A stretch of DNA of 64,000 bases, taken from Methylococcales bacterium (GTDB lineage Bacteria; Pseudomonadota; Gammaproteobacteria; Methylococcales; Methylomonadaceae). The position numbers and the translations under genes were made by a program. The notes beneath the pieces were generated by a model that was not told the origin of the DNA, searched no databases, and saw only the letters and a program-made list of their open reading frames with translations. The DNA lies in assembly GCA_028715725.1 (NCBI GenBank), contig JAQURG010000010.1, forward strand, positions 1-64,000. Reading direction: 5' to 3'. This document shows positions 1 to 64,000 of this stretch, piece after piece (the stretch's first letter is position 1; each line of letters starts with the position of its first letter).

Positions 1-434
1 AAAAATCATCCGAAACTTTCCAGCTTGGTAGTCTTTTCAATGAACTGCAACCTCTATCAAAATAACGTAGCGCAATTCTTTCATAACGCGTAGGAATTTA
101 TCAAGTTATTTGCGGATAAGCTCTAAGATTAATTAGGGTACGAACGAACTGCTTACAAGGTTGTGAAAGTATTAGTGATTTGGAGTGAAAAAACATGTTT
201 TTTCACTCCGGTACCAAATAAAAACAATAACTTGAAAAATGACAAAAACGTTTTTCAGGCTATATATGAATTTTTGCATAGCCTCTTACCCTACTTGACT
301 TCACCATCACGAATGACGAATTTTACAATCATAAACTTCCGTTTAATATGGATACTCATAAATTAAAAAACAAGCATAAGTCCCTGTAATTGATTAGTTA
401 AATTTAACCCTATCCTTTAATTCAGGAAACAGCC

Positions 435-659
435 ATGTCAGCCGCACAACCTTACCAAATCACCACCACCAACCAGGAAGTGGTTATCAAATTAAATCGT
501 TCCTTAATAGAACAAGAAAAGCTGGAGCAGTTTTTAGATTACTTGTCTATTAAAGCAATGCAACAAAAAAGCCAGTTATCCGAGGAAGCTGCAAACCAAT
601 TAATCAGCGAAATTGACAATACGCTGTGGGAGAAACAAAAAGGCTTGTTTGAAAAATGA
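435..659 (+). CDS. Small antitoxin-like protein preceding a PIN-domain gene
   Basis: 74-aa ORF whose TGA overlaps the ATG (656) of a PIN-domain reading frame (ATGA), typical toxin-antitoxin layout. Confidence 0.55.
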   Translation: MSAAQPYQITTTNQEVVIKLNRSLIEQEKLEQFLDYLSIKAMQQKSQLSEEAANQLISEIDNTLWEKQKGLFEK

Positions 660-1078
660 AATCAGCAAAAAAGCCTGTTATTGTCGATACCAATATCCTG
701 TTTTCGGCTCTCTCTTAACAAATCGCTCAAAGTTTGCAGAGACCTTACTGACTACTGAAAATGACTTTTTTGTGTGCGAAATGGTTTTAGTTGAGTTATT
801 CAAGCATAAAGAAAAAATAATAAGGCTAAGCGGCTTATCTGAAGATGAAATTATCCAGCTTTATCAAATTTACCTGAAAAAGACTCATTTATATAAAGAA
901 GAGCTGATAAGCATTGAAAATCGCCTCCAAGCTTATGAATTGTGTCATAACATTGATTAAGAACGATTCAGCACATGTGGCGTTAACGCTTGAATTAAAA
1001 GGTTTGTTATGGACTGGCGACAGAACCCTTAAAGAAGGGTTATTGCAGAAAGGATTCCAACAGTTTTTTGATTATTAG
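656..1078 (+). pseudogene. PIN-domain (VapC-like) toxin, frameshifted
   Basis: MKSAKKPVIVDTNILFSAL- continues in another frame as -LLTNRSKFAETLL...ELCHNID, then in a third frame as KNDSAHVALTLELKGLLWTGDRTLKEGLLQKGFQQFFDY*. Two frame changes, near 712 and near 955. Confidence 0.75.
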
Positions 1079-1113
1079 CGATTTATCACTCTTGAATTTA
1101 TTCGGGTATCAGC

Positions 1114-1824
1114 ATGGCTCAACTTTTCCTATTGCGAAATCAATCAAGGCTGATCCTGTTGATATTTGCAGTCCTTGTTTCATGGATCAGTATTGTACAG
1201 GCGGCGGAGCTTCCGCAAGGGTTCGTTTATCTGGATGAAGCTATTCCCACACTTCAAATAGACATCCGTTATTTCTCAAATCACAATTTTGTCGGCGAAC
1301 CCATTGACGGCTATCTTCAGCCAAAAGCAATTCTGACTCGCAAGGCTGCCAACGCCCTGAATAATGTACAGAAGGAGTTGGCCAATTTCGGCCTGGGACT
1401 AAAAGTTTTCGATGCTTACCGGCCGCAGCAAGCGGTTGAGCATTTTATTCGCTGAGCCAAGGACCTTCAGGATGAGCGTATGAAAAAGGAATTTTACCCA
1501 AGTGTAGACAAGGGCGATCTCTTTAAAGAAGGCTATATCTCTTCACGTTCGGGGCACAGCCGGGGCAGCACCGTTGATCTGACAATTATTTCTCTGCAAA
1601 CAACTGCGAAGGAAGAAATTGATATGGGCGGCATGTTTGATTTCTTCGGTAAAGAGTCATGGCCAACTTCATCATTGCCGACTGCCGATCAACGAGCCCA
1701 TCGCATGCTGCTCAGACAATTGATGGAGAAACAGGGTTTTGTCCATTATCCACAGGAATGGTGGCATTTTACCTTGAAAAATGAACCTTATCCGGACACT
1801 TATTTTGATTTTCCAATTCAATAA
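1114..1824 (+). pseudogene. D-alanyl-D-alanine dipeptidase (VanX/DdpX family) interrupted by one in-frame TGA
   Basis: ORFs 1114-1455 and 1480-1824 are in the same frame and separated only by TGA at 1453-1455 (HFIR*AKDLQDERMKKEFYP). Zn-peptidase motifs SGHSRGSTVDLT and EWWHF are intact downstream; signal peptide upstream. Confidence 0.85.
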
Positions 1825-1867
1825 ACCTGCAAATATACTTACTGCACATCAAGATTCAGTACCTGTG

Positions 1868-1901
1868 CTCCTCTCCTGCTGGAGAGGGTCGGGGAGAGGA
1901 G
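1868..1901. repeat. Small inverted-repeat (REP-like) element
   Basis: ctcctctcc-N16-ggagaggag, intergenic between the VanX-like gene and the GIY-YIG gene. Confidence 0.4.
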
Positions 1902-1960
1902 ATTTAAAACCGAATTTTTAAGTGCAAACACTGTAACAGCCCTGTAGACCGGGCAACGAT

Positions 1961-2245
1961 TCATGGAGAATGCTGGAGCAAATACTCCGCAATTTTATTC
2001 ATACCCGATGTAATGACTTGCGATTTCTCTTCCCGGTTCAGCTTTTTCAGGTTGCTTTCGCGTTTCGTTGCGGAGCTGCGGTTATGGCCGGGTTCTATAT
2101 AAACCAGTTGTTCAGGTTGGCGGCTGCGGAAATATTTGGCTCCCTGCCCAACGGCATGTTGGTCGAATCGTCTGGTTACATTGAGAGTGATGCCGGTATA
2201 GAGGGTATTGTCGGTACAGAGGATGATGTAAACGGTCCAGTTCAT
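1961..2245 (-). CDS. GIY-YIG nuclease family protein (UPF0213/YhbQ-like)
   Basis: MNWTVYIILCTDNTLYTGITLNVTRRFDQH...GAKYFRSRQPEQLVYIE matches the GIY-YIG small protein pattern. Confidence 0.9.
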   Translation of the reverse strand: MNWTVYIILCTDNTLYTGITLNVTRRFDQHAVGQGAKYFRSRQPEQLVYIEPGHNRSSATKRESNLKKLNREEKSQVITSGMNKIAEYLLQHSP

Positions 2246-2352
2246 GTTGACTCGGATTTTGCGGTATTATTTTTATTTTAGTGAGCCAAAGCAAGTTTAT
2301 AAGTGGTGGAACTTGCGATTGATGGACTTCGTCGTCAATCTCTTAACTCTCG

Positions 2353-2763
2353 TTATGGTTCAGGCGTATGGATATCCTGTTTACCATCCAATAGCTCATC
2401 ACGGGCGGCTGAAGCAAGCTCTTCATATCTCTCCTTGTACGCATCCAGGGCTTCTTCGTTTAATTCCTCGAGCCCCATCAGTGCATTATGCGCCCCTTTA
2501 GTCGCACGGATGAGCTCATCGAGCTTGATATGGATGGCTTCGGTGTCCCGATTCTGTGAGTTCTGTATCAGGAAGACCATCAGGAACGTGACGATGGTTG
2601 TTCCCGTGTTGATAACCAGTTGCCAAGTATCGCTAAAGTCGAATAGCGGGCCCGTTACGGCCCAGGCTATAATTACGAGGACCGCTAGATAAAAGGTAGT
2701 TGGGTGTCCTGAATATCGTGAAGCGAACTTTGCTATGTCCGAGTACCAGTTATTTGATGGCAT
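2353..2763 (-). CDS. Low-affinity iron permease family membrane protein
   Basis: GHPTTFYLAVLVIIAWAVTGPLFDFSDTWQLVINTGTTIVTFLMVFLIQNSQNRD is characteristic of this family. Confidence 0.8.
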   Translation of the reverse strand: MPSNNWYSDIAKFASRYSGHPTTFYLAVLVIIAWAVTGPLFDFSDTWQLVINTGTTIVTFLMVFLIQNSQNRDTEAIHIKLDELIRATKGAHNALMGLEELNEEALDAYKERYEELASAARDELLDGKQDIHTPEP

Positions 2764-3109
2764 GGATAATTCCTCAAGTTGTTGGCGGCGACTGTAATTG
2801 GCCGTCCTGGTAGAGGTAACAAGTGCCTCAAGCCGCTGTTGATATCTTAAAAAATCAATGCTAAAAAGCTATCACATACTGGAATAAAGTCAATCCGCAT
2901 TGGCGTATTTAAAGATTCTTCGCCTGAATCAAAGGGCTAATTGTTCCAACAGGTGAAGTGCGAGTTTTCGGCATACAGCTTTTAACATTAGCCCATGACC
3001 GGAAGCGACCAAGACCCAAAAATAAGCGCAACCGATTTCCGAATTTTAAAAAATATCAGCCATAATTCATAGGTAATTTTTACTGACTCATAAAGAGAGG
3101 CTACAGATT

Positions 3110-3619
3110 ATGACGGAATTTAAGACTTCAGTAACGGCCAAACTGGTTTTAATCGTTTTTGCGATTTTAGTAACAGGTCCTGCAATTGCAGACAAGCCGT
3201 CCTGGGCCGGGGGCGGAGGCAAGCAAACGCACAAGCAGAATGAGCGGCAGGGCAATTATGAAGAGAAATATCATAATGACGGGGATAATTTTAATTACCT
3301 TGGCGGCAGGTACTTTATCGATCAGCAACGGACGAGTATCCATGATTATTATGCCAGGCAATATCAATCTGGCCATTGCCCTCCAGGCTTAGCCAAAAAA
3401 CACAACGGTTGCATGCCGCCGGGACAAGCGAAAAAGTGGGCTATAGGACGTCCTTTGCCAAGGGATGTGGTTTACTACGATTTACCTCCGGCACTTATCG
3501 GTAATATCGGACTGCCGCCTGCCGGGTATCGTTTTGTACGGGCGGCTAACGATATTTTAATGATCAGCATCGGAACGGGGATGGTGATGGATGCGATTAA
3601 TGATCTTGGCGGGTACTGA
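3110..3619 (+). CDS. RcnB/CigR-like periplasmic protein
   Basis: Signal peptide; CPPGLAKKHNGCMPPGQAKKW and late PPAGYRFVRAANDILMISIGTGMVMDAI motif. Confidence 0.65.
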   Translation: MTEFKTSVTAKLVLIVFAILVTGPAIADKPSWAGGGGKQTHKQNERQGNYEEKYHNDGDNFNYLGGRYFIDQQRTSIHDYYARQYQSGHCPPGLAKKHNGCMPPGQAKKWAIGRPLPRDVVYYDLPPALIGNIGLPPAGYRFVRAANDILMISIGTGMVMDAINDLGGY

Positions 3620-3741
3620 ATCAGGGGAGATCAAAGCATAAAGCCTGTATTTACATGAAAAATAAATACCCTGAATTTCAGAATACTGACGGCTAAATAA
3701 GCTTGTGGTAGACTTTTACCGGTATTTTAAGAGGTAATTTC

Positions 3742-5358
3742 ATGAAAAAACAGTCCAGGCATCAAAGGCAGCCGCATCCATCCGAAATTCAAGCACTGCA
3801 ACAGCTTTTCCAGAGCGGTCTTCTGCCACAGGCCGAAGCCAGAGCGAAAGCGATGATTGCAATGTATCCTGGTATGTTTGTCTTATACAATATTCTTGGC
3901 CTGTCTCAACAGGCGCAGGGTAAAGTTCGTGAGGCTGTTAGCAGTTTCCGCAAGATGCTTTCAATTGATCCGCGCATTGCCGAGCTCCATTTTAATCTTG
4001 GAGTGATGCTCTCCCAGATCGGTGAAACTAAAGAGGCTATCGCAAGTTATCGCAAAGCCTTGCAACTCAAACCAAACTTTACGGTAGCGCATTTTAATCT
4101 CGGAACCTTGCTGCAAGGGCAGGGTTCCTTGCAGGAGGCGGCTTCTCATTACCAAAAAGCGATTGACATCGAACCCGGCTTTTTCGAAGCGCTAGGTAAT
4201 CTCGGCACCATCATGCAGCAGCGCGGGCAACTCGAAAAAGCGGAGCAATGTTATCGCAGGGCGCTGGCTTTACGTCCGGATGCACGCGGACATTTCAACC
4301 TCGGCACCACTTTGCACGACCAGGGCGAGCATGCAGAAGCCATCCGGGCATTTCGAGAAACAGTCAGGCTTGATCCGTACTTTGCCGATGCCTGGAATGA
4401 TATGGGCGAGACTTTGCGTGATCAGGGTGAAATGGATGAGGCCATCCGCTGCTATAAACAGGCGCTGACGGTACAGCCAGACCATGACCGCGCCCGGTAC
4501 AACTTAGGTGAATTTTATTGCCTGGCGGGCAGGTTGCAGGATGCGCTCCCTTATTTTGAAGGCTCGAATTTTGCCGATGCCCAGGACCGGGCCTTGCAAT
4601 GCTATTATAAAACCGGACAGTTCGAGGTTTTCAAGCAAAAATTCGACCAGTTGACCGCTCATGGGCACCATATTTCTGTTTTGTTTGGTACTTTATCAAC
4701 TCACTATGCGACGAATTTCCGCATGGAGAATACCTATAATTTTTGCAAGCAGCCGATGGACTATGTAGTGCATACGCGCATTGATGAACTGGCTGAGCCC
4801 GACAGTCCTCTATTGAAAGAGCTGTTATATGATATCCAGCATCTGGCGATTGCCGAAAGAAAGCAGGGGCGCTTGTATTACGGTATGCAATCGGCCGGTA
4901 ATTTACTCCAGCGTTCCGAGCTTTCTTATCAAAAGCTCGCCGCACTGATTCGTAGTAAAGTCCGGGACTATCGGCAGCGCTTTACCGGCAGCCGTTATGA
5001 AATCATATCCGCATTTCCCCAAGAGATCGAGTTTACCAGTTCGTGGTATCTGCGCATGAAAAAAGGCGGACATCTGACTTCTCATATTCATGAAGAAGGC
5101 TGGATCAGCGGCTGTGTCTATCTCCAGTTGCCTGCGAAGAACAGCACTCACGAAGGCAGTTTCGAATACAGTACGGATGGCGACGACTACCCCAGGCTGC
5201 ATGACGATTTTCCCAGTCAGATTGTCGATCAGCAGGTCGGCGACCTGGTGCTTTTCCCTTCTTCACTGTTTCATCGTACCCTTCCGTTCCATTCCGACGA
5301 AGAGCGGGTTTGTGTGGCGTTTGATATCAAACCGGCACTGTATTTTAATCAAACTTGA
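3742..5358 (+). CDS. TPR-repeat protein with C-terminal putative 2OG-Fe(II) oxygenase domain
   Basis: About seven TPR units (e.g. AELHFNLGVMLSQIGETKEAIASYRKALQLKP), then C-terminal SSWYLRMKKGGHLTSHIHEEGWISGCVYLQLP...GDLVLFPSSLFHRTLPF. Confidence 0.85.
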   Translation: MKKQSRHQRQPHPSEIQALQQLFQSGLLPQAEARAKAMIAMYPGMFVLYNILGLSQQAQGKVREAVSSFRKMLSIDPRIAELHFNLGVMLSQIGETKEAIASYRKALQLKPNFTVAHFNLGTLLQGQGSLQEAASHYQKAIDIEPGFFEALGNLGTIMQQRGQLEKAEQCYRRALALRPDARGHFNLGTTLHDQGEHAEAIRAFRETVRLDPYFADAWNDMGETLRDQGEMDEAIRCYKQALTVQPDHDRARYNLGEFYCLAGRLQDALPYFEGSNFADAQDRALQCYYKTGQFEVFKQKFDQLTAHGHHISVLFGTLSTHYATNFRMENTYNFCKQPMDYVVHTRIDELAEPDSPLLKELLYDIQHLAIAERKQGRLYYGMQSAGNLLQRSELSYQKLAALIRSKVRDYRQRFTGSRYEIISAFPQEIEFTSSWYLRMKKGGHLTSHIHEEGWISGCVYLQLPAKNSTHEGSFEYSTDGDDYPRLHDDFPSQIVDQQVGDLVLFPSSLFHRTLPFHSDEERVCVAFDIKPALYFNQT

Positions 5359-6112
5359 TATCGGCAAAGGTATTATAAAACTGCTTGGCGGTTCTGCCGC
5401 TTTTTGACGCCCGTTGATGGGCAAAATCCAGAGCCGCTTTATGCAAAGCTTCGCGTTTATCCTGCGCATCAGGAAAATAGCTGTCAACAATTGCCAGATA
5501 GGTTTGCGCCGTTTGTGGATAAAAGGCCAATGACAAGCCAAAACGATCCGAGAGTGAGGTTTTTTCTTCCACCGCATCTGAATAATGCACTTCTCCGTCC
5601 ACCAGGCGGGTATCAAGATTATCCCGCATCTGTTCAGGCAATAAGTGGCGGCGATTGGATGTTGCATAAACCAGGACATTTTCAGGCGGCAATTCGATAG
5701 AACCTTCCAGCACGCTTTTTAATGACTTGTAGTGACTGTCATTCGCTTCAAAAGAGAGATCATCGCAATAAATAATAAAACGCTGGGAGAGCTCACGAAT
5801 TTCATCGACAATTTCGGGCAAATAAACCAGATCCTGTTTATCCACTTCAATCAGCCTCAAGCCCTGAAATCGATAAGCATTCAGCAGTGCTTTGATCAGG
5901 GAAGACTTGCCGGTTCCGCGAGCACCCCACAGTAAGGCATTATTGGCAGGCTTTCCGGCCAGAAACCGTTCAGTATTATGGATCAATTGCTCTTTTTGAA
6001 CGTCGATGCCAAACAGATCATCCGGCAGGATGGGATCAATTTGTAACACCGGTCGCAAGTATTCTTTACGCTGCCGCCAAATTGCGGCGACGGTTAAATT
6101 CCAGTCAATCAT
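5345..6112 (-). CDS. DUF815 family AAA+ ATPase
   Basis: NNALLWGARGTGKSSLIKALL (Walker A), FIIYCDDLSFE, VYATSNRRHLLPEQM; typical DUF815 pattern. Confidence 0.9.
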   Translation of the reverse strand: MIDWNLTVAAIWRQRKEYLRPVLQIDPILPDDLFGIDVQKEQLIHNTERFLAGKPANNALLWGARGTGKSSLIKALLNAYRFQGLRLIEVDKQDLVYLPEIVDEIRELSQRFIIYCDDLSFEANDSHYKSLKSVLEGSIELPPENVLVYATSNRRHLLPEQMRDNLDTRLVDGEVHYSDAVEEKTSLSDRFGLSLAFYPQTAQTYLAIVDSYFPDAQDKREALHKAALDFAHQRASKSGRTAKQFYNTFADIKFD

Positions 6113-6359
6113 GATTTATTCACCTTGAATATAAAGTAAAGGCTCAGGCATTATAAAGCACAATCAATGCAGCCAGTCTCATGGTTTATTTGCTGTCAAG
6201 GTTCAGAATGAAGATTTTGGAAAGTCCTCTTCCAATCCTGTCCTGCAGAAGAAGGGGTTAAGTTTCAAGATTGATTTTTGATGAGTATATGTTCCTGCTG
6301 CTGGCTTGATTAAAATAGGCGCGGAAACGGTTCGTCCAGAAAATCCCGTTATCCTAAGC

Positions 6360-6387
6360 CCTTCGGCTATACCGGGAAAGCCGAAGG
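6360..6387. repeat. Perfect 9-bp inverted repeat
   Basis: ccttcggct-N10-agccgaagg within the degenerate region. Confidence 0.4.
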
Positions 6388-6446
6388 ATTCAGGACAAAT
6401 GAATTTACCAGACTCTGATTGGAGTGTATTTTTTACCTTGGCGTCA

Positions 6447-6820
6447 TTAGAGACATGGCTCCTGGTTTTCAGTATGGGTTCGTATGCCGGCCAGGGCCGT
6501 GGTCTCATCGGCCACTTCCAGTGCGCCGGCCATACCGCCCAACAGTTGTTCGGCAGTATTGCCGTGCCGATGTGGGTGGTGAAAATTTAAATTGCCGCCG
6601 GGATGCAGCGATAAATCAAATTCATAATCGAAAACATCGCCGGACATGAAACTTAACATTCCATTATCTGAATTTCCTGCAGGTGAAACATGCAGTCCGT
6701 GCGTATGCAGATTAGTTAAACCGCAACCTTCGTCCATCATGTTGAGGCCGATGTAAGGTAATGAGTTTTTAAAATGGACTTTTAATAAATCGCCTTTTTT
6801 TACCTTGATTGAGGGTTGAC
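6447..6820 (-). pseudogene. Multicopper oxidase remnant
   Basis: Reverse-strand translation QPSIKVKKGDLLKVHFKNSLPYIGLNMMDEGCGLTNLHTHGLHVSPAGNSDNGMLSFMSGDVFDYEFDLSLHPGGNLNFHHPHRHGNTAEQLLGGMAGALEV has the MCO copper-ligand motifs; no full-length frame either side. Confidence 0.75.
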
Positions 6821-6911
6821 AATACCAAAATAGATAAACTGGTGCTGGCGGGTACTCTATGGCTGGTGAGATATTATTAAAGAGATTCTGCCAAATGGAG
6901 AAGTTCGATGG

Positions 6912-7172
6912 TTTGTTGGCCTATTTGCCGAGGCGACCTGCCGCTTCATCTGTTCCAGCCAGCGCTTAGGGATTTGCTGAACGCCCTATCTGGCGCCCGC
7001 CACCATGCCGGCCAGGGCTCCTGTGGTGTCGGTATCATAACCCTGGTTAACTGTCGCTATCAGGCAAGCTTCAAAACTGTCAGTATTAAAAAAATAATGC
7101 AAAACCGTTTGCAAGGTATCCACAATATAGCCGGAAGCTTTGCCGGGATAAGGTGTGTAGGCAAATTCGCAT
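6912..7172 (-). pseudogene. ADP-ribosylglycohydrolase (DraG-like) C-terminal remnant
   Basis: Reverse-strand EFAYTPYPGKASGYIVDTLQTVLHYFFNTDSFEACLIATVNQGYDTDTTGALAGMVAGAR*GVQQIPKRWLEQMKRQV; in-frame TAG (6986-6988) and upstream stops. Confidence 0.75.
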
Positions 7173-7481
7173 TAGTACTGTGGCCGCGTTGAGTAATATT
7201 AAACATTACAGAACAGATAATTCCCAGGAATTAAGTGGTATTTTATGATTGCACTAAGCAGTTTGATTGACTTCAGGTATCATTCCCAGTCTGCAATTTA
7301 ACGAGAAGGCCGACTAAAGAATGGATAAAGACCGGCCGGAATTGCGGCGAATCTCATAAAAGAAAAGCGAACATTCCAAAGGGAAGTTTGTGTTTGATTA
7401 AATATTTATTGAAGTTCAGGATTAGCTGTTATTTATGATGGCATTATTTCTGATGTATTGACTAATTAAAAGAGGAATCAA

Positions 7482-8054
7482 TTGGCTTCAAATGTGGTTG
7501 AAAAAGAATTAACGGTCAGTAAGAGCCTGACCTGCCATGCCGATACAGTATCCACTGCTGTGCGAACCATGAATGTTAAAGTTGAGTCGCAGCCGGAGGC
7601 TTTAAGGCTGAGCTATGAATTGACCGGTGATTTGGGGCAAATACGTGTTCCTGCGCCGCAACCGCCTATTGTTATAGACGGGTTATGGGAGCATACCTGT
7701 TTTGAGTTATTCATCGGCGCGCAAGGTAAAGCGGGCTATCGGGAATTCAACTTTTCACCGTCCGGCCGGTGGGCCGCCTATGCGTTCGATGATTATCGAA
7801 TGCGTAATGCATGGACGGCCAGCCGGGCACCTGTTATCAGCTTTGCTCAATCCAGTAATCATCTGCTGCTGGAAGCAGTCATTGCTGCTGAGGATTTGCC
7901 GCAGAACAAGGCGGACGAGCCTTTTCAGTTGGGTCTGACCGCTGTGATCGAGGCGAATGATGGCAGGCTCTCTTATTGGGCATTGCATCATCCGGAAGTA
8001 CGCCCCGATTTTCATCATCGCGCGGGATTCATTTTGTCATTTGATCCGGCTTAA
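7482..8054 (+). CDS. DOMON-like domain protein
   Basis: 190-aa ORF (TTG start); LRLSYELTGDL...DGLWEHTCFELFIGAQGKAGYREFNFSPSGRWAAYAFDDYR pattern. Confidence 0.75.
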   Translation: MASNVVEKELTVSKSLTCHADTVSTAVRTMNVKVESQPEALRLSYELTGDLGQIRVPAPQPPIVIDGLWEHTCFELFIGAQGKAGYREFNFSPSGRWAAYAFDDYRMRNAWTASRAPVISFAQSSNHLLLEAVIAAEDLPQNKADEPFQLGLTAVIEANDGRLSYWALHHPEVRPDFHHRAGFILSFDPA

Positions 8055-8068
8055 CAGCATAAAAAACT

Positions 8069-9271
8069 ATGAAATTTGGTATTGATCGTTTACTTGAAGA
8101 TGCGGCTTTGCGCGCACCACTGGCGGGAAAGCGCGTGGCATTGCTGGCGCATCCAGCCTCGGTTACTGAGGATTTGACGCATACGCTGGATGCCTTGGCT
8201 AGCTTGCCAGATATAAAACTCAGCGCTGCGTTTGGCCCACAACACGGGCTGCGCGGGGACAAACAGGACAATATGATGGAATCTGCGGACTTTATCGATC
8301 CGGTACTCGGCATTCCTGTGTTTAGCCTCTACGGGCAAGTACGCCGCCCGACAGATGAGATGATAGATACTTTCGATGTGTTGCTGGTCGATTTGCAGGA
8401 TCTGGGCTGCCGCATCTACACCTTTATCACGACTTTGCGTTATGTGCTGGAAGCGGCGGCCATACATCAAAAAGCGGTGTGGATACTTGACCGTCCCAAT
8501 CCGGCAGGCCGTCCGGTCGAAGGCTTGACGCTACGCCAAGGCTGGGAAAGCTTTGTCGGCGCAGGCTCTATGCCTATGCGCCACGGTTTGACGATGGGCG
8601 AACTGGCGCACTGGTTTATCAACACGCTGGGGCTGGACGTGGATTGCCAGGTAATCACGATGCAAAATTGGCAACCTGAGGCTGCGCCCGGCTATGGCTG
8701 GCCGCTGGGTGAACGCAGCTGGATCAATCCCAGCCCGAATGCGCCCAACCTGTGGATGACGCGCTGTTACGCCGGAACAGTGCTGCTGGAAGGGACCACG
8801 CTTTCCGAAGGCCGCGGCACGACGCGTCCCTTGGAGCTGTTTGGAGCTCCCGATATCGATGTCCGCGCCCTCATTAAAACCATGCATGAAATTTCTCCGC
8901 AATGGCTGGCGGGCTGCCGCTTGCGCGAGTGCTGGTTTGAACCGACTTTTCACAAACATGCAGGCAGACTTTGCGCAGGGGTGCAAGTTCATGTGGAAGA
9001 TAATGCTTACAACCATGCCGCTTTCCGCCCGTGGCGTTTGCAGACATTGATATTTAAAGCCTTGCGTATGCAGCAGCCGGATTATCCGTTATGGCGTGAT
9101 TTCCCTTATGAATACGAGCTTGACCGACTGGCTATCGACATAATTAACGGCTCGCCCCTGTTACGCGAATGGGTGGATGATGTCGCCGCCATGCCGGAAG
9201 ATTTGGAAATTATTACACGAGCGGATGAGCGGATGTGGGAGGAAGAGCGTCTGGCGTTTCTATTGTACTGA
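8069..9271 (+). CDS. DUF1343 / NamZ-like (exo-beta-N-acetylmuramidase family) protein
   Basis: KRVALLAHPASVT...FGPQHGLRGDKQDNM...PVFSLYGQVRRPTDEM...WILDRPNPAGRPVEG...SEGRGTTRPLELFGAP motifs. Confidence 0.9.
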   Translation: MKFGIDRLLEDAALRAPLAGKRVALLAHPASVTEDLTHTLDALASLPDIKLSAAFGPQHGLRGDKQDNMMESADFIDPVLGIPVFSLYGQVRRPTDEMIDTFDVLLVDLQDLGCRIYTFITTLRYVLEAAAIHQKAVWILDRPNPAGRPVEGLTLRQGWESFVGAGSMPMRHGLTMGELAHWFINTLGLDVDCQVITMQNWQPEAAPGYGWPLGERSWINPSPNAPNLWMTRCYAGTVLLEGTTLSEGRGTTRPLELFGAPDIDVRALIKTMHEISPQWLAGCRLRECWFEPTFHKHAGRLCAGVQVHVEDNAYNHAAFRPWRLQTLIFKALRMQQPDYPLWRDFPYEYELDRLAIDIINGSPLLREWVDDVAAMPEDLEIITRADERMWEEERLAFLLY

Positions 9272-9403
9272 CCCGGATTCGTTTCAGAATTATTTTCTAC
9301 TCCATCAGATTAACGCGCAAGCCCGCCATAAGCGCTGGTTACGGAATGGCTAGCGGTAAGAGATGGTCAGAGGCTTTGGTGATCTATAGCAGTGTCCGCA
9401 ACA

Positions 9404-9613
9404 TTAGCGTTTCAAAGCCTTTTCAAGTAATCGCCTTTGACCTGAATCCAGCCAGCGCTCACACCAGACGTTGAGGGAAACAGCGGTATCCTTCATCAAT
9501 GTAAATTCGTGCAGGGCCTTCCCCGGCTGTTCCTTTGGCCACCAGGAATGTGTTTCCAGTTGTTGCTGCAAATAATGACGCGCTGCTTCCAGTTCTGATT
9601 CAGTTATTTTCAT
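9404..9613 (-). CDS. Small hypothetical protein
   Basis: 69-aa ORF with plausible composition, no family recognised. Confidence 0.45.
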   Translation of the reverse strand: MKITESELEAARHYLQQQLETHSWWPKEQPGKALHEFTLMKDTAVSLNVWCERWLDSGQRRLLEKALKR

Positions 9614-9799
9614 ATGGTTTTTTCACCTCAAGCGCTTGGTTTTTGGACTGAACAATCATACTGTTTTTCTGTTATTCCCGGCAATGCTTAAAATCAATAT
9701 TATTGCTTGAGGACAAGCATAGGAAACGCTTTAATCGCCCTGTTTTTCGCTCATTCCAAGATTAGACAACGACTTACTCTTTATCTTTTGAAATCACAT

Positions 9800-9838
9800 A
9801 AAAAAGCCCCGGCTGTTATAACAACAACCGGGGCTTTT
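9800..9838 (-). terminator. Rho-independent terminator of groEL
   Basis: aaaaagccccggctgttataacaacaaccggggctttt; GC stem followed by T-run on the minus strand, just downstream of groEL. Confidence 0.85.
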
Positions 9839-9873
9839 ATTGCTCAAAGCAACACGGCTTTAAGACCGCATGA

Positions 9874-11532
<1,659 letters not shown>

Positions 11533-11598
11533 TTATTCCTAAATATGTTGTGTGTGATTATGATTGATATGCGGTGCATACCCTACAGGCTTATAGGT

Positions 11599-11886
11599 TT
11601 AACCTAAAACGCCCATGATGTCTTCTTCACGCATAACGATGAGGTCTTCACCGTCAACTTTAACTTCGTTACCTGAGTATTTGCCAAACAGCACTTTGTC
11701 CCCAACCTTGACTTCCAACGGGCGTACGGTGCCATTGTCCAGCAATTTGCCGTTGCCTACGGCCAATACCTTGCCCTGGCTTGGCTTTTCAGCTGCAGAA
11801 CCAGGTAGAACAATACCGCCGGGAGTGGTGGTTTCTTCTTCAACACGTTTGACTATCACTCTGTCGTGTAACGGACGTATATTCAT
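11599..11886 (-). CDS. groES: Co-chaperonin GroES
   Basis: [44 protein letters not shown]. Confidence 0.99.
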
Positions 11887-11926
11887 CTATATCTCCTAAC
11901 ATTAAAATTAAAGGTTAAACTAAAGA

Positions 11927-11953
11927 TTAGCACTCGCTAGTAATGAGTGCTAA
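11927..11953. promoter_or_regulatory. CIRCE element (HrcA operator) upstream of groESL
   Basis: TTAGCACTC-gctagtaat-GAGTGCTAA: exact match to CIRCE consensus with 9-nt spacer, 41 bp upstream of the groES start codon. Confidence 0.97.
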
Positions 11954-12026
11954 TGATAATGAGCTTTTGCAGTGTGTCAAGTTCTTTGGCATCATTTTTT
12001 CTTACTTTACATAAATAATATGATCT

Positions 12027-12770
12027 ATGAATGACAACCAACTATTGCGCTATAGCCGCCAAATCATGTTGCCCCTCTGTGATATCGAGGGACAACAAAA
12101 ACTGCTCGCCGCACGGGTATTAATTGTCGGGGCTGGCGGTTTAGGCTCTCCCGCGGCTATTTATCTAGCAGCCGGCGGTGTCGGCAATATCACTATTTAT
12201 GACGATGACGAAGTAGATTTATCCAATTTACAAAGACAGATTGCTCATCACACATCCGATATTGGGACTGATAAAGTTATTTCAACCCGTCAAACATTGA
12301 ATAAATTAAATCCGGACGTCAACGTTAGGGCGGTTAAACAGCGCCTGGTTGGCGAGCAACTGGATTATGAGGTCATTGATGCCGACGTTGTGCTGGATTG
12401 CAGCGATAATTTTTCTACCCGTTTCGCCATCAATGAAGCTTGTGTCAAGCATCAAACAGCGCTGGTTTCAGGTGCGGCGATACGTTTTGAAGGCCAGGTA
12501 TCAGTCTTTACGCCTGGCAGAAACAATAGCCCTTGTTATAACTGCCTGTATAACAGTGACGGTGAAGAGCAACAAAATTGTGCAACTCATGGCGTTATTG
12601 CGCCAATTACCGGAATTGTCGGCAGCATTCAGGCGCTGGAAGCCATGAAGTTGATCATCGCTATTGGTGAAGCTTTAACCGGGCGGTTATTGTTAATAGA
12701 TGGTTTAACGATGGAATTTAACAGTATGAAGCTGAGGAAGAATCCTGCATGCCCGACTTGCGGTAAGTAA
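12027..12770 (+). CDS. moeB: ThiF/MoeB/HesA-family adenylyltransferase
   Basis: LLRYSRQIMLPLCDIEGQQKLLAARVLIVGAGGLGSPAAIYLAAGGVGNITIYDDDEVDLSNLQRQ; CxxC pairs (CYNCLY, CPTC). Confidence 0.85.
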   Translation: MNDNQLLRYSRQIMLPLCDIEGQQKLLAARVLIVGAGGLGSPAAIYLAAGGVGNITIYDDDEVDLSNLQRQIAHHTSDIGTDKVISTRQTLNKLNPDVNVRAVKQRLVGEQLDYEVIDADVVLDCSDNFSTRFAINEACVKHQTALVSGAAIRFEGQVSVFTPGRNNSPCYNCLYNSDGEEQQNCATHGVIAPITGIVGSIQALEAMKLIIAIGEALTGRLLLIDGLTMEFNSMKLRKNPACPTCGK

Positions 12771-12780
12771 AACTGTTGCC

Positions 12781-12906
12781 ATGCAATCAGATTGCTGCAC
12801 CCCTGTTGATGATGGCGAAGAAGAGCTACGCTTAACTGCCCGGCGGCGTTTTGAGGCTTTATTAGCCGAACTCGGCAGCGTTGAAATTGAGTTTGTTACA
12901 GGATGA
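12781..12906 (+). CDS. Putative 41-aa small protein between moeB and fdhD
   Basis: MQSDCCTPVDDGEEELRLTARRRFEALLAELGSVEIEFVTG*; starts 10 bp after moeB. Confidence 0.35.
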   Translation: MQSDCCTPVDDGEEELRLTARRRFEALLAELGSVEIEFVTG

Positions 12907-12919
12907 AGGCGGCTTTTCT

Positions 12920-13741
12920 TTACCGCGCATCAAATTCAATATTTTCAGCGCCATTTAGCACCAGAAAATGCTTGCCTTTAGCTCTGGAAATCAGCGTTAC
13001 TCCCGCTTGTCTTGCCATATCCAGGCCCATCTGAGTTGCGCCTGAACGCGATAATAAAATCGGAATGCCCATTTGCGATATCTTGATAACCATTTCAGAC
13101 GTTAAGCGGCCTGTAGTGTAAAAAATCTTGTTATCGCCTGAAATATTGTTCAACCACATATAGCCGGCAATGGCATCGACGGCATTATGCCGGCCCACAT
13201 CTTCAATAAAAAAATCGATGCTGCTGCCGCTACATAAGGCGCAGCCATGGACTGCGCCGGCTTTTTTATAGACTTCATTGTATTGTCTTAATGAATCCAG
13301 CATACCATACAAGGTCGACTGTTTGATTGAGCTTTCAGGCACTCGGATATTTTCCAGCTTCTCGAGCAAACGGCCAAATACCGTGCCCTGTCCACAGCCG
13401 GTGGTCACCGTGCGCTGCGCCATTACTTCAGAGAAATCGCTGCGCTTATGTCCGGTTACAACCGCGACAGCTTCGGTTTCCCAATCGACCTGAACCGCTC
13501 TGATATCGGTGATGTCTTCAAAAAAGCCCTGATTTTTCAAATAACCCAGGGTTAGCATTTCAGGATGGGTGCCCATTGTCATTAATGTGACTATTTCCTG
13601 TTTATCAACATAAATGGTCAGGGCGCGCTCCCCCACCAGTTCAATTTCTCTAGGTTCTCCACGCTCATCGATGGCAATAGCGGGTTTGGAAAATCCCAGA
13701 CCCGCATTGGTCATTTCCGGCTGATAAGATTTATTTGCCAT
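12920..13741 (-). CDS. fdhD: Formate dehydrogenase accessory sulfurtransferase FdhD
   Basis: RALTIYVDKQEIVTLMTMGTHPEMLTLGYLKNQGF...GAVHGCALC...DVGRHNAVDAIAGYMWL...TGRLTSEMVIK; likely start MANKSYQ at 13741. Confidence 0.95.
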   Translation of the reverse strand: MANKSYQPEMTNAGLGFSKPAIAIDERGEPREIELVGERALTIYVDKQEIVTLMTMGTHPEMLTLGYLKNQGFFEDITDIRAVQVDWETEAVAVVTGHKRSDFSEVMAQRTVTTGCGQGTVFGRLLEKLENIRVPESSIKQSTLYGMLDSLRQYNEVYKKAGAVHGCALCSGSSIDFFIEDVGRHNAVDAIAGYMWLNNISGDNKIFYTTGRLTSEMVIKISQMGIPILLSRSGATQMGLDMARQAGVTLISRAKGKHFLVLNGAENIEFDAR

Positions 13742-14333
13742 CTTTGGCCTCAAGTTCGGATAATTCTGTTTGAGTATTGATGTTGATAAATACCTCCGGT
13801 TCGTCGCTGAAATCGGCTTGCACCATTTTTTGTTGTTCCAGCCAGCGGTCAATTTTACGCTGGCCGCTGTCCAGGTAGTCTTGCAGGCTGGTTTTCAACG
13901 ATGTTTTTAATGCTAAAAATACCGGATGCAGGCGCTCGCCATCAAAAGCGACGGCGACATCGGCATCATTTTCTGCACGTGTAATTAACAGCTTTTGCAA
14001 ATGTTCAGCCTTGATTAATGGGGAATCACAGGGTATAACAACCAGCACATCCGAATCCTCATTCGCATGAATCATTGCTGTTAATACTCCCGCCAAGGGA
14101 CCGTCAAAATTTCCGGTTTGATCGGCAATAACCGGCAAGCCGAATTGCCGGTAGTCTTCGCTGTTGCGATTGGCGTTGATGATCGACTGATCGGCAACGG
14201 CTGCCAGTGCGGCTATGGCATAGCTGACCATCGGGCGGCCTTTAAAGTTTATCAGGCCTTTATCCTGATTGTTCATCCGGCGGGCAAGTCCGCCGGCGAG
14301 AATCACACCTGTTACTTTTATTGGACTATTCAT
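13731..14333 (-). CDS. mobA: Molybdenum cofactor guanylyltransferase MobA
   Basis: VTGVILAGGLARRMNNQDKGLINFKGRPMVSYAIAAL...VIPCDSPL. Confidence 0.95.
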   Translation of the reverse strand: MNSPIKVTGVILAGGLARRMNNQDKGLINFKGRPMVSYAIAALAAVADQSIINANRNSEDYRQFGLPVIADQTGNFDGPLAGVLTAMIHANEDSDVLVVIPCDSPLIKAEHLQKLLITRAENDADVAVAFDGERLHPVFLALKTSLKTSLQDYLDSGQRKIDRWLEQQKMVQADFSDEPEVFININTQTELSELEAKDGK

Positions 14334-14600
14334 AATGTCAGGTTCCGGTCTCTCGTTGCAAGGGCTGTAATTAAAATTCAGGCTAAGGAAATATTAGCGC
14401 ATTAACATGGTGAGCCATAATTCAGGCTAATTTTATCGAATGCCTGTGGTAATACGGCAATTAACCAATTTTCAGTTAAAATAACGGCTTTTTTAAAACC
14501 CCAGCTGATCTGTAGATTCAATACTGATCGGCCGTATTCATTGCTCCATTTTCCGGGCATATCTTTCACTTTCTGATTTACAGGAACAAGAGTATCACTA

Positions 14601-15005
14601 ATGAAAAATAAATATGTATCTTCCATTTTAAGCATTTGCTTGTGTGCCGCCGTCGCGGGCTGTACAACGACACCCGAGAAAACAGCTGAACAGGTATCCG
14701 TTGAGCCAACGCCTTTGGCAAACGACTATCCGACAAGGGATCGCGTAGAATATGTCTTGAATTGTGTCGCTCAACACGGCGGACTGACTTATATCACTCA
14801 ATACGCCTGTGGCTGCAAGATTGATAAAATCGCTGAGAAACTGACATTTAAGGAATTTGAATCTGCAAAAACCTTCAGCTATTTAAGCAAAGGGCAGACA
14901 GGAGATGCCGGTGCGGTTTTTCGTGACCCGACACAGTCGAAGGATTTGCGGGTCCGGCTTAAAGAAGCAGAAGCCTATGCCGAAAAGAGCTGTTTTGTAA
15001 AATAG
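14601..15005 (+). CDS. Putative lipoprotein of unknown function
   Basis: Lipobox-like signal (LCAAVAGC); Cys-containing C-terminal domain. Confidence 0.65.
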   Translation: MKNKYVSSILSICLCAAVAGCTTTPEKTAEQVSVEPTPLANDYPTRDRVEYVLNCVAQHGGLTYITQYACGCKIDKIAEKLTFKEFESAKTFSYLSKGQTGDAGAVFRDPTQSKDLRVRLKEAEAYAEKSCFVK

Positions 15006-15029
15006 ACGAATATATAAAAGTTATAGTGG

Positions 15030-15059
15030 GTGGATTTAGCAGCATCGCGCTAAATCCAC
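15030..15059. terminator. Inverted repeat between convergent genes, possible bidirectional terminator
   Basis: gtggatttagc-N8-gctaaatccac, perfect 11-bp arms, between genes ending at 15005 (+) and 15081 (-). Confidence 0.55.
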
Positions 15060-15080
15060 GTATAACAGGATACTTCAGAT

Positions 15081-16823
15081 TTATTTTTTCACCAGCTTGC
15101 GCGCAAAATCAGTAATCGGGCCACGCTTGACGACGACGGTATAACCCAATAATCCCATTACCAGGCCATAAAACAATTTTTCTATGGCTGAAGATGAGTT
15201 TTGTTGTTGCGCCGCTTTTATTGCCGCTTCCGATGCTTTAACAGGGGCAATTTGCACAGCTACTTTAGCAGGCTTAACCTCGGCTTGCAGGTCTGGCAGC
15301 CCCAGGCTGTGGAAAGCATCGTGATCTTGCCAGATAGGATATTTTCCTTGCCATAATGTCTTACTGAAATAGGGGGCTAGACTCATGCCATGCGATAAAG
15401 GGATGCCTTTTTCGTCGAGAAAACCTTTATAGACGACCAGGCTCAAATCGCCGCCTTCACCAATACCATTCGTTGTAAATGCTTTTTCAATATGATCATG
15501 GAACATCCAGATACCTTGACCAAAACTGTGCAGGCCGTCATCAACGCCGCTCAGTTCCAGATCAAGGCGCTGTGCGTGTATCATACTGAAAACATCACGC
15601 TGAATATAAGAGGCAGGGCCATTATCAACGCCGTCATAATGGGTGATGGTGGGCTTGTGACCATGAACATGCAGAGCCAGATTGTCCGCGTGGCCGTCGA
15701 AAACACGCAGTTTGACTTTTTGATTTTCTTCCATATAAATCAACGATTCCCTTAAGGTATAAGGAAAAGAGCGGCCATTGAGCATAAAATAATCATCCGT
15801 CGCATCGGTTATGTCATATTCCATATTCATATATTTTGCTGTCAACCGCGGATCATTAGCCGATCTTGCAACAACTTCATGCAGTTCCTTAATCGCGGAC
15901 TCATAGTGCAAATCATATTCTCGGGCATATTTTTCAAGAACAGCCACGGAAGGATGGCGTACTTGCCCGGCACCGACATTAAGCGTTTGCGGCCAATTGT
16001 TAGGGCGGTTTTCCTCTACGACAAAAATCCCCTGCAAGCCCATCTCGATATGAACATGCGGCTGAACATGGCAGTGATAATACATGGTTCCTGGTTGGCG
16101 CGGTTTAATGACATAGGTTTTGCTTTGGCCCGGCATAACATCCATTTCACTTTCCTGCGCGGTCCCATCATTGCCGGCACCTGTCATATCCATAAAAGGG
16201 TGGTCTATGCCGTGCAGATGTATGGAATGTGGAAAATAATGGGTGTTTTCCAGGACCAGCCAGACCACGTCATTCTGTTCTACGCGAATCACCGGCGACG
16301 GCACGCGCAACAATGGATTGGCTTCCAGTTCGTAAAGGCTTTTAGTTGACATATCCCGTGTCTTGGGGGCAAACACCCAAAAAGTGGGCCTTATGCCGGG
16401 GGCAATATCGAAGGTCGTCGTTGGATCTTTCATGTCGGGCGAATGACCGTTGAGTTCGACAACTTCGAGTTTAATAATGATTTTGTCAGGATCGCCGTCG
16501 CCGTCGACATCATCAGACATAGTAACGGCATCAGCGGCAAGTTGCGTTGACATCAATGTTTCCATTGAAATTCCGTTCGTGCCTTTAACAAAAGCGGCGA
16601 TGTCAGCAGGATTGTCGGGGTTGCAGAGTTTGGATTCCTGTATGGCGACGCCGTCAATCACTTGCTCTTTGCGCCATAGTGGATCAGTAAATTCAGAACA
16701 AAATTCTTCCACCGGCCCCATATCAACCTTGGCTGTAGGAGGTAAATCAGTGGCGGCCTGGCTCCATGAATGCATAAGCAACAGGATAGCGCACCCGGTA
16801 AAGGCAATAGGTTTTTTACTCAT
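15081..16823 (-). CDS. Multicopper oxidase with C-terminal membrane anchor
   Basis: THYFPHSIHLHGIDHPFMDMTG, GTMYYHCHVQPHVHIEMGLQGIFVV, HVHGHKPTITHYDG, WMFHDHIEKAFTTNG; hydrophobic C-terminal segment. Confidence 0.92.
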   Translation of the reverse strand: MSKKPIAFTGCAILLLMHSWSQAATDLPPTAKVDMGPVEEFCSEFTDPLWRKEQVIDGVAIQESKLCNPDNPADIAAFVKGTNGISMETLMSTQLAADAVTMSDDVDGDGDPDKIIIKLEVVELNGHSPDMKDPTTTFDIAPGIRPTFWVFAPKTRDMSTKSLYELEANPLLRVPSPVIRVEQNDVVWLVLENTHYFPHSIHLHGIDHPFMDMTGAGNDGTAQESEMDVMPGQSKTYVIKPRQPGTMYYHCHVQPHVHIEMGLQGIFVVEENRPNNWPQTLNVGAGQVRHPSVAVLEKYAREYDLHYESAIKELHEVVARSANDPRLTAKYMNMEYDITDATDDYFMLNGRSFPYTLRESLIYMEENQKVKLRVFDGHADNLALHVHGHKPTITHYDGVDNGPASYIQRDVFSMIHAQRLDLELSGVDDGLHSFGQGIWMFHDHIEKAFTTNGIGEGGDLSLVVYKGFLDEKGIPLSHGMSLAPYFSKTLWQGKYPIWQDHDAFHSLGLPDLQAEVKPAKVAVQIAPVKASEAAIKAAQQQNSSSAIEKLFYGLVMGLLGYTVVVKRGPITDFARKLVKK

Positions 16824-17260
16824 ACAGCGACCTCAGAAAACACACGATTGAAAATTGAAACGCCACCTGATAAACGGTAGATTTTTACTATTTTAACTGA
16901 ATACTTTGATTAAGTCTTTTTTTGGGCTCTTGAATAAAATTAAAGAGTAATAATATTCTTAACTTGGCGGTTTCTCTAAGAATCAATAATATCCATAAAG
17001 TTCATAGTGAAATATAAAATAGTTTAGCAGGATGCGCCGATAACGGGAGGGCAAGGCTTTCAGGCAATACTTTACCAAAGCAGGTAATTTTGAGACCATA
17101 AAAACATGAAGCCGCAATGGAATAAAATTAATCCGGATCTTGAAAAATATGTCACTCTTAAAGACACTGCCAAAATTCCCGGAATTAATTTCAAATGAAC
17201 CCTGAATTTCGCCATGTTGTCTTCAGACAGTGAAATCAATAACAGAACTCAACACTTATC

Positions 17261-20041
17261 GTGAAAAATCAATCACCTCATTATCTGGTTGGTATCGACT
17301 TGGGCACAACCCATACGGTTGTAGCTTTTGCCAAAGCAGAAAAAGCGCCACAGGAAATACAATTATTACAAATTGAACAATTGGTTGCGCCAGGGCAAGT
17401 GGCGGCGAGGCCTTTGTTGCCGTCGGTACGTTATCACCCTGCGCCGGGTGAACTGTCAGCGGCTGATGTTGCGTTTCCAAGCTACAACCCGGAAGCCATG
17501 CCAACAGATCAATCCGCCGTTATCGGCGAAGCCGCACGATTATTAGGCGCCAAAACCAAAGGGCGATTTGTGACCAGCGCTAAAAGCTGGTTATCACACC
17601 CTTCGGTAGATCACAATGCCGAGATTCTGCCGTGGGGCAGCAGCGATGATATCAGCAAGGTTTCGCCTATCAATGCCAGCGCCAGTTATATCGCGCATAT
17701 TCGCACGGTATGGGGTCATAAGTTTCCTGATGCGCCTTTGGAGCAGCAGGATATTGTCATTACCGTTCCCGCTTCCTTTGATGAGGCGGCACGCTCACTG
17801 ACTCTGGAAGCGGCGCGAATTGCAGGTCTAACCCATGTTCGCTTGCTGGAAGAACCTCAGGCGGTTTGTTACGACTGGTTAAGGCGTCATGCAGGGAATA
17901 TTGAACAGGCGCTGGCCAATGTACATTTATTGCTGGTTTGCGATGTAGGCGGCGGCACGACCGATTTAACTCTGATTAAAGTAGAGCAAGGCGAGCATGA
18001 ACCCAAACTGACCCGAATCGGCGTCGGTGATCATTTGATGCTGGGCGGCGATAATATCGATCTGGCCCTGGCTCATCTGACTGAAAGCCGTTTATCCGAT
18101 AATGAAAAACGCTTGTCTGCGGCTGATTTATCGCAGCTGATTGAGCAATGCCGGCTCGCCAAAGAACGACTGCTGGCTGAGGATGCTCCGGAGCATACCA
18201 CAGTTACATTGCTGGGCGGCGGCTCCAGGTTGATTGGCAGTTCCCGCTCAGTGGTACTGACACGTGCTGAAGTCAGGGATATTGCGGTGGATGGATTTTT
18301 CCCTTTATCAGGGCTGGATGATCTGCCTGATAAAAAACGCAGCGGCATGGTTGAGTTTGGTCTTCCATATGCTGCGGAGCCGGCGGTCAGCAAGCATATC
18401 GCCGCGTTTTTAAAGCTGCACGCCGCAGCTTCGGCTGAAGCGTTAAAAGGCGAGGGCAGAGTGCCCGACGCCCTGTTGCTTAACGGCGGCGTATTCCGCA
18501 GCCAACCCATTACTCAAAGACTGGTGAGCTTGCTCAATTCATGGAGCTCCAAGCCGCCTCTCTTGCTGGAAAATAAACATCCTGAATTAGCTGTTGCTTT
18601 TGGCGCCGTGAGCTATGCCATTGCCAGACGGGACAAGAAACTGAAAATCGGCGGCGGTTCGGCGCGCAGTTATTTTTTGCTGGTCGATACCGGTCATGCA
18701 GAAAAACAGCAAGGCATCTGTATCTTGCCCAGAGGCAGTGAAGAAGGCGATGAAGTTGTCTTAAAGGATCGTCATTTTGCTTTGCGATTGGGCATGCCGG
18801 TGCGCTTTCACCTGGCTTCAACAACCGGCGATGCTGAATTTAAACCCGGCGATGGCATTGAAATAACGGATTTATTTTATTCCTTGCCGCCGCTAGCGGT
18901 GGCTTTTGAAGGCGATGAGACCAGGCCGAATGCTGAAGCGATAGTTCAATTGGCGGTCACTCAAACGGAAGTCGGCACGCTTAAAATTCAATGCGTTTCG
19001 GTTGAAAACAGCCATCAGCGCTGGAATGTTGAGTTTCAAATCAGGAGAAAGGGTAGCGCGAGTTTGCAGATGAATGCAACACTGCCTACTCAATTTAATG
19101 GCGCAGTTGAAAAGATACAAGGCATTTTTGGGTCCAGATCCAGAGATATCGATCCCAAGGCTGTAAAAAATCTGCGTGCTGATTTGGAAAAGCAGTTGGG
19201 AACTGCGCGTACAGAATGGGAAACGCCTGTATTACGGGCTATGTTTACGACATTATTGGAGGGAGCGAAATATCATCGCCGCTCAGAAAACCACGAAAGA
19301 GTCTGGCTCAGCCTGATCGGGTTTTGTTTGCGCCCCGGTTTCGGCTATCCGCTTGACGATTGGCGCGTAGAGCAGCTCTGGAAACTTTATCCTCAAGGTA
19401 TACAGTTTGTTAACGAAACCCAGAACTGGACGGAATGGTGGACACTATGGCGGCGGATTGCCGGCGGCTTGAATACAGCAGCCCAGGAACAAATTTTTGC
19501 CGATATTGCCAAGTTTATAAATCCCGCGGCCGCAAGGCAACCCGGAGTCGCCAAGCAGATCAAAAACCGCGGTTATGATGATATAGTGCGCCTCGCCGCT
19601 GTATTGGAGCGCCTACCTGTCGAGAAAAAAATACAACTGGGCGAATGGCTGTTGAATCGCCTGCAAAAAGCCAGCGAGCCCAGCCAGACCTGGTGGGCGG
19701 TCGGGCGTATCGGAGCGCGGCTGCCGTTTCATGGCAGTAGCCACAATGTCATTCCTGCCGATATTGTCTGCAAATGGTTGTTCCAGATTATGTCTGAAGA
19801 TTGGAAGAAAACGCCTCATGCCGGATTTGCCGCCACGTTAATTGCGCGTATGAGCGGAGATCGGGTTCGTGATATTGATGAATCCATGCGTCAGCAAATC
19901 ATAGCAAAACTTAAATTAACTAAAGCCCCGTCATCGTGGATAGATATGGTCGAGCAGGTTAAAGAACTGGATGAAAAAGAAGAAAAACAGATTTTCGGTG
20001 AAGCATTGCCGCCAGGATTAAAGTTAATTAATAATAATTGA
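17261..20041 (+). CDS. Hsp70-family (DnaK-like) protein with long C-terminal extension
   Basis: YLVGIDLGTTHTVVAFAK..., VITVPASFDEAARSLTLEAARIAGLTHVRLLEEPQAV, CDVGGGTTDLTLIKVE; atypical 926 aa. Confidence 0.92.
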   Translation: MKNQSPHYLVGIDLGTTHTVVAFAKAEKAPQEIQLLQIEQLVAPGQVAARPLLPSVRYHPAPGELSAADVAFPSYNPEAMPTDQSAVIGEAARLLGAKTKGRFVTSAKSWLSHPSVDHNAEILPWGSSDDISKVSPINASASYIAHIRTVWGHKFPDAPLEQQDIVITVPASFDEAARSLTLEAARIAGLTHVRLLEEPQAVCYDWLRRHAGNIEQALANVHLLLVCDVGGGTTDLTLIKVEQGEHEPKLTRIGVGDHLMLGGDNIDLALAHLTESRLSDNEKRLSAADLSQLIEQCRLAKERLLAEDAPEHTTVTLLGGGSRLIGSSRSVVLTRAEVRDIAVDGFFPLSGLDDLPDKKRSGMVEFGLPYAAEPAVSKHIAAFLKLHAAASAEALKGEGRVPDALLLNGGVFRSQPITQRLVSLLNSWSSKPPLLLENKHPELAVAFGAVSYAIARRDKKLKIGGGSARSYFLLVDTGHAEKQQGICILPRGSEEGDEVVLKDRHFALRLGMPVRFHLASTTGDAEFKPGDGIEITDLFYSLPPLAVAFEGDETRPNAEAIVQLAVTQTEVGTLKIQCVSVENSHQRWNVEFQIRRKGSASLQMNATLPTQFNGAVEKIQGIFGSRSRDIDPKAVKNLRADLEKQLGTARTEWETPVLRAMFTTLLEGAKYHRRSENHERVWLSLIGFCLRPGFGYPLDDWRVEQLWKLYPQGIQFVNETQNWTEWWTLWRRIAGGLNTAAQEQIFADIAKFINPAAARQPGVAKQIKNRGYDDIVRLAAVLERLPVEKKIQLGEWLLNRLQKASEPSQTWWAVGRIGARLPFHGSSHNVIPADIVCKWLFQIMSEDWKKTPHAGFAATLIARMSGDRVRDIDESMRQQIIAKLKLTKAPSSWIDMVEQVKELDEKEEKQIFGEALPPGLKLINNN

Positions 20042-20051
20042 TGGGATAACA

Positions 20052-20402
20052 ATGAAATTAATCAGCATTGTCATGATTGCAGGTTTTATCCTGCTTTATT
20101 TTGTAGGTGCTGCGTTCAAAATACAAATGATGAACTGGGAAATATTGATTCATAGCGCCCTCAGGTTCACAGGCTTTATTCTTATTGGCGTCAGTGTGCT
20201 TTATGCTAATAAACTCAGATTGAGAAGTGCGGTTTTTCTGGTTTTGGCGCTGGTTTTAACCGATGATATCGTGGATTATTTTAGAAATGTTAACAGCTTC
20301 AGCTTTGAAAACACACTGTATGGTATTTATATGCTGTTATGGGGTTCCTTGATGGGCTATCTGTTTATGAAATATTCAAAAGATAAAATTGACACGCAGT
20401 AG
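20052..20402 (+). CDS. Hypothetical membrane protein
   Basis: 116 aa with several hydrophobic segments, starts 11 bp after the Hsp70-like gene. Confidence 0.6.
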   Translation: MKLISIVMIAGFILLYFVGAAFKIQMMNWEILIHSALRFTGFILIGVSVLYANKLRLRSAVFLVLALVLTDDIVDYFRNVNSFSFENTLYGIYMLLWGSLMGYLFMKYSKDKIDTQ

Positions 20403-20478
20403 TATCTGATTTTGTGTTGTGCATGAATATCCGGTGGATGACAGGCAGGCAAACCACTATCCAGCAAAAAAGCAGTTC

Positions 20479-22818
20479 ATGAAAGTCATCCTGACAGAAA
20501 AGCCTTCAGTTGCCCGTGATATAGCCAGATGTCTAAACATCAGCAACAAATGTGATGGCTATTTTGAGGGCAATGGCTATCAGATTACCTGGGCTTTTGG
20601 CCATTTGGTCGAATTGAAAGAACCTGATGAATACCATTCCGAATGGAAACGCTGGTCTCTGGAATCCCTGCCCATCATTCCCGAACAGTTCGGCCTGAAA
20701 GCGCGCGCCGATGAGTCTGCGCAAAAGCAACTAAATATCATCAAGCGCCTATTCAAGTCAGCCAAAGAAATTATCTGCGCCACCGATGCCGGACGGGAAG
20801 GGGAGCTGATCTTCAGATATATCCTGTCCTGGACTGAATGCCTGCAAAAACCCTTCAAACGCCTGTGGATCAGTTCGTTAACGGATGATTCCATACGCCA
20901 GGGTTTTGCTCAATTACAAGATGGCAAATTTTTTGACGGACTTTACCGCGCCGCCAAATGCCGCAGCGAATCGGACTGGATAGTCGGCTTGAATGCGACG
21001 CGGCTGTATACCCTCAAGTTTGGCCGGCAAGGCGTTTTATGGACGATAGGCCGAGTGCAAACACCGGTGCTTGCGCTTATTGTGCAGAAAGATCTGGAGA
21101 TAGCAGGCTTCGTTCCCAAAGACTTCTGGGAATTGCATACGCTTTACAGAGAGGCTGATTTTCAGTATGCGGGCGGGCGATTTGATCTCAAATCCGATGC
21201 CGAAGCCCTGCTAAGCCGGATTGAAGGGCAGGATTTCGAGATTACTTCCGTTAAGGGCAAACGCGAACTGGTCAATCCGCCGTTATTGTACGATCTGACC
21301 GATTTACAAAAAGACCTGAGCATCCGTTATGGCTTTACCGCCGATCAAACATTAACATGCGCCCAGCAGTTATACGAGAAAAAACATATCACTTATCCGC
21401 GCACGGATAGCCGCTGTTTAACTAACGACATGAAGCCCGGCATGAAGCCCTTGCTGGAAAAATTAAGGCGAAATTCCGGACCACAGATAGCCGCGCTGGA
21501 TCTTGATAAGCTGCAACTGGGCAGTCGCTATTTCAATGACGCCAAAGTAAGCGATCACCACGCCATTATCCCCACGACGACATTGCCGGGATCCTTAGCC
21601 AATGATGAAGCCAGGGTTTATAAAGCTATCGTCTTGCGTTTTATTGCAGCCTTTTATCCGCCCTGCGTCAAACAGGTCACTACTGTTTTAGGTGAAGCCC
21701 GGAAGGTACAGTTTAAAACCACAGGTACTGTGATCGAGTCGCCCGGCTGGCAGGTATTATACAAAAATGATTCGTCCGGTCAGCCTTCATCGGCGGCCAA
21801 TGAAAAAGACATTAAAATTCTGCCCAATTTTGTAAAGGGTGAAACGGGGGCGCACCAGCCTTTCATTAATCAGGGCAAAACTACGCCGCCCAAAGCCTAT
21901 AACGAAGCCAGCCTGTTAAGCATGATGGAATCCGCCGGGAAAACCTGTGATGATGAAGAACTTAAAGAGGCATTAAAAGAAAAAGGATTGGGTACGCCTG
22001 CAACCAGAGCTTCGATTATTGAAGTGCTGATCAAACGCAATTATATCCAGAGGCAAAAAAAGCTGTTGCTCAGTACGGAATCAGGGCGGCATCTCATCTC
22101 CATTATAGAGGATGATCGCTTGAAGTCTGCTGCAATGACCGGCGAATGGGAGGCCAAGCTCAAAAAGATAGAACATCATGCTTATGATCCTGAACAATTC
22201 ATGGCCGAGATTATTCAATTCACCCAAAAAATAACAAGTGAATCGGCAAAGCCGCCTTATGACAGCAGCCAGTTAGGCGACTGCCCGATTTGCCGCCATC
22301 CTGTTATTGAAGGTAAAAAAGGCTATGGTTGCAGTGCCTGGAAAAACGGCTGCAAATTTGTGTTATGGAAACAGGTTGATGGCTTGACAATTACCCGGGA
22401 AATGGCATGCCAGTTATTGCAAAACGGTCGAACGCTGAACGCTTACGCCATCAGGATAAATGATGAAGTTTTTAACGCCCGGCTCACTCTTAATTCGCAA
22501 GGAGAGTTGGGTTATAACAAACAACAAACGCAGCAGGCGCAAAAGGTAACCGAAGCCATTGCCGATTGTCCGCTGTGTAACGGCAAGTTCATCGAAACTG
22601 CCAAAGCCTACAGTTGCAGCGAATGGCGCAACGGTTGCAAAGCCGTTATCTGGAAAACGATTGCCCATAAAAAAATAACGGCCGCGATGGCTAAAAAGCT
22701 ATTAACCAAAGGCGAAACCGGAATTCTTAAAGGTTTTAAATCGGCTAAAGGAGCCGAGTTTGAAGTCAACCTGAAGCTTGTCGACGGCAAAGTTGAAATG
22801 GACTTTGCCGCGCATTAA
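20479..22818 (+). CDS. topB: DNA topoisomerase III with C-terminal zinc-finger-like repeats
   Basis: MKVILTEKPSVARDIARCLN...WAFGHLVEL...TYPRTDSRCL...KGLGTPATRASIIE; two CPxC...CSxWxNGCK modules at the C-terminus. ORF track start 20419; conserved start 20479. Confidence 0.95.
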   Translation: MKVILTEKPSVARDIARCLNISNKCDGYFEGNGYQITWAFGHLVELKEPDEYHSEWKRWSLESLPIIPEQFGLKARADESAQKQLNIIKRLFKSAKEIICATDAGREGELIFRYILSWTECLQKPFKRLWISSLTDDSIRQGFAQLQDGKFFDGLYRAAKCRSESDWIVGLNATRLYTLKFGRQGVLWTIGRVQTPVLALIVQKDLEIAGFVPKDFWELHTLYREADFQYAGGRFDLKSDAEALLSRIEGQDFEITSVKGKRELVNPPLLYDLTDLQKDLSIRYGFTADQTLTCAQQLYEKKHITYPRTDSRCLTNDMKPGMKPLLEKLRRNSGPQIAALDLDKLQLGSRYFNDAKVSDHHAIIPTTTLPGSLANDEARVYKAIVLRFIAAFYPPCVKQVTTVLGEARKVQFKTTGTVIESPGWQVLYKNDSSGQPSSAANEKDIKILPNFVKGETGAHQPFINQGKTTPPKAYNEASLLSMMESAGKTCDDEELKEALKEKGLGTPATRASIIEVLIKRNYIQRQKKLLLSTESGRHLISIIEDDRLKSAAMTGEWEAKLKKIEHHAYDPEQFMAEIIQFTQKITSESAKPPYDSSQLGDCPICRHPVIEGKKGYGCSAWKNGCKFVLWKQVDGLTITREMACQLLQNGRTLNAYAIRINDEVFNARLTLNSQGELGYNKQQTQQAQKVTEAIADCPLCNGKFIETAKAYSCSEWRNGCKAVIWKTIAHKKITAAMAKKLLTKGETGILKGFKSAKGAEFEVNLKLVDGKVEMDFAAH

Positions 22819-22887
22819 TTTTTCTTTTGGCTACAAGCCCAAAGCAAACGATAATAGCGACATTGTTATTTAATCAAGAGATAAAAA

Positions 22888-23322
22888 ATGAGCAACGTTT
22901 TCAGTTTTACCGGCACAGTGGGCCGAGATGCCGAAGTCAGATACGCCCCGTCCGGTCTGGCAGTATTGAGTTTTACCGTAGCCAACAATATCGGGTTTGG
23001 CGATAAACAGCAAACGCTATGGATACGCGTAACCTTGTTCGGCAAGCGGGCGGAAGGGCAATTGCAAAACTATCTGAAGAAAGGCCAGCAAGTGTTTGTA
23101 TCCGGTGAATTAACGCAAAGTGAATATAAGGCGAATGACGGCACGACAAAAACCAGCCTGGAATTGAACGCTAACATAATCGATTTGATCGGCAAGAAAA
23201 ACGAGTCGAGCCAGCCGCAACAAAATTATCAGCCTTCCGGAGTTCGGGAGCGGGCGCCTGTCCGGGAAGAGGTTAACCACGATAATTTTGATACGCCCTA
23301 TGATGACGATATTCCGTTTTAG
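22888..23322 (+). CDS. ssb: Single-stranded DNA-binding protein
   Basis: OB-fold pattern FTGTVGRDAEVRYAPSGLAVLSFTVA...LWIRVTLFGKRAE; acidic tip DNFDTPYDDDIPF. Confidence 0.95.
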   Translation: MSNVFSFTGTVGRDAEVRYAPSGLAVLSFTVANNIGFGDKQQTLWIRVTLFGKRAEGQLQNYLKKGQQVFVSGELTQSEYKANDGTTKTSLELNANIIDLIGKKNESSQPQQNYQPSGVRERAPVREEVNHDNFDTPYDDDIPF

Positions 23323-23358
23323 GAGTCACCTTAGAATAATTTTGAAAAAAATATTATT

Positions 23359-23383
23359 AAGCCTCTGTTATAAGAGGCTTTTT
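23359..23383 (+). terminator. Rho-independent terminator after ssb
   Basis: aagcctctgttataagaggcttttt hairpin plus T-run. Confidence 0.75.
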
Positions 23384-23525
23384 CATTTAATTAACTGCGT
23401 AACAATAGTTAGCAGTATAAGCCCGTTAATTTATTCCAGAGACTTCGTATTTGGAACATATGTAAGGTTACAATTAGGTATGCACTTTAATTTTAAAGAT
23501 TTTTAACCATAGATGTGCCATTTTA

Positions 23526-26500
23526 ATGACAAAATTATCTAAAGGATTATACGACCGCCTCATTCATGAAGATGAATTAATAGAATTAAATCGCCTAGTC
23601 TTTGAGGGGCGGGCAAGGGTGCAAACTCCTTCTTTCATTGAGAATAGGGAATATTTATTAGCCGAGCTAATGAATAGATTGCCTGAGTTATTAGATGAAA
23701 TTTCCTCTTCAAAAGATAACGATTTAGAAAAAGCTCAAGCTGAACTCAAGTTAATCTCAAGCTTGCTGAAAAATGCCAGACTTGAGTCAAAAGCTGAGCT
23801 TGAAACAGATTTTATTGCAGACCCGGCTCAAGTTTTACGCTCTATTCACGAACCTAACATGCCAGGAATTTTTCCTATTACTGGTTTGCGGACTCCTTGG
23901 CTATTTAGTTCTTCACGTAGCGAACCTTCTTTATTGCATGAACTTATTGCAGAGTTACAAGCTGTAGATACAGTCGATATTTTGGTCAGCTTCATTACCT
24001 GGAGCGGGGTAAGAAAAATAATCGATGTATTGAAGCAAGCTACAGCGATTGATGCTGCAGGAAATTCTCGGACAAAATTTCGCATTTTAACAACTACTTA
24101 TATAGGCGCAACAGATGCAAAAGCGGTGAATGCTTTAGCTGAGCTTCCCAATGTTGAGTTAAGAATTTCATTGGATGGAAGACGCACAAGATTACACGCT
24201 AAAGCCTGGATTTTTAATCGAAATAGTGGCTTTGGTACGGCATTTATAGGTAGCGCCAATCTATCTGAATCAGCGTTAATTAGCGGCATAGAATGGACAG
24301 TCAAATTAACACAAATCTCAAACGAGCCTATTTTCAGAAACGCTCAAGCACATTTTGAAACGCTTTGGAATGATGGTGAGTTTCTGCATTATGATCCCAG
24401 TAACCAAGACCATCGTAATGCTTTAGAGAAAGCATTACGTGCAGAATCCAGTCGCGGCAATAGCAATCAAAAAAATTCAGAACCCATTGCAATTCAGACT
24501 TGGTTTGATTTAAGTCCTAAGCCATATCAACAAGAAATGCTTGATCGTTTAGCATCTGAGAGAGCCCATCAGCGTAATCGCAACTTGGTTGTTGCAGCAA
24601 CAGGCACTGGCAAAACCGTTGTTGCTGCTTTTGATTATGCTCGTCTGGCAAAAGAGCGAGGAGGTCAACCACGATTATTATTTGTTGCGCATAGGATACA
24701 AATTTTAAAACAGGCTATTAATACTTTCCGCCAAGTGCTGCGTGATTCAAACTTTGGTGAGTTATTGGACGGCAATAATGTAGCCAAGCAACATGACCAT
24801 TTATTTGCGACTATTAATACGATAAATTACCGTGACTTAGTAGGTCAACAGGGTGCAGATTTTTGGTACATGGTCATTATGGATGAGGCGCACCATTTAC
24901 CAGCCAATTCGTTTGACAAATTTATTTCATCGGTTAAACCCGCTATCCTTTTGGGTTTAACTGCTACACCAGAGCGGACAGACGGCAAAAGTTTAAATCA
25001 GTACTTCGATACAAGACCGGATGGTTCACCGGCTGTTACATTAAGATTATGGGATGCTCTGGACCAAGAGTTGCTTGCCCCTTTTGAGTATTATGCAACC
25101 CATGACGATGTTGATTTAACTAACATTCAATGGAAACAAATAAATGTTGATGCCCAACTCGATAATATAATTTTTGCCAGCGATATACGTGCTCGCTCAG
25201 CACTTCAAGCCGTTGAAACTTACGTCAGTAATTTAGAAAAGCTCAAAGCCATCGGTTTTTGCATCAGTGTGCGACATGCTGAATTTATGGCTGACTACTT
25301 TAATTTTCATAACTTACCGTCAAAATCAATTACAGGTCAACACAATCAAGCAGAACGCGATCATGCGATAAATGAGCTTCAGAATGGCAGGCTAAAAGTA
25401 ATTTTCACTTGTGACTTATTCAATGAAGGAGTCGATATACCTGATATAAACACCTTATTGCTGCTTCGCCCAACTCAAAGTCCAGTCGTATTTCAGCAGC
25501 AAATTGGTCGGGGTTTACGGCTATCTCCAGGTAAAAGTAGTTGCTTAGTCTTGGATTTTATTGGTACTTATTCTCAGGATTTCAGGTTTGATGTGTTGTT
25601 GAGATCTTTAACCGGACAAAGCAGGGCGGTAATAAAAGAATCGGTTGATAAAGGCTTCGGATTATTGCCGACAGGCTGTCATATCCAATTTGATAGAGTT
25701 GCTAGAGAACGTGTATTAGCGAGTCTTAAATTTGCTCTTAATTTAAACGTGAATCGACTCACAGCAGAGTTAATAGCCTGGGCGAATGCTAAAGACAAAA
25801 CTCAAATTAAATTGAAGGATTTTCTGATTGAGAATGAAATCGAAATTTCAGATATTTATTCGGCAAACCATTATTGGAGTGAGTTTAAACGACGTGCTCA
25901 GCTTCCAACAAAAAGCAAGGGCCCTAGAGAAGACGCACTTTCTCGCAGAATAAAAAGTATTTTGTATGTTGATGATGTCGAAATGTTAAATGCTTGGCAT
26001 CAAGCTTTGATGCGAAACAAGATTGACGAAATTAGAACCCAAGTCCTTGCGCATAAATTTTTAGTGAGCCCATCTGAATTGATCAATCCTGAGCAATTCA
26101 TATCTTTAATAGAACGACATCCTGCTGTCAGGGAAGAGCTGATTGAAGTAATTGAATGGCGCTTAGAACAATCAGTTCAGCCTTATTCACGTCTTCAAGG
26201 CGCTCCACCATCATGGCCGCTCTCTCTGCATAATCGATATTCAAGGTCTGATATTATTACAGCAATCGGTTATTCAAACGCCATCAAACGTCCTGCATTT
26301 TGGGAAGGATGTCTGGCGATTTTGGAATGTAAAATAGAACTCATGTTTGTGACTTTGGATAAAAGTGAAGGTTTTGCAGATCGTGTTCAATATCATGACT
26401 ACGCTATCAGTCCTAAATTATTCCACTGGCAATCTCAAAATAAGGCCAGAGCAACAAATATAACAGGTCAGCGCTATTTAAATAGTGTTGCCGGACCAAG

Positions 26501-26681
26501 CGCCAATGGTTGGCGGTTTTATTTATTTGTCCGAGAAAACAATAATTCCGTTTTTGCCGTGCTTGGTGAAGCTTTGCTAATTAAAGCAGAAGGCGAACGT
26601 CCTATTTCAATTACATGGGAACTTAAGAATGCAATGCCTATTGAATTGTTTAGACATTTTTCAATATTGAAAACAGCTTAA
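23526..26681 (+). CDS. PLD-like nuclease domain + DEAD/DEAH (SF2) helicase with DUF3427-like C-terminus
   Basis: PLD HxK motif HAKAWIFNRNSGFGTAFIGSANLSESAL; helicase motifs VVAATGTGKTVVAAFDY, VIMDEAHH, LTATPERTDG, QQIGRGLRL; ~350-aa C-terminal region with late WRFYLFVRE. Confidence 0.9.
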   Translation: MTKLSKGLYDRLIHEDELIELNRLVFEGRARVQTPSFIENREYLLAELMNRLPELLDEISSSKDNDLEKAQAELKLISSLLKNARLESKAELETDFIADPAQVLRSIHEPNMPGIFPITGLRTPWLFSSSRSEPSLLHELIAELQAVDTVDILVSFITWSGVRKIIDVLKQATAIDAAGNSRTKFRILTTTYIGATDAKAVNALAELPNVELRISLDGRRTRLHAKAWIFNRNSGFGTAFIGSANLSESALISGIEWTVKLTQISNEPIFRNAQAHFETLWNDGEFLHYDPSNQDHRNALEKALRAESSRGNSNQKNSEPIAIQTWFDLSPKPYQQEMLDRLASERAHQRNRNLVVAATGTGKTVVAAFDYARLAKERGGQPRLLFVAHRIQILKQAINTFRQVLRDSNFGELLDGNNVAKQHDHLFATINTINYRDLVGQQGADFWYMVIMDEAHHLPANSFDKFISSVKPAILLGLTATPERTDGKSLNQYFDTRPDGSPAVTLRLWDALDQELLAPFEYYATHDDVDLTNIQWKQINVDAQLDNIIFASDIRARSALQAVETYVSNLEKLKAIGFCISVRHAEFMADYFNFHNLPSKSITGQHNQAERDHAINELQNGRLKVIFTCDLFNEGVDIPDINTLLLLRPTQSPVVFQQQIGRGLRLSPGKSSCLVLDFIGTYSQDFRFDVLLRSLTGQSRAVIKESVDKGFGLLPTGCHIQFDRVARERVLASLKFALNLNVNRLTAELIAWANAKDKTQIKLKDFLIENEIEISDIYSANHYWSEFKRRAQLPTKSKGPREDALSRRIKSILYVDDVEMLNAWHQALMRNKIDEIRTQVLAHKFLVSPSELINPEQFISLIERHPAVREELIEVIEWRLEQSVQPYSRLQGAPPSWPLSLHNRYSRSDIITAIGYSNAIKRPAFWEGCLAILECKIELMFVTLDKSEGFADRVQYHDYAISPKLFHWQSQNKARATNITGQRYLNSVAGPSANGWRFYLFVRENNNSVFAVLGEALLIKAEGERPISITWELKNAMPIELFRHFSILKTA

Positions 26682-26781
26682 TGATAGCTTTAAGTAAAAT
26701 CGCTAATTTAATTGTGTAATTTTAATATAAATATTACAAGAAGCACTCAAGTATATTTAACTGTTCTAAAGGGTGACTGAA

Positions 26782-27345
26782 ATGACAACTAAGCAGTCAA
26801 AATCCATCTATCAAATAAAAATATCGTTAATCGGCGCAAAACCGCCTATTTGGAGAACGGTTTTAGTGGCTAGCAATTTAGGATTGTCTGCTTTTCACGA
26901 CGTTATTCAAATTGCAATGGGCTGGACAGATAGTCATTTACACCAGTTTATTGCCAACAATGTATTTTATGGAATTCCTGATGATGAGTTTGGGATGGAA
27001 ATAGAAGATGAAAATAAATATAAAATATCTCATTTGCTAAAAAAGGAAAAAGATACCCTCATTTATGAATATGATTTTGGGGATGGTTGGGAGCACAAGA
27101 TACTGTTAGAAAAAATACTTCCCTATGACAGTAAAACTGCCTTGCCTCTTTGCATTAAAGGTAAACGCTCTTGTCCGCCCGAAGATTGTGGTGGTCTTTG
27201 GGGGTATGAAGAACTTCTTGAAACAATTTCAGACCCCAAGCATCCTGATCACAAAGACATGCTGGAATGGCTGGGTGGGGAATTTGATCCTGAGGAGTTT
27301 GATCTTGAACAAATAAATGAGGATTTAGCCGAGTTCAGGCGATAG
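26782..27345 (+). CDS. Plasmid pRiA4b Orf3-like family protein
   Basis: YQIKISLIGAKPPIWRTVLV...LSAFHDVIQIAMGWTDSHLHQF...YEYDFGDGWEHKILLE...CPPEDCGGLWGYEELLE. Alternative GTG start at 26773. Confidence 0.93.
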   Translation: MTTKQSKSIYQIKISLIGAKPPIWRTVLVASNLGLSAFHDVIQIAMGWTDSHLHQFIANNVFYGIPDDEFGMEIEDENKYKISHLLKKEKDTLIYEYDFGDGWEHKILLEKILPYDSKTALPLCIKGKRSCPPEDCGGLWGYEELLETISDPKHPDHKDMLEWLGGEFDPEEFDLEQINEDLAEFRR

Positions 27346-27359
27346 TTTGCGGCTTAATT

Positions 27360-28946
27360 ATGGACAGCAATAAAACAGCTCTGGAAAATGGTTCTTCCTT
27401 GATTGAGGCTTTGTCTGTAGCCAGTGCTTATGAGCATGAAGCCGCTGAAATTAGTATCGTTGAAACCCATATTTCCTCGGTGCTACTGACCGGACAGTTT
27501 GCCTACAAAATCAAAAAGCCTGTTAACTTTGGTTTTCTGGATTTTTCCACTCTGGATAAGCGCCGGTTTTTTTGCCAGGAAGAATTAAGACTTAACCGGC
27601 GTTTAGCCCCGGATATTTATCTTGATGTCGTGCCGATTACCGGAACACCCGATCAGCCCAAAATGGGTGGGACAGGGGAGGCTATCGAATACGCCGTCAA
27701 GATGATTCAATTTCCCGCAGGATTTACGCTAACTGAGCTCGCCGAATGCAGGCGCTTGACTTCAGGTGAAATTGATCAGATTACCGGCATTGTCGCCGGT
27801 TTTCATGAAACCGTTGCCAAGGCGGATGAAGCTTCTCTTTATGGAACTAGCGAATGTATCAAGCACTGGTTTGTCGAAAATTTTGGGCATATCGGGCCCT
27901 TGCTGGCCGATGATAAGCAGAAACAGCAACTGCAAGCGATCGAGAGTTGGGGCAATCAGGAATGGCATGACAGGGCTGATTTGATGGCGCTCCGCAAACA
28001 GCAAGGCTATGTGCGTGAATGCCACGGCGATCTTCATTTAAGCAATATAACCTTGATAAACGGTAAGGTGACCTTATTCGATTGCATCGAGTTTAACCCG
28101 AAGCTGCGCTGGATTGATGTTATCAACGAGGTTGCTTTCGTGGTGATTGATTTACTGCATTTTGGTTATGATCACTATGCCTGGCGTTTGCTCAATCATT
28201 ATCTGCAACATACCGGCGATTACCGGGGCGTGGCTTTGTTGCGCTATTACCTGGTTTATCGTGCCTTGGTCTGCGCCAAGGTTTCGTTGCTGCGCCAGGC
28301 GCAGCAACCTACTGACGCTGTTACTAATCAGGCGCCGTTAAAATACACTAAGTTTGCAAATCTGGCCGAGCGTTTCACCAAGCCCGAGCCAGTTACATTA
28401 ATAATTACTCATGGCTATTCAGGTTCCGGTAAATCCACGATTGCAGCACAGCTTGCCGAAAAAACCGGCGCGTTCCAGATACGCTCGGATATAGAACGCA
28501 AGAGGCTATTTGGATACCGCGCGCAAGAGCATAGCAGCAGCGGTCTTGACAGCGGGCTTTATACGCAAGAGTCCAGCCTGAGAACTTATAAGCATCTTGC
28601 AGACTGTGCAAAAATTATCATCGAAGCCCGTTTCTCCGCTATTATTGATGCCGCTTTTCTTAAAACCGAGCAGCGCGACCTGTTTCGAAAGCTTGCCGAC
28701 TCAAGCGGTGTGGTATTTCTTATCGTTGATTTTCAGGCATCCTATGAAGAATTATCAAGACGCATAAGGCGGCGGCAAAACGATGCTTCAGAAGCCACTA
28801 TCGATGTCTTGCGCCATCAACAGCAAACCGCGCAGCCGCTGTCTTCGGAAGAACAGAAATTCGTATTAACGATGGATACCGAGAGCGACAAAGCTCTGGA
28901 AAAACTACTGGACTATTTCCACGGTAATTTGCACTTTTCGGGGTAG
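27360..28946 (+). CDS. Bifunctional aminoglycoside-phosphotransferase-like / P-loop kinase-like protein
   Basis: N-terminal HISSVLLTGQFAYKIKKPVNFGFLDFSTLDKRRFFCQEELRLNRRLAPDIY and ECHGDLHLSNI...FDCIEFN; C-terminal THGYSGSGKSTIAAQLAEKTGAFQIRSDIERKRLFG. Confidence 0.9.
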   Translation: MDSNKTALENGSSLIEALSVASAYEHEAAEISIVETHISSVLLTGQFAYKIKKPVNFGFLDFSTLDKRRFFCQEELRLNRRLAPDIYLDVVPITGTPDQPKMGGTGEAIEYAVKMIQFPAGFTLTELAECRRLTSGEIDQITGIVAGFHETVAKADEASLYGTSECIKHWFVENFGHIGPLLADDKQKQQLQAIESWGNQEWHDRADLMALRKQQGYVRECHGDLHLSNITLINGKVTLFDCIEFNPKLRWIDVINEVAFVVIDLLHFGYDHYAWRLLNHYLQHTGDYRGVALLRYYLVYRALVCAKVSLLRQAQQPTDAVTNQAPLKYTKFANLAERFTKPEPVTLIITHGYSGSGKSTIAAQLAEKTGAFQIRSDIERKRLFGYRAQEHSSSGLDSGLYTQESSLRTYKHLADCAKIIIEARFSAIIDAAFLKTEQRDLFRKLADSSGVVFLIVDFQASYEELSRRIRRRQNDASEATIDVLRHQQQTAQPLSSEEQKFVLTMDTESDKALEKLLDYFHGNLHFSG

Positions 28947-29008
28947 CAGAGTGGTTGGTACACTCTCCAGAATTCAGTAAAGTTATAGCTAACAGGCGAC
29001 CTGGATAA

Positions 29009-29779
29009 TCATTTCGTCGATTGGCCAGCCCGTGCCTGTTCCTTGAATTTCTGAGTATGTTTCAGAATCTCGTCGACAATCTGTTCGGCGGTTTTCTCGA
29101 TGTCCTTTTCCGTCGCATTTTTCTCCATGACGAATTTGGCCGCAGCCACATAAGGATTCATGGTTACGGCTGCGCCAGGCGTTTTTTTGGGGGCTTTGAA
29201 GGTGCCGAATACGATAAGCGGCGTACGTGGCTGTGAGCCGGCCAGATTACTGACGCCGACCTGGACGCCCATTCTGGTAGCGCCGCGGCCAAAGCCGATT
29301 ACGGCCCGCTTAATGCGATTGCCCTGGTCGACCTCGGTAAATATACCTTGCAGCAGCCAGCCGTTGTTCGGCAGAGCTGTTTGTGGTCCCGATGGCTGGC
29401 GCTGAGCAGTCAAGCCTTTATCCTGAAGTTTCTTGATAAGGCTTCGGCTCATGGTATCAATGATCTCTCTGGCCCGTGTATCAGGATCAGTATTTGTCAT
29501 CGGATGCGGCAGTCGTTGCCCGATTTGTCCTGAACGTCGTTCGGGCAAAATTCCGCGAACGCCTTGATTGCCTTCGACATGCTGTGTGTCAAGGGTAAAA
29601 TCGCTGACATAAACCGCTCTTGGCAGTTCGGCAGGCCACGGGCCTTTAATCTGCTCATCGCGGATTTCAACAGCACCCAGCACATTGCGGGAATCGGAGC
29701 CTTGCATCTGGCAGCCCGCGTTCAAGGCGATGCAGACCATCAGGCCGACAAGGTAGACTGTGGAATTGCGATTCATCAT
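29009..29779 (-). CDS. DUF4410-like lipoprotein
   Basis: Lipobox (LNAGC); PRAVYVSDFTLDTQHV...MSRSLIKKLQDKGLTAQR pattern. Confidence 0.7.
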   Translation of the reverse strand: MMNRNSTVYLVGLMVCIALNAGCQMQGSDSRNVLGAVEIRDEQIKGPWPAELPRAVYVSDFTLDTQHVEGNQGVRGILPERRSGQIGQRLPHPMTNTDPDTRAREIIDTMSRSLIKKLQDKGLTAQRQPSGPQTALPNNGWLLQGIFTEVDQGNRIKRAVIGFGRGATRMGVQVGVSNLAGSQPRTPLIVFGTFKAPKKTPGAAVTMNPYVAAAKFVMEKNATEKDIEKTAEQIVDEILKHTQKFKEQARAGQSTK

Positions 29780-29883
29780 GGCGTCATCTCGTTAATTAAA
29801 TTTAAGCTGGTAAAGCGCAATAGCTTCATCATATGGCGTTGAATGAAGACCGCATACTTCGTTGCACGCAGGCCGCAAAGAGA

Positions 29884-30108
29884 TTATTTTGCGTCAACCT
29901 CTTTACCATCCTCGATCATCCGGTTTCCTCGCTCAATTTTGGCTTTACCTTGCTCAACCAGTATTGAGCCTTGTTCAAACTCTGCATTGCCTTCATTGAC
30001 CAGTTTTTTTCCGCGCTCAATCATTTGATCGCCTAGTGTTGGAGCACCCGAGCAGCCTGTTAATGACATAATAATTGTCGATATCAGTATGATGTTAGGT
30101 TTTTTCAT
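29884..30108 (-). CDS. Small repetitive lipoprotein
   Basis: Lipobox (LTGC); degenerate ~11-14-aa repeats MIERGKKLVNEG/NAEFEQGSILVEQG/KAKIERGNRMIEDG. Confidence 0.7.
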   Translation of the reverse strand: MKKPNIILISTIIMSLTGCSGAPTLGDQMIERGKKLVNEGNAEFEQGSILVEQGKAKIERGNRMIEDGKEVDAK

Positions 30109-30190
30109 GTTTTTTCCGTTTCTTATATCAATTAATGATTATTGTACAGTCAGCAATCAGTGATTAAAAATGTAATTAGCTTGAAGCCGC

Positions 30191-30853
30191 TTACAATGTC
30201 AACTGTTCTGCCAAAAAGCCAAAATTGGCATTGGCCAGATAGGGAAAAACCCCCAGCAATGGCACATTCAAAGCTGTTTTAAGAGTCTCTATATTTTCGT
30301 CGCGGCTTAGCATATCGGGGTCTGTGCAAACGGCAATCCAGCCGGCGCAAGCTATGCCGGAATGATGAATCGCTTCACAGGTTAATTTTGCGTGATTGAT
30401 GCAGCCCAGCCTGATCGCAACCACAAGAATAACCGGCAATGCCAGCGCTTTTGCCAAGTCACTTATAGCTTCACGGTCATTCAACGGCGCATACCAACCG
30501 CCGGCGCCTTCGACCAGCACTATTTCAGCCAAGCCTTTCAGATCATTAAACTTCCCGACGATATTGGCCAGGTTGACAGGGTTATTGATGCCGGCAATAT
30601 GCGGCGAGACGGGTAACTGATAGGCATAAGGATTGACCAGGTCATAGTCAATTTGCAAGGAAGCATTGCGCTGTATCAGCAAGGCATCATCATTTTTCAA
30701 ACGGCCATCCATCATGAAACAGCCCGATGCTACCGGCTTCATGCCAATAACAGATTTGTCCTGCATTTTAAAGTAATGCATCAGCGCAATGGTTGCCCAG
30801 GTTTTGCCTGCGTTGGTATCGGTGCCGGTTATAAAATAACCTTTTTCCATCAT
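30191..30853 (-). CDS. bioD: Dethiobiotin synthase
   Basis: GYFITGTDTNAGKTWATIALMHYF...GMKPVASGC...VEGAGGWYAPL. Confidence 0.95.
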   Translation of the reverse strand: MMEKGYFITGTDTNAGKTWATIALMHYFKMQDKSVIGMKPVASGCFMMDGRLKNDDALLIQRNASLQIDYDLVNPYAYQLPVSPHIAGINNPVNLANIVGKFNDLKGLAEIVLVEGAGGWYAPLNDREAISDLAKALALPVILVVAIRLGCINHAKLTCEAIHHSGIACAGWIAVCTDPDMLSRDENIETLKTALNVPLLGVFPYLANANFGFLAEQLTL

Positions 30854-30856
30854 GAT

Positions 30857-31636
30857 TTATACCTTCGCTGTAACTATTATGACTTCAAAGGTCGCAGGAA
30901 TCTGATCATTAGCTCTAAGCAGTTCATAAGCCTCAATCATTTGCTGCATTGCTGTTTTCGTGGTGATTCTTTTATTGCGGCCTGCAATCACATGATGCGC
31001 TCCCAGGTGTTTTAACTCCTGCATCAATATCCAAACCGAATCGTAGCATGATGTATAAAGTTTGGTTTCGATGTGGATATCTTGAAATTCCGTTTGTTGA
31101 AGGAACTGTTTCAGTTGTGTTTCGCTATGAAATTCATTAACGTGGTTATAGTGATCGACGCTTATCCAAGCGTGCTTCAGTTCGTGCAGCGTTTTTGGAC
31201 CAAATGTCGAAAAAGCCAGCCGGCCATCCGGTTTTAGCGACTGCTTAATATCATTAAAAATGGCATCAAGATTTCTACACCATTGCAAGGCAAGATTGGA
31301 AAATATGTGGTCGATGCTTTGATCTGCCAAGGGCAACCGTTCTGCATCAGCGCATAAATAAATAACTGGTTTGCCGGCCAGTTTGATTCGCGTGGCTTGC
31401 AGCATAGGCCAGGCAATATCCAGTGCTATCAAGTTTTCATGGCTGGAGTGCGCCAGCAATTCGCCGGTTAAAAATCCCGTTCCGCAGCCCAGGTCCAATA
31501 GCGTACCGTTCAGCTTTGCAGCATCAACGGAATGGAGCAATTCCTTACCTACAGTTCGCTGCAATGCGGCGACACTGTCATAAGTCATCGAAGCCGCTGC
31601 AAATGATCGTTTGATCCAGGTTTTATCTAAGTACAT
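30857..31636 (-). CDS. bioC: Malonyl-ACP O-methyltransferase BioC
   Basis: IKRSFAAASMTYDSVAALQRTVGKELL...LLDLGCGTGFLTGELL; position in bio operon. Confidence 0.92.
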   Translation of the reverse strand: MYLDKTWIKRSFAAASMTYDSVAALQRTVGKELLHSVDAAKLNGTLLDLGCGTGFLTGELLAHSSHENLIALDIAWPMLQATRIKLAGKPVIYLCADAERLPLADQSIDHIFSNLALQWCRNLDAIFNDIKQSLKPDGRLAFSTFGPKTLHELKHAWISVDHYNHVNEFHSETQLKQFLQQTEFQDIHIETKLYTSCYDSVWILMQELKHLGAHHVIAGRNKRITTKTAMQQMIEAYELLRANDQIPATFEVIIVTAKV

Positions 31637-32403
31637 TGCTGATCCATAAAACGGGAGATAATCGCCAATACATCTTGCGGATGTGATAAGAACGGCACAT
31701 GCCCCGCCTTATCGATAATATTGAGCGTGATTTTTGGCGCTAACTCCTGCATGCTTTGTCCTGCAGCGACGGGCACTAAGGTATCGCGGGAGCCCAATAT
31801 TACTGAAACCGGCACGCTTGTACCGGATAAAACAGGTCTTAAGTCGGCATTTTTAAGTATGTCCATGCCACCTTGCAAAGTTTCATTATCAGGCGTATCG
31901 CATTCTTGCACCGCTGATTTAACAGTTCTCAACAGGGTTTTATAATCGGGTAAACTGTTCACCTGCAGGGATAAAAAGCGGATTAAGGTTGCTTGGCAAT
32001 CTTCATTTAATTTGTCCGCAAAAGCATCCAGCAGGCCGACATTCATGCCCGGCCATTGTTCCGTTTGGGTAAAAGAAGGATTTCCGGCCATTAGCACCAG
32101 CAAATTGACCCGATCGGGAAAGCGTTTGGCGATATCAAGCACCACCGTTGCGCCCAATGACCAGCCCAGCCAGCAGCTGCTTTCTTCAGACACTGCATTG
32201 ACCAGAGCATCACTGATCCGCTCCAGGGTAAAGGAGTCGATTTTTTCACTCCGCCCATGCCCCGGTAAATCAACGCAGGTAACTTGATAATTTTGCGCCA
32301 GCTGCTTTGCAAAGCCCTTCCATATACCGCTGTGCATCGCCCAGCCATGCACCAGCACGATGGGCTTGCCTTTACCAAAAGTTTGTCGATGGATTTTTAT
32401 CAT
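31627..32403 (-). CDS. bioH: Pimeloyl-ACP methyl ester esterase BioH
   Basis: PIVLVHGWAMHSGIWKGFAKQLAQNYQVTCVDLPGHGRS; GWSLGA nucleophile elbow; overlaps bioC. Confidence 0.92.
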   Translation of the reverse strand: MIKIHRQTFGKGKPIVLVHGWAMHSGIWKGFAKQLAQNYQVTCVDLPGHGRSEKIDSFTLERISDALVNAVSEESSCWLGWSLGATVVLDIAKRFPDRVNLLVLMAGNPSFTQTEQWPGMNVGLLDAFADKLNEDCQATLIRFLSLQVNSLPDYKTLLRTVKSAVQECDTPDNETLQGGMDILKNADLRPVLSGTSVPVSVILGSRDTLVPVAAGQSMQELAPKITLNIIDKAGHVPFLSHPQDVLAIISRFMDQQCT

Positions 32404-32451
32404 GTGTTAAAAGAGTGCAAGGCGGGGAAAGCGTATCGGTACATTAAGCCT

Positions 32452-33714
32452 TTAACTCTGCGCTTCATGTTTTGCCATTGCTTTATCTAACGCATCCAGC
32501 AATTGGTCAACCTGCTGCTCCTCGTGCAATGCTGAAAATGTCACCCGCAATCGTGCGCTGCCTTGCGGTACCGTAGGCGGCCGGATTGCACTGACTAAGA
32601 AACCGGCGCTCAACAGAGCATTGCTGATTTCGATGACCCGTTGGCTATCGCCGATGATGATAGGCTGGATAGCAGAGGTTATGTTGGCGGCCGCAAGGTC
32701 TTCGGGTTGCTGAGTTACGCTGCCGCTAACCCAACCTGCAGGGTTAAGATTATCTGCACATATCGGGCTTATCAATTCCAGCCCTAATTGCGCAGCGCCT
32801 AACCTGAAACGCTTGGCCAGATTTTTAAGTTTATCCCGGCGCCAGCTTTCCGTAATGACGATTTTTAAACTCGCCCGCGTCGCTTCGGCAACGGCTGCCG
32901 GTAACGCGGTGGTATAAATATAAGTGCGGGCCTTCTGAATCAGGGTTTCAATTAATGTTTCCGAACCTGCCACGAATGCGCCAAAGGTGCCGAAGCCTTT
33001 CCCCAAGGTTCCCATCAGCACCGGCACGTCCGCCTGATCCAGTTTAAAATATTCCAGAAGCCCGCCGCCGTGTTCACCGATGATGCCCAGCCCATGCGCA
33101 TCATCTACCATCAGCCACGCCTCATTTGCTTTTGCTGCTGCGGTTAATACTTGCAGCGGCGCAAAATCGCCATCCATGCTGAATACGCCATCGGTAACGA
33201 TCAGTTTGTTACCGGATGCTTTTTTCAGATGAACATTTAGATTTTCAACATCGGCATGCGCGTAACGCTTGAATTTGGCGCCCGACAGCAGACCTCCATC
33301 CAGCAAGGAGGCATGATTCAATCGGTCTTCAAACACCGCATCGCCACGGCTTAACAGCGCTGAAATGACGCCGATATTAGCCATATAACCCGTAGAAAAT
33401 AATAAGGCCCGATCACGGCCGGTGAAAGCCGCCAGTTCTTCTTCCAGGGCGTGGTGCGCCACGCTGTGGCCGCAGATTAAATGCGCCGAACCGCTGCCAA
33501 CACCGTAGTGATCGGCAGCGGTTTTAAAAGCGCTGACTACATCAGGATGATTGGCCAATCCCAGATAATCATTGCTGCAAAAATTGACGATATGGCGGCC
33601 GTCGATTTGCAGATGGATGCCTTGAGGGGATGCCATGACGCGTCTGGAACGATACAAGCCCTGCTGCGCAATAGCGTCCAGGTTGGCCTGTAACTGGGTA
33701 AATGCAGCCGTCAT
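32452..33714 (-). CDS. bioF: 8-amino-7-oxononanoate synthase
   Basis: NFCSNDYLGLANHPDVV...STGYMANIGVISALL...VDDAHGLGIIGEHGGG...GTLGKGFGTFGAF. Confidence 0.96.
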   Translation of the reverse strand: MTAAFTQLQANLDAIAQQGLYRSRRVMASPQGIHLQIDGRHIVNFCSNDYLGLANHPDVVSAFKTAADHYGVGSGSAHLICGHSVAHHALEEELAAFTGRDRALLFSTGYMANIGVISALLSRGDAVFEDRLNHASLLDGGLLSGAKFKRYAHADVENLNVHLKKASGNKLIVTDGVFSMDGDFAPLQVLTAAAKANEAWLMVDDAHGLGIIGEHGGGLLEYFKLDQADVPVLMGTLGKGFGTFGAFVAGSETLIETLIQKARTYIYTTALPAAVAEATRASLKIVITESWRRDKLKNLAKRFRLGAAQLGLELISPICADNLNPAGWVSGSVTQQPEDLAAANITSAIQPIIIGDSQRVIEISNALLSAGFLVSAIRPPTVPQGSARLRVTFSALHEEQQVDQLLDALDKAMAKHEAQS

Positions 33715-34706
33715 CAGGCGTAGCTTGAGCCGCCGGAATATAAACCTAAGCGGTCAAATAAAGCCAGGTCATGGTTGGTCATCGGATTGTCGGTAGTTAA
33801 TAACTTATCACCATAAAAAATGGAGTTTGCACCGGCGAGAAAACATAAAGCCTGCATTTCATCGCTCATCTTGCTGCGGCCTGCCGACAAACGCACTCGC
33901 GATTTGGGCATCATGATTCTGGCGACGGCTATGGTTCTGATAAAAATAATCGGGTCCAGCGCCTCAATACCCATTAACGGCGTGCCTTCAACCTGGACCA
34001 GCATATTAAGCGGCACACTTTCAGGATGTTTGGGCATATTGGCCAGCTGGATTAGCAGCCTGGCGCGGTCAACATCGCTTTCACCCATGCCCACGATGCC
34101 GCCGCAGCATACATTGATACCGGCCTCTCTGACGCGCTCCAGCGTATCCAGACGATCCTGATAGGTCCGTGTAGTAATGACTTCAGAGTAATAGTCTTCC
34201 GAAGTGTCCAGATTATGATTGTAATAATCCAGACCGCCTTCTTTTAATCTGAGGGTCTGAGCATCGGTCAACATCCCTAATGTAACGCAGGTTTCCATGC
34301 CCAGCGCCTTGACGCCTTGCACCATTTCTATAACCCGTTCAACATCCTTGTCTTTGGGTTTACGCCAGGCAGCCCCCATGCAAAACCGTGAAGCGCCTTG
34401 GTCTTTGGCATGCCGGGCTGCTTTCAAAACTTCATCAACAGGCATCAATGCCTCCGGCGTCAGGCCGGAATCATAACGCGCGCTTTGAGGGCAATAGCCG
34501 CAATCTTCCGAACACGAACCGGTTTTAATGCTCAATAAACTGCTGATTTGAACCTCGTTAGGATCAAAGTGCTCTCTGTGTATGGTTTGTGCTTTAAAAA
34601 CCAGATCGTTAAAGGGTAACGCGTACAGTGCCTGCACTTCATCCAGCTGCCAGTCATGGCGGATGGCAAGTGAAATGAGGCGGCTAATTGCAGGGTTTGC
34701 AGACAT
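33714..34706 (-). CDS. bioB: Biotin synthase
   Basis: [24 protein letters not shown] radical-SAM motif; [34 protein letters not shown]. Confidence 0.98.
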
Positions 34707-34782
34707 TCAGTTAATCTCCGGCTACAGTAATAGGTTATAAGCGACAAGCAATGATATTAATCGTCAACCTGTTGGAATAAAA

Positions 34783-35484
34783 ATGGTATACAACTGGATC
34801 AATATTATACAGGAATACCTGCTTCCGCCTACCTGCATCTTGTGTGGCAATACAGGATTTGGCGGCCGGGATATATGCACTTTGTGTTATCAGCGTTTGC
34901 TGAGAAATAATATGTGCTGTTACCGATGCGCCGGAATTTTTGAAACACCCGCCGCTTTGCCCATGCTTTGCGGATATTGCCTGAGTTCGCCTCCGGCCTT
35001 TGATGAAACTTATGCGCCCTTTATTTATCAGGGAGAAATACGCCATTTAATTACTTCGTTAAAATTCGGAACTCATTATAAGAATGCCCGATTGCTTGGC
35101 CTGTTGTTGTCGGAACATCTGGAAAAGACAGCGCAAAGGCCGGATCTGATTCTGCCGGTTCCTCTGCATAAAGCCCGTTACCGTCAGCGTGGCTTCAATC
35201 AGTCTATTGAAATCGCCAAGACGGTTTCCAGGGAGTTACAAATCCCGCTGGATCTGACCAGTTGCCTTAGGCATCGCGACACGCCTCATCAAACCGCTTT
35301 AACCGCCAAACAGCGCCGAAAAAATATAAAAAATGCTTTCTCAATTATCAAGGCTATCCAGGCTCAACATATTGCGATACTCGATGATGTCATGACCACA
35401 GGTTCAACCGTACATGAACTGGCCTGTTTATTGAAAAAAACAGGAGTTGGCAAAGTGGATGTCTGGGTTTGTGCAAGGGCTTGA
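34783..35484 (+). CDS. comF: ComF-family phosphoribosyltransferase-like protein
   Basis: LLPPTCILCGNTG...LILPVPLHKARYRQRGFNQSIEIAKTVS...HIAILDDVMTTGSTVHELACLLKKTG. Confidence 0.93.
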   Translation: MVYNWINIIQEYLLPPTCILCGNTGFGGRDICTLCYQRLLRNNMCCYRCAGIFETPAALPMLCGYCLSSPPAFDETYAPFIYQGEIRHLITSLKFGTHYKNARLLGLLLSEHLEKTAQRPDLILPVPLHKARYRQRGFNQSIEIAKTVSRELQIPLDLTSCLRHRDTPHQTALTAKQRRKNIKNAFSIIKAIQAQHIAILDDVMTTGSTVHELACLLKKTGVGKVDVWVCARA

Positions 35485-35510
35485 CAAAGTTTACAGACTG
35501 CAAAAATGAA

Positions 35511-37166
35511 CTAAAGCAGCTTATCGACCAGGCCGGTGATTCGCTCGACTTTTTGCCTGACTGTTGCGGAGAAAACCGTTTCATCGGCGACCAGTTTAAC
35601 TGTTTTTCTTGCTCTGGTAATAGCTGTGTACAGCAATTCTTTCGTTAATACCGGATTGATGGTTTCGGGAAGGACGATTAATACTTCCTCAAACTCGGAA
35701 CCCTGGCTTTTGTGTATCGTCATCGCATAGACAGTCTCGCAATGCGGCAGGCGGCCGGGTAAATACTTTTTAACACTGCCGTCTGGACGTTGAAAAAACG
35801 CCATCAGTTTTCCGTCCTGGTCTTTATCCGGCATACAAATGCCGATATCGCCATTATAAAGATGCAAGGCTGCATTATTTTGCGTGATCATTACCGGACG
35901 GCCTGAATACCATAAGCCCGACAAATTAATGAGCTTTTGCCCGAACAGCTTCTGTTCCGCCCGATAATTAATGTCGCTGACGCTGTTTTTTCCTTCGCGG
36001 TTTGAACACAATACCTGAAAGCGGCTGAAAGCGCGGTAAATCTCTTCGAATCCGGCTCCTGCTTTAATCAGGCGCAAATAATCTGTTTGTTGGGCTGCCA
36101 CATAATCGATCAAATTCTGTTCCGGCAGGACGCTATTTTCATTACCCTCGCGCAAAATCTGCCAAGCCGCATCTTCCTGCTGAAGATTGACCGCTACCGC
36201 CAGTTTTCCGATAGCTTCACTAAATCGGTGTGATTTCTTTAACTCCAGCGTATGCTCCGGTAGCGCCAGGGTTAAGTCCGCCAATACTGCGCCCGATTCA
36301 ACCGAAGTCAGCTGATCCTTGTCGCCCAGTAAAATCAACCGGCATCCAGGCTTTAAGGCATCAAGCAGCTTGCTCATCAAGGCCAAATCAACCATTGAGG
36401 CTTCATCGACCACGACCAGATCATAAACCAGCGGACGGACTGCATTATGACGAAAATAAGGGGAGGGCGGTTTCGCGCCCAGCAATCGGTGCAAGGTGGT
36501 TACCGTTTCGGGAATGTGCGCTTTTATTGTTTCCGAACAGGGCAGCGCAGCCTTGTTAAATCCTATGGATTCCTGAAGACGCATGGCCGCTTTTCCGGTC
36601 GGCGCCGCCAGAGCGATGTGCAGGGGCTCGCTTGCCGACTCCTGCATTAGCGCCAGAATTTTTACCACAGTCGTGGTTTTACCCGTTCCGGGACCGCCTG
36701 TAATAATGCTGAATGACTGTTTAACAGCTATTTCCGCCGCTGCGCGCTGCCAGTCGGTTTCAGTGGCAGCAATGCCGAAATATTTATCAAACAGCGCTGT
36801 GGAATGGGCCGCGATCTTATGCCCACACGCTTCATTTAACCCGATCATCGCTTTTATCTGATTGGCCAGACGGTATTCATAAAACCAGTAACGATGCAGG
36901 TACAATCGGTCCTGCTCAACAACCAGAGGCAACACTGCGGCAAGCCCGTCTTGGGAATGTTCCACCGCCATCCCCGAGGCAAGCACCAGTTCCCTGTGTT
37001 CATCATTTAGCCGGATGCAACTATGCCCCTGGCTTTGTTCATAGGAAACAGACTTCGCCAAGTTTTCAAAGGCCTGTTTTTGCATGGGGTCAAAGTTTGT
37101 CCGCTCACCTAGAAAACGGGCAAAAGCAGAGTCAAGGCGACTAAATTGTTGTTCTTCGGAAATCAT
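35511..37166 (-). CDS. recD: Exodeoxyribonuclease V subunit alpha (RecD)
   Basis: SIITGGPGTGKTTTVVKILALM...VVDEASMVDLALMSKLLDAL...LLGDKDQLTSVESGAVLADL...TIHKSQGSEFEEVLIVLP...LLYTAITRARK. Confidence 0.95.
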   Translation of the reverse strand: MISEEQQFSRLDSAFARFLGERTNFDPMQKQAFENLAKSVSYEQSQGHSCIRLNDEHRELVLASGMAVEHSQDGLAAVLPLVVEQDRLYLHRYWFYEYRLANQIKAMIGLNEACGHKIAAHSTALFDKYFGIAATETDWQRAAAEIAVKQSFSIITGGPGTGKTTTVVKILALMQESASEPLHIALAAPTGKAAMRLQESIGFNKAALPCSETIKAHIPETVTTLHRLLGAKPPSPYFRHNAVRPLVYDLVVVDEASMVDLALMSKLLDALKPGCRLILLGDKDQLTSVESGAVLADLTLALPEHTLELKKSHRFSEAIGKLAVAVNLQQEDAAWQILREGNENSVLPEQNLIDYVAAQQTDYLRLIKAGAGFEEIYRAFSRFQVLCSNREGKNSVSDINYRAEQKLFGQKLINLSGLWYSGRPVMITQNNAALHLYNGDIGICMPDKDQDGKLMAFFQRPDGSVKKYLPGRLPHCETVYAMTIHKSQGSEFEEVLIVLPETINPVLTKELLYTAITRARKTVKLVADETVFSATVRQKVERITGLVDKLL

Positions 37167-37520
37167 TTTACAGAACTGGTCATGGAGTTGGATGATGTAT
37201 GTTATACCTTTCGCAAGGTTTTTCGTGCGCGCTTTGCTGATCAGATCGTCTGAATCTGCTTTTCGATAATTTTTGCAAGCTTTGATTTGAGAAGATATAG
37301 TAATTTACCTCAGATCACAGATTACCCAGCAAAAGTTGTCAATCATTAACCTCTAACAATGGAAGAATGGCCGACCGTTATTTTCTTTCTGGACAGTTCC
37401 GAGGGTATAAGTCTACTATTACCACAGCAGCACTAGCCAGTTTTTCGTATAGCGCAGGCTTTAGTCAGCCATTTTCATGTTTATACGACTTATTTTGTTT
37501 AATCCTGAATAAAGCCTTCT

Positions 37521-38030
37521 ATGGAGAAAATTATGCGCAGTAAAACAGCTCTGCTTGCTTTATTTTGTTTTACCTTATTTTCCGGTCATGCTGTTTGGGC
37601 CGACGAGTCCATTGATATTCCATTTGATGCGCTGCCGGATGCAGTTAAAAAGACCGTTCTGGACACTATGGTCAAAAAAAGTATTACCAAAATAATGAAA
37701 ATCAGTGACAAGGATCATGTTAAATTTGAGATTCAAACGGATAAAACGGAAAACAAAAAAGACATTATTGCTCAGGATATCGTAATTGCAGGCAATGGGA
37801 AAATAATGAAACTGGCCCAGGAAGTTCCTTATTTTGCCTTGCCATTCGAGCAAATGAATGAAATCGAGAAGCGCTATCCCGGCATTAAAGTTAATGAGCT
37901 CGAATCAGTCGAAATCCATTATTTTGATGTCCTGGGTGCAGTTAATGGCCAAAATGTTAAATTCAGAATGTTTGCGAATGGCGCAATAGAAGAGATTCAG
38001 TCTGATCAAAAACCGGCGACTGCTCAATAA
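37521..38030 (+). CDS. Secreted PepSY-like hypothetical protein
   Basis: Signal peptide; PDAVKKTVLDTM..., EKRYPGIKVNELESVEIHYFDV. Confidence 0.55.
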   Translation: MEKIMRSKTALLALFCFTLFSGHAVWADESIDIPFDALPDAVKKTVLDTMVKKSITKIMKISDKDHVKFEIQTDKTENKKDIIAQDIVIAGNGKIMKLAQEVPYFALPFEQMNEIEKRYPGIKVNELESVEIHYFDVLGAVNGQNVKFRMFANGAIEEIQSDQKPATAQ

Positions 38031-38037
38031 AATCATC

Positions 38038-38421
38038 TTGTCAGAAGGCTTAAAACTTATGGCTCAACAGCAAAGTGGTCACTTAATCTTGAAAATTTTA
38101 GCCGTCGGGGGACTGATAGCCGCTCTTGTTTACTTTTTCCATCCCGGAACAGGGCAGTTTAGCCTTGTTATTAACGGTCAGCCGGTCGCTGAGCCTTTAG
38201 TTCGCTTTGCGGCTATCCCGGCATTGCTGATAGTCATGTTTTTTACCGCCGTCCTTATGCTTCTGGCTTTTTTTGGCGTAGGCCTCTTTATCTTTCTGGC
38301 CGCATTAGCTTTTTTCGGATGGGGTGTTTTTATTGTTGCCCCTTATTTTTGGCCGGTGCTGGCTATTATTTTTCTGATAATTTTATTAATGTCATTCGGT
38401 GATAATAAAAACAGCCTGTGA
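38038..38421 (+). CDS. Hypothetical membrane protein (start may be 38059)
   Basis: Strongly hydrophobic; follows the previous ORF directly. Confidence 0.55.
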   Translation: MSEGLKLMAQQQSGHLILKILAVGGLIAALVYFFHPGTGQFSLVINGQPVAEPLVRFAAIPALLIVMFFTAVLMLLAFFGVGLFIFLAALAFFGWGVFIVAPYFWPVLAIIFLIILLMSFGDNKNSL

Positions 38422-38677
38422 CTTTTGGCGCTTGGGTTATAGCGATAATGGCTATGGATATTTTAAAAAGTGAATGGATTATTAGCCGATTTTAATTAAT
38501 GGTGAACGAATCAAGACGGGGCTTCGGAGACACACGAAGCAGACCACCGGCTTGAGATGTATCACGGTAAACTGCCTTTGTTCAGGACAGCCGCTTGCTG
38601 TTCTTGCGGTTACTCATTTCCGTAAGCTGGCTTCTCTGCAAGGGTAAAATCCACCATTGGTCTAAAGGAAAAAAGCG

Positions 38678-39022
38678 ATGAAATTCAATATTGGAAGATG
38701 GGCAGTGGTTATTCTCATGAGCTTGCTTATGTTAAATTGTTCCAGCATACGCGCGAGAAATGATATCTCCGCTAACGAATGGACAGTCTATCCCGGCATC
38801 AAGAAGGACATAAAAGAAACGGGTGAGCTGTTTGGCGGCAAGCGTTCGGAATCGGGTTGGGTCAAAGGGCTAATTACCAGTTTCCTTATTATCGATCTGC
38901 CTTTTTCGGCCGTCTTCGATACGATTGTAGCGCCTTATGATCTGTATCGGATTAATGCCTCGGAGTCCACCGTCGAAAGGGGCAAACCTCAAAATGGCCT
39001 TGGACGCGATAAGGCGCCTTAA
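38678..39022 (+). CDS. YceK/YidQ-like lipoprotein
   Basis: Lipobox (LMLNC), WTVYPGIKKDIKETGELF..., LIIDLPFSAVFDTIVAPYDLYR. Confidence 0.75.
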   Translation: MKFNIGRWAVVILMSLLMLNCSSIRARNDISANEWTVYPGIKKDIKETGELFGGKRSESGWVKGLITSFLIIDLPFSAVFDTIVAPYDLYRINASESTVERGKPQNGLGRDKAP

Positions 39023-39133
39023 TGCGGCGGCGCTCTACGGACAGTCTGAATTAAATGTCCCGTGTCAATTTGAAATCCCTGTCGGTAATCATTATGGGCA
39101 GGAAAGCGTCACTCAGGGATTGACTTGCAGTCT

Positions 39134-42100
39134 TTATCCGAACAATGCCGCCAATGCTTCAACCTTGTCAAAATCGGGCCGGTCTTGATAAACTCCGCTC
39201 ATAGCCAGCTCCGGCTGCATGCCGCGCACGAATAAGTAGCGTATGCCGCCGAAATGCGTTTCATAGTCATAATCGGGCAGGCGGTTTTGCAAGTAGCGAT
39301 GCAGCGCTACCGTATATATCCAGTATTGCAATCCGTAGTTGTGTTCACGCATGGCGTAAGTCAAAGTGTCGGGGCTGTAGTCCGGCAGCCCGTTGGTTTT
39401 ATAATCCATGACATAATAAAGACCCTTGTATTCACAAACAAGGTCTATGAAACCGGTCAGATAGCCGCACATCTGTTTGCCGGTCAAGTGCTGAAAAGCC
39501 GGCGTATCCTTTAAGATATAATTAATTTGATCCGCATTCATCGTCTGCATGGATAAATAAAACGGCATTTCTTTTAAACAGCGATTTTCCGACAGATTCA
39601 TCAGACAAAAATCAGAATCCATGTCAGATAACGGCGTGGCGACAACGGCTTGTAAAAGTGCATCGATGATTTCCGGCTGCTCCAGTTTCAAGCCATAACG
39701 CTGGCAGGCTTTATCGCGTTGTTCGGAAATATCTTTGCCCTGTGCCAGATCGATAAAGCTATTATTTTCCAGTAAATCATGGATAACATTACCGGTATGC
39801 GCGCCTCTGGGCAATTCCATAGGCGCTTGTATAGATTTTTCCTGTTGCTCCCTTGCTTTATCTTCGGGTAATTCAGGCGCTTCATCCAGGCTTAGTGCCG
39901 ATAACGCCGTATAACTGCTCATTTGCCAGTAGGTATACAATGATCTTTTGCGTTTTTTCGCAAGATATTCAACGTATGGGGCTGCTTTTTGATAATTGCC
40001 GTTTATTGCGCACGGCACATCCAGTAATTGGTAGTCGAAGGCATGTTCTGCCCGGGCTTTAAATTCTTGCAACAGGATTTGCTGCCGGCAAAAATCAGCA
40101 TCTGTAAAACCGAGAAGCCAGGCCATAGCTGAATCATTGGCTGCATTTTCAAAACGCGCATCCGCCCAAACAATATAACAGCGGTATTTGGCGCGCGTCG
40201 CTGCTACATAAAACACTCGCAAATCTTCCGCCAATTCTTCTTTTAACGCCTGCGCCCGGTGCAGTTCAAAATCTTCCGATCCTAAATCGACAATCATGCG
40301 GCCTTTGCTGTCATTTTCCTGTATCGGAGCATGACATTTAAGCAAGGATTTTTCATTATTTAAACGGTTACTGCGCTGCCAAAGGCAGGGGCAAAATACA
40401 ACCGGATATTCCAGCCCTTTGGACCGGTGCATCGTGACAATCTTGACCGCATCATCATCACTTTCAAGACGCAACTGCTGGTTTTCCGCGCTGCTTTTTT
40501 CGCAATCGGCTCTGCTAACGGCTGTTCTTAGCCAGTCCACGGTTTTATTAATAGCTAAATGATCATCAATCGCCGCTTGTTGCACCAGTTCGATTAAATG
40601 ATACAGATTGGTCAACTGTCTTTCGGCAGTCAGCGTTTTTGACAGGTTCGCCCTGATGTTTTCCTGTGCCAGCACACGCTGCATCATCGCCATCAAACCG
40701 GTTTGCTGCCAGTCCTGATAATAAGTCAAGAATCTGGACATCCAGCTATCCAGTGCCGTATCGTCATTGATAAGCTGGTGAAAAGTCGGACCATCGAGGC
40801 CAAACCAGTCTAATGTTAACGCCTGTTTAAGCAAGCCGGTATCGCCGGGGCTGGCGATGGCCTGCAACAGAATGTATAAGTCGGCCGCCTCCTGTGCAGC
40901 AAAAACGGATTCCGTACTGTTCAAAACAGAAGGTACGCCGGCACCGCGTAATGCCGCTTGGTAATCCCTGGCTTGCTGGTTTGTTCTTACCAGAATGGCG
41001 ATGTCTTTGGGCTGTAAGGCCCGGTTACTTGGTTGAAGCGTGTAATCGCTGTTCAATAGATCGACCACTTCATTGATAGCAGCAGTGCGGATGGCTTCTT
41101 CGGCATCCTTGCGGTCAGGTCGCCAGCATCCTGTTTTGCTGTCGCTTTCAGGCAATTGCCATAGCATCATCGGAGCGACGGCTTGCCCTGCCAAATGCAA
41201 TGCGCCATCACTTGCAGATTTAGCCGGTTCCACATCCTTAAACGTCAGGTCTTCGAGCAAAAACGCCTGTTCTCGTTGAAATAATGTATTGACCGCTATG
41301 ACCAGATATGGATGCGAGCGCCAGTTTTTGCCTAGAGTAAATTGATGCTCTGCCTGTTTTTGCGCATCCAGATAGGAGTAAATATCGGCGCCCCGAAATT
41401 TATAAATGGCCTGCTTGGGATCTCCGATCAGGTATAGGTACTGGCTGGGCGCTGCAAAAATGGAAGAAAAAATAAACCACTGGCTGTCATCGGTATCCTG
41501 GAATTCATCGATTAAAGCGACTTCAAAGCGCTGCTGCAATTCAGCGATCAGCAGAATGCCATTTTCTCCCTGTAGCGCCTCAGCCAGTCGAGTGATCAGA
41601 TTATCAAACGACATCACATTCAGTTGCTGTAGCCGTTTATCCAGCTCTATACGCAAGGTCTCCAGCAGCGTTCTGCGAAATATCAGCGTGATTTTTGCAA
41701 GCGCTTTAGCCAGTGCATCGAAAGGAGCCGTGTTGATCTTCAATCCGGCCAAATAGTCAGCTTTACGCTGCGCGCTGGTTTGAGTTTTATTAGCTCTGAA
41801 TTGATTGCCGTTTAACGCATCGGTTAAACCGTTGCCGGTTAATAAGGCAAAAGCATCGGCGCAAGGAATTTGTGTTGTATGGCCTTGCAACCAATTGTTT
41901 AATGAACAACAGTGCTGCTCGAAAGCGCCGGTATAGCTGGGCTTGAATTTCTGGTCTGTAAAGTTCTCTGTCAGGGATTTTACACATTGTTCCAGCTCGA
42001 TTTTTGCCGAATCGACAAGCTCTTGCAATTTTTTTAATGCAATATCCAGATTTTCAGCAAGGGGGAAAATAAGGACATGGTCGGCAATAAAATCGATACT

Positions 42101-42667
42101 GGCCAGCAGTTGATCAGGCGTTTTATAGTCGGCGGTTAATACAGCGGCTTCCCAGGCCGAACGGCTATAAAGCTGCTGCCGCCAAAAATCATCTGCACAA
42201 GCCTGTTTAATTGCCGCCAGGTCGTCGGTCAACTCAGCATCGAATAATTGCCCGCTTTCCAGTGCATGTTCCCGCAAGACGCGCTGGCAAAAGCCATGTA
42301 TGGTAAAAATCCCGGCCTGATCGATATTCAGCAGCGCCAGGGCCAGACGTTGTTTGACCCGTTCCGGTTCAATGCTGAGATTATTCAACCAGTCGATGAC
42401 AGAGCTGTCCACCTTATCTGTCTGTCCATTCAAAGCCCTCTTGGCTTCGGCCAGCCGACTGCGTATACGGTCCTTAAGTTCTTCGGTTGCCGCCTTCGTA
42501 AAAGTGACGATCAGCGCCTTATCAATCGCGAGGCCTTGTTCAACCACAAAGCGTAAAACCAGCATCGCTATCGCATAGGTTTTTCCGGTTCCGGCGCTGG
42601 CTTCGATCAGGTTTACCCCTCTCAGCAACTCTGTCTGCACCGGATCAAAATGCCTGGTTTCCATCAA
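39134..42667 (-). CDS. recB: Exodeoxyribonuclease V subunit beta (RecB)
   Basis: [24 protein letters not shown]...[16 protein letters not shown]...[23 protein letters not shown]...[10 protein letters not shown] nuclease motif. Confidence 0.95.
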   Translation of the reverse strand: [1177 protein letters not shown]

Positions 42668-42689
42668 TGAACTCTTCGTTAATTATCTG

Positions 42690-42922
42690 ATTTTTATAAA
42701 GATACAGAGGTGCGTTAAAACCGAGGAGATTGCCGTCAAAATAATCGTTGCCAATGAGGTAGACACGGCCATCAGCATGACCTATTCAGTAGGAAAGCCC
42801 TGCGTTGAAAACAAAAATACCAGTGCCGGTACAATAACCAGTCCGCCGCCTATGCCGAAAAGTCCGGCCAACAGTCCGGCGACGATACCCAATAAAATAC
42901 TTGCCGAAAAAATTTCTACCAC
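42690..42922 (-). pseudogene. TauE/SafE (TSUP) transporter N-terminal remnant with in-frame stop
   Basis: Reverse-strand VVEIFSASILLGIVAGLLAGLFGIGGGLVIVPALVFLFSTQGFPTE*VMLMAVSTSLATIILTAISSVLTHL; truncated immediately before recB. Confidence 0.8.
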
Positions 42923-43021
42923 AAAACCCTTCTTTTTGTAACCACTTATGCTGATTCGATAGAAGAAACAGGCATCTATTTATGCCGCTTTTACCATTAA
43001 GCTTGTGATATTCTAATCGCA

Positions 43022-44278
43022 ATGCAACCATCTTATCCTAAGTTAATGGAAATATACCTTGTAGGCGGCGCTGTTCGCGACAAATTACTTAATTTTCCGG
43101 TTCAGGAGCAGGACTGGGTAGTGCTGGGCGAAACGCCTGAATCAATGGTAAAGCAGGGCTTTAGACCTGTCGGCAAGGATTTTCCTGTATTTCTGCATCC
43201 GCAAAGCCATGAAGAATACGCCCTGGCCAGAACCGAAAGAAAAACCGCGCCCGGCTATAAAGGCTTTGTAATCCATGCAGCGCCCGATGTCAGCCTGGAG
43301 CAGGATTTAATGCGCCGGGATTTAACTATCAATGCGATGGTAATGACTCCTGATGGAAAACTGGTTGATCCCTACAACGGAAAACAGGACCTTGAAAACC
43401 GGATCTTCCGTCATATTTCACCGGCCTTTGCCGAAGACCCGGTGCGTATTTTGCGCGTAGCGCGTTTTGCTGCACGCTATCGGCATCTCGGCTTCAAAGT
43501 GGCGGAAGAAACCAGGGCACTGATGCAGGCTATGGTGGAAGCCGGAGAAGTGGATTTTCTTGTCCCTGAGCGCGTATGGGCGGAATTGTTTAAAGCGCTT
43601 GGCGAACAGTCGCCATCGGCTTTTTTCTTTACCTTAAAAGATTGCGCTGCATTGGAAAAAGTCTTCCCTGAAATAAACCGTTTATTCGGTGTGCCGCAAC
43701 CGGAGCAATATCACCCGGAAATCGATACCGGTTTGCATACTATGCTCTGTCTGGAAAAGGCGGCTCTTCTATCGGCTCGTCCTGAAGTCAGATTTGCGGC
43801 GCTCGTTCATGATCTCGGCAAAGCTTTATCGCCGGAAGAGCACTGGCCGCATCACTATAACCATGAAAAAAAAGGCCTGCCGGTACTGGAACAATTATGC
43901 GCCCGTCTTCGTGTGCCTAACGTCTTTAAAACACTGGCTATTCAGGTCATGCAATATCACACTCATTGTCATCGGGCTTTTGAATTACGCGCTTCAACAT
44001 TGACCGATGTGTTAGCCGCATTAGGCGCATTTAAACCCCGGAATACGCTGGATGAGTTTTTACTGGCCTGCGAGGCGGATGCCAAAGGCCGCACCGGCTT
44101 CGAACAGATTCCTTACCCTCAGGCCGAAATGTTCAGGCTGGCGGCTAAAGCGGCAGCCAGTGTGGATACCTCCGCTATTTTGAACAGCGGACTTCAAGGC
44201 GAGAAAATAGGTGAAGCCATTCGCCGCCTGCGCGTTAAAGCCGTTGCTAACGTTATCAACGACTACAAAAAAATGTAA
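43022..44278 (+). CDS. cca: Multifunctional CCA tRNA nucleotidyltransferase/phosphohydrolase
   Basis: MEIYLVGGAVRDKLLNFPVQEQDWVVLGETPESM...RRDLTINAM...HDLGKALSPEEHWPHHYNHE (HD domain). Likely start 43049. Confidence 0.96.
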   Translation: MQPSYPKLMEIYLVGGAVRDKLLNFPVQEQDWVVLGETPESMVKQGFRPVGKDFPVFLHPQSHEEYALARTERKTAPGYKGFVIHAAPDVSLEQDLMRRDLTINAMVMTPDGKLVDPYNGKQDLENRIFRHISPAFAEDPVRILRVARFAARYRHLGFKVAEETRALMQAMVEAGEVDFLVPERVWAELFKALGEQSPSAFFFTLKDCAALEKVFPEINRLFGVPQPEQYHPEIDTGLHTMLCLEKAALLSARPEVRFAALVHDLGKALSPEEHWPHHYNHEKKGLPVLEQLCARLRVPNVFKTLAIQVMQYHTHCHRAFELRASTLTDVLAALGAFKPRNTLDEFLLACEADAKGRTGFEQIPYPQAEMFRLAAKAAASVDTSAILNSGLQGEKIGEAIRRLRVKAVANVINDYKKM

Positions 44279-44317
44279 AATGATCCTTCTTCTTTAACCA
44301 GACCTGGACCTGATCTT

Positions 44318-44800
44318 ATGCCATCCTTTGACATTATTTCCGAATTTGACCCCCATGAAGTTAAAAATGCTATCGATCAGTCCAATAAAGAAGTTTCCAC
44401 CCGCTTTGATTTCAAAGGGTCAGATTCGAGCTTTGAATTGACTGACGACAAACTGGTCATGATTTCTGAATCAACGTTTCAGTTACAACAGATGTTCAGC
44501 ATTGTCTGCTCCAAACTCAGCCGGCGCGGCATTGATATTGCCTGTATGGAAGTAGGCGACGCCAAAGGCAGCGGTAAAATGGTGCGCCAGGAAATCACGC
44601 TTAAACAGGGCCTGGATTCGTTGTTAGCCAAAAAAATCGTCAAATTAATTAAAGACAAAAAGCTGAAAGTGCAGGCGGCAATCCAGGGAGATAAAGTCAG
44701 AGTGACCGGAAAAAAGCGCGATGACCTGCAAGAGGTCATCCAGATGCTAAAGGACGAGAAGCTGGAAATGCCGCTGCAATATGATAATTTCAGGGATTAA
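44318..44800 (+). CDS. yajQ: YajQ family nucleotide-binding (cyclic-di-GMP-binding) protein
   Basis: MPSFDIISEFDPHEVKNAIDQSNKEVSTRFDFKGSDSSFEL. Confidence 0.97.
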   Translation: MPSFDIISEFDPHEVKNAIDQSNKEVSTRFDFKGSDSSFELTDDKLVMISESTFQLQQMFSIVCSKLSRRGIDIACMEVGDAKGSGKMVRQEITLKQGLDSLLAKKIVKLIKDKKLKVQAAIQGDKVRVTGKKRDDLQEVIQMLKDEKLEMPLQYDNFRD

Positions 44801-44883
44801 TTGCTTAAATACGACAAGGCGGATATGACGGCCAATCAATTTTGTTGCAATATGATAACTTCAGAGATTAATTACTTAAATAC
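44775..44883 (+). repeat. Imperfect direct repeat duplicating the 3' end of yajQ
   Basis: 38-bp copies at 44775-44812 and 44846-44883 (tgcaatatgataa[t/c]ttcag[g/a]gattaatt[g/a]cttaaatac), 3 mismatches, period 71 bp. Confidence 0.9.
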
Positions 44884-44999
44884 CATCCAGCCATAAAAAA
44901 ACGGGAATGGCATGCCTTAATAATCCAACTTGTCCGGCATTAGTTATCCTGACGCCGGGCTTCCTCAATAACCCAATTTTATATAAGCGGTAACAGGCA

Positions 45000-45486
45000 C
45001 CGGCTTTCGCCTGAAGGGTTCGCGCCAATGGTTCCAGTCAGGATTTTTAAATAGCCCGGGCTTTGAATAGTCGCCAGTTTTTGCCGCGCTTTTTGCAAGC
45101 GTTCGGTCACTTTCATGCTGTTGTGTAACGGGGCATGGCGGTCATCCTGCAAAAAAGCTTCCAGGTCATCAATATGACGTTGCCATAATGCTGAATCACG
45201 GCGTGGTTTTGTTTCCAGCCGTTCCGGTTACCCATCCAAGCCAGCAGATTTTGCCGGGTAAACACCTCACGCACGTCAGGATGATTGACATTTTTGCCCT
45301 GATAATGCCCGTCGGCCATGATATGCAAAAATAAGCCCCGAAAACAGTACCCCCGGCAATGCCCAGTTCTACACCGAATAACGAAATCCGCCCCAGCGCC
45401 AGGCCGGTGGAAATGACCAGGCTGATAATCAATAAGGCGTGCGGGACGGAATTTTGGTCAATAAAAAGTTCAAAAAGCCATTGCAT
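45000..45486 (-). pseudogene. Degenerate region: truncated AspT/YidE-like transporter N-terminus fused to an unidentified frameshifted coding remnant
   Basis: MQWLFELFIDQNSVPHALLIISLVISTGLALGRISLFGVELGIAGGTVFGAYF, then GHYQGKNVNHPDVREVFTRQNLLAWMGNRNGWKQNHAVIQHYG / WQRHIDDLEAFLQDDRHAPLHNSMKVTERLQKARQKLATIQ in shifting frames. Confidence 0.55.
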
Positions 45487-45655
45487 AATAATGAATAAGA
45501 AATTAAAAATTACGGAGTATCATCAAGTCTCGCAGACAAGCCGAAATGGACTATTTGCCAAATTCAGAGCCTGCTCAAGCCGCGATTCTTTACAATAAGA
45601 TCGTAACGGTTGTTATCAATAAAGTCTGTCTTTAGCTTTCTTTTGACGTTGATTT

Positions 45656-47026
45656 TCAAATTCCGTCAATGGCGACTGTTTTAATATTAACGAATTCGCG
45701 AATGCCTTCAGCGGCCAGTTCCCGCCCGTATCCTGATGCCTTGATTCCGCCAAAGGGCAGTCGTGGGTCAGAAGCCACAATATTATTGATAAAGGTGCAG
45801 CCTGCCTCAATAAGATTTATAGCCTGTTCAATTTCGTTTTTATCACGGGTAAAAACGGCTGAACCCAACCCGAAGCGGGTATTGTTTGCCAAAGCAATAG
45901 CTTCTTCGAAACTTTTTACTCTGAACAGGCAGGCAACCGGGCCGAATAATTCATCCTGCGCAGCAGGTGCATTCCAGGGTATGTTTTCCAGGATGCCGGG
46001 CTTATAAAAATATCCGGGGCCGGCAATGGCCTCCGCTCCCATTACTCGTATGGCGCTTTTTTTAATGGAATCCTCGACTTGAAGGTTCAGGTCATCACGG
46101 GTTTTTGCTGTGGCCAATGGACCAATATCGGTCGCTTCATCCATAGGGTCTCCCACTTTAAGTGCTGCAAATTTTTGTTTCAGTGCGGAGCGGAAATCAT
46201 CATAAATTGCCGCGTGGATGATAAATCGTTTGGCGGCAATGCAGGATTGGCCATTATTTTGAATACGCGCCCGTGTTGCTTTTTGAACAGCGTCATCCAG
46301 ATCGGCTGAAGGCATAACGATAAAAGGATCGCTGCCGCCCAGTTCCAGCACGGTTTTTTTAATTTGCGAGCCTGCGATACCGGCTACAGTGGCGCCTGCT
46401 TTTTCGGAGCCGGTTAAAGTGACTGCCTTGACGCGATTGTCGCTCAGAATTTTTTCGACCTTATCTGAACCGATTAACAAAGTTTGAAATACACCGTCTG
46501 TAAAACCTGCCTGCCTGAAAATCTCTTCAATAGCCAATGCAGCCTGCGGCACATTGGAGGCGTGCTTTAACAGCGCGGTATTTCCGGCCATTAACGCCGG
46601 GACTGCAAAGCGGAAGACCTGCCAGAACGGAAAATTCCACGGCATAATAGCCAGGATAGGGCCTAATGGATGATAGCGGACAAATGACTTCAAGCTGTTC
46701 GTTTTGATATCTTGATCTGCCAGAAACAGGTGGGCATTTTCAGCATAGTAACGGCACGCCACAGCGCATTTTCTGATTTCCTCCTGCGCCGCCTGATAAG
46801 TTTTTCCCATCTCAAGTGTCAGGATTTTGGCGAATTTGTTTTGATCGGAGTCAAGAATTTTAGCGACAGCTTCCATTTTTTCTGACCCCTGATCAAAAGT
46901 CAGGGATTTTTGAAACGTAAAAGCTTGTACAGATCGGCCTAGTATGTCATTTATTTCTGCGTCACTGTGCTCACTATATTCTTTCAGAATTTCTTCGTTT
47001 GCAGGATTAATGCTTCTTATCGTCAT
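45656..47026 (-). CDS. NAD(P)-dependent succinate-semialdehyde dehydrogenase-like aldehyde dehydrogenase
   Basis: SINPANEEILKEYSEHSDAEI...LGPILAIMPWNFPFWQVFRF...VTLTGSEKAGATVA...VLELGGSDPFIV...NNGQSCIAAKRFI. Confidence 0.92.
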   Translation of the reverse strand: MTIRSINPANEEILKEYSEHSDAEINDILGRSVQAFTFQKSLTFDQGSEKMEAVAKILDSDQNKFAKILTLEMGKTYQAAQEEIRKCAVACRYYAENAHLFLADQDIKTNSLKSFVRYHPLGPILAIMPWNFPFWQVFRFAVPALMAGNTALLKHASNVPQAALAIEEIFRQAGFTDGVFQTLLIGSDKVEKILSDNRVKAVTLTGSEKAGATVAGIAGSQIKKTVLELGGSDPFIVMPSADLDDAVQKATRARIQNNGQSCIAAKRFIIHAAIYDDFRSALKQKFAALKVGDPMDEATDIGPLATAKTRDDLNLQVEDSIKKSAIRVMGAEAIAGPGYFYKPGILENIPWNAPAAQDELFGPVACLFRVKSFEEAIALANNTRFGLGSAVFTRDKNEIEQAINLIEAGCTFINNIVASDPRLPFGGIKASGYGRELAAEGIREFVNIKTVAIDGI

Positions 47027-47326
47027 GTCGGTACCTCTTTTCTCAAGTTCAGGGAGGGTATCGTCATTTACTATGACTACTGCTGAATTCGCCGTAAGTC
47101 AATACTACCGCGATTCCGGTAAACAATTACATTATGATAGATGGGCCAAACAGACTGATCGTCTGCCTGAAATTTATTCAGGATGGCTATGCAGCCTGTT
47201 CAATCGGGTCATTAATTCACACAGTGCGGCCGATTTACAGTATTATTGCCCACCAAAACGAGCATGGCAGGCCCGCTATCAAGCCTTCCAATTAGTAACT
47301 TAACATAAGACAAGGTTTTTCACCTC

Positions 47327-48310
47327 ATGGAATATAAAGCTAGCGTTAATAAATTGACTCAGCCCCTGGTAAAACTTCTCATTGATAATAGAGATAAACT
47401 ACGCATTGATGTGAAAACTCTGGAAAACGGCTGCACGATTATTGATGCGGGTATTAAGGCGCCGGGCGGTCTGGAAGCGGGACGTATTATCGCTGAAATC
47501 TGTTTGGGCGGCATGGGTACGGTCACTCTCAGCCACAGCTCTTACACCAATAATTGGCCGCTGTCAGTGAATGTGCATACAGGAAATCCGGTACTGGCCT
47601 GTTTGGGCAGCCAATATGCCGGATGGAGTTTATCGCATGAGAAATATTACGCACTGGGTTCGGGGCCTGCAAGGGCAATGGCCACCAAGTTAAAAGAGGG
47701 CAGGCAAGAACCGGTTGAAGAGCTGTATAAGGAATTGGGCTATCAGGACGAGGCCAATTCCACCGTGTTAGTGATTGAAAATGACGCTATTCCGCCTTTA
47801 GCTATTGTTGAAAAAGTCGCCGCAGCCTGTAAGGTTGATCCGTCAAAATTGACCATTATTGTTACTCCGACCAGCAGTCTGGCGGGCGGCATGCAAGTGG
47901 TGGCGCGTGTGCTGGAAGTAGCGATGCATAAAGCCCACGCTTTGCATTTTCCATTGGAAAATATTGTTGACGGCAGCGGCAGTGCGCCTGTATGCCCGCC
48001 GCATCCCAACTTTGTTAAAGCCATGGGACGAACTAATGATGCTATTTTATTTGCCGGGCAAGTACATTTATTTGTAAAAGGCAGCGATGAAGCGGCTGAA
48101 GAACTGGCTAGGGAATTGCCCAGTTCAACATCCAAAGATTATGGCAAACCGTTTGCTGAAATCTTTAAGCAGTATGAATACGACTTCTTTAAAATTGATT
48201 CCATGTTGTTCAGTCCGGCCAGCGTGATTGTGACAGCCGTGGAATCAGGCAAAAGTTTCCGCGCCGGACAATTGGATAATGCCTTGTTAGATCAGTCATT
48301 CGGGGCATAA
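47327..48310 (+). CDS. mch: Methenyltetrahydromethanopterin cyclohydrolase
   Basis: [35 protein letters not shown]...[20 protein letters not shown]...[11 protein letters not shown]...[37 protein letters not shown]. Confidence 0.98.
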
Positions 48311-48320
48311 AGACAAGGTA

Positions 48321-48671
48321 ATGCTTTATTACATTCTGAAGTTTTCTATCTCCGCGTTAATTATTGTATTGGTTTCGGAAATTGCCAAGCGAAGTAGCGG
48401 GTTTGCAGCACTTATCGCTTCTTTACCGCTTACTTCATTGCTGGCGATTATCTGGTTGTACATTGATGGCGCAGAATTAACACAAATCGCCGGGCTTTCC
48501 GGCCAGATTTTTTGGTTGGTATTGCCTTCGCTGGTATTTTTTTTAGTTTTGCCCCTGCTGCTTAAACAGGGCTTGGATTTTTGGTCCAGCCTTGGACTTT
48601 CGGCGACAATTACTATCACCTGTTACTTTGCATTGTTGCCGTTGCTACGCCGGCTTGGAGTACAGCTATAA
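48321..48671 (+). CDS. DUF3147-like small membrane protein
   Basis: ISALIIVLVSEIAKRSSGFAALIASLPLTSLLAIIWLYID; between mch and the ATP-grasp gene. Confidence 0.75.
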   Translation: MLYYILKFSISALIIVLVSEIAKRSSGFAALIASLPLTSLLAIIWLYIDGAELTQIAGLSGQIFWLVLPSLVFFLVLPLLLKQGLDFWSSLGLSATITITCYFALLPLLRRLGVQL

Positions 48672-48673
48672 GC

Positions 48674-49567
48674 ATGGGTCGTATTGTTATTTTTACCGAT
48701 GATCCTGGCTGGCACGGAAAACAATTACGCCAGGCTTTTGCCAGCCTGGGTTACAGCAGCGACTATGTTTCGTTGACAGAATGCGGATTTAATATTAAAC
48801 CCGGACAACAACCGCTGGTTATTCCGGGCTTTGAACAAGCACTGCCGGATGCGGCTTTTGTTCGCGGCGTTCCCGGCGGGTCGCTTGAAGAGGTTGTGTT
48901 GTATCTGGGTATTCTTCATGCCCTAAAGGCGATGAATATTCCTGTATATAATGATGGTCATGCTGTAGAGCGTAGTGTTGACAAAGGCATGACCAGTTTT
49001 TTGCTGTACCATGCCGGATTACCTACGCCATTGACATGGGTACTACGAAACAGGGACGATGCCTTAGCCATTGCAGAAGTTGAATTAAATAAAGGTCATC
49101 TTTTGATAAGCAAGCCTCTATTCGGCTCGCAAGGCGAAGGCATACGGCGTATCGAAAAAACAACGGATTTATTCTGGTTGACCCATAGTCATGGTGTTTA
49201 TTATCTGCAACGCTTTGTGCATTGTTCCGGCGTCGGTTTTTCTGATCATCGGGTGTTTGTTATTAATGGCCGTGCAGTTGCCGCCATGCGCAGACGGGGA
49301 AAATCGTGGTTGAATAATGTGGCGCGAGGGGCGAGTTGTGAACAGATCGATCTGGAGCCCGAACTGGCCGAATTGGCTGTCAGGGCGACGGCGGCATTGG
49401 CGATGGACTATGCCGGCGTCGATATTATCCAGGATAAAGCCGGGCATTTTACAATTATTGAAGTGAACAGCATTCCTGCATGGAAAGGCCTGGAAAGTGT
49501 TTGCGATGTCAGCATTGCCGATTTATTAGCAAAAGATTTGATAACCCGACATATTAGGCCCTTATGA
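48674..49567 (+). CDS. RimK-like ATP-grasp protein (H4MPT-cluster orf5 type)
   Basis: MGRIVIFTDDPGWHGKQLRQAFASLGY..., LISKPLFGSQGEGIRRIE, DYAGVDIIQDKAGHFTIIEVNSIPAWKGLE; gene order in H4MPT cluster. Confidence 0.88.
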   Translation: MGRIVIFTDDPGWHGKQLRQAFASLGYSSDYVSLTECGFNIKPGQQPLVIPGFEQALPDAAFVRGVPGGSLEEVVLYLGILHALKAMNIPVYNDGHAVERSVDKGMTSFLLYHAGLPTPLTWVLRNRDDALAIAEVELNKGHLLISKPLFGSQGEGIRRIEKTTDLFWLTHSHGVYYLQRFVHCSGVGFSDHRVFVINGRAVAAMRRRGKSWLNNVARGASCEQIDLEPELAELAVRATAALAMDYAGVDIIQDKAGHFTIIEVNSIPAWKGLESVCDVSIADLLAKDLITRHIRPL

Positions 49568-50433
49568 TTTCTCCTCAACAGCTGAGTGACCTTTATCGCG
49601 AGGCCTGTGAAGTTGAATTACAGGCCTTTAAACCGGGTAATGTCAGCATATATTCCGACGGCCATGATATGACTGTGGCAGACTTCAGAATCAGCGCCGA
49701 GGTCAGCGCGGGTCCGCTGTGTAATCCTGATTATGGTTTGGGCGAAAAAATATTTTATGCTGTGAAGAGCACGCGCGAAGCCGTAGGTTGTAATACTAAT
49801 CTGGGAATTATCCTGTTGTGCGCGCCGTTAATACAGGCGATCAGTACTATCCATTCAAGCTTGACGCTAAGAGAGGCTTTAAGTCAGGTTCTGGCGACCA
49901 CAACTGTTGAAGATGCCGACTGGGTTTTCAAGGCTATTTTGCTCGCATCACCGGGTGGTTTGGGAAATTCTGACGATCAGGACGTAGCGGAAAAGCCATC
50001 GGTTTGCCTGACTGAGGCGATGAGGCTTGCCAGTGCAAAGGATCGCATTGCACTTCAATATGTTACAGATTACTCAGATATTTTTGATTTAGCGGTTTTA
50101 ATTCATTATAATGCCATGAGTAAATGGGGGAATCAGGGTTGGGCCGCGGTGTCAGTCTATGTTGACTTTTTACGTCAATTTCCTGATAGTCACATTGAAA
50201 GAAAATACAGCAATCAGCACTCTGAAATGATAGCTAGTAGGATGGCTCTGCTTAGTGAAGAGTTGTCCAAAACGAATAATCCTGAGTGTATTTTGCCATT
50301 ACTTTATAGCATGGACCAGGAGCTTAAATCCAAGGGTGTGAATCCGGGGACTACGGCGGATATAACTGTAGCAACGGTGTTGACTGTATTTTTAGAAGAT
50401 TTATTAATTACCTGTAATAAATCTTTGCAATAA
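49564..50433 (+). CDS. Triphosphoribosyl-dephospho-CoA synthase (CitG)-like protein of H4MPT cluster (orf7 type)
   Basis: [31 protein letters not shown]; overlaps upstream gene by 4 bp; canonical cluster position. Confidence 0.88.
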
Positions 50434-50520
50434 GATTGTTAAAAACAATTAACGAGACACCAAAAGTGTCGATATTAGCTCAAATTTTTTCAACTTTTTC
50501 TTCACAGGAGAAAACAAGCA

Positions 50521-51035
50521 TGGCAAAAATCAATAAATTGTGCGTTGGCGAATCTTTAGTAGGCGAAGGCAATGAGGTTGCACACATCGACTTGATGGTT
50601 GGACCAAGAGGTTCAGCTGCTGAGTCTGCATTTGCAAATGCATTAACAAACAACAAAGACGGTTTTTCTACTCTGTTGGCTGTTGTTGCACCTAATCTGA
50701 TGGTTAAACCTGCAACCATTTTATTCAACAAAGTAACTATCAAAGGTTCAAAACAAGCTGTTCAAATGTTTGGTCCAGCTCAACGCGGCGTTGCTATGGC
50801 TGTTGCTGATTGTGTAGAAGACGGCACAATCCCTGCTGACGAAGCAGATGACTTATTCATTTCTGTTGGTGTATTCATTCACTGGCAAGCTGAAGACGAT
50901 GCCAAAATTGAAAAATTCAATTATGCAGCAACAAAAGAAGCTCTGAAACGCGCTATTGACGGATCACCAACAGCTAAAGAAGTTGTTGCTGCGAAAGCTA
51001 CAGCTAAACATCCGTTCGCTGTTAACAACGAATAA
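50521..51035 (+). CDS. fae: Formaldehyde-activating enzyme Fae
   Basis: [67 protein letters not shown]; aggag SD upstream. Confidence 0.99.
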
Positions 51036-51080
51036 GTTGTTAGCCGGGCGCATATAGAGCGCCTTGCTTCAGGTTGTTGA

Positions 51081-51110
51081 AAATACCCCGGCCTGCCGGG
51101 GTATTTTTTT
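51081..51110 (+). terminator. Rho-independent terminator after fae
   Basis: aaataccccggcctgccggggtattttttt. Confidence 0.85.
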
Positions 51111-51112
51111 GT

Positions 51113-51790
51113 CTACAGATCTTCAATATCTTCACGCCTGATAGCTTCTGTATGTAATGCACTGGCAATAAGCGCCTGTTGTATGCCCACCTGTTTCAGT
51201 GCCCGTAAATCATTAACATCCCTTACACCTCCTGCGGCAATAAAATTTTTATGCGGATATTGCCTGCAAAACCCACTCAGCTTATCCAGATCAGGTCCTT
51301 GGTGACTGCCGACACGATTCAAGGTCATGATAATAATGGTATCCGGCCAATAATCCTGGTTTAAAAACAGCTTTTTCGAGCCTAATGCTTCAAAAGCAGA
51401 ATAATCCAGAGACAGAATAAAGCGCTTATCGAAAGCGTCAAGTTCTGATAGCGTTTCATCGCTATAACATTCACTGCCTAATACAGGTAAATAATTACCC
51501 GGATGTTTTTTATAGCATTGATAGCCTTTATCTATCCAGAACAGGATGTGCGGAAAATAAGCCAGTACGTCGCTGATTAAATCCTCATGGTCACCCTGAC
51601 CGGTAATTGCATTCAAATCAGCAATATAAAACGTATCAAAATAATAAATTCCAAGAAATGCTTTGATAACTTGATAAATGTCTGAAGACTGGCACAAGGC
51701 AGTGCTGATCGGCTGGTATTGTTCACGTATTCCTTGTCGGGCATGAACCACAACACCGTTTTTTAAATCGATTACCGGGATTATTTTCAT
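51113..51790 (-). CDS. HisA/HisF-related TIM-barrel protein linked to the H4MPT/methanofuran cluster
   Basis: MKIIPVIDLKNGVVVHARQGIREQYQPI...FYIADLNAITGQGD...NFIAAGGVRDVNDLRALKQVGIQQALIASALH; start trimmed from ORF-track 52039 to 51790. Confidence 0.88.
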   Translation of the reverse strand: MKIIPVIDLKNGVVVHARQGIREQYQPISTALCQSSDIYQVIKAFLGIYYFDTFYIADLNAITGQGDHEDLISDVLAYFPHILFWIDKGYQCYKKHPGNYLPVLGSECYSDETLSELDAFDKRFILSLDYSAFEALGSKKLFLNQDYWPDTIIIMTLNRVGSHQGPDLDKLSGFCRQYPHKNFIAAGGVRDVNDLRALKQVGIQQALIASALHTEAIRREDIEDL

Positions 51791-51833
51791 GAGGTAAAAA
51801 CCGTTGCTACTGTCCAAATGGTAAAATGTAATA

Positions 51834-52850
51834 ATGAAAATTCTAGTGTTTGAGTATATTACCGGAGGCGGCTTTAATAAGCAGCAGCTATCCGGTTCAT
51901 TGGCAATCGAAGGGCGTTTAATGCTACAGGCATTGCTTGATAATCTGTCCGTAATAAGCGGAATAGAACTGGTGGTGATGCTGGATAGCCGTATTAACGG
52001 CTTGATTGACACGACTGAAATCAATGCCGTTATTATCAATCCGGAACATGAAAGTCATGAAGAATTTGCGCGTCTGGCTCAACATTGTGATGCAGTATGG
52101 CCGATAGCACCCGAAAATATCTTACAGACCTTGTGCCAAACTGTTGAGCCGATGGGTAAAATATTATTAACATCGCCTGCCCGTGCTGTCGCTATAGCGG
52201 GTAATAAACTTGATACTTATCTTTGCCTCAAGCGACATGATATCGCCACTGTAGCGACCTGGAAGTTAAAATACGGGCATGAACTTATCCGCGCCAAGCG
52301 AATAGATTCACATCAGCATCCCGATGAATGGATAATAAAGCCTGTTGATGGCGCAGGCTGTGCAGACAGTTATTTAATCACGGGCCAGAGAGACCTTGAG
52401 TTTATGGACATAGATGAAAACCAATGTATTATCCAGCCGCATATTCAAGGTAAAAAAACCAGCCTTTCCTGTCTGTTCAGGCAGGGCAGCGCCTGGCTGT
52501 TATGCGCCAATTTACAGCAGTTCAACGTCATCGACAGACAATATCACTTGGCAGGAATCGTCGTTAATCATCATAATGACTCAGGTGTATACCGGAATTT
52601 GATAAATAATATCGCCAAGGCTTTACCTGAGTTATGGGGTTATGTCGGTATAGATTTAATCGAAACTACGGAACAACGGTTAGTGCTTGAAATAAATCCC
52701 CGATTGACCACATCATTTGCGGGTATTTATGCGGCGCTCGGAATCAATGTTGCCGAAACGGTGTTGCAGTTGCTGAAAGAAAAGCCAAGACTCAATCCGT
52801 TATACAATCGACAAATAGCAATTAAAATGGAGCACAATGATGCAGACTAA
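51834..52850 (+). CDS. ATP-grasp protein, Orf17/MfnD (tyramine-glutamate ligase)-like
   Basis: MKILVFEYITGGGFNKQQLSGSLAIEGRLMLQALL...WIIKPVDGAGCADSYLI...YVGIDLIETTEQRLVLEINPRLTTSFAGI. Confidence 0.85.
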   Translation: MKILVFEYITGGGFNKQQLSGSLAIEGRLMLQALLDNLSVISGIELVVMLDSRINGLIDTTEINAVIINPEHESHEEFARLAQHCDAVWPIAPENILQTLCQTVEPMGKILLTSPARAVAIAGNKLDTYLCLKRHDIATVATWKLKYGHELIRAKRIDSHQHPDEWIIKPVDGAGCADSYLITGQRDLEFMDIDENQCIIQPHIQGKKTSLSCLFRQGSAWLLCANLQQFNVIDRQYHLAGIVVNHHNDSGVYRNLINNIAKALPELWGYVGIDLIETTEQRLVLEINPRLTTSFAGIYAALGINVAETVLQLLKEKPRLNPLYNRQIAIKMEHNDAD

Positions 52851-53898
52851 GCGAGTCGGCTGGGATATAGGTGGAGCGCATGTTAAAGCGGCGGTCATCA
52901 ATGCGCAGGGTGGAGTTGTTGCCGTTCATCAGCAGCCTTGCCCGCTATGGAAAGGTATTGAGCAATTAAGGAGTGCCGTCGGCGGCATCCTGCAGACACT
53001 GACTGGCGAAAATTATTGCCATGCCGTCACCATGACCGGAGAGCTGGTTGATTTGTTTGAGCATCGGGACGACGGCGTTAAACAAATCATAGAAACCATG
53101 ACAGGGCTGTTGTCTGAACAGCCTTGCTTGATATTTGCAGGCGAGAACGGCCTGTTGAAAGCGGAGCAGGTTGAAACCAGACATTATCAGTCAATAGCTT
53201 CAGCTAACTGGCTGGCTAGCGCTTCCTTTGCCGCTCAAAAAGTCAATAGCGGATTATTTGTCGATATAGGCAGCACGACCACGGATATTCTTTTAGTGAA
53301 TAATGGCAAGGTAAGGGCGAAAGGCTACACCGACTACCAGCGTTTAATAACTCAAGAGCTTATTTATTCAGGCATTGTCAGAACTCCGGTGATGACGGTG
53401 GCGCAGACCGCACAAGATCAAGGTCAGGAAATCGGTTTAATGGCGGAATATTTTGCTACGATGGCCGACGTCTACCGCGTCACGGGAGAGCTTAACGAAT
53501 TGCACGACCAAACCGAGACCGCTGACGGTGCTGAAAAGACCATTACTGCCAGTGCCAGACGTTTATCACGCATGATAGGCTGTGATTTTTTACCCTGTGA
53601 GTTGCAGCGCTGGCGGCATTTCGCTGAAAATATTCGCAGCCGGCAACTAAAAAAGATTCAACTGGGCTGCGAACGTCAACTGTTTGAGTACGGCGCATAC
53701 GAGTCAGGGCTTTCTAAAAATAGTCCGCTGATTGGCGCGGGAGTAGGGCGTTTCCTGGTAAAACAGATAGCCTTTAATTTAGGTCACCCGTATCTGGATT
53801 TTTCTGACTTTTTTCCGGAGCCTGAAAACCGGACAGGAATTACCAGTGCAGACTGCGCGCCTGCGCTTGCTGTAGCTTATCTGGCAAATACGACTTAA
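52837..53898 (+). CDS. Hydantoinase/oxoprolinase-fold protein, OrfY/MfnF-like (methanofuran biosynthesis)
   Basis: KRVGWDIGGAHVKAAVINAQGGVV...TMTGELVDLFEHRDDGV...FVDIGSTTTDILLVNNGKV; overlaps upstream gene by 14 bp. Confidence 0.87.
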   Translation: MMQTKRVGWDIGGAHVKAAVINAQGGVVAVHQQPCPLWKGIEQLRSAVGGILQTLTGENYCHAVTMTGELVDLFEHRDDGVKQIIETMTGLLSEQPCLIFAGENGLLKAEQVETRHYQSIASANWLASASFAAQKVNSGLFVDIGSTTTDILLVNNGKVRAKGYTDYQRLITQELIYSGIVRTPVMTVAQTAQDQGQEIGLMAEYFATMADVYRVTGELNELHDQTETADGAEKTITASARRLSRMIGCDFLPCELQRWRHFAENIRSRQLKKIQLGCERQLFEYGAYESGLSKNSPLIGAGVGRFLVKQIAFNLGHPYLDFSDFFPEPENRTGITSADCAPALAVAYLANTT

Positions 53899-54002
53899 AG
53901 ATACATGCAGCACAAGGAGATTATTTTTGCTTTCAGTAAAATCAAATCAAGCTGTTACGAAATTACATTCGATCAAAAGCCCGAATCAATCATCTTTGTC
54001 TG

Positions 54003-55292
54003 ATGAATAAGCCTGTAACTGCACGTAATTCAGCGAGAGCCAAACCAAAACAGGTTAAAGGTAAACCTGAGCCGGATGTTAAAGCCAAATCCGAACCATG
54101 CGCTCAAGAGAAATCCGGAAAGACTGTCAAAGTCAAACCTGATCAGGGCGCTAAAGTAAAGCCGGCACAAGATGTTAAAGCCAAATCCGAATCAGGTGCT
54201 CAAGTAGAATCTGAGAAGAATGTCAAAGTTAAACCTGAACAGGCTAAAGATAAACCTGGAGCTTCCCGTGTGCCCAGGCACAAGTCAAAACAAGTTCTCA
54301 CTACGCCGCCGGCAAGTAATTTCAGACGCAATCTTTTGTTAATCAGTCTTGAAGTGTCAGGCCTGATAATTATTGCGGTATCTGCAATCATGGTTATTTT
54401 AGGCTATTCGGCTAACTGGTTTTCCGGGACCCGTTTTTTTACCAGCTTGCTGCCTTTTGCAATCGGTGTTTTAGGATTAATCCTGATGGCTGTTGCATTG
54501 CTGATTGGCTGGTGGAAACTTCGCAAATGGTCGCAGGGCAGGGCGGCGCTACTAGCCCCCATTCTGTCCGTCAGCCTTGCTCTGGTGATCGGCTGGTTCG
54601 TTATGCAGGATCAATTTGTCCATGCGTTCAGCCACTTTCGCACCCTGGTCGGTGGTAAGCAGGAGGCCAGCCGGGTTACTCTCGCTCATCAAGTCTATGC
54701 TGCTTATCGGCGTCACGATCCGGGGCTGCTCCATAAGCTGATCAATCGTGCTCAGGGCTACAATAAAGTTATTGAGGAGGCGGCCAATGTATTCGATATT
54801 GATCCGAACCTTCTACAGGGGATTGCTGCGGCAGAGTCTTCCTTTTTGCCCCGCGATAGCAAGGATGGCGGATATGGCCTGTTTCAAATTACTCTTGTGC
54901 CGAAAGTCGTCATGGAGCAGGCCGCCGCGCATCTGAAGGTAGCCAAGGTTAACTTGCTCAATCCACGGCATAATGCCCTTATAGCCGCCGCCACATTAAA
55001 ATATTATCTGGACGAGATGAACAACGACCTGTTTCTGGGCCTGCTGGCCTATAATATCGGACCTGCTAACGGAGGTCTTCGCTTTATCATGCAGGAGTAT
55101 GGGGCGACCGATTTTATTACTGTACAACCTTACTTGCAGCAACTGCCGCGCGATTATCCCATTCGTGTTTTATCCTATTCGCTCGCTTTCAGGCTCTGGC
55201 AAAAAGAGGGAAAATTGCTCGCCTACGAAGAAGGAAAAAACGCCCTACATATTCAACGGATTGGAATTCCCGGCTTGCTAATGGATTTTTAA
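54003..55292 (+). CDS. Membrane-anchored lytic transglycosylase (SLT domain) with Lys/Pro-rich repetitive N-terminus
   Basis: FDIDPNLLQGIAAAESSFLPRDSKDGGYGLFQI...LIAAATLKYYLDEMNNDLFLGLLAYNIGPANG; two hydrophobic segments after the charged tail. Confidence 0.88.
   Translation: MNKPVTARNSARAKPKQVKGKPEPDVKAKSEPCAQEKSGKTVKVKPDQGAKVKPAQDVKAKSESGAQVESEKNVKVKPEQAKDKPGASRVPRHKSKQVLTTPPASNFRRNLLLISLEVSGLIIIAVSAIMVILGYSANWFSGTRFFTSLLPFAIGVLGLILMAVALLIGWWKLRKWSQGRAALLAPILSVSLALVIGWFVMQDQFVHAFSHFRTLVGGKQEASRVTLAHQVYAAYRRHDPGLLHKLINRAQGYNKVIEEAANVFDIDPNLLQGIAAAESSFLPRDSKDGGYGLFQITLVPKVVMEQAAAHLKVAKVNLLNPRHNALIAAATLKYYLDEMNNDLFLGLLAYNIGPANGGLRFIMQEYGATDFITVQPYLQQLPRDYPIRVLSYSLAFRLWQKEGKLLAYEEGKNALHIQRIGIPGLLMDF
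54075..54250 (+). repeat. Intragenic ~96-bp imperfect direct repeat
   Basis: gatgttaaagccaaatccgaa starts at 54075 and 54171; encodes DVKAKSE..AQ..S.K.VKVKP.Q twice. Confidence 0.8.
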
Positions 55293-55609
55293 TAATTAAT
55301 CATAAGTAAACCCCAGCTTTGCCGAAGGTTTTTGACTTATTTTGAATGTCCGGTTTAAACATATAAATAGTCCCTATTAAAGAAGGGCTAATTGTATGGT
55401 AGATAGAATTAGCCTTCGATGAGCTCGAAAAAATTGTTAGTCTACTTGGGTATCTCTAGCCATAAGGAACAATCTTTCTGTCTAGCTTGAGAAAACGAAC
55501 GCGCTTGCAGGGATTATCATCAATGTATTGTTCTTGAATGCTATACTGAGTGCTCAGAAAGTTTTTGGTGTTTGATAGCGCTCTGCATAACATCAGCAAA
55601 TAAATTGGA

Positions 55610-58600
55610 CTAACATTCTGCCCGATACTCTGCCAACAGCTTATGTAATTGCTCATCAACATGTTTTAAAGCCGACTCGGAATCAATCCACCAATCTGTT
55701 GACCAGATACGAATTACTTCCCAACCCAAACCTCTTAACACCTGCTCTCTTAAAAAGTCACGATCTCTTGCAGTAGCAGAACTATGATAACTAGCGCCAT
55801 CACACTCGACAGCACTCAGATACTGACCAGGAGCATCAGGATTAATCACACCAAGATCGATCCTGAATCCGGATACGCCCACTTGAGAATGCGTTATCCA
55901 GCCTTTAGCATGCAGCTTTTCAGCAACGGCTTGTTCAAATGGTGAATCAAAAAAGCCACCGGGTGCGCCTACTGCTTCAGTCAGAGCGGAAATGCCTCGT
56001 TGTGCATATTCAAGAAAATACTTTAAATCCCTGATACCTTCAGCCCCAGTACGTGATAAATCGATTTGTTCCGGTTTTAATGAAGCAAACACATGCATTT
56101 CTTCTTTGGCCCTAGTCACCGCAACATTTAATCTGCGCGTACCACCGGCTTGATTCATCGGGCCAAAATTCATACTCAACTTACCGGCAGCATCTTTACC
56201 AAAGGTGATAGAGAAATAAATTAAATCACGCTCATCCCCCTGAACATTTTCTAAGTTTTTAACAAACACAGAATCAAACTTATCTTCAGCAAAATGCGGT
56301 TCTATTTCTGGGTATTGGCTGCGCGCCACTTCAAATAAATCACTAATTAATTTCTGTTGCTCCATATTAAATGTCACAATGCCAATTGATTTATTGAAGC
56401 CAGACTGACGTAATTTAGTAACGATATCTTCGACAATCGCTTCTGCTTCACCTCGATTGATACGATTCTGACCTTCCTTATAGATAGAATCAACCGCATG
56501 ATAATGCACCGACATGCCGCGAGTATCATTATTCGGAAAGGTGACCAGCTTGCCACCGTAGTATTTATGATTAGAAAAAGTAATTAACGATTCGCAGCGC
56601 GAGCGGTAATGCCAATTTAGATTCATACAAGGAATGTTTGCGGCTAAACATTCATCTAAAATGGACTCCGTATCCTCTTCAAAATCATCGGAGTACTCAT
56701 CATCGCCTGATTTCTTAGCAAAGAAGGAGCTAGGTGAAAGCTGCTTCGGATCGCCGACCACAATCGCCTGTTTAGCTCTGGCGACTGCGCCAATTGCATC
56801 AGGTACAGTAATTTGACTCGCCTCATCAAAGATAACCACATCAAATGCCTTACTATTAGCTGGAAGGTATTGCGCTATACTCATAGGGCTCATCATCACA
56901 CAAGGAGTCAATTTAGTAATCACCTCGGGCATTTGACTCATTAATTGGCGTAGCGGCATATGACGTGTTTTCTTTTGAACCTCACGCGCTAACACGCCCC
57001 ATTCAGATCCTTTCTTTATTTCTTGTGCTTTAGGAATACCGGTAGCTAACAGCGCTTTGACATATTCCTGAGTAAGTTGCATAAAGTCTGTATCTAACTG
57101 ATGATATATTTGAATTTTTTGACGATGCTCAGCCGGAATAAAATTTTTCAAGACCTCGTCATGATCAATAACCGAATTTACCCACCAACGTGAATAATTA
57201 ACCAATAACAACTCTTTTGCGGATAAATCATTGGTATACCCTTGTTCAATACCCTCAATTAAAGCTGCCAAACCAGCGGAAATAGCATGCTGTCTCACTT
57301 TTCGCCAAGCACACCAGTAACGCAGTTTATTTTTGTGTGTTAACCAGGCATCACATTGCTCAATAACTCTCTGGAAGAAATCATTTTTCCCTGTAGCTTT
57401 AAAAACATCTCCTGCTTGAGAACCGATAACTGTAGCCAACTGTCCTGCATGTTGTTGATGATGACTGAACTGCTCTAAAAAGGCAGCGCCTTTAGCACCG
57501 ATTAACGCATTACGATCTAGTAACTCATTTTGATCGATCACTAACTGCGCGATACGATGCTTATTAGCAATCGCTTGTTCTGCGTCTGCACTCACGTTTA
57601 CCAATGCACTTAATACGCCATCTAACCATTGGCATGCAGTTCTAATCCATGCGACATTCGAATCTACGCCCTCCCAATGTTTACCGATTACATCGCCTAA
57701 ATGCTGATATTTGATAACTTTCCCCTGTAAACGCTTAGCCTCAATTAAATTATCGAAATCATTAGGAATGCTCTTCGGATTAATTTTTTTTCCTACATTT
57801 TTACCTAGTGCTTTTTTAACCGAGCGCTTACCCAGCCACTTCGCTAAAAACCATTTCTCTTCAGATTCCGTCCACTTGTTTTTAAGTTCTTCCAGTTCAC
57901 AGTCCAATACAGAGCGTTTAAAAGGATTTTTTACGCTCGCCATACTGCTATGGAACTGTTCAACCAAGTCAGATAATTCCAGCAGTTCTTTACGCTGCAT
58001 CGCTCCTTGAGGCGAAAAGCCATAGCCATAATTTTCAGCAAAAGCATCCGGTAATAGCTCGGCTAATTTTTGTAATGCAATTAATTGGGATAAATGGTTA
58101 AAGGTTAAATTTAAGCCCAAGTGTTGTGCATATTCATTCGCTGCAAGTTCCAGTGCTTTAACTGTTTGCTGCGCACTGCCAGCTAAACTTAAAACGCGAC
58201 TTTGCCAAGACGGTGACCATTCGCCAGTAACAATTTGTGAAAAAATATCCAAACCAATACCTGTCAACTCAATACTATTGGCATCAATACGGTTGGCAAT
58301 TTCATGCAATTCTTCAAACGCCTCTAAGGAATGCTGCTCCGGACTATTCCAGTGCAGTTTCACCACAGGCACATCACTGTACTTTATGACAACACCCATC
58401 GCTTGATATGGCGTCAGTCCATTTGGGTAATGATGATGTATACGATCTACGTATTTATTTAAATCGCTTCTGACCTGCGCTAAACGTTCTGCTTCTTTTT
58501 CCCAATTCAGCCCTGAAACATCAATACAGCCCCAAGCCTTACCTAACTGCGCAATAACGTCTGACTTTTTGGCTTTTGCAGAGTGTAATTCAAGACAGTG

Positions 58601-60820
58601 CTCACCTAAACCGACTTGATGCAAGCGACGATAAACCACTTCCAGAGCTGCAGTTTTTTCCGAAACAAACAACACTGTTTTCCCAGTCGCTAATAACTGA
58701 GAAATCATATTAGCAATGGTCTGACTTTTACCAGTGCCGGGTGGCCCGATTAAGACAAAATCTTTACCCGCTTCGGCTGCATACACAGCGGCTATTTGCG
58801 AGCTATCGGCCAATAGGGGAATAAACGTGTCTTTAGGATGTCGGGCGGCATCTAGTCGTCTAGGATCTGGAAATTCAACACCAGTTCCGGAATACATATC
58901 CCGCGGACTTTCAATCAAATGTTTAACTACAGCGCTTTCTTTTAAGGCATCGACACGCTCACATAGATCTTTCCACATCAGATATTTCGCAAATGAAAAG
59001 GTAGAAACAACCACGCTTTCTTCAACTTCCCAACCGGTAATATCTTTTATCTTTATGCGCAGAATATTTAAGATTTGTTTAACATCCAAGCCATGTTCAT
59101 CGGTGGGTAAATCACCCTCTAACTCAGGAATTTCCAGAGCGAAATCTTGTTTTAGCATTTCAAGCAAGGTGGGATTAAACCGAGGATCATCCTCATGCGC
59201 ATGTAACTGAAACCCAGAATTCACACTTTTACGTGTAATTTCAATCGGGATTAAAATCAGCGGAGCTCTATAAGTTCGCTGCGCATCTTTACCGTTCGAC
59301 CAGTTTAAAAACCCTAAGGCAATATAGAGAATGTTGGCCCCGCCCTCCTGAATTGCCTCCTTCGCTGAACGGTAAAGCTCCAGTAAATCAGTGGTGAGTT
59401 TTTTGCTATCCGTATTTGCAATCAGCTCTTTTTTAGATAAATGCCGCTGCAATTGTTCAGTAAGTAAACTTTCCTGATGTTGTTGCAAATGCAATTGCCC
59501 CGAACGCGGATCACTGGCAAGTTTTAAGCTATCAACCGATATAATATTAAATTTTTGATTGTCAGCTAGCATATCTTCAAGACTGGCTAGATCGATGCAA
59601 TTGATCCCAATTGCTCTGGTGCGGCTGGTAAAGTTTAATAGGCGATTGCGCATGGTTAAATCCAGCAACTGTCGCTTCCAGTTTTCTATGCGTGCTTCTG
59701 GCGTGTCTAAACTTACCTCAGGAGCATCATCAGAATTAAAACTTTGCTCGGGGATATAGGTGATAATTTCAACCGGCAATTCAACTTCATCCACGACAAC
59801 ATTTGCCTGATATTCGCCCGCTAACTCTTTATCAGATAATGGTTTGATACGTGCGAGCCTAGCGCGCTTAATATCAATCGCCAGAACAAATTCCGCATCA
59901 TTTTTTAACTTATCTTCGGCTTCTTGTTTGGCTAAGCTAAATTTAGCCGGTGGTTTATTGGTACACAGGGTAGTTTCAAATACGATCAATTCATTTAATT
60001 GACACCGCTTACGCAAGGATTGAGCGTCATAAACCACCGCCGAGGAAAGATCCTCATCACTCAACCAACAGCCAGTAAACGCGTGACCTTTGGTAAAGAT
60101 AACTAACCCATTTAAACCCGATTGCTCAAGGCAAGATGCAAACAATAACGAAGTATCCAAACATGTTGCCAGGCGCGTTTCTGCTATTTTTGAAGGTAAG
60201 CGCACCCGCTGTCCTTCTTCTTCAAAACTAGCAGGTGGACTTGCATAGCTAAGATCTAATTTACACACTGCACTCCACAATGCACTGACAATAATCGCTA
60301 CGCGTCTTGGGCTTTTAGATTGATAACCTTCAATTGATGCAAGCTGACCGGAAGCTTCCAGCATTTTTGAAGTATCGCGTAAAATAGTTTGCACTACGGC
60401 ATCATTGGGCTGAACAAAGGCAGCTAAAATTTCGGGTAATATACGCGTGCCGACCCATTCATCTTTGGCTAATAATTCAACCTGTTCGGTTTTAGTGTCC
60501 AGCACTTCATCGCCGGCTCTTAGCCTAAAAGTCATTTCGCCACGTAATGACTCATGAATACCGCGCAAAAACTCGGAATTTAGCTCGACTCGAATATCAT
60601 CTAAAATCACCTGAGAATCAGGAATCAACTTATCTATATGCCATGTCCGTTCGATCAAAAAGTTAGGTGATCCAGTCAACACCAATTCAAGATCATGAAA
60701 GGTTTGCTCACTATGGTTTTTTAATTCGATTTCGGTAATTAGTGGCAGTGCATTTTGCTGAAAAGCTAGGTTTATCTTAGGAACAACTGAGGTAATAATC
60801 GCTATCTTTTTATCTTGCAT
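55610..60820 (-). CDS. DUF4011-type / SF1 helicase / Vsr-like (MTES_1575-type) endonuclease giant protein
   Basis: N-terminal RLATCLDTSLLFASCLEQSGLNGLVIFTKGHAFTGCWL; ENWKRQLLDLTMRNRLLNF; Walker A LIGPPGTGKSQTIANMI; VIFDEASQ; RRLNVAVTRAKEEMHVFASL; C-terminal FRIDLGV...SAVECDGASYHSSATARDRDFLREQVLRGLGWEVIRIWSTDWW. Start trimmed to MQDKKIAII at 60820. Confidence 0.92.
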   Translation of the reverse strand: MQDKKIAIITSVVPKINLAFQQNALPLITEIELKNHSEQTFHDLELVLTGSPNFLIERTWHIDKLIPDSQVILDDIRVELNSEFLRGIHESLRGEMTFRLRAGDEVLDTKTEQVELLAKDEWVGTRILPEILAAFVQPNDAVVQTILRDTSKMLEASGQLASIEGYQSKSPRRVAIIVSALWSAVCKLDLSYASPPASFEEEGQRVRLPSKIAETRLATCLDTSLLFASCLEQSGLNGLVIFTKGHAFTGCWLSDEDLSSAVVYDAQSLRKRCQLNELIVFETTLCTNKPPAKFSLAKQEAEDKLKNDAEFVLAIDIKRARLARIKPLSDKELAGEYQANVVVDEVELPVEIITYIPEQSFNSDDAPEVSLDTPEARIENWKRQLLDLTMRNRLLNFTSRTRAIGINCIDLASLEDMLADNQKFNIISVDSLKLASDPRSGQLHLQQHQESLLTEQLQRHLSKKELIANTDSKKLTTDLLELYRSAKEAIQEGGANILYIALGFLNWSNGKDAQRTYRAPLILIPIEITRKSVNSGFQLHAHEDDPRFNPTLLEMLKQDFALEIPELEGDLPTDEHGLDVKQILNILRIKIKDITGWEVEESVVVSTFSFAKYLMWKDLCERVDALKESAVVKHLIESPRDMYSGTGVEFPDPRRLDAARHPKDTFIPLLADSSQIAAVYAAEAGKDFVLIGPPGTGKSQTIANMISQLLATGKTVLFVSEKTAALEVVYRRLHQVGLGEHCLELHSAKAKKSDVIAQLGKAWGCIDVSGLNWEKEAERLAQVRSDLNKYVDRIHHHYPNGLTPYQAMGVVIKYSDVPVVKLHWNSPEQHSLEAFEELHEIANRIDANSIELTGIGLDIFSQIVTGEWSPSWQSRVLSLAGSAQQTVKALELAANEYAQHLGLNLTFNHLSQLIALQKLAELLPDAFAENYGYGFSPQGAMQRKELLELSDLVEQFHSSMASVKNPFKRSVLDCELEELKNKWTESEEKWFLAKWLGKRSVKKALGKNVGKKINPKSIPNDFDNLIEAKRLQGKVIKYQHLGDVIGKHWEGVDSNVAWIRTACQWLDGVLSALVNVSADAEQAIANKHRIAQLVIDQNELLDRNALIGAKGAAFLEQFSHHQQHAGQLATVIGSQAGDVFKATGKNDFFQRVIEQCDAWLTHKNKLRYWCAWRKVRQHAISAGLAALIEGIEQGYTNDLSAKELLLVNYSRWWVNSVIDHDEVLKNFIPAEHRQKIQIYHQLDTDFMQLTQEYVKALLATGIPKAQEIKKGSEWGVLAREVQKKTRHMPLRQLMSQMPEVITKLTPCVMMSPMSIAQYLPANSKAFDVVIFDEASQITVPDAIGAVARAKQAIVVGDPKQLSPSSFFAKKSGDDEYSDDFEEDTESILDECLAANIPCMNLNWHYRSRCESLITFSNHKYYGGKLVTFPNNDTRGMSVHYHAVDSIYKEGQNRINRGEAEAIVEDIVTKLRQSGFNKSIGIVTFNMEQQKLISDLFEVARSQYPEIEPHFAEDKFDSVFVKNLENVQGDERDLIYFSITFGKDAAGKLSMNFGPMNQAGGTRRLNVAVTRAKEEMHVFASLKPEQIDLSRTGAEGIRDLKYFLEYAQRGISALTEAVGAPGGFFDSPFEQAVAEKLHAKGWITHSQVGVSGFRIDLGVINPDAPGQYLSAVECDGASYHSSATARDRDFLREQVLRGLGWEVIRIWSTDWWIDSESALKHVDEQLHKLLAEYRAEC

Positions 60821-60888
60821 GTTTATTTTTGAAAATGAGAAGTTACATGATGGAGTTTTGTCGCAAAGTTTGTCACAGTCAGGTAGAG

Positions 60889-60953
60889 GTAGGGTGGGCA
60901 CCGCTGTTTGTGCCCACGCGGATTGAAATGGTGGGCAAATTTGCCCACCCTAC
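60889..60953. repeat. REP-like palindromic element
   Basis: gtagggtgggca...tgcccaccctac (12-bp perfect outer arms) with a nested ggca/tgcccacgcg segment; between the helicase gene and ubiB. Confidence 0.75.
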
Positions 60954-60962
60954 ATCTCTGAA

Positions 60963-62513
60963 TTATTGAACCAACAGCGCTGTACTGATAATTACCGCAC
61001 TGATCAGCATCGCCAGTATGGTTATCCGGTGATTATTATCCATCTGCTGGCGCAGCAGGGCCAGTTCGCGTTGCTGCGCTTCGGCCTGATGCTGTGCGTT
61101 GGCTGCATTATCCAGGGCTTTGTAAATCAGGGAAGGAATTTCAGGAAAATGTTCAGCAAGTTCAGGGAGCTGTTTAATAAGCTTGCTGATTTTGGCTTTA
61201 GGCCCCAAACGGTCATGGAACCATTTTTCAAGAAAAGGTTTGGCGGTTTGCCATAGGTCCAGCTCAGGATAAAGCTGCCGCCCCAATCCTTCAATATTCA
61301 GCAGCGTTTTTTGCAGCAGCACCAGTTGCGGCTGAACTTGCATATCAAAACGCCGCGCCGTCTGGAATAAACGCAATAATAACTGACCAAACGAGATATC
61401 CTTCAACGGTTTTTCAAAGATTGGTTCGCAAACGCTGCGAATAGCGGATTCAAATTCTTCTATGCGAGTCGACCGGGGCACCCAGCCGGATTCAACGTGC
61501 ATTTGCGCCACTTTCCGATAATCCCGGTTAAAAAAAGCCAGAAAATTCTCTGCCAGGTAGCGTTGATCAGACAGAGATAAAGAACCGACGATACCAAAAT
61601 CAATGGCTATGTATTTATCCGGCAAATCGACAAAGATATTGCCGGGGTGCATATCGGCATGGAAGAAGTTGTCTCTGAATACCTGGGTAAAGAAGATTTC
61701 TACGCCGCGTTCGGCGAGCACTTTAAAATTCGCGCCGCCCGCCTTAAGCTGCTCGATTTCACCGACGGGTATGCCGTGAATTCTTTCCATGACCATGACT
61801 TTCTGGCGTGTCAGCGGCCAGTGGATTTCGGGTATGTAAATCAGTTCTGAATTTTCAAAATTGCGGCGCAATTTGCCGGCATTTGCCGCTTCCCTCACCA
61901 GATCCAGTTCATCCAGCGTGGTTCTTTCAAATTCGGCAATCACCTCCGTAGCTCTTAATCGTCTTGCATCGGACCAGAATCTTTCGGCAAAACGAGCCAG
62001 TTCATAAAGCAGTCCTATGTCGGATAAAATCTGCTCTTCAATGTCGGGACGCAATACTTTAACAATTACGCTCTCTCCGCTGTGTAAAACCGCTGTATGA
62101 ACCTGCGCAACTGAAGCCGATGCCAAAGGTTCGGCATCAAACTCGGCAAATGCCTCAGCAATCGGCATGCCTAGTTCTTTTTCAATAATGCTACGGGCAA
62201 TCTCGCTGGGGAAAGGAGGAACCTGGTCTTGAAGTTTTACCAGTTCATCGGCAATATCATCGGGCAACAGATCCTTGCGGGTAGACAAGGCCTGGCCGAA
62301 TTTGACATAGATAGGCCCCAGGTCTTCCAGCGACCGTCTGATTCTGACTCCGCGGGATTCGGATCTGGGCTTAAGCCAGTAACTGGGAGTGATAAAAGCT
62401 AAATAACGAACCGGGCGGAATAAATGGGTGTTCAAGACAATTTCGTCCAGCCCGTGAGAGACCAGAACCCAATTAATATGAATCAGGCGTAATAACAATT
62501 TAGGTCGAATCAC
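60963..62513 (-). CDS. ubiB: Ubiquinone biosynthesis kinase-like protein UbiB
   Basis: [39 protein letters not shown]...[11 protein letters not shown]...[16 protein letters not shown]...[10 protein letters not shown]. Confidence 0.97.
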
Positions 62514-62606
62514 GAGTTACCTTTAGAAATGTCGGTTGGGCACTTTTCCGCGAGTACCCTATAAATGGCTTATTCAAAGATGGAAAGACAGCATTGCTCC
62601 ACTGGA

Positions 62607-63260
62607 TTATTGCTTGTTCAGCAACTTGTTTTCCAGGCGTTCAACTCTGCTTTGCAGGCGGTCAAAATCAGTGCGTAATTCATCAATCTGACAATAGAAA
62701 ATATCCGCTTCCGGCACGGCAGGTAAATCGCGCGTTTCTTCCTGAAGAAATTCCGTGACGTTAAGCTGAAACGTTTCAATGGACTCTTTGCTCCAGTTTT
62801 GGCCGGCTCTAAAAAACTGACTTATATTATGGGCAATACTGTCGCCGGTATAGCGAGCCAGTTGCTGTTCCAGATTGATGTCCAGGTTGGCGAACAGCGC
62901 CTGAAATTTTCGACCCGTATGCATGTCTCCCTCAATTTTTACCTCGCCGGAAAAAATTGAGCGCATGGGTTTTGAGCTGAGTCCCATTAAACCCAGGGCG
63001 AAAACCGAACCGGTCAGTCGTGTATCCGGCTGGTCAGGGAACTGATCCAGCAATTGAATGGAATCAGTTGTAGGGCACAAGTAAACGGTTTCAGCAAATG
63101 GCTGAATGGTCACGGCAATGACTTTGCTGGCCAAAGGGGCTAAAAACACTTCCCTGTTTTGATCCAAAGCCAGATATTTGTTGAGCGCCGTTTCCAATGC
63201 GCTCATCAGCAACGGTTTGATTTTCATGCTAGATTTTATAACCTCTGTGAACTGCAACAA
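62607..63260 (-). CDS. ubiJ: SCP2-domain ubiquinone biosynthesis accessory protein UbiJ
   Basis: [15 protein letters not shown]...; C-terminal coiled coil [23 protein letters not shown]; between ubiE and ubiB. Confidence 0.9.
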
Positions 63261-63984
63261 TACCTTGCGTCATATTGAAATATTCGCAGCGCTCCAGGCC
63301 CGCATTTTCCATCATTTTTTTCAATTCTTCCTGTTCGGGGTGCATGCGAATGGATTCAGCCAGGTAACGGTAACTGTCTTCATCTTTGGCGACAATTTTG
63401 CCAATCTTGGGGAGCAGATTGAATGAATAAAAATCGTAGACCTTTTCAGTGAGTTTATCGGTAGGATGAGAAAACTCCAGCACGATAACGCGTCCGCCGG
63501 GTTTAAGCACCCGGTGCATAGAGCGCAGCGCAGCATCTTTATCGGTGACGTTGCGAAGACCGAAGGCGATACAGACACAATCGAAAGTATTATCTTCAAA
63601 CGGCAGGCATTCAGCATTGACTTGCGCATAGCGAATATTGCTTACCAGGCCCTTGTCTATCAGCCGATTGCGGCCTGCGCGCAGCATTTCGGAATTAATA
63701 TCAGCCAATACAACCTGGCCTTCCTTGCCGACGCGCTGCTCGAACAGCGTCGTTAAATCGCCGGTTCCGCCAGCCAGATCAAGCACTTGCTCGCCTTTGC
63801 GCGCATTGCTCAATTGCACTGCAATGCGTTTCCAGATGCGGTGAATGCCCAGAGACATCAAGTCATTCATGATATCGTATTGCCCTGCAACCGAATCAAA
63901 TACGCCACGTACCAGTTTGACTTTCTCTTCGGTGGCGACTTGTTTGAATCCGAAATGGGTGGTGTTATCGTTTGTCATTGTCAT
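63229..63984 (-). CDS. ubiE: Demethylmenaquinone/ubiquinone C-methyltransferase UbiE
   Basis: [43 protein letters not shown]...[12 protein letters not shown]. Confidence 0.98.
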
Positions 63985-64000
63985 GCCTAATTTTTTGGTG

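Follow-up and report, generated by a model that had tools for sequence, protein, structure and literature searches.

SauUSI (PDB 7clg) is a restriction enzyme that consists of one polypeptide, uses ATP, and attacks DNA containing 5-methylcytosine (5mC) or 5-hydroxymethylcytosine (5hmC) (PMC7913695; PMC3874153), the ATP-dependent cleavage being directed to S5mCNGS sites. A PLD nuclease, an SF2 ATPase, a helical coupler, and an SRA-like reader domain follow one another along its chain. Asp-858, Trp-868, and Tyr-831 were proposed as the residues of its modified-base pocket, with a model-predicted contact between Tyr-831 and the methyl group (PMC7913695). The PADLOC family mREase_IV (PDLC03659) has homologs in Bacillota, Bacteroidota, Actinomycetota, Pseudomonadota, and one archaeal genome.

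The window analyzed here, a 64,000-nucleotide stretch of a Methylococcales genome (GenBank assembly GCA_028715725.1, contig JAQURG010000010.1, positions 1 to 64,000), contains two co-directional genes that an earlier note, made from the letters alone, had put forward as a candidate two-gene defense-like module: a large nuclease-helicase gene, which the note did not identify as SauUSI-like, and a gene for a PF07929-type protein (orf3). Both open reading frames are present as described there. We consider it highly probable that the product of the large gene is a type IV enzyme of the SauUSI family, active as one polypeptide and dependent on DNA modification, that the gene was acquired alone, and that it came to lie beside the PF07929 gene by accident. 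On this reading, the window contains a known kind of restriction enzyme in stand-alone form and no new two-gene system, and its interest lies mostly in a clean empty site, in the mobility of a bare gene, and in a NUDIX partner found in relatives. The features of the locus are:

22888 to 23322, + strand: ssb paralog, left neighbor of the insertion

23323 to 26764, no strand: approximate insert between ssb and orf3, from alignments L102 and L103 against the empty site of genomes G001 and G002

23359 to 23386, + strand: terminator-like hairpin in the gap between ssb and the nuclease gene, inside the insert (pattern scan)

23488 to 26683, + strand: unit common to the close relatives G002 and G040, comprising the gene and about 35 bp upstream (blastn; L104, L106, L108, and L119–L131)

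23526 to 26681, + strand: nuclease gene, 1,051 aa, very probably a SauUSI-like type IV restriction enzyme (Pfam, PADLOC, and PDB searches, motif conservation, AlphaFold with Foldseek)

26773 to 27345, + strand: orf3, a PF07929 (pRiA4b ORF-3-like) gene, 190 aa, very probably a bystander (Pfam; ssb-orf3-aak row of relatives)

27360 to 28946, + strand: aak, encoding a 528-aa ATP-binding protein (AAA_33), which makes up the right-hand side of the ancestral row

Pfam searches of the 1,051-aa protein returned ResIII (2.2e-36), Helicase_C (1.1e-15), and DUF3427 (8.5e-24), in agreement with the SF2 helicase and DUF3427-like C terminus that the earlier note had described. PADLOC, which the note had suggested as a check, matched residues 114–1044 to mREase_IV (631 bits, E = 5.8e-190). 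The sole strong long-range relative in the PDB was SauUSI (7clg; E = 5.9e-82 over residues 119–799), with a weak second stretch in which residues 899–1020 align to SauUSI 803–918. Domain boundaries and motifs, the latter assessed in an alignment of 74 homologs that span five bacterial phyla and include one from an archaeon, are as follows:

residues 1 to about 115: N-terminal helical extension

residues about 120 to 290: PLD nuclease

24195 to 24203, + strand: PLD active-site motif H224-x-K226 (residues 224–226), invariant in 74 of 74 homologs and equivalent to 119-HxK of SauUSI (PMC7913695)

24249 to 24266, + strand: GSANLS (residues 242–247), which forms the second half of the PLD site, with G242, S243, and N245 invariant

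residues about 327 to 690: SF2 translocase

24597 to 24617, + strand: Walker A motif ATGTGKT (residues 358–364), with K363 invariant

residues about 690 to 880: helical coupler

residues about 880 to 1045: SRA-like DUF3427 reader

26397 to 26429, + strand: modified-base pocket D958...W968 (residues 958–968), near-invariant and equivalent to Asp-858 and Trp-868 of SauUSI (PMC7913695)

The PLD site was thus correctly recognized from the letters, although PLDc_2 scored 25 bits, slightly under its curated cut-off of 27. SF2 motifs I, II, III, and VI (ATGTGKT, DEAHH, TATPER, and QQIGRGLR) are intact and conserved, and D453-E454-x-H456 is invariant in the 74 aligned homologs. AlphaFold models were built solely from the window and locus sequences. 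The C-terminal 192 residues, modeled alone, gave a pLDDT of 87, and Foldseek retrieved from the PDB, in this order, SauUSI, AspBHI, AbaSI, and the SRA domain of SUVH5, all of them readers of modified cytosine. The top match of the full-length model was again 7clg (E = 7.5e-47); the superposition was loose (rmsd about 13 Å over 940 columns), as is expected of a flexible multidomain model.

The nuclease protein therefore has the four domains of SauUSI in the same order on one polypeptide, with alike catalytic residues and alike Asp and Trp pocket residues, at about 24–26% identity by structural alignment. The two differ in about 110 additional N-terminal residues, predicted to be rich in helices, which a long subfamily shares and SauUSI lacks, in a Cys at the position of SauUSI Tyr-831, and in the NUDIX gene that lies 1 bp upstream of SauUSI, whereas the window copy has no adjacent NUDIX gene. 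It shows no difference of kind from the mREase_IV family, within which it falls in a proteobacterial clade that lacks the NUDIX partner. By analogy with SauUSI, the protein most likely cleaves incoming DNA that carries modified cytosines. The SRA-like domain would flip out and bind the modified base, and this binding, relayed by the helical coupler, would start the SF2 motor. The enzyme would then translocate on the DNA, and its PLD domains, paired in a dimer, would cleave the two strands; no partner gene would be required for restriction. An anti-phage or anti-plasmid effect may be expected on the same grounds. The defense-like character claimed by the earlier note thus stands in part: the gene is horizontally acquired and very probably encodes a nuclease-translocase acting against foreign DNA, while the assignment of orf3 as its second gene does not hold.

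The base recognized is most likely 5mC or 5hmC. Tyr-831 is replaced by C929 in the nuclease protein and by Val in most homologs, which leaves room for a modified base other than 5mC; Tyr-831 is a specificity residue of SauUSI itself and does not define the family. A type IV enzyme with this architecture that reads another modification, such as glucosylated hydroxymethylcytosine, 4mC, a modified purine, or phosphorothioate, is an unlikely alternative but the best of those considered: the methyl-sensing Tyr is not kept, the fold matches include AbaSI, which reads hydroxymethylated cytosine, and some Bacteroidota homologs adjoin HNH genes of the phosphorothioate-DNA type. Against it, the cytosine-contacting Asp and the stacking Trp are conserved, the recurrent partner of the wider family is close kin of a characterized 5-methyl-/5-hydroxymethyl-dCTPase (see below), and C5-methyltransferases (C5-MTases) are depleted in carriers. 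An enzyme that attacks 5mC should be found in hosts without resident C5-MTases. An intact long-type gene is present in 12 genomes (G000, G040, G062, G066, G102, G134, G721, G723, G871, G905, G935, and G961). Of these, only G871 has a C5-MTase match for which no defect is known, whereas about 4–5 such genomes were expected (P = 0.02 for one or none; the background frequency is 46% in relatives and 32% in the class). In the window genome, the only C5-MTase locus is broken by stops and frameshifts, and C5-MTases are present in both genomes whose nuclease gene is broken or split (G002 and G861; Fisher P = 0.03). No such depletion was seen for the short-type, SauUSI-like genes. This comparison, which is small, post hoc, and ignores kinship, weakly supports 5mC as the target of the window enzyme.

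The gene is sparsely distributed, the long type being present in 7 of 151 relatives and nuclease relatives in 17 of 369 genomes of the class at the threshold used. Among close relatives, DNA similarity is confined to the gene, ending at its stop codon, plus about 35 bp ahead of the start codon, and the flanks differ: positions 23488 to 26683 of the window align to G002, and alignments to G040 and others are similar. The G002 copy, which carries an in-frame TGA, is flanked by a fragment with a P-loop-like motif and by a part carrying the Z1 domain, apparently the pieces of one Z1-type gene that the copy interrupts, with a C5-MTase fragment close by. Neither a transposase nor a repeat nor a target duplication turned up; a suspected target-site duplication at the insert ends was rejected because the similarity of the junctions was no better than that of shuffled sequence (P = 0.56). 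The comparison shows restriction genes of this kind moving singly, without companions, among unrelated sites of methanotroph genomes. As a rival to the immune reading, the protein might serve in housekeeping DNA repair, as a RadD/YejH-like or XPB-like helicase to which a nuclease has been added. The helicase domains of RadD and XPB are the next-best matches, and the SF2 core resembles that of RadD/YejH; however, the helicase part alone aligns, the RadD model NF053632 scored 103 bits against a cut-off of 720, and the full-length matches are SauUSI and the type IV model. Together with the SRA-type reader, the patchy distribution, and the varied insertion places, these results make a repair role very improbable. 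Membership in two further groups that share the PLD motif and helicase parts was likewise rejected, for the PLD-helicase anti-phage protein (NF042964; PLD_Helicase in PADLOC) at 27 bits against a cut-off of 1100 and for DISARM DrmC at 19 bits against 133. The genome is that of a methanotroph-type gammaproteobacterium, for which the closest named relatives found by search were Methylobacter and Crenothrix.

That the two genes form a true defense module, with the PF07929 protein as a needed partner such as a regulator or target adaptor, is almost certainly wrong, even though they are co-directional, 91 bp apart, both AT-rich, and separated by a gap in which a pattern scan found no terminator-like site. 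In G001, a genome of the same genus, ssb (25259–25690), orf3 (25703–26269), and aak (26287–27861) are contiguous on contig C52 with no nuclease gene, and this row represents the empty site. In G002, ssb and orf3 also abut, and its nuclease gene is not between them. Aligned with these rows, the window is the ssb-orf3-aak row with an insertion of about 3.44 kb following the ssb stop codon, ssb being continuous up to 23321 and orf3 resuming at about 26763–26770. The nuclease gene thus arrived alone between ssb and orf3, which makes the pairing accidental. An orf3 HMM, which detected 30 of 30 positive controls, found orf3 near none of the 73 other loci of nuclease relatives that a genome-wide scan had yielded, and no nuclease relative had orf3 beside it, within about 1.5 kb, in the 16 other genomes from the class sample of 369. 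Conversely, only one of 30 orf3 loci in relatives adjoins a nuclease gene, and that one is the window. Homologs 91, 85, and 76% identical to the nuclease lie elsewhere in their genomes with no orf3 nearby. The pair therefore does not co-occur above background (0/73, 1/30), a comparison that the earlier note had itself named as able to refute the pairing. What looked like a candidate new system resolves into an enzyme of a known kind and a bystander, with the empty site as the proof.

The two-gene segment is AT-richer than its surroundings, as the earlier note had observed, with 39.5% GC in the nuclease gene and 38.5% in orf3 compared with 47.6–48.7% in topB, ssb, and aak. The orf3 orthologs of two sister genomes without the insert have 38.7–39.5% GC, and the low GC of orf3 is therefore its own. 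The assignment of the 190-aa protein to PF07929 was correct (PRiA4_ORF3, 7.5e-71); its start is more probably the ATG at 26782, judging from the alignment with relatives. The hairpin at 23359 to 23386 is by itself no better than expected from shuffled sequence in the pattern scan.

No constant alternative partner was found in the clade of the window, where the neighbors are varied toxin-antitoxin-like or unrelated genes. Neighbor clustering over 81 nuclease loci of the wider family yielded one dominant recurrent family, a NUDIX hydrolase, located within 150 bp of the nuclease gene in 28 loci and found four times elsewhere in 804 kb of flanks (slot-based Fisher P of about 1e-15, without kinship correction). 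The NUDIX gene often abuts or overlaps the start and stop codons of the nuclease gene, its placement varies by clade (upstream, downstream, or antiparallel), and at least 13 changes in its presence are required on the tree. In Staphylococcaceae, 28 of 30 examined NUDIX loci adjoin a SauUSI relative. The SauUSI gene itself (100% identical to the 7clg fragment) starts 1 bp after the NUDIX stop codon, and this S. aureus neighbor is identical over 123 residues to PDB 5x1x, which is named MutT. MutT homologs beside SauUSI homologs in Streptococcus appear in a figure legend (PMC7641849), the sole mention of the pairing in the literature searched.

The best PDB match of a clostridial partner NUDIX protein was 3gwy (E = 8.7e-36), and the top 3gwy match was the gene beside the restriction enzyme in six of six genomes that contain the pair. 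The B. fragilis enzyme 3GWY hydrolyzes 5-Me-dCTP and 5-MeOH-dCTP with k_cat/K_m values of 4.8e6 and 4.4e6, respectively (PMC5158307). For the partner L188, 3gwy and 5x1x tie as PDB match, which keeps 8-oxo-dGTP a possible substrate by sequence alone. The 3GWY gene itself was not among the 393 Bacteroidales genomes sampled; of its relatives there, the two nearest (54 and 50% identical) adjoin a restriction-enzyme homolog, and the other 12 (44–49%) do not. Since the 3GWY substrates are the triphosphates of the bases that SauUSI attacks, these observations suggest that pool cleaning may be coupled to restriction. We tentatively propose that SauUSI-type enzymes across bacteria form one half of a two-gene unit, the other half being a NUDIX hydrolase active against 5-methyl- and 5-hydroxymethyl-dCTP; the Methylococcales clade of the window would then be one that dispenses with this partner. 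If so, the NUDIX protein could keep modified nucleotides, salvaged from phage DNA or made by phages, out of the host DNA and thereby spare the host from attack by its own restriction enzyme; alternatively, it could starve hydroxymethylcytosine phages of their precursor. The pairing raises the question of how hosts of modification-dependent restriction enzymes avoid labeling and cutting themselves through recycled modified nucleotides, and the literature searched showed no evident connection of type IV restriction with 5-methyl-dCTP hydrolysis. In the short, SauUSI-like clade of our sample, the neighbor is a small SAM methyltransferase, which is sometimes fused.

SauUSI-type restriction genes were directly flanked by a NUDIX hydrolase gene at 28 of the compared loci and also at L215, and the NUDIX proteins are relatives of 3GWY, a B. 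fragilis 5-methyl-/5-hydroxymethyl-dCTP hydrolase of known structure. No NUDIX hydrolase lay alongside the window copy of the restriction gene. At the loci listed below, short-type SauUSI relatives, which lack the N-terminal extension of the window-like long type, were adjoined by, or fused to, a small class I SAM methyltransferase. A small protein that looks like a MazG-type NTP pyrophosphatase (Pfam gave no match) repeatedly occurred close to SauUSI-type genes and is possibly a further nucleotide-pool enzyme.

Neighbours of SauUSI-type genes (locus, coordinates)
L215 1492-1893 (-), NUDIX hydrolase
L145 5426-5821, L188 5441-5830, L134 5618-6034 (three of the 28), NUDIX hydrolase
L112 1680-2657, NUDIX-methyltransferase fusion, beside short type
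L113 8260-8880; also L114, L115, L116, L117, L180, L261, small SAM methyltransferase, beside short type
L260 268-4107, fusion of small SAM methyltransferase with short type
L132 5526-5849, L181 8381-8695; also L139, L141, L143, L170, MazG-like protein
L153 4652-5602, L164 4697-5590; also L155, L158, phosphorothioate-DNA-type HNH restriction gene

The HNH genes lie close to Bacteroidota homologues, so type IV-like restriction genes are clustered there. The Rhodocyclus purpureus genome (L167 3088-9774) carries one short-type and one long-type SauUSI relative in tandem. In the sister genome G002, a window-gene homologue with an in-frame TGA is flanked by parts of a Z1-domain gene (L104 450-7752), apparently an insertion of one defence gene into another; a C5-methyltransferase fragment adjoins this arrangement.

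The host's sole C5-cytosine methyltransferase locus (L118, G000:C91:3404-4357) is frameshifted; tyrosine recombinase-like, HNH-like and Vsr-like ORFs, recognised by eye, lie nearby. In the window, alignment with orthologue starts indicates that the pRiA4b ORF-3-like gene (26773-27345) probably begins at ATG 26782 rather than GTG 26773.
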